This document shows positions 1 through 31,788 of a stretch of 31,788 nt of DNA, piece after piece. Position numbers and translations under genes: made by a program. Positions within the stretch are counted from its first letter, which is position 1, and every line of letters starts with the position of its first letter. Source of the DNA: a virus; the IMG/VR virus record IMGVR_UViG_3300037587_000706, positions 1 through 31,788 of that record. One strand, written 5' to 3'. The notes below the pieces were generated by a model that had not been told where the DNA came from, did no database searches, and saw nothing but the letters and a program-made list of their open reading frames with translations.

Positions 1-194
1 GCATTACATTGCTCCTTATGTTCGTCCCATCCTTTTGCACCACACACAATACAAAATGTATCGTAGTGATCGCATGCACACCGATTACCGGCACGGTCTA
101 TGTAAAATGGAGATCCGCGAAGTTTACATCGCGTACAATTCTTCGCACGCTCCGCAATATTCCTTTTCATTCTTTCTAAAACCGTGTCGTTCAT
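1..194 (-). CDS. Small zinc-finger-like phage protein, 3' end outside window
   Basis: An ATG at 194 opens a frame that runs without a stop to the left window edge (64 full codons), so the C-terminus is missing. The peptide begins MNDTVLERMKRNIAERAKNC and carries a CTRC pair (residues 20-23), CAC (39-41), CIVC (48-51) and a late Cys at 63, with a His at 43. This spacing suggests one or two zinc knuckles, so a nucleic-acid-binding or structural zinc role is inferred; no family is recognised. Its start overlaps the stop of the preceding gene in an ATGA junction (191-194), so it is the next member of the leftward operon and probably translationally coupled. Confidence 0.6.
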   Translation of the reverse strand, partial: MNDTVLERMKRNIAERAKNCTRCKLRGSPFYIDRAGNRCACDHYDTFCIVCGAKGWDEHKEQCN

Positions 195-511
195 ATCGAG
201 TTAAACGGATCTTCCGCTGTTTTGTCTTTGGTGTGAGGAGGCCAGGGCCATTTGTTTGGTGAGTACTGAAGGATTAACAGTTCGACAGCCTTCTGGGCCA
301 TCGCATTGAAGGATGGTTTGAGGACGTCTTGCGTTGACCAGAGGAACACGGTTTGCTTGTTTTCTTTGGCCTGCGCAACGAGTTCATGGAGAGCTTTGTG
401 GATCGGTTCAAAGTACTTTGTGTGGTGGTCGATGAGTTTGTGCCGTTTGGGACCACGGCGGAGCACGGGACTGAAGGATCGCCCGTAGATCCTGGGCTTT
501 TTGTGGTACAC
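191..511 (-). CDS. Hypothetical basic protein, start uncertain
   Basis: From the GTG at 511 the frame gives 106 residues with a basic N-terminus (YHKKPRIYGRSFSPVLRRGPKRHK) and a helical, acidic-to-neutral middle. No family is recognised. The frame stays open upstream to a TAA and contains no ATG there. A good Shine-Dalgarno (AGGAG on the minus strand, 573-577) lies 4 nt before an ATT codon at 568 and 7 nt before an ATC at 565, whereas GTG 511 has no clear ribosome site. The real product may therefore be about 19 residues longer and start at a non-canonical codon. The gene lies just downstream of the iteron-like cluster on the minus strand, so it might be controlled from that region. It ends in an ATGA overlap with the next gene. 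Confidence 0.6.
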   Translation of the reverse strand: MYHKKPRIYGRSFSPVLRRGPKRHKLIDHHTKYFEPIHKALHELVAQAKENKQTVFLWSTQDVLKPSFNAMAQKAVELLILQYSPNKWPWPPHTKDKTAEDPFNSI

Positions 512-583
512 GAGAGTTTCGCCTTTCTGTTTGCGTTTGGAGGGTTTAATGGGAATGGCTGAGATAATGGATCTCCTAGATTA

Positions 584-854
584 CAGTGCTCAACAGTGGT
601 ACAGTGCTGTTTTGAGAGCACTGCATCTTCGCAACTTCTTGCCGCCGCCAAAGATACGAAGGAAAAATACAGTGCTACAGTGCTCTTTACTTAAATACTT
701 TATATATATATATATATGGCATGATAGGCGTAGTGTGTAGATATGCAGAGTAATGAGAAGCCGTTTACCACTGACCACTGCAAAAATCCCCTTCATCTTC
801 TTCATTGCCAATGACTTACCAGAATGCAGTGCTCCGCAGTGCTGTTTACCACTG
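584..854. other. Candidate iteron-type replication origin
   Basis: Apart from the last codons of the helicase gene, no credible gene covers 569-845. The segment holds eleven copies of the heptamer CAGTG(C/G)T. CAGTGCT occurs at 584-590, 602-608, 670-676, 678-684, 827-833 and 837-843, with its reverse complement at 617-623. CAGTGGT occurs at 594-600, with its reverse complement at 767-773, 774-780 and 848-854. The cluster surrounds an AT-rich stretch (688-717) that includes a 17-nt alternating TA run (701-717). Repeated short binding sites next to an easily melted tract, beside a replicative helicase gene, is the usual plan of iteron origins. The functional call is inference; the repeats are read directly. 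A binding array for a repressor is the main alternative. Confidence 0.5.
701..717. repeat. (TA)n microsatellite in AT-rich tract
   Basis: A 17-nt run of alternating T and A forms the core of a wider AT-rich stretch (688-717). It sits between the two groups of CAGTG(C/G)T heptamers and is a natural candidate for the duplex-unwinding element of the proposed origin. Runs like this can also be miscounted in assembly. Confidence 0.8.
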
Positions 855-2453
855 CAAGGCGAATCTCCAGACCTTGTGACGCTTATTGTCTTTGTCTGAA
901 GTCGGTTGTATCCGAAACCCGATATTCCTCAAGGAATCCAAACTCGTTGTAAACTGACTTCGGAAGGAATGTGGGCGGTTCAAACCTCGGAGTTCAATTT
1001 TGTGTCCCTCAGCAACCCGGGTCATTTCGCTTCGCACCGTTTCGAGTGTGATGAGCCGGGTATCGAGGAGAAATTCAGAGGCCCATAAGCGGAACACGTC
1101 CGCGAAACTGGAATTCTCAAGGGTAAAAGTAGATTGGGAGCCACTGATCCGGTCGAGAATGGACCGCAACTCGCTCTCCTCGCCAAGACCCCTGGCTGCT
1201 CTGAGGCAGAATGAGGCGAAATCTCCCATACGGAAGGCCGTTTTGGGGGATTCGGGGTTCTCGTGGAGCGATTTCACGATTCTTTGAAGCTTTTCGTTCA
1301 TTTCAAGGGCCAGGGCATTGCGGTTAGAATTGATCTGAAGGGCTAAATCTTCCTCGCTAACGACATCTTTGATCTTTTGGGTATGCAGGAACAGGCAACG
1401 GGAAGAAACGTCGTCTCGGGCGAATTTTGGAGTTCTGGCGGTGATTCCGAGGAAGCAGTGTGGATCTTCGCGTGTGGTGTCGAAATCGGAATACAGTTTC
1501 CGGTATTCCAGTGTTGCCCCGGTCGCAACTTGTGACAGGCCATCACACATCCAGGGCCGAAACCCGTCTACGTTGTCGAATACGAGGTAGGAGTTCCGAA
1601 GTACTGTGCTATCGAAGTCTTTGCGGTTTTCGGGCATCGTGCGAACGTCGAAACCGGGGCCAAACAGGATGCGTCCAATGCGGCGTAACACCGATGTTTT
1701 GCCGCTACCGGCTGGCCCCAAAGCGCACATGATGGGTTTGGTGTGCTGAATCGACTCAAAAAAGAGGCTGTAAATCCAGTATTCCAGAATTTTCATCTGA
1801 TCGTCAACTGAGATCCCATACTCGTTTTCGTTGTCAAGTTGCGCGATCAGCGGCAAAAGAACGATCTCATCAAAAAGCCCCTTACCGAGCGTAGCGTGAT
1901 GGTCGAGTATTGTGCTTCCTTCGCTGTTACGAAACATGACCTCATCTTTGCCATTCTGGATTATGGTAATGCCATCGTGTGCGATTCTCCAGGTGTGGTT
2001 AGAAAAATTAGAACGATACAACACGCCATTTTCTTTGTCGTAATGCGCGAAATGGCGGATATGGCTGATCGTGCCTTTGCTGTAGCAGTGGTTTTGCAAC
2101 ATCTGGTTGACAATGGAAAATGCTTTGTGTGATTTCACCACCCCATAATTCTCAAGGAGTGTCCCGAACAGCGGGTTTTTGGGATCGAGATGAACGAGTG
2201 CGATGTTCTCGAAACAGTAGAACAGGTAGGGATCGCAACGGTAAAATGTGCCACATGATTTCAGATCCGCAATGATCGACTTTGCAAACGACATTGCATT
2301 ACGATCCTTGTTCCCTTTGTCGTAATACGCTTCTTCCACCACATCACGGGTTTCCTTGAAATGAGGCCGTGTGATTTCAAAATCGAGAAGTATTTCGTGT
2401 CGTGTGTGTGGCTGCTGATCGAGGAATTGCGTGATGTCGATGATGTTGGTCAT
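846..2453 (-). CDS. AAA+ / D5-like replicative helicase
   Basis: This 535-residue protein has a C-terminal NTPase core typical of superfamily 3 / D5-like replication helicases. The Walker A is GPAGSGKT at residues 246-253, and the Walker B is YLVFDN around 289-294 (acidic residue D293). A sensor and arginine-finger segment, GITARTPKF..DDVSSR, lies at about 336-352. The N-terminal 240 residues show no primase motif that I recognise and may be the D5_N-like or origin-recognition part. The expected role is ATP-driven DNA unwinding at the phage origin, probably as a hexamer. Its start is coupled to the SLOG gene by an ATGA overlap (2450-2453). Its 3' end runs into the iteron-like cluster: the stop codon lies inside the last repeats, which supports a joint replication module. 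The family call comes from motifs only. Confidence 0.8.
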   Translation of the reverse strand: MTNIIDITQFLDQQPHTRHEILLDFEITRPHFKETRDVVEEAYYDKGNKDRNAMSFAKSIIADLKSCGTFYRCDPYLFYCFENIALVHLDPKNPLFGTLLENYGVVKSHKAFSIVNQMLQNHCYSKGTISHIRHFAHYDKENGVLYRSNFSNHTWRIAHDGITIIQNGKDEVMFRNSEGSTILDHHATLGKGLFDEIVLLPLIAQLDNENEYGISVDDQMKILEYWIYSLFFESIQHTKPIMCALGPAGSGKTSVLRRIGRILFGPGFDVRTMPENRKDFDSTVLRNSYLVFDNVDGFRPWMCDGLSQVATGATLEYRKLYSDFDTTREDPHCFLGITARTPKFARDDVSSRCLFLHTQKIKDVVSEEDLALQINSNRNALALEMNEKLQRIVKSLHENPESPKTAFRMGDFASFCLRAARGLGEESELRSILDRISGSQSTFTLENSSFADVFRLWASEFLLDTRLITLETVRSEMTRVAEGHKIELRGLNRPHSFRSQFTTSLDSLRNIGFRIQPTSDKDNKRHKVWRFALQW

Positions 2454-2791
2454 GGGCGCACCACATGAAGTGTGCGCCTAAGCTGCTTTGCTAATTCGAT
2501 TGTGTTTGCTGTTCCTTTGCTTTTGCCGTCCCACACGGCGATTACGCCGTCCGCATACTTGACCATTTTGTAATTTCTGATTGGCCCGCCTGATTTTCCT
2601 TTACTCCAATCGGGGAGAATTGTTTTGACCGGAATTTCGTAATGTTCCGCCCACACTTTACCAGAAAGATCAATTCCTTTTGCGCCGCCGTTAACTACTT
2701 CAGTTATGTTCCATCCGAGCCTGCTTACAATTTTCTGTATTTGGTTTATTGTCATCACAAGTGATCGGCTTCCACAGATTACAACCTTCAC
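2450..2791 (-). CDS. SLOG-superfamily protein (DUF2493/YAcAr type)
   Basis: This 113-residue Rossmann-like protein shows the hallmarks of the DUF2493/SLOG family. These are an N-terminal beta strand ending in CGSRS (residues 6-10), NGGAKGID (34-41), and a PIRN..M...AD..IAVWDGKSKGT segment (about 70-93). Members of the SLOG superfamily bind nucleotide or nucleotide-derived ligands and appear in phages and in conflict systems; the ligand here is unknown. The start is a GTG (2789-2791) overlapping the TGA of an 18-codon mini-ORF, with GGAGAGAAGG upstream inside that mini-ORF. It overlaps the helicase start by an ATGA, so both are probably translated from one message. Confidence 0.8.
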   Translation of the reverse strand: MKVVICGSRSLVMTINQIQKIVSRLGWNITEVVNGGAKGIDLSGKVWAEHYEIPVKTILPDWSKGKSGGPIRNYKMVKYADGVIAVWDGKSKGTANTIELAKQLRRTLHVVRP

Positions 2792-2844
2792 TCCGGCACC
2801 TTCTCTCCAAGTATTTCGTAGAGTTCAGCGATGATGTTGGTCAT
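2788..2844 (-). CDS. 18-codon chimeric mini-ORF, possible coupling peptide
   Basis: An ATG at 2844 overlaps the stop of the zinc-knuckle gene (ATGA). It opens the frame MTNIIAELYEILGEKVPE, which ends in a TGA overlapping the GTG of the SLOG gene (GTGA, 2788-2791). The first residues match the start of the helicase (MTNII; 18 identical bases at 2439-2456 and 2830-2847). The rest matches the C-terminus of the 117-residue protein (AELYEILGEKVPE; 37 of 42 bases shared between 2788-2829 and 3032-3073). It therefore looks like a recombination scar that keeps translational coupling intact. A function for the peptide itself is not implied. Confidence 0.5.
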   Translation of the reverse strand: MTNIIAELYEILGEKVPE

Positions 2845-3035
2845 GGGGAATCCTCGCTTTTGGCGTGCTCAATGTATCCGCACGAACAACGTATGATGTA
2901 TTCCAGTTCTTTTACCATCACCGTTCCGTCAACCCCCGCATCAATCTTCCCCCGCGAAATATGTTTTGTTACTTCCTTTTTGCAATCGGGGCACACGACA
3001 GTTCGATGCATTTGAAGATCTACTGCTTTGCTCAC
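2841..3035 (-). CDS. Small zinc-ribbon-like protein
   Basis: The chosen start is the GTG at 3035, which overlaps the TGA of the upstream gene in a GTGA junction and has GGGAGAGAAGG just before it. A longer reading frame would run far into the upstream gene. The 64-residue product carries CPDC and CSC pairs (VVCPDCKKEV and IIRCSCGY), consistent with a treble-clef or zinc-ribbon fold. It probably binds nucleic acid or a partner protein, but no family is recognised. It sits in the leftward replication operon, between the 117-residue protein and the mini-ORF/SLOG pair. Confidence 0.65.
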   Translation of the reverse strand: MSKAVDLQMHRTVVCPDCKKEVTKHISRGKIDAGVDGTVMVKELEYIIRCSCGYIEHAKSEDSP

Positions 3036-3385
3036 TCGGGCACCTTCTCTCCCAGGATTTCGTAAAGTTCCGCAGTGCCGATTTTGTGACACTGCTCAAG
3101 ATTGAACCGACCGATCTTCAGTGTTTGCAGGATCTCTTTGAGTGCGCCGAGAGCGAGCGGCATCTTGATATTCGTTTTGCAGTTGATGCAGTGATCCATT
3201 TCATCCATCACCCAACCAATCTTTCGTTCAATGTGATTGAGATCGTTGGTTACGAGAGTCAGATACTCCCGTTTCTTCGCTTCCTTCCACTGCTTTGTAC
3301 GGCGTTCGGGTACATCGTTGCGCAGCTTTTCGAGGTACGCGGTGATGGAGCGTTCAAACCATTGTTGTTGTTGGGAGAGGTTCAT
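3032..3385 (-). CDS. Hypothetical 117-residue helical protein
   Basis: The product (MNLSQQQQWFERSITAYLEK...) is rich in Lys, Glu and Leu and looks mostly helical, with a CINCK pair near residues 67-71. No known family is recognised. It starts in an ATGA overlap with the upstream zinc protein (3382-3385). Its last 13 residues, AELYEILGEKVPE, reappear in the mini-ORF at 2788-2844, and the DNA encoding them is duplicated there. Position in the operon suggests an accessory role in replication or early takeover; that is inference. Confidence 0.65.
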   Translation of the reverse strand: MNLSQQQQWFERSITAYLEKLRNDVPERRTKQWKEAKKREYLTLVTNDLNHIERKIGWVMDEMDHCINCKTNIKMPLALGALKEILQTLKIGRFNLEQCHKIGTAELYEILGEKVPE

Positions 3386-3780
3386 TTTACTGGAACTTTA
3401 CCGTGTTTGGGGCACGCAGGATCGGGGATTCTGTATTCCTCTTTCATAAGGTTTTTTACATTAAGCCAGCCGCCTTTTGGGGACAACGGGACCCGGAAGT
3501 CGCAGGTACATTGAAGGGACTTTCCGTATTTATTGAGCCGCCAGTTGGCATAACTTTCGTATTCTAAAATGAAGTGGGTGCCTGGTTCATTTTCATGTGG
3601 CCCACACCAAAAGTGATCTTCAAAGAATTTCTCTATTGTCTTTTCGGTGTTCCCATAGGTGAACCACGAGTCAACGTAATGTTTAGCAAGCCCAATGGCG
3701 AAATCATCGAAATCTTTGAGATGATCTTTGGTTTCGTCACGGCAAATGGGGCACACCATATACATTCTATCGTTTGCCAC
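3382..3780 (-). CDS. Hypothetical zinc-binding protein
   Basis: The frame is open to 3936, but the proximal part spans the leader hairpins and lacks protein-like character. I place the start at GTG 3780 (VANDRMYMVCPIC), which has GGAGGA three bases upstream; ATG 3765 is the alternative but has no ribosome site. The product is about 132 residues. It has CPIC near the N-terminus and a C-terminal CTC plus CPKHGK, suggesting two zinc sites that clasp a helical, aromatic-rich middle. No family is recognised. It is the first gene after the attenuator-like leader, so it and the genes through the helicase may be controlled together. Confidence 0.6.
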   Translation of the reverse strand: MANDRMYMVCPICRDETKDHLKDFDDFAIGLAKHYVDSWFTYGNTEKTIEKFFEDHFWCGPHENEPGTHFILEYESYANWRLNKYGKSLQCTCDFRVPLSPKGGWLNVKNLMKEEYRIPDPACPKHGKVPVK

Positions 3781-3797
3781 GATTCCTCCAAAAATTA

Positions 3798-3855
3798 AGC
3801 CTCCCGCAACGGAACGGCGACTACATGAACTGTAGTTTGTCCGAAGCGGGAGGCT
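3798..3855 (-). terminator. Long imperfect hairpin, terminator-like on the minus strand
   Basis: AGCCTCCCGC (3798-3807) pairs perfectly with GCGGGAGGCT (3846-3855). Inside it, CGGA (3810-3813) pairs with TCCG (3840-3843) and ACTACA (3820-3825) with TGTAGT (3831-3836), leaving small internal loops. Read on the minus strand, the stem is followed by TTAATTTTT and then the GGAGGA of the next gene. It therefore resembles an intrinsic terminator placed in a 5' leader. Confidence 0.55.
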
Positions 3856-3900
3856 AGTGCGGATCACGCATGCACTTACTTTGTACTCTTGTAGTCGCCG
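3815..3900 (-). promoter_or_regulatory. Candidate attenuator: antiterminator pairing in leader
   Basis: CGGCGACTACA (3815-3825) is the exact reverse complement of TGTAGTCGCCG (3890-3900). In a minus-strand transcript this 11-bp pairing would use the inner arm of the terminator-like hairpin. It would also trap the hairpin's 5' half, so the two folds should exclude each other. A further small hairpin (TGCG gatca CGCA, around 3858-3870) lies between. The arrangement matches an attenuator or ligand-sensing leader. No known riboswitch class is recognised, and no coding leader peptide is evident. Confidence 0.4.
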
Positions 3901-3932
3901 GGATTCACGGTGGCACAGCGGCGAAAACTGTG

Positions 3933-4127
3933 TCAATGGGAAAATAAGAATCGTTTGAAAAATCTATAAAACCGATGCTTATGAAGCAGTGCGGCGCGCT
4001 TCATGCGAAGCAGTTGTTGGTCAGAGTATGTGTGAAGAAATATATTGTCAATGTTGCGCACCCCAACCCATTCGCCGGGTTTCGCGCCTTTCACGGCAAT
4101 CAAATCTAAGATTTGCTCGTATTTCAC
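3933..4127 (-). CDS. Hypothetical 64-residue protein
   Basis: The product, MKYEQILDLIAVKGAKPGEW..., ends in a strongly basic aromatic tail (KHRFYRFFKRFLFSH), which could contact nucleic acid or membrane. No family is recognised. Its ATG overlaps the stop of the upstream gene (ATGA, 4124-4127). A TTGACA hexamer lies across its stop codon on the minus strand (3931-3936), but there is no matching -10, so I do not call a promoter there. Downstream is the 152-bp structured leader. Confidence 0.6.
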   Translation of the reverse strand: MKYEQILDLIAVKGAKPGEWVGVRNIDNIFLHTYSDQQLLRMKRAALLHKHRFYRFFKRFLFSH

Positions 4128-4312
4128 TTCTGCCGCCTGAAAAAGTCCTCGTAAGCACGAATCGTACCGAGTTTGAGTTTTTCGGTGGGGCTTAGAGTTC
4201 GCGCCTCTGGTCCCTGATCCTCTGGCGTTCCTGGCCCGGCCATTCTTGCTCGTCGTTGCTTAAGGAAACCTGATCGGTTTTGAGCAGCTTTACGTTTATC
4301 GTAATCGGCCAC
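4124..4312 (-). CDS. Hypothetical small basic protein
   Basis: The chosen start is GTG 4312 (VADYDKRKAAQNRSGF...), with GAGG eight bases upstream; ATG 4243 would give a 39-residue form. The 62-residue product is hydrophilic and basic, with an RRAR segment and a helical C-terminus (PTEKLKLGTIRAYEDFFRRQK). No family is recognised. It is coupled to the next gene by ATGA. It lies next to the terminase and is small and basic, so a small-terminase-like DNA-binding role is possible, but the opposite strand and lack of motif make this weak. Its N-terminal half is overlapped by a membrane-protein-like frame. Confidence 0.5.
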   Translation of the reverse strand: MADYDKRKAAQNRSGFLKQRRARMAGPGTPEDQGPEARTLSPTEKLKLGTIRAYEDFFRRQK

Positions 4313-4389
4313 ACGAATCGCCTCACAAAAAAGAGTATTGTGCAAATGCTGATGGTGGTTAAGATTATCTTGACGCTGGATTCGATCAT
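4192..4389 (-). CDS. Possible overlapping small membrane protein
   Basis: An ATG at 4389 opens a 65-residue frame with a convincing hydrophobic N-terminal segment (VKIILTTISICTILFFV, about residues 6-22), followed by basic residues and a hydrophilic tail. It overlaps the frame of the 62-residue protein by about 120 bases and has no visible ribosome site. Overlap on this scale is unusual elsewhere in the window, so only one of the two frames may be real. If expressed, it would be a single-pass inner-membrane peptide. Confidence 0.3.
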   Translation of the reverse strand: MIESSVKIILTTISICTILFFVRRFVWPITINVKLLKTDQVSLSNDEQEWPGQERQRIRDQRREL

Positions 4390-4406
4390 GGAGTAAGCAT
4401 ACCGCG

Positions 4407-6101
4407 ATGATCCCTAGCCTTGTCAAGAAAAAATTCACCACGGATGAGATCCGTGCCCACAAACGCGAGGGTTTCAAGTGGTGGATGAAACAGGCGAAAC
4501 GGCATTACAACGAGCCTGAGTGTGAACGCCTCTGCCGGGCACGAGCCTACGCCTCTCCAGACGGCTTTTTGCCGTTTTGCCGGGACATCATCGGGTACAA
4601 AGACCTTGTAAACCACTTCCACAAGGGCATCTGCACTCACGTTACCAACCCCAAACACCGCTACAAAATGTTGCAGGCGTGTCGCGGTAGCTTCAAATCC
4701 TGCATCGCCACGATTGCGTACTCGACCTGGCTGATTGGCCGTGAGTACACCCTCTACGACCGCTGCAATATCCGCATCCTCATTGGTAGCGAAGTGTTAC
4801 AGCTCACCGGCACATTTATGCGAGCAATCCGTCAGATTCTCGAATGGAATGAGGACTACAAGGAATTGTTTGGCGACCACAAGGGCGCTGAACACCGCAA
4901 GAGCACCGGGCGTGTTTGGAGCGACACGGCTATCATCTCCAGATACAGGACACTCCCTTACCTGAAAGAACCGACTGTAAGCGCAATCGCGCTCGGTGCG
5001 CCTCGTGCGGGAAACCACTACGATGTCATTATTGCCGACGATCTGGAAACGGAACGTGCAAGTGCAAGCCGCGATATGATCGACAAGTGTTGGATATTCT
5101 ACAAACTCCTGCACGCCCTGCTGGAACCTCGGCTTGCTGATTACGTTATTCGTGTGTTGCCACGTCCCGAAATGTCGCTGGTGTCAACTCGATGGCACCA
5201 CCAGGACATCTACGCTAGAATCATAGAGGACAACGAAGAAGAAGTTTTACTGGATGAACAATATGCAATTTTGATTAAACCGGCGCGCATGAAGGACGGC
5301 ACGCTGACATTTCCCGAACGGTTTGATGAAGATGAACTTGCGCACAAAAAGAGAAAACTTGGCCCGTATATTTTTGCCTGCCAATTTTTGATGGACCCAA
5401 CGCCCTCGGAGGACCGCACATTCAAGAAATCGTGGTTCAAGTTTGCGACACCGCAACACTACAACCAGCCGAATATGCTCTCTTACCTGAGTACCGATTT
5501 TGCATTTACGGAGTACAGCCGAATTGCTCGTGGCGAAGTTCGTAACCCCGATTTCACAGTGATCTTTGTGTGCATGATTGACGAGGCGGGGAATATCATA
5601 TTCCGTGACTGGCAACGTGGCCGCTGGAGTAAACGCGAAGCCATCGAACGAACCTACGATATGTATAAGAACAACGGGTGCGCGAAAGCGGCGTTTCAGA
5701 AGTTTGACCGCATCCAGATCGAGGATGTTCTGGAATCGGTTGGGCACGAACGCAACGAACGAATGAATTACGACTGGATCATCTATCCGGGACGTGAATC
5801 CAAGGAGCAACGTATTGAAACTACGTTGCAGCCGTTCTTTTCAGGCGGCAAAGTATATTTGATGCCTGGCATGGAGTGGTTTCAGGATGAACTGCTCGAT
5901 TTTCCGCGCTCAAACTATCTCGATGGCTGTGATACGTTGTGCAACATCGTGAAAATCTCCAATCCGACACACAAAACCATGATGCCGGAACACACGAATC
6001 CGGTAAAAGAGCACATTGATGCGTTGAAACGTGGTGTGCTCAAGGGGCTTGACGGCAAGGTGTATCCGCAAAAAAAGAGTGTCTGGAGAATATTTGATTG
6101 A
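4407..6101 (+). CDS. terL: Phage terminase large subunit
   Basis: This 564-residue protein has the two-domain plan of packaging motors. The N-terminal ATPase shows a divergent Walker A, ACRGSFKSC (residues 91-99), and a Walker B ending in DDLE (YDVIIADD, 205-212). A coupling-motif region, STRWHHQD, follows at about 260-267. The C-terminal RNase-H-like nuclease shows STDFAF (D364) and a late acidic pair near GCDTL (about D509). It should drive ATP-dependent DNA translocation through the portal and cut concatemers. The start ATG 4407 has only a distant GGAG. The gene stands apart from the main virion operon, which has its own promoter at 6224. Confidence 0.93.
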   Translation: MIPSLVKKKFTTDEIRAHKREGFKWWMKQAKRHYNEPECERLCRARAYASPDGFLPFCRDIIGYKDLVNHFHKGICTHVTNPKHRYKMLQACRGSFKSCIATIAYSTWLIGREYTLYDRCNIRILIGSEVLQLTGTFMRAIRQILEWNEDYKELFGDHKGAEHRKSTGRVWSDTAIISRYRTLPYLKEPTVSAIALGAPRAGNHYDVIIADDLETERASASRDMIDKCWIFYKLLHALLEPRLADYVIRVLPRPEMSLVSTRWHHQDIYARIIEDNEEEVLLDEQYAILIKPARMKDGTLTFPERFDEDELAHKKRKLGPYIFACQFLMDPTPSEDRTFKKSWFKFATPQHYNQPNMLSYLSTDFAFTEYSRIARGEVRNPDFTVIFVCMIDEAGNIIFRDWQRGRWSKREAIERTYDMYKNNGCAKAAFQKFDRIQIEDVLESVGHERNERMNYDWIIYPGRESKEQRIETTLQPFFSGGKVYLMPGMEWFQDELLDFPRSNYLDGCDTLCNIVKISNPTHKTMMPEHTNPVKEHIDALKRGVLKGLDGKVYPQKKSVWRIFD

Positions 6102-6147
6102 CAGGAAGTTAGGGTTTTGGTAAAAACGAGAAGTCGGAAAAAGCGAT

Positions 6148-6175
6148 ACTCCTCCGTGGAGTGTTACGGTACACT
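6148..6175 (+). other. Overlapping small hairpins after terminase
   Basis: Downstream of the terminase stop, ACTCC (6148-6152) pairs with GGAGT (6158-6162), and AGTGT (6160-6164) pairs with ACACT (6171-6175). The two stems share bases, so they are alternatives. No T-tract follows directly; a G8 and a T8 homopolymer come later (6204-6222). Weak terminator or processing site is possible. Confidence 0.3.
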
Positions 6176-6223
6176 TAAACTGCCTTTCCATGCGTCGAAA
6201 CTCGGGGGGGGCGGTTTTTTTTG

Positions 6224-6252
6224 TTGACACAAATCAGTAAATCGAGTATGTA
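6224..6252 (+). promoter_or_regulatory. Sigma70-like promoter for the virion operon
   Basis: A perfect TTGACA (6224-6229) is followed after 17 bp by TATGTA (6247-6252), a moderate -10. Transcription would start near 6259, just ahead of the AGGAGA ribosome site and ATG 6283. It is the only clear promoter-like sequence ahead of the long rightward structural block. The -10 match is only partial. Confidence 0.5.
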
Positions 6253-6282
6253 GCCTGCGATGTCCACAAAAGGAGACACAAG

Positions 6283-6585
6283 ATGGCGAAAGTTAGGGTA
6301 GGCCGCAAAGAAATTGAGGAAATGCTCAAGGATCAGCTTGGGTGTACGGAAATCCAGTGGGACAAGAGTGGCAACGCAACGCTTGAGATGACGCTAAGCG
6401 AAATCAGGCGGGAACGCCAAGTGTATACTCAGCAGCCGTACTACCCCTACAGTCCGTGGCCGTGGCGTATCTGGTACAGCGGAACGGATACTTCAACGGC
6501 TACATGGTCAAGCACTCCAGACCAAAACAAGCCTATGAGATTGCTGTCACATGGCATATCTCAAACGACAGGAGAACCAGCATGA
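6283..6585 (+). CDS. Hypothetical 100-residue protein
   Basis: The ATG has a good AGGAGA ribosome site. The N-terminal half (MAKVRVGRKEIEEMLKDQLG) is charged and helical. The middle is rich in Tyr, Trp and Pro (QQPYYPYSPWPWRIWYSG), and the C-terminus is polar. No family is recognised. A second frame overlaps its 3' half, but the ribosome site and the ATGA coupling to the next gene (6582-6585) favour this reading. As the first gene after the promoter, it could be a small-terminase or regulatory protein; this is only positional inference. Confidence 0.6.
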   Translation: MAKVRVGRKEIEEMLKDQLGCTEIQWDKSGNATLEMTLSEIRRERQVYTQQPYYPYSPWPWRIWYSGTDTSTATWSSTPDQNKPMRLLSHGISQTTGEPA

Positions 6586-6794
6586 AACACGAAGTAGACG
6601 GCAACGAGCCGACGATTCCCGCACCTGCGAAGAATTCGAGCCACACATCGAGCAACCCCGGTAATACGCCATGCGGCAATCCGGGGCTTCTCAAGGATGC
6701 CAAGAATCCCCCGGCATCGGCCTGGGAGCAGAACGAATCCCCTGGTGGCGGGAAAAGCAAGGGTGGCATCGAAGGCAACACGCCGTTTCTCTAA
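6582..6794 (+). CDS. Hypothetical low-complexity protein
   Basis: The start ATG 6582 overlaps the previous stop and has AGGAGA six bases upstream, so I prefer it over the earlier in-frame ATG at 6456. The 70-residue product (MKHEVDGNEPTIPAPAKNSS...) is rich in Pro, Gly, Asn and Ser and is probably disordered. No function can be assigned. It lies between the promoter-proximal gene and a zinc protein ahead of the portal. Confidence 0.5.
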   Translation: MKHEVDGNEPTIPAPAKNSSHTSSNPGNTPCGNPGLLKDAKNPPASAWEQNESPGGGKSKGGIEGNTPFL

Positions 6795-6852
6795 AGACTG
6801 AATTGTCCCATTTTGAGCAGACACGATTTGCCGGGACGGACAAGGGTGAATC

Positions 6853-7230
6853 GTGCATTACACGCTCAAAACCGGGATTTGCATGGAATGTGGGACGGAG
6901 TTTACCGGCCTCATATCCGAAGATCCTGCCCGAAACCTCTGCACTGCACATCGCCCGAAACAGGAAATCTCAAGGTACCGTTCAATCCACTTTCGCTCGT
7001 TTGAGCCGCATTTTGACCGTGGACTCAACGCCTACGTTTCAACACGGACTGAGCGGCGACGGTTGATTGAGAAACAGGGCCTAATCGAAGTCGGCAACGA
7101 ACTCGATTACATGAAAGAAAAAGATCCTGAAACGGTGTACGTCTCCGATGAGGCGTTTCACGCAAAAGTCAAAGAGGTTGAACAACGCCTTCCGAGTTAC
7201 GATGCAAACGATGCAGCCGACTCCTCTTGA
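6853..7230 (+). CDS. Zinc-ribbon-like phage protein upstream of portal
   Basis: A GTG start with AAGGGTG four bases upstream gives a 125-residue product. The N-terminus carries CMECG and a later CTAH (residues 10-13 and about 30-33), a plausible zinc site. The middle segment, FDRGLNAYVSTRTERRRLIEKQGLIEVGNE, resembles a pattern common in small phage proteins encoded near terminase and portal genes, where the role is unknown. The C-terminal third is acidic and helical. Its position ahead of the portal suggests a virion-assembly accessory. Confidence 0.65.
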   Translation: MHYTLKTGICMECGTEFTGLISEDPARNLCTAHRPKQEISRYRSIHFRSFEPHFDRGLNAYVSTRTERRRLIEKQGLIEVGNELDYMKEKDPETVYVSDEAFHAKVKEVEQRLPSYDANDAADSS

Positions 7231-7259
7231 AGTACAGCGGCGGGCCATTCGTAATTGAA

Positions 7260-7281
7260 ACCGTTTGCACACGCAGACGGT
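7260..7281 (+). other. Hairpin ahead of the portal gene
   Basis: ACCGTTTGC (7260-7268) and GCAGACGGT (7273-7281) pair over 9 bp with one G-U wobble and an ACAC loop. No T-tract follows, so it is unlikely to terminate transcription. It may be an mRNA processing or stability element between the early part of the operon and the portal. Confidence 0.35.
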
Positions 7282-7308
7282 GCCGCAGGGTCAACACGAT
7301 TGAGGTAG

Positions 7309-9060
7309 ATGAACGTGGCGAAATCAGACGTGAACACATCCGAGGCGCAGAAGAAGCTCACCAAGTCGCTCAACATACTTTACGGGAAAGCCAAGAAGTA
7401 TCGTGAGGGTGAAGTAAAGAGCGACTGGAAGAACTCGCTGGAATGGTTTAAGGGCAACCAGTCACTTGCCAGCCCCGCGCAATCGTTGCCAACTGCCATA
7501 TCCGGCCCGCCGACCGAAGCCGATTCCCAAACGAACCTCATATTTTCAGCCCTTATGACGATTGTGCCGTTTCTGGCGAATCGTTCCCCCAATGTTGTGC
7601 TCAAACCAATTGTTTCGACGCTGGACCGCCACGCATCGGAGATTTCGGAGTGCATCAACCGTGTATTCCATCGCAACGATGTCATTGATCGCCAGGGTGA
7701 GATGGTCACAAACGGCCTGCTCTTTGGTAAGGGGTACTGGAAAACGACATGGAATGACGATCTCAACATGGGCAAAGGTGACATTGAGATCCGTACTCGT
7801 GACACACGCTACATATTTCTGGAACCGGGTAAGATGACGGTGAAGGAATCAAACTACCTTTTCGATTCCTCGCGTGTAGACAAGCTCACGATGTACCGCA
7901 TGTACCCCGACAAGATCGCCCAAATCAACAGCGCATTTATGAAGGATGAGAGTCATGAATCGCGTGGCGGGGAATTTGGCGAATCGTCAGGTGTTGGGTA
8001 TCACGCCGCTGCGCCGGGCGAAGCGGCATTGACAACGAGTGAAGCGTACATGGTTGAAAGCACGCAACTGGAACACGAGAGCAAGGAACACGTTGATCTC
8101 GTTGAAGTGTGGTTTCACGACGAACGCATGGTTGATGTTACCGAAAACCTCGTTGAATACGGGGAAGTCAAAAAAGTACGCACCGGAGAACAAGAAGCCA
8201 TGTACCCAAATGGTCGGTTGGTTGTGTTCTCGGGTGACGTGATTTTTGAGGATCGACCGAACCCATTCCCGCGTTTTCCGTATGTTGAGTTTGAGAACTA
8301 CTTCGTTCCGGGTGAGCCGTACTCGATGACGGAAGTGAAACAGTTGCTCAATCTACAATTGCAATACAATGTGCGTAGCAATCAGTTGATGGATGCGATT
8401 GCACACGGGATACATCGTCTCACTTATTACGACTCGACTTCGGGGTTGAGGCCGGATGAGATCACAAATGAGCCGGGGCAGTTTGTGCCTGTTAGCAACA
8501 TTGGAGGAATCAAGGAAGCAGACCCACCGGGAGTGCCGAGTGCGGCGTTTGTGTCGTTGCAGGCAATCAAGCAGGACTTTGACCGTATCAGCGGCATCGA
8601 AGAAGTTGTTCGTGGCTCCTCGCCGGGTGATGTGCGCAGCGGCTATGCAATTGAGCAACTACAGGAGAGTGCGGCAAACCGCATGAAACTGAAAACCAGA
8701 AGCCTCGAAGCTGCAATCCGCGAGGAGTCACGACTCATTACCGAATTCATCGCAATATTTTATGAGAAGGGTGTCCACTATCACGATGACACGGATCTTC
8801 AGGGTGTGAAACCGGAAGGGTTTGAGTACCACGTCAAAGCAGGCATCAACCTGCCGCGCTCGAGTACCAGTGAGCAGCAACATGCGCAATGGATGTTTGC
8901 AAACAACATTGTTGATGAGAAGTACATTATTGAGAACTCGAATATTGCGAACAAACAGGAATTGCTGGATCGAATGAAGCCGATTTGGGAAGCAATGAAA
9001 CAACAGCAAATGGGAGTTGACCCTAATGTGACTCCGATGCCTCAAACGGGAGGAGCATAA
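7309..9060 (+). CDS. Portal protein
   Basis: This 583-residue protein lies after the terminase and before scaffold- and coat-like genes, the usual portal position, and its size fits the family. Segments typical of portals include a Q.NLIFSALMTIVPFLANRSP helix early on (about residues 70-95), a central charged region, the VEFENYFVPGEPYSMTEVKQLLNLQLQYNVRSNQLMD stretch, and SRLITEFIAIFYEKG toward the C-terminus. It should form the dodecameric DNA channel at one capsid vertex and dock the terminase. ATG 7309 is only three bases after GAGGT; GTG 7315 has better spacing and may be the true start. The fold-level assignment is inferred from context and composition. Confidence 0.8.
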   Translation: MNVAKSDVNTSEAQKKLTKSLNILYGKAKKYREGEVKSDWKNSLEWFKGNQSLASPAQSLPTAISGPPTEADSQTNLIFSALMTIVPFLANRSPNVVLKPIVSTLDRHASEISECINRVFHRNDVIDRQGEMVTNGLLFGKGYWKTTWNDDLNMGKGDIEIRTRDTRYIFLEPGKMTVKESNYLFDSSRVDKLTMYRMYPDKIAQINSAFMKDESHESRGGEFGESSGVGYHAAAPGEAALTTSEAYMVESTQLEHESKEHVDLVEVWFHDERMVDVTENLVEYGEVKKVRTGEQEAMYPNGRLVVFSGDVIFEDRPNPFPRFPYVEFENYFVPGEPYSMTEVKQLLNLQLQYNVRSNQLMDAIAHGIHRLTYYDSTSGLRPDEITNEPGQFVPVSNIGGIKEADPPGVPSAAFVSLQAIKQDFDRISGIEEVVRGSSPGDVRSGYAIEQLQESAANRMKLKTRSLEAAIREESRLITEFIAIFYEKGVHYHDDTDLQGVKPEGFEYHVKAGINLPRSSTSEQQHAQWMFANNIVDEKYIIENSNIANKQELLDRMKPIWEAMKQQQMGVDPNVTPMPQTGGA

Positions 9061-9063
9061 GAG

Positions 9064-9450
9064 ATGCCAGATCCATCTCGTAGCGGGGGAAACGCCCCAC
9101 AGGTTGCATCACAGATGCAAAATCAGAGACTCGCTGGCGGCGGTGCGCCGGTCACGAGTCCACAACAGTTGCCGCAAGGCCCGTCGATGGGCGCTGGTCC
9201 GGGACCAGCACAGTCGGTGGGGGATAAGTTAGCCGATGTGTTTCAGCAGATAACGGCAGAGGGGTTCACGCCTCAAGTCGAATCTGCGTTAGAGGCTTTC
9301 TTCATGTCCTTGCAGCAACTAGCACCCGGCGCACAGGGACAGGGGATGCAACAGCAATCCCCGCAACCGCAGCCCCAGGGACAAGCGGTGCCGCAGTTTC
9401 AGCAGGGAGGCAATAGTGCCCTTGCGATTCCGCAGCCGCCTCCACGGTAA
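9064..9450 (+). CDS. Gln/Pro-rich hypothetical virion-assembly protein
   Basis: The 128-residue product has a central helical part (GDKLADVFQQITAEGFTPQVESALEAFFMSLQQL) flanked by low-complexity Gln, Pro and Gly segments. It has GGAGG about ten bases upstream. It lies between portal and scaffold, where phages often encode small assembly or capsid-accessory proteins; no family is recognised. Confidence 0.6.
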   Translation: MPDPSRSGGNAPQVASQMQNQRLAGGGAPVTSPQQLPQGPSMGAGPGPAQSVGDKLADVFQQITAEGFTPQVESALEAFFMSLQQLAPGAQGQGMQQQSPQPQPQGQAVPQFQQGGNSALAIPQPPPR

Positions 9451-9472
9451 GCAGCGCAGGAGTCGATAGAAA

Positions 9473-10249
9473 ATGGCAGATGAACCCACGAGCCAAGCAA
9501 GCAATGCGCCCGCAGGTGGATTTGTAAGTGATCCGGGAAGCGTAGCTACGCCTCAAACTGTAGCACCTACGGAACCAGTTACTCCGCCGCAACCGCAAGC
9601 GCCTGATTACGCCGCTCTGGATGAACGAGTTCGCTCCCTTGGTGACGGATACACGATGGAGACTGTGCCGGATAAGGTAAAGGATCTCCAGCGTGGAATG
9701 TCCGAAGCACAGAGGGAGTCGGCTGACATACGAAAACGGTATGAGTTTGCAGAGCCTTTGATTGGGCATCTGGATAGCACGCCGGGATTCGCAGATCATA
9801 TGCAGAGATCGGTGAACGAGTTTTTCAACAAGGAAAACGAGTATGAACCGGCACCTGCGCAGGCGGCACCCGTAGCACAGGCGTTCGATCCGAGGAATCT
9901 GGAAATTCAACAAATGAAACAACAGCTTGCCTCGATTGAACAAAATCGGCAACTCGACGAACTGGAACGCCGTTATCCACAGGCAATGACACTTGACACC
10001 AAACAGGAGATTCTGGCTCGCATGAACCAGCAAGGTGGCGAAGCCTCAATGCATCTGTTTGCAATACAGGGTCAGGCCATGATGCAGAGTGAACGGCAAG
10101 CAGGCGCAGATGCGACACGCAGCAATGTGGGTTATGTCAACCCGCAGGCAACGGCATCTTTTTCTCCGCCTGCCCCGAAACCTGCAACTGAGATGTCGGA
10201 AGATGACAAGGAACGGAGAGTTCAGGAGATTTTGAATCAAGGCGGCTGA
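9473..10249 (+). CDS. Scaffold-like capsid assembly protein
   Basis: The 258-residue product directly precedes the coat-like gene. It has a Pro/Ala/Thr-rich N-terminus, long charged helical segments in the middle (LDERVRSLGDGY, EIQQMKQQLASIEQNRQLDELERRY) and an acidic-to-basic C-terminal helix (EDDKERRVQEILNQGG). This layout is typical of scaffolding proteins, whose C-terminal helix binds the coat during procapsid assembly. Scaffold sequence is poorly conserved, so the call relies on position and composition. Confidence 0.65.
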   Translation: MADEPTSQASNAPAGGFVSDPGSVATPQTVAPTEPVTPPQPQAPDYAALDERVRSLGDGYTMETVPDKVKDLQRGMSEAQRESADIRKRYEFAEPLIGHLDSTPGFADHMQRSVNEFFNKENEYEPAPAQAAPVAQAFDPRNLEIQQMKQQLASIEQNRQLDELERRYPQAMTLDTKQEILARMNQQGGEASMHLFAIQGQAMMQSERQAGADATRSNVGYVNPQATASFSPPAPKPATEMSEDDKERRVQEILNQGG

Positions 10250-10271
10250 TTTCCAGTGAGGAGATCAGGCA

Positions 10272-11243
10272 ATGGCCTTAACATACGATCAGATTACAGC
10301 TATTACGAATGAGCTGTATCTGCCGATGTTTCCGCAGTTGTTTGCGGATCGTAATATCCTCCAGAAACGACTTCACGCCAAGGGAACAAAACCCCAGGGC
10401 GGCGAACAGATCAAGCAGCATGTGTTCTATCAGCAGAGTAAGGGCGGGTTCTACGCAGAGTATGACACGTTCGACATCTCCGCTGAAGATCAGATCACGG
10501 CTGCGTTCTGGCCGTGGAAGTATTTGGAGGTACCCATCACGTTGTCTCGTGCGGATGTACTCCGTAACGCAGGCGCTCCTGCTGTCAAATCATTGATGGA
10601 TGCGAAAATGAAGGGTGCGGCAATTCGCGCATCTCAGCTTCTTGCAACGTCGATGTTTTCCCTTACGGGAGTTGACAGTTCACTCGGACTCAACAGTCTC
10701 GACAATATGTGTACGACAAATTCCGAGCAGTTGAGTACGGGCACCGCAGTATACGGGGGTATTGATCGTTCAACGCCGTATACGTGGTGGGATGGCAACA
10801 CGCTAGATCCCGGCGATATTGATATTGATTACGCGGTGCTTTCGGATGCGGAAGCACTGGTACTCGATGGCGATATTCGCCCGACAATCTGGATGCTGGG
10901 GCCGAACTCATTCAATTCGTACATGAAGGCGGAACAAGCGGATCAGCGATACATGAAACAGTCGGATATGGACACCGGGTTCGTTACGGCTCAGTTCAAT
11001 GGTCGTGTGATTGCTCAGGATCGCTACGTGTCAGATCCGGCAACGGGAACGTCGGCAAGCCGTGCTTATGGGCTCAATGAGGAGTTCCTTGACATGGTGA
11101 CACACGCCAACGAGAACATGCGTCTTGAGCCGTTTGCGAAACCAGTGGATCAGGCCGTAATCGTTGGTCACATCATGTGGGCTGGCAACCTGGTGTCCTG
11201 TGATCCAAGCCGCCATGTTGTCATTCACGACCAAAGACCATAA
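10272..11243 (+). CDS. Major capsid protein
   Basis: The 323-residue product follows the scaffold-like gene with a strong AGGAG site. It starts MALTYDQITAITNELYLPMF and contains segments typical of HK97-fold coats: a glycine-rich early loop (QSKGGFYAEYDTF), a long spine-helix candidate (RADVLRNAGAPAVKSLMDAKMKGAAIRASQLLATSMFSL), a mid-domain (WMLGPNSFNSYMKAEQADQRY) and a C-terminal strand-rich end (VIVGHIMWAGNLV). It would form the capsid shell. The assignment rests on position, length and composition rather than a search. Confidence 0.8.
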   Translation: MALTYDQITAITNELYLPMFPQLFADRNILQKRLHAKGTKPQGGEQIKQHVFYQQSKGGFYAEYDTFDISAEDQITAAFWPWKYLEVPITLSRADVLRNAGAPAVKSLMDAKMKGAAIRASQLLATSMFSLTGVDSSLGLNSLDNMCTTNSEQLSTGTAVYGGIDRSTPYTWWDGNTLDPGDIDIDYAVLSDAEALVLDGDIRPTIWMLGPNSFNSYMKAEQADQRYMKQSDMDTGFVTAQFNGRVIAQDRYVSDPATGTSASRAYGLNEEFLDMVTHANENMRLEPFAKPVDQAVIVGHIMWAGNLVSCDPSRHVVIHDQRP

Positions 11244-11257
11244 GGGAGGTAGGAATA

Positions 11258-11725
11258 ATGTCAATTCAAGCGTATAAAACAGCGATTACCATTACTTCTG
11301 CCACTCTTGCGGATCTCGGGACAGGCCTAACAACGGGGCACGAACGGACTGAGCCAGATGGAAGGATGTACGTGTTGCTCTTTTGTGGAGAAGCGACTCC
11401 AGATGGCATGGTTGTCTGTGTTGACGAAACAGAAACAACGGCAACTGTTATCCATTCCGAGCTTTGTTTGGATGGCACCACTAAGATGCCCGCAGGTGTG
11501 AACAACACCGGGGCTCCGATCACCGACAACCACTTCTGGTGGGCGCTAAAACGCGGTCTTGGGTATGGTATCACAGCAACAACCGACACGAAGGGGTTGG
11601 CTGTCACCCAAGCCGCATTAGGCGAGGTCACAACTGCCACACTCGGCACAGATTCGGTTTCTGGTATTTTACTGGAAACGGGTGTCGATTCGACGCAGAA
11701 GGCTGTCTACTGGACAATTCCGTAG
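11258..11725 (+). CDS. Capsid decoration-like protein, copy 1
   Basis: This 155-residue, beta-rich, Thr/Ala-rich protein immediately follows the coat gene with GGGAGG upstream. Its opening, MSIQAYKTAITITSATLADLGTGLTTGHERTEPDGRMYVLL, is clearly related to that of the next protein (MSIKSYRTAVTEQSATARDLGTIGERREEEDGKVYILV). The genes are thus tandem paralogs, although the rest has diverged. Position and fold character suggest a capsid-stabilising or head-decoration role; I do not recognise a named family. Confidence 0.65.
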   Translation: MSIQAYKTAITITSATLADLGTGLTTGHERTEPDGRMYVLLFCGEATPDGMVVCVDETETTATVIHSELCLDGTTKMPAGVNNTGAPITDNHFWWALKRGLGYGITATTDTKGLAVTQAALGEVTTATLGTDSVSGILLETGVDSTQKAVYWTIP

Positions 11726-11735
11726 GCTCGTGTGT

Positions 11736-11759
11736 GCGGGGGAGCTTCGGCTCCCCCGC
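11736..11759 (+). other. GC-rich hairpin with TTCG tetraloop
   Basis: GCGGGGGAGC (11736-11745) and GCTCCCCCGC (11750-11759) form a perfect 10-bp stem closed by TTCG, an especially stable loop. There is no T-tract, and a ribosome site follows at once. It is more likely an mRNA stability or processing element, or a partial terminator, that tunes coat/decoration expression than a full terminator. Confidence 0.6.
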
Positions 11760-11774
11760 CTGCAAAGGAGAACC

Positions 11775-12242
11775 ATGTCGATCAAATCGTATAGAACTGC
11801 GGTGACGGAACAATCTGCAACCGCCCGTGACCTTGGAACAATTGGAGAACGCCGCGAGGAAGAAGATGGCAAGGTTTACATTCTTGTTAAGGCAGGCGAG
11901 CAAATTAATGCGTTTATGTGCGTTGAGGTGTCGGCATACGATTCCGCAACGAACGAAATCACCGTAGCAAAGGCTTCGGCAGCATTGCAAGTGGCGGGTG
12001 TAAACCCTTTGGGAGTTGTATCAGTTGTGTCTGGTAACTATTTCTGGATGCAGGTTGGAGGAGTTGTTACTTGTTATGCTAACGCAACCACAACAGCAGT
12101 AACCCTTGGTAGCCCCGTAATACAGAAAACGACAGACGGATGGATTGAGGATTATGGGGCTGCTGATGTTACCGGGCCTATCGGGGTTGCTCTTGGTGCG
12201 GCGACTAGCGGACCAGTACAAATTCTTTTGCAACTAGGATAG
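11775..12242 (+). CDS. Capsid decoration-like protein, copy 2
   Basis: The ATG at 11775 has AAAGGAG just upstream; the frame's earlier in-frame start would cross the hairpin and the preceding gene. The 155-residue product is beta-rich and Val/Thr/Ala-rich, and its N-terminus is paralogous to the preceding protein. The C-terminal half (VVTCYANATTTAVTLGSPVIQ) looks strand-rich. A capsid-decoration or virion-accessory role is inferred. Confidence 0.65.
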   Translation: MSIKSYRTAVTEQSATARDLGTIGERREEEDGKVYILVKAGEQINAFMCVEVSAYDSATNEITVAKASAALQVAGVNPLGVVSVVSGNYFWMQVGGVVTCYANATTTAVTLGSPVIQKTTDGWIEDYGAADVTGPIGVALGAATSGPVQILLQLG

Positions 12243-12290
12243 CGCCACGATGAAACGAATCAGTTTTTCTTTTTAGAAAGGAAGTAAGAC

Positions 12291-12881
12291 ATGGCACCGC
12301 CTACAACGATTTTTAAGACGTTTGACCGTACCATTGTGGCAGGGGACCTCAATACCGCAGACAAGCGGAACGGCACGCCGGGGCTTACAGGAGAAGCTAC
12401 CGTTTCTCCCACGGGGGCACCGCTGGATCTCGGGATTGTTGACATATCCGGCGGGCAGGCGGATTCGACTGTGGAGAACATGCTGTGGCGTGTGACCGCA
12501 TCCGGGGGCAATACGCTGGTGGAGGACTTCGGCGCGTGGCAGTTGACAGGGCAGCACGGCTTCACCATTGGGACTTCGGATCTCAAGTTGCAGGAGTTAA
12601 TGGGTGACGAGGGCACACCTGGTTCTCCGCAACTGAAGTATGTAGCGAGTGCGGTTGTCGGTTCTTATGCTGATTGGGCCACAATCCCAACAACAGAGGG
12701 CGCTGAAGTGGTTTTGCACCCAACGGATACGGGGACTTCAATGGTCGTTACCACGGGCGCAGACGATGCAATCTTTTGGGCGCATTATATCGCCGTGGCA
12801 GCGGGTGAGGACACAGGAACATACGAGGATCTTGTTGCCGGTTTCGAGTTTCAGGCGTCATTCGGGTATTCGTACAGCTAG
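12291..12881 (+). CDS. Hypothetical virion protein
   Basis: The 196-residue product (MAPPTTIFKTFDRTIVAGDL...) has a clear ribosome site (AAAGGAAG) and is rich in Gly, Thr, Ala and Asp with a predicted beta character. No family is recognised. It lies between the decoration-like genes and the repeat protein and is probably structural. Confidence 0.6.
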   Translation: MAPPTTIFKTFDRTIVAGDLNTADKRNGTPGLTGEATVSPTGAPLDLGIVDISGGQADSTVENMLWRVTASGGNTLVEDFGAWQLTGQHGFTIGTSDLKLQELMGDEGTPGSPQLKYVASAVVGSYADWATIPTTEGAEVVLHPTDTGTSMVVTTGADDAIFWAHYIAVAAGEDTGTYEDLVAGFEFQASFGYSYS

Positions 12882-12887
12882 TCGCCC

Positions 12888-13319
12888 GTGAAGAAACTCG
12901 CCACAGATGACGAGTACAGGGCACGATGGTTTGACTGGCATTTAGCAGACGGGTCAACGATCGACTCGCGCCATGCTAACTGGCGGCACATCCACTGGGA
13001 AAAGCTCGTCAAAATTGTCATGCACATCCGCGAGCATGTGTGGGAACTGACGTGCGAGAATAACCCACGTTTCCGGTACTTCTTATCGTTCCGCAAGGAA
13101 ATCAATGGTCCTGTGTTTCGTAACGGCGTCTTTACCGGACGGAACAAGGAACAGCGTTGGGTGATGGGTTGGTCGGATGGTGAGACGGCACATCTGCGCG
13201 ACTTTGACTTCAAAACAGGCGAGTTGCTGCGCGAGTACACGCTCCCCATGTCCCGCATCCCCGGACAGATTCACCCGCGAGTTGGGGGAACGGTGGTGCC
13301 CGATGTCGCGTTGCCATAG
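12888..13319 (+). CDS. Hypothetical 143-residue protein
   Basis: The frame begins at a GTG six bases after the previous stop, with no clear Shine-Dalgarno, so it may rely on reinitiation. The product is rich in Trp, Arg and His early on (RARWFDWHLADGS, HANWRHIHWEKLVKIVMHIREHVWEL), and its C-terminal half (WSDGETAHLRDFDFKTGELLREYTLP) looks beta-rich. No family is recognised. It directly precedes the repeat protein. Confidence 0.6.
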   Translation: MKKLATDDEYRARWFDWHLADGSTIDSRHANWRHIHWEKLVKIVMHIREHVWELTCENNPRFRYFLSFRKEINGPVFRNGVFTGRNKEQRWVMGWSDGETAHLRDFDFKTGELLREYTLPMSRIPGQIHPRVGGTVVPDVALP

Positions 13320-13325
13320 GAAAAA

Positions 13326-16300
13326 GTGCTTAAAAACAAGATTCTTCTTTGGGCTGTTTGGGGGCTGATCTTGGCTGCTGCCGTACAGACTCGCAACAGC
13401 GGAGCGAACGGCGCAGGGTTCACTTCGGCTGTCAACACGCCAAGTGGACTGGCGGAGGGCGATCTTGTCGTCTGCTTTTTCACGTCCGATGGCAGCGGAT
13501 CGCATACGTGGCCGAGTGGAACCGACGATACGTTCAACTCGATTGTTGACCAGCTTGCTGACGGTAGTGCTGCGCGTCATTCCGTTGCATGGCATGAAGT
13601 AACAGCAACCGGCCCAGGCGCATCAATCACCGTAAATCTCGGCAATTCGACAAAGAGCACCTACTCCATTTACCGCATCACCGGGCACGAAGACCCGGAC
13701 ACGCAGCCTCCGCAAGTCTCGAACCCACAGATTGATACATCCACAGCACCGAACGCTACAATTCTAACGCCCACCGGAGGCTCGAAAGATTATCTCTGGC
13801 TCACCGGCTTCGGTATTGACGGTAGCAAGACAACGGGAAGCGTCACGCTCCCGGCAAACTACGGAACCAAGATCGGCGCTAACAACGGCGGCGGTTCTCC
13901 GTGTTCTACGTGGAGCGGCGAATTCGCAAATACTGCGTCGAGCGAGGACGCGGCGGCGTGGACACTTTCCGGTGGCGGCGTGGAATGGGTTGCCGAGACG
14001 GTTGCAGTGCATCCGGGGGTGGTGGCCACACCTGCAACCGACCTCTACGGCCTCAAAGTTGTTATCAAAGATGATGCCACGGATCTGTACGGACTCAAAA
14101 CACAGATCAAAGATGACGCCACTGATCTTTATGGGCTGAAGGCTGTTGTAACTTCCGTAACTGATGCAACCGATCTCTACGGACTCCGTGTAAAGCCGTT
14201 CGACCCGGACTTCCCGCTTGTAGAATCTTACGCTCTTTCCGTTGAATCAACGGACACCACCACTCATACAGTTACCGCACCAGATGGAACCGTCTCCGGG
14301 GATTTGCTGCTCCTTATATCGGGTTGCGATGGAAACGTACCCACAATTACCGAGCCAAGCGGATTTACGCAATTGGTCCACCAGACAACTGCCTCGGGAA
14401 CTCTAAACATTTCATATAAACAGGCTGGCGGTAGTGAGCCTGGAACCTATTCGGTGGGTACTAGCGCATCCGAAGAAAGTGCTCACATTATTTATCGGAT
14501 CAGTGGTGCGCAAGACCCATCGACGCAAGCCCCCGAAATATCATCCCTTGCTTTGAGCGTAGATGCGAACCCCGATCCGAACATTGTAACGCCAACCGGG
14601 GGAGCGAAGAATTACCTTTGGCTTGCTGCTTTTTGGAACGCAGATGATGCAACAGGAACCGCAAAGCCAACCGATTATTCTAACTTCCTGACTATCAATT
14701 CGGGGGGGGCTGATCCCACAAATATCGGTGCCGCAGAATATACTAATAACGCTGCCAGTGAGAATCCCGGCGCGTTCACCATTTCGGCGTCCAAACTATG
14801 GTCAGCTTTTACTATTGCGATACACCCTCTCAGCGAACAGTACGGCCTGAAGGCCCGGATAATTGATACTGCGTTTCCATTCGTGGAAACCACCGCCCTT
14901 TCGGTTGAGTCAACGGATACTGAAACCCACACGGTTGACAACGCGCCTGGAGTGGTATCAGGAGATTTGCTGATACTCGTTTCTTCTGTAGACTCAAATA
15001 CGAACATTGTCGAACCTGCCTCTTTTACAGAATTAGCCAGGGTTCAACAGGCAAATATTTCAATTAATGTTTCCTACAAGTGGGCAGGTGGTAGTGAACC
15101 CGGAACATATACGGTCACTACTACGTCGGAAGCCGAGGAATCGTCCCATATTATTTACAGAATAAGCGGCGCAGAGAACCCATCAACCCAAGCCCCGGAA
15201 CTTTCTTCGGTCAGCATTCAAACGACACAATTTCCCAACCCACAGCCTGTGACCCCTACTGGCGGGGCCAAGAACTATCTGTTTCTCGCTGTATTTGCGG
15301 GCAACGATGACGCAGTAGCCACGGCAGTACCCGCAGACTACTCAAATATGCAGACCATTAATTCCGGCGGATCGGAAGCCTGCGGGGTTGGTGGAGCAGA
15401 ACGCTATCTAAACGCATCAAGTGAGAACCCCGGCATATTTGTGATTCCCACCAGCCAGCAATGTATTTCTTATGCGATTGCAGTACACCCCGGCGTCCCG
15501 GTAACACCCGCTACGGATCTTTATGGACTCAAGGTTCAAATTAAGGATGATGCAACCGACCTCTATGGGCTGAAGGCTATCGTGAAGGACGACGCAACGG
15601 ATCTGTACGGGCTGAAAGCGCAGATCAAGGATGACGCCACTGACCTGTACGGACTCAAAGCACACATTCACATCAACGCAACTAACCTCTATGGCCTCAA
15701 GGCGCAGATCAAAGATGATGCCACAGACCTGTATGGACTGAAAGCTGTCGTTACAGCAGCAACATCTGCAACTGACTTATACGGCCTGAAAGCACAAATT
15801 AAGGATGACGCAACGGATCTGTACGGGCTGAAAGCGCAGATCAAGGATGACGCGACAGACCTCTACGGACTGAAAACGCAGATCAAGGATGACGCCACGG
15901 ATCTGTATGGACTCAAAGCACACATTCATATCGACACGACGGACTTGTACGGCCTCAAGACGCAGATCAAAGACGATGCAACAGACTTGTATGGACTCAG
16001 AACACAAATCAAAGACGATGCAACAGACTTGTATGGCCTCAAAGCTGTTGTCACAACAGTAACGTCTACCACTGATTTGTATGGACTCAAAATTGCCATC
16101 AAAGATGACGCCACGGATCTCTATGGACTCAAGGCTGTTATTATAGCGGCAACGGAGGCAACTGACCTCTACGGGCTGAAAGCGCAAATCAAGAAGGATG
16201 CCACTGATCTCTACGGCCTAAAGACACAAATCAAAGATGACGCGACGGATCTTTACGGACTCAAGACACAAATCAAAGACGACGCAACAGACCTGTACGG

Positions 16301-16703
16301 ACTTAAAACTGTGGTCAAAGATGATGCTACTGACCTGTACGGACTCAAGGTTCACATCCACATTAATGTAACGGATCTCTATGGTCTTAAAGTTCAGATC
16401 AAAGATGACGCAACCGACCTGTATGGATTAAGAGCAGTAATCAAAGATGATGCAACGGATCTTTACGGACTCAAGGTTCACATTTTCTTTACAGCCACCG
16501 ACCTGTATGGACTCAAGGCGATCATCAAAGATGACGGTACCGATCTTTATGGACTCAAAGCAATCATCAAAACGGATGCAACGGATTTGTATGGACTCAA
16601 GGCCAGGATCAGAACAGGCGTATGGTCTGAAAAAGTAATTGCGGCAACCTCAAGCACTGAAAAAGTAATTGCAGATGTTTCCTGGACGGAGAAGGTGATA
16701 TAG
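13326..16703 (+). CDS. Large modular protein with DLYGLK repeat array, virion adhesin-like
   Basis: A GTG at 13326 (AGGA just upstream) opens 1125 residues. Residues 1-21 form a basic, hydrophobic, signal-like segment (KNKILLWAVWGLILAAAV). Three homologous beta-rich domains follow, roughly 22-230, 300-500 and 515-720; they share SIYRITG/IIYRISG, TPTGG.K.YL.L and an ending (V/I)A(V/I)HP. After domain 1 come four copies of a 14-residue unit, and after domain 2 a degenerate QYGLK copy. After domain 3 there is an array of 26 units of DLYGLK..IKDDAT (731-1098). Three EKVI motifs end the protein. The plan fits a receptor-binding or capsid-surface fibre, but I recognise no family. Its place between capsid and adaptor genes is unusual for a tail fibre. 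Confidence 0.7.
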   Translation: MLKNKILLWAVWGLILAAAVQTRNSGANGAGFTSAVNTPSGLAEGDLVVCFFTSDGSGSHTWPSGTDDTFNSIVDQLADGSAARHSVAWHEVTATGPGASITVNLGNSTKSTYSIYRITGHEDPDTQPPQVSNPQIDTSTAPNATILTPTGGSKDYLWLTGFGIDGSKTTGSVTLPANYGTKIGANNGGGSPCSTWSGEFANTASSEDAAAWTLSGGGVEWVAETVAVHPGVVATPATDLYGLKVVIKDDATDLYGLKTQIKDDATDLYGLKAVVTSVTDATDLYGLRVKPFDPDFPLVESYALSVESTDTTTHTVTAPDGTVSGDLLLLISGCDGNVPTITEPSGFTQLVHQTTASGTLNISYKQAGGSEPGTYSVGTSASEESAHIIYRISGAQDPSTQAPEISSLALSVDANPDPNIVTPTGGAKNYLWLAAFWNADDATGTAKPTDYSNFLTINSGGADPTNIGAAEYTNNAASENPGAFTISASKLWSAFTIAIHPLSEQYGLKARIIDTAFPFVETTALSVESTDTETHTVDNAPGVVSGDLLILVSSVDSNTNIVEPASFTELARVQQANISINVSYKWAGGSEPGTYTVTTTSEAEESSHIIYRISGAENPSTQAPELSSVSIQTTQFPNPQPVTPTGGAKNYLFLAVFAGNDDAVATAVPADYSNMQTINSGGSEACGVGGAERYLNASSENPGIFVIPTSQQCISYAIAVHPGVPVTPATDLYGLKVQIKDDATDLYGLKAIVKDDATDLYGLKAQIKDDATDLYGLKAHIHINATNLYGLKAQIKDDATDLYGLKAVVTAATSATDLYGLKAQIKDDATDLYGLKAQIKDDATDLYGLKTQIKDDATDLYGLKAHIHIDTTDLYGLKTQIKDDATDLYGLRTQIKDDATDLYGLKAVVTTVTSTTDLYGLKIAIKDDATDLYGLKAVIIAATEATDLYGLKAQIKKDATDLYGLKTQIKDDATDLYGLKTQIKDDATDLYGLKTVVKDDATDLYGLKVHIHINVTDLYGLKVQIKDDATDLYGLRAVIKDDATDLYGLKVHIFFTATDLYGLKAIIKDDGTDLYGLKAIIKTDATDLYGLKARIRTGVWSEKVIAATSSTEKVIADVSWTEKVI
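14040..14195 (+). repeat. First block of DLYGLK-coding repeats
   Basis: Four consecutive units encode DLYGLK or DLYGLR followed by an 8- to 10-residue linker (residues 239-290 of the 1125-residue protein). The third unit is the 16-residue variant (VVTSVTDAT linker). The block directly follows the first beta-rich domain. Confidence 0.85.
15516..16619 (+). repeat. Main array: 26 DLYGLK-coding repeats, 42-bp period
   Basis: I count 26 units. The commonest encodes DLYGLKAQIKDDAT (42 bp). Variants have an IHIN/IHID linker (same length) or VVT..T..T and IIAATEAT linkers (48 bp). One unit starts NLYGLK and two end DLYGLR. Codons for the invariant residues vary widely from unit to unit, while some blocks are identical over tens of bases (for example 15591-15637 and 15807-15853). 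Confidence 0.92.
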
Positions 16704-16706
16704 CTA

Positions 16707-17423
16707 ATGGATTACACAACAATGCAGGATCGCGTAAAACTCTGGCTCGGGCAAACCGACGCTACGAATACCTACTACACGTCAACCGAAGTCGAGGATC
16801 TTGTAAACGATGCCATCGAGGAGGTCGCACTCGAAACTGAGTGCCTGCTCACTTTTGCAACCATTACAACTACGGAAGGCATCGGACGATACGCATTGCC
16901 GTTGGACTTCTCGCAGATGCGTAATGCGTCGGTAAACAAAACAGCTACGCGCCGTTACGTGCTTGCACAATCGGATTTCGATGATTTTGAGATCAGCACT
17001 TCAGGAAACTATGTCCTTCAGGGGGAACCCGCGTATTTCAAGGTTGAGATTGGCGCAACAGGCACTTCGGCAACGAGAGCACCCGGCGACATCTGGCTCT
17101 ACCCGGTACCCGACAACAATGGTGGTAACGACTACACCTTGATACTCCACTATCTCCAGATACCGGATCGCTTGAGCACAGGAACCGATGTGAGCGAACT
17201 CCCGAGACAACTCCATCGAGCGGTGACATATTACGCCGCTGTGCTGTTGTCACGCAAAGCGTCGGATGACCAGAAGGCGCAGACACTCATGCAGCTTTAC
17301 ACACACGAGATTCAGCGGTATATGAACAGCAAGAATCAGCGTGAGATGCGTCGGTACGTTGCAAAAAATGTGTACCGATCAGGCGCATTTTGGGGAAAAT
17401 TCAAACCGCAGGGATGGCGGTAA
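16707..17423 (+). CDS. Head-tail adaptor / tail tube A-like protein
   Basis: The 238-residue product starts with a helical segment (MQDRVKLWLGQ...EVEDLVNDAIEEVALE) and has a beta-rich centre with GRYALPLDF and DIWLYPVPDNNG. A C-terminal helical part follows (LPRQLHRAVTYYAAVLL, then QREMRRYVAKNVY). This order matches the gatekeeper/adaptor proteins of podoviruses (T7 gp11-like) and gp6-like connectors. It should sit under the portal and join head to tail. Ribosome binding may use GGAGAAGGTG at the end of the previous gene. It is followed directly by the tail-tube-like gene. Confidence 0.7.
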   Translation: MDYTTMQDRVKLWLGQTDATNTYYTSTEVEDLVNDAIEEVALETECLLTFATITTTEGIGRYALPLDFSQMRNASVNKTATRRYVLAQSDFDDFEISTSGNYVLQGEPAYFKVEIGATGTSATRAPGDIWLYPVPDNNGGNDYTLILHYLQIPDRLSTGTDVSELPRQLHRAVTYYAAVLLSRKASDDQKAQTLMQLYTHEIQRYMNSKNQREMRRYVAKNVYRSGAFWGKFKPQGWR

Positions 17424-19562
17424 ATGGCAAATACATTTGTTGATCTCAAGGGTAAGAAGAAGTTCACCATCACCGATTTCACAGGTGGGCTTAATGAAAA
17501 CGCTCGTGTGTATGCGGTGAAACCCAATGAGCTTCAGGCGTGCTCCAATATGGAAATTCGCAAGATGGGTGCCCTAGTTGTGCGTGCAGGAACGGCGAAA
17601 TATGAACAAGCAGCAGTGAAAATTAACATACCCGCAACCGATCAGTTCTATTATGTGAATCGTGACGGAACACGCAAGATGGTGATGTTCGCCGGGAATA
17701 CGTCAGCAATTCCATCAGTGAAAACTGCGGTATACATTGATAACGATGCGGGGGTTTATACTTCATTGATAGAGATGGACACAGCGGACGGACACTGCCG
17801 GTTTACGCAGTACCGGGATACCTTGTTTTTTGGAACCGATGATGGCCCAACTACTGAGTCTTTATCCGGGTTTCGTTCATATAATAGTACGGGGGGGATA
17901 ATTCAAATCTATGTTGATATCATGGGCGAGATGGGGACAAGTACGCAGTTTACTGATGTTATGACGAACACAAAGACATCGACTGGCGGATTTCTGGAAC
18001 CGAAATATTATGCGTATCGCCTGTGTTGGGAAATCAGCCACGACAACGACTTTATGGGCGAGAGTTATCCGGTATGGTACAGCCTTGGTGTTGCGGAAGG
18101 GGCTATTGGAGAAGTTGCGCCTGATGTGTTGTTGGACCGCCGTTCCTCTTTTCAGCAGGATATAGATCACACATCAGGCAGCACGGAAACAAACATCGTT
18201 GAATTTAAGAAACCGGCTTCGACACCATCGGACTTCCCGACAACAGCAACTATCATTAACATCTATCGTTCCGGCCCTTACGACGCAAACGATGAATTTT
18301 TTCCACAGACCAGCGAGGAAGATCGTCGTTTCTTTTTGATCGGCTCAATAAGCGCCGATACATATAGTTCTGCGAGTGTAGGCACAGTATTGTTCACAGA
18401 TCGTGGTGAGATCCCATTGGGTGTTCAGATTCGCTACATCCCAACACACAAACCGCCTCGCCCACGTTTTCTTGCGGTACACAAGGATCGTCTGTGGTTC
18501 GGGTATGTGATGGAATTGCATCTGGGAAGCGGGGATAACGCACTCAAGGCGCATCGAATTTACGCTTCTGAATTCAGGGAGCCGTATGTGTTTCCGGCAG
18601 GTAGTTGGGTGGATGTGCAGCCCAACGAAGGCGAAGGAATCACCGGCATGGTGTCTTGGCGTAACAAAATTATGCTCGTGTTCAAAAACAATTCGACCTA
18701 CGCAATCGTTGGTGGTGACGATGTAGACTTTGCGGGGAACCCTGATATTTCGGTTGAGATCATTAGCGAGGACATCGGGTGTATTGCACCAAACAGTATT
18801 GTGCAGGCAGAGGGGCGCATCATGTGGCTCTCACACAGAGGCGTCTATTACTTTGATGGCACAATTCCACAGCCGCTCAAGAATGTGAATATCGAAGACA
18901 CATTACGTGATCTTGAAACCGGCACTGATTACGATTCGTCGATGGGGTACTTTTCGCTGGAACGGGAACTGTGGGTTGGTCATAGTACTGCTTCTTTTGG
19001 AGGAAGTATTCAGAAGTTCAATTTCGTTACCGGCGCATGGAGCAAACATACAAACCCGAGCACGGAATTTAACGTAGCTGTATCATCATTTGTTGAAAAA
19101 AATGCAAAGAATGTACGTCCCGAATTTTACATGGGCATCGACTCGAACCCTGCCGGGCTTGATGATTTAGGTGTTGTTCATAGAGGAGACACAGCTCGTT
19201 GGTTTGATGAATTTACAGGAGACACCAATATCCCCTGGTCTTTCAAAACGAAACAGTTCGATTTCAATACACCGTGGGCGTCAAAGAATGTGCGAGCAAT
19301 TGGGCTTGATTGCAACATACCAGATTCCACTGGAGTTACGGTACGGATCACATGCGATGATCGTCTCGACACGAATACCGATCCGGGCGGCGACTTCACA
19401 ATCGCAGAAGCCATTGTCGGACACAAACTCATTATGATGGACAACCGGATACGTGGCAAAAAAATCGGGTTCGAGATTTCAGGTACGCAAACAACAGGCC
19501 CAACTGAGTTCTACGCGCTGAATGTGTATTATGAAGAAGAAGAAGCGGTGATCGACGAGTAA
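17424..19562 (+). CDS. Tail tube B / tail nozzle-like protein
   Basis: The 712-residue product begins with a signature of podoviral tail-nozzle proteins: an FTGGLNENA turn, a .P.EL..C.N.EI...GAL..R.G segment (residues 20-58), then repeated beta-propeller-like strands. These include RFTQYRDTLFF, PRPRFLAVHKDRLWFGYV, WRNKIMLVFKNNSTYAI and WLSHRGVYYFDG. This is the T7 gp12 type of organisation. It should form the distal tube through which DNA leaves. It follows the adaptor directly and overlaps the next gene by one base (TAATG, 19560-19564). Confidence 0.75.
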   Translation: MANTFVDLKGKKKFTITDFTGGLNENARVYAVKPNELQACSNMEIRKMGALVVRAGTAKYEQAAVKINIPATDQFYYVNRDGTRKMVMFAGNTSAIPSVKTAVYIDNDAGVYTSLIEMDTADGHCRFTQYRDTLFFGTDDGPTTESLSGFRSYNSTGGIIQIYVDIMGEMGTSTQFTDVMTNTKTSTGGFLEPKYYAYRLCWEISHDNDFMGESYPVWYSLGVAEGAIGEVAPDVLLDRRSSFQQDIDHTSGSTETNIVEFKKPASTPSDFPTTATIINIYRSGPYDANDEFFPQTSEEDRRFFLIGSISADTYSSASVGTVLFTDRGEIPLGVQIRYIPTHKPPRPRFLAVHKDRLWFGYVMELHLGSGDNALKAHRIYASEFREPYVFPAGSWVDVQPNEGEGITGMVSWRNKIMLVFKNNSTYAIVGGDDVDFAGNPDISVEIISEDIGCIAPNSIVQAEGRIMWLSHRGVYYFDGTIPQPLKNVNIEDTLRDLETGTDYDSSMGYFSLERELWVGHSTASFGGSIQKFNFVTGAWSKHTNPSTEFNVAVSSFVEKNAKNVRPEFYMGIDSNPAGLDDLGVVHRGDTARWFDEFTGDTNIPWSFKTKQFDFNTPWASKNVRAIGLDCNIPDSTGVTVRITCDDRLDTNTDPGGDFTIAEAIVGHKLIMMDNRIRGKKIGFEISGTQTTGPTEFYALNVYYEEEEAVIDE

Positions 19563-20008
19563 TGCCACGACGCTACCTGTATACAGAAATTGAAAAAGAC
19601 GATTTCCTGCCGGTGCTTAACCAGGAACTCGATGAGCTGCATCGTCGCCTTGACGCGGTTGAAAACGAACGCTACTTGCTTGCCGGGCCAAACCCGGTTG
19701 ACGGTCGCCGCAGGGATTGTCTTTTGGCCAAACGTGTGGAACTTCCCGCAGGGGAACCTATCGTGACAGTAGACATCCCGTATAAACAACATGCATTGAG
19801 CGGAAATCCGTTGTTCAAGAAAGCTGACCATGTTTCGTACCCGCTATTTCTTTACAATGGCACTGTACCCGATCCCGTCACAGTGCTCGAAGCAATAATG
19901 ACGCAATTAGACGAGAAACGGGTTGTGTTTCAGGTCCATCGAGATCCAGGGTTTATGTTGAATGAATTAGACGTGACATTTCATGTGCGAGTTTCAGGAG
20001 TTGTGTAA
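19562..20008 (+). CDS. Hypothetical virion-associated protein
   Basis: The 148-residue product has a charged helical N-terminus (YTEIEKDDFLPVLNQELDELHRRLDAVENERYLL), possibly a coiled coil, and a C-terminal beta-rich part ending FHVRVSGVV. It starts by TAATG coupling to the tail-nozzle-like gene. A small tail or tail-fibre-attachment role fits the position; no family is recognised. Confidence 0.6.
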   Translation: MPRRYLYTEIEKDDFLPVLNQELDELHRRLDAVENERYLLAGPNPVDGRRRDCLLAKRVELPAGEPIVTVDIPYKQHALSGNPLFKKADHVSYPLFLYNGTVPDPVTVLEAIMTQLDEKRVVFQVHRDPGFMLNELDVTFHVRVSGVV

Positions 20009-20010
20009 TC

Positions 20011-20772
20011 ATGCCTTACGGAGACTACGGGAACCTTTATGGCCCGGACCCATATTCAAAATTGTACGGTAACAACAAACCGCAATCCCCGTCGCCCGCT
20101 CCGTACAAAGCCCCTGATGTACTGGCGCTTGAGGCAAGGTATAACAAGGCACATGCGGAAGCGATCCGTACCGGGAATTGGGCGGAAAACGACCGCCTCA
20201 AACTGGAGTTGCAAAACCTCGGCAAGTTCAAACGTGAACTCCGTTGGTTTGATGAAGAGCAGGGACAGTTTACGGAAGCCCTGCGTCGAGGGTTTCGCAC
20301 GAGCACAGAATTCACCGCCGCACGTCAGAAACGTGGTGTTGAACAAGGTGTTGGTCGCTATTTTGCCCGCCGTGGATTGGGTGAATCCGGTTTCGAGGGA
20401 CAGGGCGCCGCCACCGCATTTGGGAATATAGCACTCGCTTCGCAGGGTGCGCAGAATCAGTTTGAGCAGGCACTCAATATGTCGTTGAGTCAGGAACGCT
20501 CGGGGTTCATTCGTGGCGAATTTGATTTCTTTCATCGCTTGAGCCAGATGCAGTATGAGGAGCAGCTTGGTGAGAAGATGGCCGCGTTTCAGGCGCAGTT
20601 GCAACGGGACGCGCAACGAGCAGGTATGTTTGACAAGATGCTCAACTTTGCTGGGCAGGTACTTGGCGGGTTCATACCCATTGGAGGGGGGATGCCTGGA
20701 GCAGCGCAAACAGCGGGACAGGCCCAGGCGCAAACTTACATGATGAATAACCCGTATGCCTACTACGGCTAA
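20011..20772 (+). CDS. Internal virion / ejection-like protein, small
   Basis: The 253-residue product has a Tyr/Pro-rich start (MPYGDYGNLYGPDPYSKLYG). Long helical, Gln/Ala/Gly-rich segments follow (about residues 45-210), and the end is hydrophobic and glycine-rich (FAGQVLGGFIPIGGGMPGAAQ). In podovirus-like genomes such proteins, encoded after the tail genes, are packaged in the capsid and ejected to form a channel. That role is inferred from position and composition. AGGAG lies ten bases upstream of the start. Confidence 0.6.
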   Translation: MPYGDYGNLYGPDPYSKLYGNNKPQSPSPAPYKAPDVLALEARYNKAHAEAIRTGNWAENDRLKLELQNLGKFKRELRWFDEEQGQFTEALRRGFRTSTEFTAARQKRGVEQGVGRYFARRGLGESGFEGQGAATAFGNIALASQGAQNQFEQALNMSLSQERSGFIRGEFDFFHRLSQMQYEEQLGEKMAAFQAQLQRDAQRAGMFDKMLNFAGQVLGGFIPIGGGMPGAAQTAGQAQAQTYMMNNPYAYYG

Positions 20773-20782
20773 AAGGTGAGTC

Positions 20783-22027
20783 ATGCCTAAACTATACGGA
20801 AAACAGGACGTAGGAATCAACCTGCTTGGCGGGATATTTCAGGGGATGCTGGATCGCAGGCAGCGTAACCAGGACTTACAGGATCAGGAAGCGCAGCGTC
20901 AGCAGGCGTCGATGATGCAGGAGCAGCGGCAGGCGCATGGGATTAATCTTGTGGAGATGCAGGATGAGATGCGGCGCACGTCCAAGCTGGAAACTCGTGG
21001 TTACGAAGAAAAGCAAAACATCACATCGGAAAAATGGAAACAGTATATGGAGAAAAACAAAATTCCGTATACCGGGAACTGGAAAACCGACAAGTGGGCC
21101 ATTGATCGGTATGATGATGTAAAACGCGAGAAAGCAAAAATAAGAGTGCCTACTGGTAGCGATAAGCCAATGGATTTCCCGCAGGCACTAAATCTTGCGC
21201 AGGATTTGCATAAAACTGCGACACCTGAAGCGCATGAAGCGATGGCAAACAAGTGGGTTGAGTCAGGCGCTACCAAGAGAAGCGTGTCTGCGATGACCAA
21301 AGATGTTCCCGGACTGTTTCCGAGCGGAGAGGTTCCACAACGGCCTTCTACGCTGCAACAGCAAGCACGCGACGTACAAAGCCTTTCGGTAAAATACGGG
21401 CATGAGTATATGGGATTGGAGTATGTGTATCGCGGGCTGAACGATCAGGTTGACTGGCTTGAGGAAACAACGACACAACAACAAATAGCGTCAATGGTGT
21501 CTACGGCAATGCAGACACTTCTGAAGGACCGGGATGCATACGGAATCACTGATGAGCAGGCAGGCAACCTTGATGCAATGCACCATCTTTCACTGAGCCA
21601 TGTTCTCGCAGGTGTGTATTTGCAGGGAATTGGTGGGCAGGGGGAGAACTCGGATGTGTACACAGAGTTCCCGCAAAACGTGAGAAATGAAATAGGGCGT
21701 AGAGTTGCGTTGATGGGGGGGAGCAAAGACACTTTGCAGGATGTCGTTCCCGATTTTGTTCTCGCTGAAACAGCCAATGCGGCGTTTCGGGAAATCCTTG
21801 GAATGAATACTCCAGTGTTTCCATCGCTACCTGGTGTCCAGGTATCACTCGACGATCTTCTTGTGAAGATGTTTGAGATGAGGCTGGATGACGAACAGAT
21901 GGCAGGGATCATCCACTACATAATCAATGGGCCTCCATCAACGGAACCAAGTCGCATTGAAGCTGGGGTAAAAGTAATTGGTGGCACTTTGAAAGACACA
22001 GCCAAAAAGTTTTTGAGGGTTCCATAA
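20783..22027 (+). CDS. Internal virion-like protein, helical
   Basis: The 414-residue product opens with a glycine-rich segment (GINLLGGIFQGML) and an extended Gln/Arg-rich coiled-coil-like region (residues about 25-75). Mixed helices follow, including a C-terminal part (VSLDDLLVKMFEMRLDDEQMAGIIHYII). AAGGTGAG serves as ribosome site. No enzymatic motif is visible. Order and composition match the middle ejection/core proteins of podovirus-like phages; inference. Confidence 0.6.
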   Translation: MPKLYGKQDVGINLLGGIFQGMLDRRQRNQDLQDQEAQRQQASMMQEQRQAHGINLVEMQDEMRRTSKLETRGYEEKQNITSEKWKQYMEKNKIPYTGNWKTDKWAIDRYDDVKREKAKIRVPTGSDKPMDFPQALNLAQDLHKTATPEAHEAMANKWVESGATKRSVSAMTKDVPGLFPSGEVPQRPSTLQQQARDVQSLSVKYGHEYMGLEYVYRGLNDQVDWLEETTTQQQIASMVSTAMQTLLKDRDAYGITDEQAGNLDAMHHLSLSHVLAGVYLQGIGGQGENSDVYTEFPQNVRNEIGRRVALMGGSKDTLQDVVPDFVLAETANAAFREILGMNTPVFPSLPGVQVSLDDLLVKMFEMRLDDEQMAGIIHYIINGPPSTEPSRIEAGVKVIGGTLKDTAKKFLRVP

Positions 22028-22030
22028 CAA

Positions 22031-24862
22031 ATGCCAATAGGGTTCACTCCACAACAACAGCGTGGCGAACCAACACGTCGCCACAGGAGAAGCGGCAACA
22101 GCCTGCTTGACACGATTCGGTACAAAGCGACTCGTGAAGATCGTCCTCGTTTCTTTAATGTCCTCGATATTATGGCATCGTTCCCGCAGGGTCTTGCGGG
22201 ACTCACCGCGAATGAGATCCAGCGGGAACGTGGTGCATACGCAACCGGCCCCTGGAAAGCGTTCAAAAAGGGTATGCGGGAAAGCAAGAGTTTCGCGGAA
22301 GTCACAGGAAGCTTTGGTTCTGGCATAATGCTTGATATTGCAACCGATATTCCGGGGTGGGTAATTCCTGCGAAGGGGTTTGCGGTGGTTCGCGCAATAC
22401 CGGGCGCAAAAGTAGTTGGTCGTGGCATCAAGTCTGGTGCTCACATAGTAAGCGAAAGTGCCGACAAGATTCACAATGTTCGCCGTGCTAGAGAAGCGAT
22501 GGGCGAGGTATTCCAGCGAGCACACCGATTCAAAAAGTATAATCCAGAAATGAGAGACGAGTTTCAGGACAATCTTCACAAAATGTGGCAGGCTGAAACT
22601 GAAGCAGGAGAAAACATTGCACGAGAAATTGGCAAGCTCGGAGATGAAGTTGAGATACGAGAAGTGCTGTTTCTGTGGGATGAAAAACCTAAGTTCACAA
22701 CTGGCGTTGGAGATCCACGGCTGATTGAGTGGCAGGAAGCGTATGCTGCCCTTACTGATAACCAGAAAATGATGATGCGTGTTGTAGCCTCTCATATCAA
22801 AAGCCTTGAGCCGGGGAAAGTTGCTTCGGGCCAACTAACATACAAGGCACTCAGGGATTTTGAGATCCGAAATCAGCGTGAGTATGTCCCACACCGATAT
22901 GGCGGAAAAGCGCAACGTCTTGATGAGCTTGAGGAAGTTCAGGAAGGGCTTATCAACGAGGAAGCATGGGCACAGGATTTTATGGATGCGGGTGCCGATC
23001 TGAAAGACCTTCAGAAATGGGTTTCATTTTTCGAGGATGTTCCCGCCGATGATGCATTTGACGATTTGATTGATGCCTTCTATTTGAAAAAAATAGAAGC
23101 GCGTCGAAAGATGCCGTTTGCTTTGCGGCGTGCCGATTTACGAACACTGCGCGAAAAGGTAGAAGCAGGTAACGAAGGGCTTATCACAGACCTGCAAGAG
23201 TTGATGCGCGTGGAAAGCCGTGATGTCGCAGTAGCCAATGCGGCACGCAAATGGCAATCCTCGCTTCTCGGGTATGCGAAGAAACAGGGTTTGATTATTC
23301 CCAAGAGTCTCGTGGATCGCCCAACTGTTCTGAAACAGTATCTTGTCAAGCAGATTGGAAAGAAAGCGACAGACAAAAGATTGCGGGACGGGTTTGCTCC
23401 GATACACAAGCAGTTCGCAAAAGACCTCATGGTTCCAAAATCCCTCGCTGAGGAATTCAACGCGACGCTTGATCTCGTGTCCAATAAAGAGAAATTGGTT
23501 GGCCTCCACCTTGCCGCCGTCACGATGACGCATTTCTTCAAAGCGTGGACACTTGGGCCATTTATGGATTACTGGAGCCGGAACTCGGCAACGAACAACA
23601 TTCTGCTCATGGGCAAGGGGATGAATTTCTTAGATCCGAGAACACTTGAGGACAAAATGATGGCCGCACGTCTTGTGCTACGCTGGAATTCAGGGCACGG
23701 GATCAGGGAAAGCTATCCAGGCAAAAAGTGGATTGGCGACATACTACGAAAGAATGAAAAAGCGGTACGTGGCGAACAAACGATACATGGATACACAGAG
23801 CCACAGTTGTACCGTGAATTCAAAAGACGGGCGGTGCTCACAGGCGGGGAAGCTGAGGGTGAGTACGGAATGATCTTTCGTAATTCAGTGGAACACAAAA
23901 ACCAGATACTTCGCTTCATAGACCATCGCACAAATCCGGTGCTCCGGTGGTCATTTCGCAAGGGTCGTATGATCGAGGACACGGATCGCGTACATGCCGC
24001 ATTGTGGAGATTGCGCAAAGGTGAGTCAATGGAGGAAGCCGCAAAGTTTGCCAATGACACACTGTATGATTACAAATTCGGGTTGAGTAAGTTCGAGGAC
24101 AAGTATCTGCGTAATATGGCAATTCCGTTTTATGCGTGGATCAAATTCAATTTGCCTGCTCAAACAAAACTGTTTCTGCGGCGGCCACAGTTTATTACCG
24201 GCCAGTACAAAGTTCTCAATGCTCTTGAAACAGAATACGGTGGCCCCGATCCAGGCGAGGTTGCCCTCGCAAAATGGGAACGTACCGGCGTGGGTGTACG
24301 TATGGGGTACGATAAGAAAACCGGGCAGTACACTCGATACGGGTTGGATTCGTGGATACCGATGTCTGATTTGCGGCTGTTCTTTGATGGGAACGCAGCA
24401 GGCCGCGAATTTATCAACATGCTGAATCCGTATGCGAAGATCCCAATTGAGATTCTTACGCACTACAACACATTCACCAAAGAGAAGTTGCCAAAGTTCA
24501 AAGGTGAGAAGGGATACTTTATGGGTGTCCCGCTGGATGTGCGTTTGACCCACATGATGAATACGTGGCGTGGGTTCAAGCGAGTTGACAATCTCATCAA
24601 AACGAAGTTTCGCCCTGATCCCCGTGACTCACGAACCACATGGCAGAAGTACAAGACACTAATAACAAGTTGGACTGTTGGGATTCGTGGATACCCGAGA
24701 GATCCAGCACGGCAACGCAAGTTCTGGAGACAACGCACCGAAAAACAGATCGGGTATCTCAAATACAAACGCAAGGATTATATCAGGCGTAGCGACAAAG
24801 CCAATGCAAAGGCAGTAGAGAAAGAAATTGAACGGCTCCAGAAGCAGTTGAAGGGCAAGTAA
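22031..24862 (+). CDS. Large internal virion / ejection-like protein
   Basis: At 943 residues this is the second-largest protein of the window. It has a basic N-terminus (QQQRGEPTRRHRRSGNS), a hydrophobic segment (FGSGIMLDIATDIPGWVIPAKGFAVV, about 95-120), and then mostly charged helices. A conserved-looking stretch, YDYKFGLSKFEDKYLRNMAIPFYAWIKFNLPAQ, lies near residues 675-707; similar FY.W..FN.P.Q segments occur in large phage and polyvalent proteins of unknown function. The C-terminus is a basic helix (EKEIERLQKQLKGK). I see no transglycosylase catalytic motif. It probably enters the cell with the DNA. Confidence 0.6.
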   Translation: MPIGFTPQQQRGEPTRRHRRSGNSLLDTIRYKATREDRPRFFNVLDIMASFPQGLAGLTANEIQRERGAYATGPWKAFKKGMRESKSFAEVTGSFGSGIMLDIATDIPGWVIPAKGFAVVRAIPGAKVVGRGIKSGAHIVSESADKIHNVRRAREAMGEVFQRAHRFKKYNPEMRDEFQDNLHKMWQAETEAGENIAREIGKLGDEVEIREVLFLWDEKPKFTTGVGDPRLIEWQEAYAALTDNQKMMMRVVASHIKSLEPGKVASGQLTYKALRDFEIRNQREYVPHRYGGKAQRLDELEEVQEGLINEEAWAQDFMDAGADLKDLQKWVSFFEDVPADDAFDDLIDAFYLKKIEARRKMPFALRRADLRTLREKVEAGNEGLITDLQELMRVESRDVAVANAARKWQSSLLGYAKKQGLIIPKSLVDRPTVLKQYLVKQIGKKATDKRLRDGFAPIHKQFAKDLMVPKSLAEEFNATLDLVSNKEKLVGLHLAAVTMTHFFKAWTLGPFMDYWSRNSATNNILLMGKGMNFLDPRTLEDKMMAARLVLRWNSGHGIRESYPGKKWIGDILRKNEKAVRGEQTIHGYTEPQLYREFKRRAVLTGGEAEGEYGMIFRNSVEHKNQILRFIDHRTNPVLRWSFRKGRMIEDTDRVHAALWRLRKGESMEEAAKFANDTLYDYKFGLSKFEDKYLRNMAIPFYAWIKFNLPAQTKLFLRRPQFITGQYKVLNALETEYGGPDPGEVALAKWERTGVGVRMGYDKKTGQYTRYGLDSWIPMSDLRLFFDGNAAGREFINMLNPYAKIPIEILTHYNTFTKEKLPKFKGEKGYFMGVPLDVRLTHMMNTWRGFKRVDNLIKTKFRPDPRDSRTTWQKYKTLITSWTVGIRGYPRDPARQRKFWRQRTEKQIGYLKYKRKDYIRRSDKANAKAVEKEIERLQKQLKGK

Positions 24863-25093
24863 ATGAAAAACCTAAATGGATGGGCCAAGGTGGTCGCTTT
24901 GATTGTCGCCATCGGGGTTCAATTGATGGTGTTGAGCAACAACAATGGCCGCAGAGATGAAGCCATCAGCAATCTCAAAGACGGGCAGAAAGAGATTAAG
25001 GACAAACTGGATGCTGCGATTACCGGCATTGAGCGTCGGGATGCTCGCATAGATGGACGAATCAACAGCCATATCGAGAAACATGGAAAGTGA
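24863..25093 (+). CDS. Small membrane protein with coiled-coil tail
   Basis: The 76-residue product has one transmembrane segment (VVALIVAIGVQLMVL, about residues 9-23). A charged helix follows (GRRDEAISNLKDGQKEIKDKLDAAITGIERRDARIDGRI) that could form a coiled coil. This plan is seen in XhlA-like and spanin-like phage membrane proteins. It opens the probable lysis block. AAGGG precedes the ATG. Its stop overlaps the next GTG start (GTGA, 25090-25093). Confidence 0.65.
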   Translation: MKNLNGWAKVVALIVAIGVQLMVLSNNNGRRDEAISNLKDGQKEIKDKLDAAITGIERRDARIDGRINSHIEKHGK

Positions 25094-25509
25094 AATTCAA
25101 ACACAAGGCAAATATGACATGGAAGCGATGGAGCATCGTGCTAAAAGTCGGCTTCACCCTTTCGATGTCTCTGAACTTTGCGCAGAACAAGCATTACAAT
25201 ACGGTGGTGAACCGCCATGTGGACTCTCTTACGAACATGGACGAGTTGCTGGATTCAATCCGTTTTACGCTCAATTTTCAAGGCCCTCTCCGGCCAACGG
25301 TGGTAACAGTATACGACACCGTGCCTATCATTATAATCCAGAGGCAGGATACCGTAATCGTGCTGGTAGTGGAGCGCGACAAGTGGGGCGAGTATCGTGT
25401 GACACCTTTAATTCCTCCGGGTGCTTCGGTTGTGGGGGCCGACTCGATACTCGCCCACTACAAACGTACTTTTACCGGCCTACCCTGGCCGTGGTGGAGG
25501 GATAGATGA
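25090..25509 (+). CDS. Membrane-anchored hypothetical protein, possible spanin-like
   Basis: The frame starts at GTG 25090, coupled to the previous gene; ATG 25114 with AAGG upstream is a good alternative. The N-terminal region (RWSIVLKVGFTLSMSLNF) is a likely membrane anchor or uncleaved signal. A periplasm-like segment (VVNRHVDSLTNMDELLDS) and a beta-rich hydrophobic part (TVVTVYDTVPIIIIQRQDTVIVLVVERD) follow. Its location in the lysis block suggests an envelope-linked role, possibly an inner-membrane spanin. Evidence for that is positional only. Confidence 0.5.
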   Translation: MKFKHKANMTWKRWSIVLKVGFTLSMSLNFAQNKHYNTVVNRHVDSLTNMDELLDSIRFTLNFQGPLRPTVVTVYDTVPIIIIQRQDTVIVLVVERDKWGEYRVTPLIPPGASVVGADSILAHYKRTFTGLPWPWWRDR

Positions 25510-25709
25510 AACCGGCATTACATAAATGGGGCGGCGATCATCTTGGCATCCCTGATCGGTGGGCATTTGGATATATGACCGGGCCAGACGATGATTTGGT
25601 TTGCACAAAGCCCAATATAGCGACTTCGGAAGAAGCGGAATTGTGTTTGAGTCCTGTCAGGCTTAGTCCAGAAGAAGCGGAGTTGGAATTCAAGTTGGCA
25701 CAGAAATGA
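25506..25709 (+). CDS. Small acidic hypothetical protein
   Basis: The 67-residue product (MKPALHKWGGDHLGIPDRWA...) ends in an acidic, Ser/Glu-rich tail with the near-repeat SEEAEL/SPEEAEL. It is joined to both neighbours by ATGA overlaps (25506-25509 and 25706-25709), so it is almost certainly translated with them. No family is recognised. Confidence 0.55.
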   Translation: MKPALHKWGGDHLGIPDRWAFGYMTGPDDDLVCTKPNIATSEEAELCLSPVRLSPEEAELEFKLAQK

Positions 25710-26113
25710 AGAAACTCGTACTGGAACGCTACACGTATGGTTCCTCGGGAACCATCGGATTCCTCGACATCGAGGAAGGAGAGTTTGCGTGTTACACAAT
25801 TGAGCGACCGTGGTGTGGAAATATCCCCTTCATCTCGTGTATACCAGAAGGTGTGTATCCCGTGATTCTCTCGCGTTTCAATAAAGGAGATTACGATTGT
25901 TACGAAGTGCTCAGTGTGCCACGACGCTCACTGATAAAGTTTCATATTGCCAATATAATGACAGACATAGAAGGGTGTATTGGCCCCGGCATAGATGTGG
26001 GCCGCATGAACGGATTGCCCGCAGTTACCGAATCCAGCCGTGCCTTCGGTGACTTTATGAACTACATGAACGGCGAGAACGGGATACTCTATGTGAAAGG
26101 GAGTAACAGATAA
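25706..26113 (+). CDS. DUF5675-family protein, candidate lysis enzyme
   Basis: The 135-residue product matches the DUF5675 layout. It has an opening strand (LVLERYTYGSSGTIGFLDI), IPEGVYPVILSRFN (about residues 46-59), a conserved His in LIKFHIAN (about 81), and EGCIGPG with a Cys (about 92-96). A His followed by a GC motif recalls the YkuD L,D-transpeptidase active site, so a cell-wall enzyme is possible; DUF5675 has no proven activity that I can rely on. It sits between small membrane proteins and two holin-like genes and no classical endolysin is visible, so it may be the phage lysin. Confidence 0.7.
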   Translation: MKKLVLERYTYGSSGTIGFLDIEEGEFACYTIERPWCGNIPFISCIPEGVYPVILSRFNKGDYDCYEVLSVPRRSLIKFHIANIMTDIEGCIGPGIDVGRMNGLPAVTESSRAFGDFMNYMNGENGILYVKGSNR

Positions 26114-26286
26114 TGTTAGACCGACTCAAAGGATCAAAGACGTTTTGGGCCGCAATCGTTGTGGTGATTACTGCAGTGGGCGCATATCTCACCGGAGAGA
26201 TTGAACTTTCGGCGCTGCTCACCGCAGTATCAACCGCAGTGATTGGCATATTCCTGCGTGACGGTATTGCCAAGGGTTCACCGTAA
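26113..26286 (+). CDS. Holin-like protein, two membrane segments
   Basis: A 57-residue frame begins by TAATG coupling to the DUF5675 gene and ends in a TAATG that starts the next gene. It has a basic N-terminus (LDRLKGSKTF), two transmembrane segments (WAAIVVVITAVGAYL and LSALLTAVSTAVIGIFL) and a charged end (LRDGIAKGSP). This is the usual plan of small class II-type holins, which permeabilise the inner membrane at lysis. The last part, IGIFLRDGIAK, resembles that of the following gene (LAMFLRDKAAK). Confidence 0.7.
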   Translation: MLDRLKGSKTFWAAIVVVITAVGAYLTGEIELSALLTAVSTAVIGIFLRDGIAKGSP

Positions 26287-26522
26287 TGAGCGGGATCTTT
26301 GGCTTCCTTGGTCGCCAGATCAAGACCAAGACGGGGCAGGCGGGCATGGGCCTGATTGTGGGTGCCGTGGCGAATCACCTTGTTGGTCCCAATGTTGCCG
26401 CTGCGGCTCCCGAGATCGTGAACACTGCGATCAACGGTACATTCAACGCGGGTAACGCCGTCCTGGGCCTCTTAGCCATGTTTCTCAGGGACAAAGCGGC
26501 AAAGGAGCAATTCCCAAGATAG
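26286..26522 (+). CDS. Second small membrane protein, holin- or antiholin-like
   Basis: The 78-residue product has an amphipathic N-terminus (FGFLGRQIKTKTGQ) and two moderately hydrophobic stretches (GMGLIVGAVANHLVG, VLGLLAMFL). It ends FLRDKAAKEQF, close to the end of the preceding holin-like protein. It is coupled by TAATG. It could be a partner that tunes lysis timing, or a virion membrane protein; I cannot tell which. Confidence 0.55.
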   Translation: MSGIFGFLGRQIKTKTGQAGMGLIVGAVANHLVGPNVAAAAPEIVNTAINGTFNAGNAVLGLLAMFLRDKAAKEQFPR

Positions 26523-26535
26523 CTGATTTTTCTTC

Positions 26536-26564
26536 TTGACATAATTCCGTGATCGCTCTATTCT
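26536..26564 (+). promoter_or_regulatory. Sigma70-like promoter
   Basis: TTGACA (26536-26541) is followed after exactly 17 bp by TATTCT (26559-26564), giving a likely start near 26571. It is the best promoter match in the window. It stands alone between the lysis block and the repressor/recombination block. Confidence 0.65.
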
Positions 26565-26570
26565 CAGATA

Positions 26571-26642
26571 GTGAGAGTGGAGGGTGAAGGGAGCCGGGGC
26601 TGGCTGACGTTCCACCACTCGCCCCGGCTCCCTTTGTAATTT
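26571..26642 (+). ncRNA. Candidate small leader RNA or attenuator
   Basis: The presumed transcript would begin near 26571 and meet a long hairpin (26587-26634) within 20 bases. The hairpin has a 14-bp perfect stem, a 20-base loop with an inner TGG/CCA pair, and is followed by TTTGTAATTT. This gives either a free RNA of about 65-70 nt or a regulated leader for the HTH gene that begins at 26643. The sequence is not a known RNA that I recognise. Confidence 0.4.
26587..26634 (+). terminator. Strong hairpin with weak T-tail, terminator-like
   Basis: AAGGGAGCCGGGGC (26587-26600) pairs perfectly with GCCCCGGCTCCCTT (26621-26634). The sequence then continues TTGTAATTT, a weak U-tract. The hairpin ends eight bases before the next ATG (26643). 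It could end read-through from the lysis genes and also attenuate the promoter at 26536. Confidence 0.6.
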
Positions 26643-26867
26643 ATGCGAAAACTGAAAGCAAAGACAATAGATGTTCCCAAGACATGTCTTTGTGCGGAAT
26701 TGAAGCGCAAGGATATACAACATAGCGAACTGGCTAGTATTCTTGGGATAAGCCAATCAGTAGTCTCGCGCTGGTGTGCAGGTAAGAATGTGCCCATCCC
26801 TATGTTCCGCATGAAAATTGCTGAGATTCTGGAAATAGCAGAGACAGAGTTGTGGGAACCGAAATGA
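26643..26867 (+). CDS. Cro/CI-like helix-turn-helix regulator
   Basis: The 74-residue product contains a typical XRE-type HTH. HSELASILGISQSVVSRWCAGKNVP (about residues 26-51) is the two-helix core, and IPMFRMKIAEILEI (about 51-64) packs behind it. The size matches Cro-like single-domain proteins. There is no Shine-Dalgarno. The start lies eight bases after the hairpin, so translation may be weak, leaderless or controlled by that structure. It is the first gene of the recombination/replication block and probably represses nearby promoters. Confidence 0.8.
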   Translation: MRKLKAKTIDVPKTCLCAELKRKDIQHSELASILGISQSVVSRWCAGKNVPIPMFRMKIAEILEIAETELWEPK

Positions 26868-26876
26868 GGCCCAAAA

Positions 26877-27758
26877 TTGACCGCTGCTGAACTATCTCAA
26901 CCCGAGGGGCATATCACCCCTACCCGCCTGCAATCCTATCTCTATTGCGGGCGTCAATACTATTTCCAGTATATAGAAGGACTTACAGAGACACCCAAGC
27001 TCGCCAATACGCAGGGCACCATCGGGCACCGATTGCTGGAATTTGACAGCGATTTGTGGGGTTTGACTCCCAAGAATCTGCCAGACGGTATGCCGGAGAT
27101 GCGGATACTCAATCACTTCGATCTCATATTCTATATGGGGCTACAGGAGGCGCGTGCAAATGGCTTGGATCTTACCGCCGAGCAGGAACTCGAAATGCAC
27201 ACCTTTCTATCCGAGACGATATACAGCTTCAAGCAACAGGAGAAGATTCGTCGGATGGAAATTACGCAACGTGAGGTCAAACTGGAGTACCCGTTCAAAG
27301 GGAAGATTATCACAGGCACAATTGACGCGCTTGTTAGGTTCCCTGATACGCCGGAAGGCTATGTCGAGATCGTCGACTACAAGTTCGGTAGACGAGGGCA
27401 GGTGGATACGCAACTCAACCGAAACATTCAGCAAGCCCTCTACTACCTCGCCGCCCGGCATAACGGTTTCAAAGTCCACCGCAACTGGTGGGTACACATG
27501 CGCCACTTTCAGCCCTACAAAAAGGTGTATCGCGGCAAAGCAGCAGGGGATCTACGCGGTCCTGGATTCATACCCATTAAAATATGTGATGCCGACACAC
27601 AGAACATCTATGATCTTGCGGGTCCAATCGTGGATGCGATCAATGCTCGGATTTTTCCGGCGAACGCTTACGGCGACGCGTGTAAGACCTGCCAGTTTAC
27701 GGAGAAGTGCCCTCGTTTTGCGATTGGCACGAATGTTCAGGAGGAGTTTATAGTATGA
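26877..27758 (+). CDS. Fe-S PD-(D/E)XK nuclease, Cas4/RecB-like
   Basis: A TTG start with GAGG seven bases upstream fits the spacing. The 293-residue product has the marks of the PDDEXK_1/RecB-like nucleases. These are IGHRLLE (H51), GTIDALV (D150), IVDYKFG (D167 and K169) and QQALYY (Q186). One Cys near the N-terminus (YCGRQY, C24) plus C269, C272 and C278 at the C-terminus make the four-cysteine Fe-S cluster of the Cas4/AddB type. It is expected to be an exonuclease that resects DNA ends for phage recombination. It overlaps the next gene by ATGA (27755-27758). Confidence 0.85.
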   Translation: MTAAELSQPEGHITPTRLQSYLYCGRQYYFQYIEGLTETPKLANTQGTIGHRLLEFDSDLWGLTPKNLPDGMPEMRILNHFDLIFYMGLQEARANGLDLTAEQELEMHTFLSETIYSFKQQEKIRRMEITQREVKLEYPFKGKIITGTIDALVRFPDTPEGYVEIVDYKFGRRGQVDTQLNRNIQQALYYLAARHNGFKVHRNWWVHMRHFQPYKKVYRGKAAGDLRGPGFIPIKICDADTQNIYDLAGPIVDAINARIFPANAYGDACKTCQFTEKCPRFAIGTNVQEEFIV

Positions 27759-28018
27759 AAAGTAAGTTTGTTGAATTGAACGAAGAATATCTTTTTTCTC
27801 TTGTGATGTCTTGCTGCATAGTGCTGGAAGAAGAATTTGGGGAAGATCGGATGAAGGAAGCACTTGAACATGCACAACAAATGGTAGCAAATGAAGTTGA
27901 GTTGAAAGAAGCAACGGCAAAAGCAGAATGTGAGAGGCTATACCCAGGGCTTCAAAAGCTGATGAAGCTATTCATACCACAAGGAGGAACCAATGAGCAA
28001 GGAAGTAGCAAAGAGTGA
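27755..28018 (+). CDS. Small helical hypothetical protein
   Basis: The chosen start is ATG 27755, coupled to the nuclease stop and preceded by AGGAGGAG; an earlier in-frame start would overlap the nuclease more deeply. The 87-residue product is acidic and helical (LNEEYLFSLVMSCCIVLEEEFG...EALEHAQQMVANEVEL). Its 3' end overlaps the following gene by 26 bases. No family is recognised; a partner of the nuclease or of the SSB-like protein is a fair guess from position only. Confidence 0.6.
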   Translation: MKSKFVELNEEYLFSLVMSCCIVLEEEFGEDRMKEALEHAQQMVANEVELKEATAKAECERLYPGLQKLMKLFIPQGGTNEQGSSKE

Positions 28019-28790
28019 ATCCGGTGTACCGGCAAAACCGTTTGATACCACCGATCCCTTTGCGGTATTCAACGAAGTCGATCAGGAAAGTATTGCGATT
28101 TACCGACCGCAGTATCATGGCAACAAAGAAGCAGGACTCAAGAAAGGGCTCTGGACTTTGCCCGGTGACGAGCAGTGTGACACCATTAACGCCGTGCTCC
28201 TGCGTATTGCCAACCGTGGCAACCAGAAGTGGGCTGATCCCTACGACGAGAACCAGAAGGTGCCCGACTGTTTCAGTGACCAGGAAGGCTGGAAATCCAT
28301 CGGCGGCGGTGCTCCCGAAACTGCTCCAACGTGTGCCGAGTGCGGGAAGGCCAATCTAAGCGATTGGTGGCAGAAGAACAAGACTCGCCCGCCATGTGCC
28401 GGGGTTAGTGAGGCGCTTTGGTACGATCACGACCGCGAACGGTTGTTCCTCACATCGTACAGCCGCAAGAATCGTGAGATCGTGTTCAAGAAACTGCCAC
28501 CGCTCTACCGTGAACATATCAAAGAGATTGACCAGTCCAAACAGATCACATGGCAGTTTGTTGTGACACTCGGCATCGAAGAAGATGGAATGGCATACCG
28601 GCCAACATTCGAGATCGGTGAGCAGTTGGACAAGGAAATGCTTGGTGAGATGGAGAACCTGCACAACATCTTTGCGGAATCGTTTGTGAAACGTATTCCA
28701 TTCAGGCCCGGTGGAAATGGTGACGACACTGTAACCGGGAAAAGTGCGCCCTCAGGATCAGCGGAGGATAACAGTGACATCCCGTTCTGA
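27993..28790 (+). CDS. ssDNA-binding-like protein with zinc site and SSB-type tail
   Basis: The 265-residue product has a good ribosome site (AAGGAGGA). Four cysteines, C93, C114, C117 (CAEC) and C135, make a plausible zinc ribbon. The protein ends in an acidic, disordered stretch finishing SDIPF, the hallmark tip by which bacterial SSB recruits replication and repair partners. I infer that it binds ssDNA or works as a recombination mediator and borrows host SSB-interacting proteins; the body of the protein does not show a clear OB fold by eye. It lies between the Fe-S nuclease and resolvase-like genes. Confidence 0.65.
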   Translation: MSKEVAKSESGVPAKPFDTTDPFAVFNEVDQESIAIYRPQYHGNKEAGLKKGLWTLPGDEQCDTINAVLLRIANRGNQKWADPYDENQKVPDCFSDQEGWKSIGGGAPETAPTCAECGKANLSDWWQKNKTRPPCAGVSEALWYDHDRERLFLTSYSRKNREIVFKKLPPLYREHIKEIDQSKQITWQFVVTLGIEEDGMAYRPTFEIGEQLDKEMLGEMENLHNIFAESFVKRIPFRPGGNGDDTVTGKSAPSGSAEDNSDIPF

Positions 28791-29190
28791 AATCAAGGTT
28801 GGTCGGCCAGTTGAATATGATGACGCCGAACACGAGGCAAAGCGCATATACATGCGCGCATGGTACAAGAAAAACAAAAAGCGGCTACATGCGCGGCAAC
28901 GGGAATTGAACAGAGCAAAGGCCGAAGATCCAAAAGAGCAAAAGAAAGAAAGGAAACGCGGAAGAGAGAAATTTCATCGTCTTGGACACAGATGGAAGAA
29001 AATGCCCAAATATAGGAAAGTTGCTAGTGGGCACATAGCTAATGCGCTGCGGGACGGGAAGATCAAAAGAAAGCCATGCAAGGTATGCGGCACAAAAAAC
29101 AACCTGGAAGCACACCATGCTGATTACTCTAAGCCACTTGTGGTTGTATGGTACTGTCGGAAACATCACAAGCAGGCTCATTGGAAATGA
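28774..29190 (+). CDS. HNH-like zinc protein
   Basis: The true start is probably GTG 28774, with GGAGG six bases upstream; this ribosome site and start lie inside the codons for the acidic tail of the SSB-like protein. The 138-residue product has a long basic helical N-terminal region (about residues 20-80). A C-terminal treble-clef-like unit follows: CKVCG (102-105), HH (114-115), YC (128) and HH (131-132). This matches phage HNH-associated zinc fingers, though the catalytic His-Asn-His arrangement is not complete by eye. It may cut or bind DNA. Confidence 0.7.
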   Translation: MTSRSEIKVGRPVEYDDAEHEAKRIYMRAWYKKNKKRLHARQRELNRAKAEDPKEQKKERKRGREKFHRLGHRWKKMPKYRKVASGHIANALRDGKIKRKPCKVCGTKNNLEAHHADYSKPLVVVWYCRKHHKQAHWK

Positions 29191-29567
29191 CTGACCGCCG
29201 CATCAACTCCCGCAGTAAAGGAAAACGCGGCGAACTAGAAGCTGCGGCAGAAGTACGCAAGTATGGTTACTCAAGTCGCCGGGGGCAGCAGTTTTCGGGG
29301 AGTGGGGATTCGCCCGATGTGATACACTCTGTCCCCGGCATACACCTTGAAGTCAAACGCTGCGAGAAGTTCCGCATTTGGGTGGCAATAGATCAGGCTA
29401 ATGAAGATTGCCCCGTGGACAAAAAACCCGTGGTGATGCACCGCAAAAACAATCGGGAGTGGCTTGCAATACAATCATTTCGCAACTTCATGGAGACGCA
29501 GAAGGAACTGAAAGAATTGAGAAATACAGTGAAAGGATTAGAACATGCTCGACAAAAAGACGCTTGA
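29187..29567 (+). CDS. Holliday-junction-resolvase-like PD-(D/E)XK nuclease
   Basis: The start is taken as ATG 29187, which overlaps the stop of the HNH-like gene (ATGA). The 126-residue product has the order of Hjc-like resolvases: SKGKRGELEAA (E16), SPDVI (D44), and LEVKR (E55 and K57), followed by a helical C-terminus. This spacing is that of the archaeal/phage Hjc-type fold. It is expected to resolve branched DNA formed by recombination or replication before packaging. Confidence 0.8.
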   Translation: MTDRRINSRSKGKRGELEAAAEVRKYGYSSRRGQQFSGSGDSPDVIHSVPGIHLEVKRCEKFRIWVAIDQANEDCPVDKKPVVMHRKNNREWLAIQSFRNFMETQKELKELRNTVKGLEHARQKDA

Positions 29568-29967
29568 TGTAATTGAGGCGGCGCTGGTGAAGCGATCCCT
29601 GGACCTGCGTGTCATGCTCAAAGAACACGAGAACCAGAACAGTCTGGCACTGCACAAGGTTGTGCATCGTGGCGGGTATTTCACGCATGGTCAGTTGGCC
29701 GACATGTTTGGCACCGCACACCACGAAATCAGTGACATCATTAACGAATTGAGATTACAAAAGCAGGGTGCGACAGAACGCGAAGCAGTGACAATTAACC
29801 GCGACATGCCCGAGATCCGCGAACTCGTCAAAGAACGCTGGCCGTTGGCCTACGACAAAATCAAGGACATCCAGGACATTTCAGAGTTTATCACCACGGC
29901 ATTTACGATGAAGAAGGGGCGTGCGCATAACCCACTTGTCATCAAGCCACACGTATTCAAGGACTAA
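29545..29967 (+). CDS. Hypothetical protein with HTH-like segment
   Basis: The 140-residue product has AAAGGA upstream and overlaps the resolvase-like gene by 23 bases. GYFTHGQLADMFGTAHHEISDIINELRLQK (about residues 44-73) resembles a winged-helix or HTH unit. The C-terminal half is basic and helical. Coupling to the next gene is by TAATG (29965-29969). A DNA-binding replication or regulation role is inferred. Confidence 0.6.
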   Translation: MLDKKTLDVIEAALVKRSLDLRVMLKEHENQNSLALHKVVHRGGYFTHGQLADMFGTAHHEISDIINELRLQKQGATEREAVTINRDMPEIRELVKERWPLAYDKIKDIQDISEFITTAFTMKKGRAHNPLVIKPHVFKD

Positions 29968-30227
29968 TGGCCGGTATCGGTGACACAATTAAGTGCAAGG
30001 TATGTAAAAAGGAGATCCGCAAACGATCCCCACGGCAAATCTATTGCCAGAAGTGTCGGTACAAAGCGTATGCTGATAGCTCAAAACGGTGGGGAAAGAC
30101 GAATCGTGAGTATCGAAACATGAAGAAACGTGATTGGTATGATACGAACCGCCAGCACGTTAGAGACTACAATCGTGAATATCAACGCAAGCGACGTGCG
30201 CGTCAGGCTGAGGAATCTTCGGGCTGA
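29967..30227 (+). CDS. Small zinc-ribbon-like basic protein
   Basis: The 86-residue product carries CKVC (residues 10-13) and YCQKC (27-31), a clear four-cysteine zinc site. A very basic, Arg/Lys/Tyr-rich helical tail (NREYRNMKKRDWYDTNRQHVRDYNREYQRKRRAR) follows. It probably binds nucleic acid. It is the last rightward gene of the block and overlaps the convergent gene at 30203 by 25 bases. Confidence 0.65.
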   Translation: MAGIGDTIKCKVCKKEIRKRSPRQIYCQKCRYKAYADSSKRWGKTNREYRNMKKRDWYDTNRQHVRDYNREYQRKRRARQAEESSG

Positions 30228-30424
30228 TCTTCAGTGATCCATTCTTTGTAGCAACCGTAACCAAAATTGTCATCTACAAATGTTTTGAGTTCTGAAAATT
30301 CTTCGAATGTGATAGTAACTGGATCAACTGGTTCATCGGTATCGGTGCCAGTAAAAGACACAAGACTACTTTGCTCATCAAATATAACATGAGCATTGGG
30401 CAAATGAATCTCAACCTTCTTCAT
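30203..30424 (-). CDS. Small acidic hypothetical protein
   Basis: The 73-residue product (MKKVEIHLPNAHVIFDEQSSLVSFTG...) has a beta-rich N-terminus and an acidic C-terminus (TEDQPEDSSA). No family is recognised; compact acidic phage proteins are sometimes inhibitors of host enzymes, but nothing here shows that. It overlaps the upstream minus-strand gene by 14 bases and the convergent plus-strand gene by 25. Confidence 0.55.
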   Translation of the reverse strand: MKKVEIHLPNAHVIFDEQSSLVSFTGTDTDEPVDPVTITFEEFSELKTFVDDNFGYGCYKEWITEDQPEDSSA

Positions 30425-30749
30425 GTCTCTGCTCCTTTATTCCTGCAATTCTTGTCATCGCTTCCCTTGTCGCGGTACTCCTGAAATAGTGCTGGTTACA
30501 GCATCGCTGGTCCTCGCCGTAGACCTCCATCTTACCTTCCTCGTAGCATACTGGGCATAGTCCAATGTGTACCTCACCTGGCATGATTGGCATAATCATT
30601 GGTTCTGCTTTGAGCCGAGTATCCATCAGCCTGATTTTGTCGATCATCACCATCAACAAATTCACTTCAAGAATCACTTCGTTGATCTTGTGAACGAGCC
30701 GATGGTCTTTATGTTTTTCGAGTTCAATCTTCTGAATCTGGTAGGGCAT
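30411..30749 (-). CDS. Coiled-coil plus zinc-ribbon-like protein
   Basis: The ATG at 30749 has GGGAG seven bases upstream, so I prefer it to the longer frame. The 112-residue product starts with a helical stretch (IELEKHKDHRLVHKINEVILEVNLLMVMIDKI). It continues with CPVC and a later CC (a likely zinc site) and ends in a basic tail. The N-terminal helix resembles that of the next gene upstream, which suggests tandem duplication. Function unknown. Confidence 0.55.
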   Translation of the reverse strand: MPYQIQKIELEKHKDHRLVHKINEVILEVNLLMVMIDKIRLMDTRLKAEPMIMPIMPGEVHIGLCPVCYEEGKMEVYGEDQRCCNQHYFRSTATREAMTRIAGIKEQRHEEG

Positions 30750-30903
30750 CTTGAGGCTCCCTTGCCACGAAACCTGATTCTTCGAGTTCCTGCGCCATCT
30801 CAATTAACGTGTTTATGGCTTCAACCACTTCATTCATCTTTCTGATGATGTGGTAGTTCCCCGTATTACGTTCGTCCAGCTTTTCGATTGATAGATCCTT
30901 CAT
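30724..30903 (-). CDS. Small coiled-coil protein
   Basis: Start chosen at ATG 30903, with GGAGG eight bases upstream. The 59-residue product is a single charged helix (LSIEKLDERN...YHIIRKMNEVVEAINTLIEMAQEL) with an acidic end. It resembles the N-terminal helix of the protein encoded just downstream. It overlaps both neighbours (ATGA at 30900-30903). No family recognised. Confidence 0.55.
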   Translation of the reverse strand: MKDLSIEKLDERNTGNYHIIRKMNEVVEAINTLIEMAQELEESGFVAREPQDALPDSED

Positions 30904-31073
30904 TTGCCTTTCCTCCGTTTTTCTAGGTAGCGCGCAATAAACGTAGCGCCAAAAGCCATGAATATCGCCCCCAGCCAATATTCAATAGATGTCGGATTTC
31001 TCGGATCGTAGAGTTTAGCCCCTACAATCAGGAGCACAATGCCAACGCTTATTAGGTTTCCTCTGTCTTTCAT
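30900..31073 (-). CDS. Small two-segment membrane protein
   Basis: A 57-residue frame has two hydrophobic segments (LISVGIVLLIVGAKL and YWLGAIFMAFGATFIARYL) and a basic end (EKRRKGK), matching a hairpin-like inner-membrane protein. It starts 25 bases downstream, on the minus strand, of the three-way-junction-like element and is coupled to the next gene by ATGA. Possible roles include membrane takeover or superinfection exclusion, both speculative. Confidence 0.6.
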   Translation of the reverse strand: MKDRGNLISVGIVLLIVGAKLYDPRNPTSIEYWLGAIFMAFGATFIARYLEKRRKGK

Positions 31074-31097
31074 AATCCTCGATGTTTGGTTGTTCTA

Positions 31098-31174
31098 GCG
31101 AGCGTCGGGTACGGGTTTGGAAACCTATCCCGCACTTTGCCTTCACAGTAGACCCCGCTACTGCCGACGCTCGC
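31098..31174 (-). other. Structured intergenic element, three-way-junction-like
   Basis: GCGAGCGTCGG (31098-31108) pairs perfectly over 11 bp with CCGACGCTCGC (31164-31174). Inside it are CGGG (31112-31115)/CCCG (31129-31132), or alternatively GGTTT/AAACC, and CAGTAG (31146-31151)/CTACTG (31158-31163). The last stem abuts the outer stem directly. The 77-nt fold lies between two minus-strand genes, 25 bases upstream of the membrane-protein start. It could be a regulatory leader RNA or a DNA cruciform. Confidence 0.45.
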
Positions 31175-31177
31175 CAC

Positions 31178-31197
31178 GTTGAAATGCTGATTTCAAC
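31178..31197 (-). terminator. AT-rich hairpin next to the structured element
   Basis: GTTGAAAT (31178-31185) and ATTTCAAC (31190-31197) pair perfectly around GCTG. It lies eight bases past the stop of the minus-strand gene at 31206. There is no long U-tract, so a weak terminator or 3'-end stabiliser is the likeliest reading. Confidence 0.4.
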
Positions 31198-31205
31198 TTA
31201 CTGTT

Positions 31206-31421
31206 CTACGCCCGCAACTCGCAGAAAAGCCACCAAAGGGACTCTTCCTGCTCTCGCGTCAACAGGTTCCACGGGATGACTTCACCCAAAACGTTGAGTG
31301 CAACCACTCGTGTCTTTGCGCGATCTTGTACTTGCTGGAGGGCGGCTCTAGCATTTACGCGCCCGCAATCTGTATCCGCTGTTCCCAGTGCCTCGATTTT
31401 GTCAATTATTTCGTCACTCAT
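31206..31421 (-). CDS. Hypothetical 71-residue protein
   Basis: Start chosen at ATG 31421, preceded by AGGAG with eight bases spacing. The frame extends further to ATG 31517, which has an AAGGAA, but that extension is low-complexity and lies in the GC-rich structured region. The product (MSDEIIDKIEALGTADTDCG...) is helical and ends EESLWWLFCELRA. No family recognised. Confidence 0.55.
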   Translation of the reverse strand: MSDEIIDKIEALGTADTDCGRVNARAALQQVQDRAKTRVVALNVLGEVIPWNLLTREQEESLWWLFCELRA

Positions 31422-31541
31422 TGTCGAGTCTCCTTTTGTTTGTGTTCTGGTGCGCGTGTTTTGGTTGAACCCTATCGGATGCGCGCCCCCCGACTGCGCC
31501 CCTTGTATATCATCCATCGGGGCGGTTCCTTGACTGTTCTG

Positions 31542-31678
31542 GTGCGGGACGTGGGCCGGTTTCCCCGCCGGCTACAATTCGGATTTGCGCTTCCCGTCAT
31601 TGGCGGAATCGGATGGCGCGCTACCGACTCACCGAACCAACCAACCCCTCGACGCCGCCACGCCGCCACGTCCCGCAC
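31542..31678 (-). other. GC-rich intergenic element with 13-bp inverted repeat
   Basis: GTGCGGGACGTGG (31542-31554) is the perfect reverse complement of CCACGTCCCGCAC (31666-31678). The enclosed 111 bases include GCCGG (31555-31559) paired with CCGGC (31568-31572), plus GC-rich sub-repeats near 31650-31670. No credible gene covers the segment; the open frames there are Arg/Pro/Gly-rich shadows. On the minus strand it directly follows the methyltransferase stop, so it could be a long structured 3' end, a leader for the next gene, or a DNA cruciform site. Confidence 0.4.
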
Positions 31679-31679
31679 G

Positions 31680-31788
31680 CTACTGATTCAGCACTTCCCA
31701 TGCTTTTGCAACCACGAGTGGAACGACCGCGTTTCCAAGGGCTCTAAGGCGGTCCACCTGTGCGGGAACCCCATCGCCCACTCGTATT
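31680..31788 (-). CDS. Cytosine-C5 DNA methyltransferase, C-terminal fragment at window edge
   Basis: The frame runs from the right edge to a TAG at 31680-31682 and encodes about 35 residues. They include VDRLRALGNAVVP followed by VVAKAWEVL, the C-terminal conserved motif (motif X region) of 5-methylcytosine methyltransferases. The catalytic part lies outside the window. Phage-borne orphan methyltransferases usually protect the genome from host restriction. The family call is firm; specificity cannot be read. Confidence 0.75.
   Translation of the reverse strand, partial: IRVGDGVPAQVDRLRALGNAVVPLVVAKAWEVLNQ

Follow-up and report, generated by a model that had tools for sequence, protein, structure and literature searches.

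Triple beta-spirals build viral attachment fibres, such as the adenovirus fibre shaft and reovirus sigma1, from short beta repeats similar in length to the unit described here; the consensus has hydrophobic residues at positions c, e, g, k and m and Gly or Pro at position j (PMC3150272). Among phages, a putative tail protein of Aeromonas Casjensviridae (BUCT551, vB_C4, AVP3, 13AC503A and others) carries a C-terminal array of period 14, and jelly-roll-like domains occur in minor tail proteins of Mycobacterium, Gordonia and Rhizobium phages. The window analysed here, which comprises all 31,788 bases of an IMG/VR virus record, contained one gene encoding three globular domains of the latter kind together with an array of 14-residue units.

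Gene neighbourhood and organisation of the repeat gene

Genes in the window were arranged in the order terminase, P22-type portal, capsid, two decoration-like proteins, repeat gene and SU10-type adaptor, an order which suggests a short-tailed phage. The assignments were as follows:

4407–6101, + strand: terminase large subunit (phrog_38, E 4e-71)
7309–9060, + strand: P22-type portal protein (PF16510, E 9e-20)
10272–11243, + strand: major capsid protein (phrog_9953), kin to those of Myxococcus phage Mx8 and others
13326–16703, + strand: repeat gene, 1125 amino acids, GTG start (open reading frame)
16707–17423, + strand: SU10-type adaptor, directly downstream of the repeat gene (PF24175, E 3e-24)
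17424–19562, + strand: neck/nozzle-type tail protein (weak matches to phrog_3287, 511 and 578)

The two decoration-like proteins, at 11258–11725 and about 11775–12242, looked paralogous (MSIQAYKTAITITSATLADLGTG and MSIKSYRTAVTEQSATARDLGTI). No close relatives were found in IMG/VR by way of the capsid and terminase proteins. In phages with related capsid proteins, only small genes were observed between the capsid gene and the neck genes, which makes the repeat gene look like cargo inserted there. The gene order, as well as the relatives of the globular domain, supported the proposal of an earlier note on this DNA that the product is a phage structural-type protein.

From the N-terminus, the repeat gene encoded a hydrophobic segment, domain 1, four units, domain 2, one unit, domain 3, 26 units and a C-terminal tail:

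13326–13385, + strand: signal-peptide-like N-terminus MLKNKILLWAVWGLILAAA (sequence, hydropathy)
13383–14033, + strand: adhesin-type all-beta domain 1 (alignments A1/A2)
14040–14213, + strand: first repeat block, 4 units (pattern count)
14214–14834, + strand: adhesin-type all-beta domain 2 (domain-copy alignment)
14835–14876, + strand: lone degenerate unit EQYGLKARIIDTAF (pattern count)
14877–15515, + strand: adhesin-type all-beta domain 3 (domain-copy alignment, AlphaFold pLDDT ~95, Foldseek)
15516–16625, + strand: main array, 26 consecutive DLYGLKxxIKDDAT units (pattern count)
16626–16703, + strand: C-terminal tail SEKVIAATSSTEKVIADVSWTEKVI, followed by the stop (sequence)

Over the whole open reading frame, the pattern [DEN][LQ]YGL[KR] gave a total of 31 units, and a near-fixed hexamer occurring 31 times in frame rules out a chance origin. 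The earlier note had described 26 copies of uniform length ending at 16619; the copy number held, whereas 3 of the 25 spacings in the main array were of 16 residues (the other 22 were of 14) and the end lay at 16625. Four further copies near 14040 and a degenerate one near 14840, also claimed there, were found at 14040–14213 and 14835. The first block held one 16-mer as well (unit 3), while its unit 4 continued into domain 2. All four 16-residue spacings belonged to units of the VVT..T..T type, with the two additional residues placed in the loop after I9; this loop thus tolerates two more residues. Across the main array's 22 pure 14-mers, L2, Y3, G4, L5 and T14 were invariant, D1 was present in 21 of 22, and K/R6 and I/V9 in 22 of 22. 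LYGL was without variation throughout the main array, in agreement with the near-invariance of DLYGLK noticed before, and the linker types distinguished at that time were recovered too, IHIN and VVT units replacing the D-D-x-x-D loop. Apolar and polar residues alternated from Y3 to I9. The C-terminal tail was a separate short repeat, in which EKVI occurred three times at 10-residue spacing.

Globular domains and their relatives

The three all-beta domains, about 215 amino acids each, separate the repeat blocks and were absent from the earlier note. They could be aligned with one another, and the greatest likeness was between copies 2 and 3 (57%). A PGVxxTPATDLYGLK junction was present after domains 1 and 3, which suggests that domain and repeat were duplicated as one piece.

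Sequence-profile searches detected the domain at 13 further viral loci (30–42% identity), and the readable neighbourhoods of its homologues often included terminase, portal, scaffold or capsid genes. In L088 to L094 the domain was followed by SPGIDTLVLTGQAPTVS-type repeats and in L096 by GTPSIDELTASG repeats; different short repeats behind one domain are as would be expected of interchangeable spacers. Among the relatives whose sequence was read, none had the domain and the present repeat in one protein. In Rhizobium phage RHph_I3_18, the gene located between those of the capsid and the adaptor was considered and did not encode the window's domain. In another relative (L084, 3776–8751), three consecutive genes between the terminase and a putative portal had signal-peptide-like starts (MMKKLLLLLLLPVSLYAQ, MRKLFLLFAFLLAQPVWA and MGKARTAVLVLGCLLLSP), the middle one encoding the homologue of the window domain; it would be unusual for a cluster of virion genes to contain an exported module. 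Bacterial carriers were observed in 2 of 398 Pseudomonadota genomes, where secreted-type LamG proteins begin with the domain and are encoded next to prepilin-like genes.

In Foldseek searches of predicted viral structures (BFVD), the domain matched many phage proteins with probability 1.00, several of them annotated as minor tail proteins, e.g. A0A345MB68, A5YJY9 and A0A1C9EHB2, with Mycobacterium and Gordonia phages among the sources; the best matches spanned the domain plus the array, at low TM-score. Both parts were also covered in the alignments to A0A6J5RXD4 and A0A6J5NBU5. A structure search of the PDB returned no significant match to either domain or array.

Age, predicted structure and putative role of the array

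Amino-acid identity between the 14-mer units was about 0.78–0.79, while third codon positions agreed in 39%. For identical residues, synonymous codon identity was 0.44, compared with 0.38 expected from the codon usage of seven other genes of the phage and 0.43 from that of the repeat gene's own N-terminal part, and neighbouring units were no closer (0.40). Near-random synonymous codons together with about 79% amino-acid identity indicate that the array is old and that its units are maintained by selection on the protein. Recent slippage as its origin was rejected because synonymous identity was close to random expectation, and selection for codon scrambling because it was at or slightly above expectation, never below. 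The longest exact repeat in the array was 47 nt, as against 17–38 nt in 300 synonymous shuffles, and traces of older duplication persist. In six Aeromonas arrays with codons compared, synonymous identity was 0.53–0.83, reaching 0.88 between neighbours, which points to recent tandem duplication. An unvarying LYGL core set against synonymous codons close to random shows that an array of 26 units, unlike the recently expanding ones of Aeromonas phages, can endure without homogenisation.

AlphaFold, run on domain 3 plus the array with an 11-row alignment, gave pLDDT values of ~95 for the domain and ~65 for the array, in which a six-residue strand (KxxIKD) and then a three-residue strand (DLY) were regularly repeated. 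Eleven units alone, with related arrays, were predicted to be all beta (pLDDT 78, pTM 0.71), the array model being monomeric and of moderate confidence, with the caveat that AlphaFold can force beta order on repeats. The beta rather than disordered character implied by the earlier note is supported by these models.

We propose, with a probability of about 0.6, that the repeat gene encodes a modular stalked adhesin on the head or neck of a short-tailed phage (virion location, oligomeric state, stalk role and glycan binding all being putative). The protein is probably particle-bound. Its gene follows those of the capsid and decoration proteins and precedes that of the adaptor, which suggests a protein fixed to the head or neck, from which it would extend to glycans on the host surface or in the environment. 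The three jelly-roll-like domains, which belong to a type often found among minor tail proteins, would act as folded heads or as modules for binding. The 14-residue units would build a regular amphipathic beta-structure, that is, a stiff spacer placed between domains 1 and 2, minimal between domains 2 and 3 and extended into a long terminal stalk after domain 3. No ligand-binding residue was identified in the repeat protein.

The main point left unexplained by the adhesin reading is the signal-like N-terminus, since such a start is unusual in a virion protein of a tailed phage. It supports an alternative that we consider unlikely, namely that residues 1–20 function as a signal peptide and that the protein is exported to the periplasm or surface of the infected cell, outside the virion, with a role in, for example, exclusion of other phages or aggregation. 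The segment combines K residues with a hydrophobic core and an AAA motif, and its KD maximum (2.55) is second only to that of a small membrane protein at 24863; moreover, the L084 homologue has a clean signal-like start, as have both its neighbours, and the bacterial carriers of the domain are secreted-type proteins adjoining prepilin-like genes. However, most of the phage homologues read begin with MAFPVVQ or similar, without a signal sequence, and the genes sit in virion modules. The signal-like segment may even be absent if translation begins at a TTG near 13371, which would yield MAAAVQTRNSG, similar to the signal-free homologues.

Two other explanations concern the array rather than the N-terminus. 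That it is itself a ligand-binding beta-solenoid, contacting a glycan, metal or surface and serving as no spacer, is improbable. LYGL is very strongly conserved, and solenoid-type chains (GlmU, FapC, tapirin) topped the list when the array was compared with the PDB, but these matches had probability <0.1 and TM ~0.1. Of the beta-solenoid suggested in the earlier note, the beta character is supported by AlphaFold, a solenoid being one possible topology. No RTX or hexapeptide pattern was present, and the D-D-x-x-D loop, previously thought capable of binding metal, is replaced in IHIN and VVT units and unconserved in related arrays, which argues against that function. A calcium-binding RTX repeat, built on the nonapeptide GGxGxDxUx, was rejected given the period of 14, the lack of GG in the unit and the lack of a Pfam match above cut-off. 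Very improbable, and largely refuted by the codon pattern, is a low-complexity expansion, i.e. a product of replication slippage that is disordered or of incidental role. The array is tandem with traces of old duplication, and related Aeromonas arrays do expand recently, but synonymous sites between the window units are near random while LYGL is fixed, and the predicted structure is ordered beta.

Comparison with related arrays and known fibre repeats

Searches of Pfam, NCBIfam, PHROGs and PDB sequences gave no credible match to the array, and nothing on this repeat was found in the literature. Matches to phrog_35102 (E 2e-10), FtsL, Rad50 and others were dismissed as sums of many tiny stretches, and all Pfam and NCBIfam matches were under the curated cut-offs. 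The earlier note's statement that no known repeat family was recognised thus stands for these four collections, although arrays of 14-residue units that look related occur in tail proteins of Aeromonas phages and in a single metagenomic phage.

The unit matched nine records of Aeromonas phages in tblastn, a pair of which belong to a single phage, with E-values that are inflated, as antisense frames of Aeromonas arrays reach E ~1e-7. Matches to phiA034, BUCT552 and PhAER-6 were spurious, being antisense to the annotated tail gene; the sense strands of these phages carry PYNLR arrays. In the eight distinct arrays read, the tail protein ended in PYGLRPGVIADLT or PYNLRSTVQAELL arrays of 14–25 units, copy number varying among them. 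Like the window array, they are C-terminal with a period of 14, and the common register is Y-G/N-L-x-x-x-V/I (PYGLRPGVIADLT versus DLYGLKAQIKDDAT in the window), whereas the protein body is different, gpJ-like, and the arrays, unlike that of the window, are recently expanded. In Aeromonas phage AhMtk13b (L103, 910–5289), the C-terminal array drops out of the PYGL frame some 15 units along and is read from there as SDSPLRADRWVPAG repeats, much as though an indel had put the repeat DNA into another frame. The metagenomic phage, IMG/VR contig 3300032143_000038 (L012), has YGLQSQIIINKENA units in the gene after the tape measure. Its array has an equal register and is placed in the tail module; it differs in mixing 14 and 15 residues, with Q at the K position and I at position 11, and the contig ends inside the array gene.

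When the 14 positions were permuted consistently, scores between Aeromonas and window units gave p = 0.0025–0.035; profile comparison placed Y on Y in all cases (p 0.006–0.013), the second-best register being far lower. Apolar/polar alternation was common to the window, Aeromonas and L012 units, in differing degree. The likeness in register is real and could reflect convergence on one beta geometry or common descent. When 85,000 bacterial genomes and IMG/VR were scanned by pattern, an Aeromonas contig and L012 were the only relevant ones among the matches read; the others read were 21-base satellites (TVYGLRF), 7-residue arrays (GLRGDVS, GDCSSLR) and other unrelated repeats. Small proteins made of the 7-residue GLRGDVS or GDCSSLR repeats, unrelated to the array, were encoded by phage contigs L075, L077, L078, L080 and L100.

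A further suggestion, tentative and in our view rather doubtful, is that the YGL unit represents a new fibrous beta-repeat fold across attachment proteins of unrelated tailed phages, its carriers being a protein from the head module in a short-tailed phage and tail-tip proteins in long-tailed phages. If so, the few viral fibre motifs known would be joined by one more building block, and fibre design would gain a natural sequence of high regularity.

As for the globular part, the jelly-roll-like domains of phage minor tail proteins (Mycobacterium, Gordonia, Rhizobium) resembled the three window copies in fold, with Foldseek TM to target up to 0.79, but sequence identity was low, and the listed single-domain matches are not known with the repeat. 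An N-terminal domain in common with the window protein was also observed in two secreted, pilus-associated LamG proteins (L098 and L099; A2 profile, E 3e-10 and 7e-9), which by their gene context we take to be MshQ-like; these differ in being bacterial and LamG-bearing, and no 14-residue array was seen in them. The triple beta-spiral shares with the window unit a conserved hydrophobic pattern, but the unit fits only positions e, g and k (Y=e, L=g, I=k). Position j, unit position 8, was Q/H/I/V/A in 22 of 22 units, with Gly/Pro absent, and a hydrophobic residue was mostly lacking at m; the unit was therefore not assigned to this motif, the Aeromonas unit fitting the consensus better than that of the window. 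The window unit is absent from the catalogues, although viral fibres of repetitive build are, as a general design, well known.
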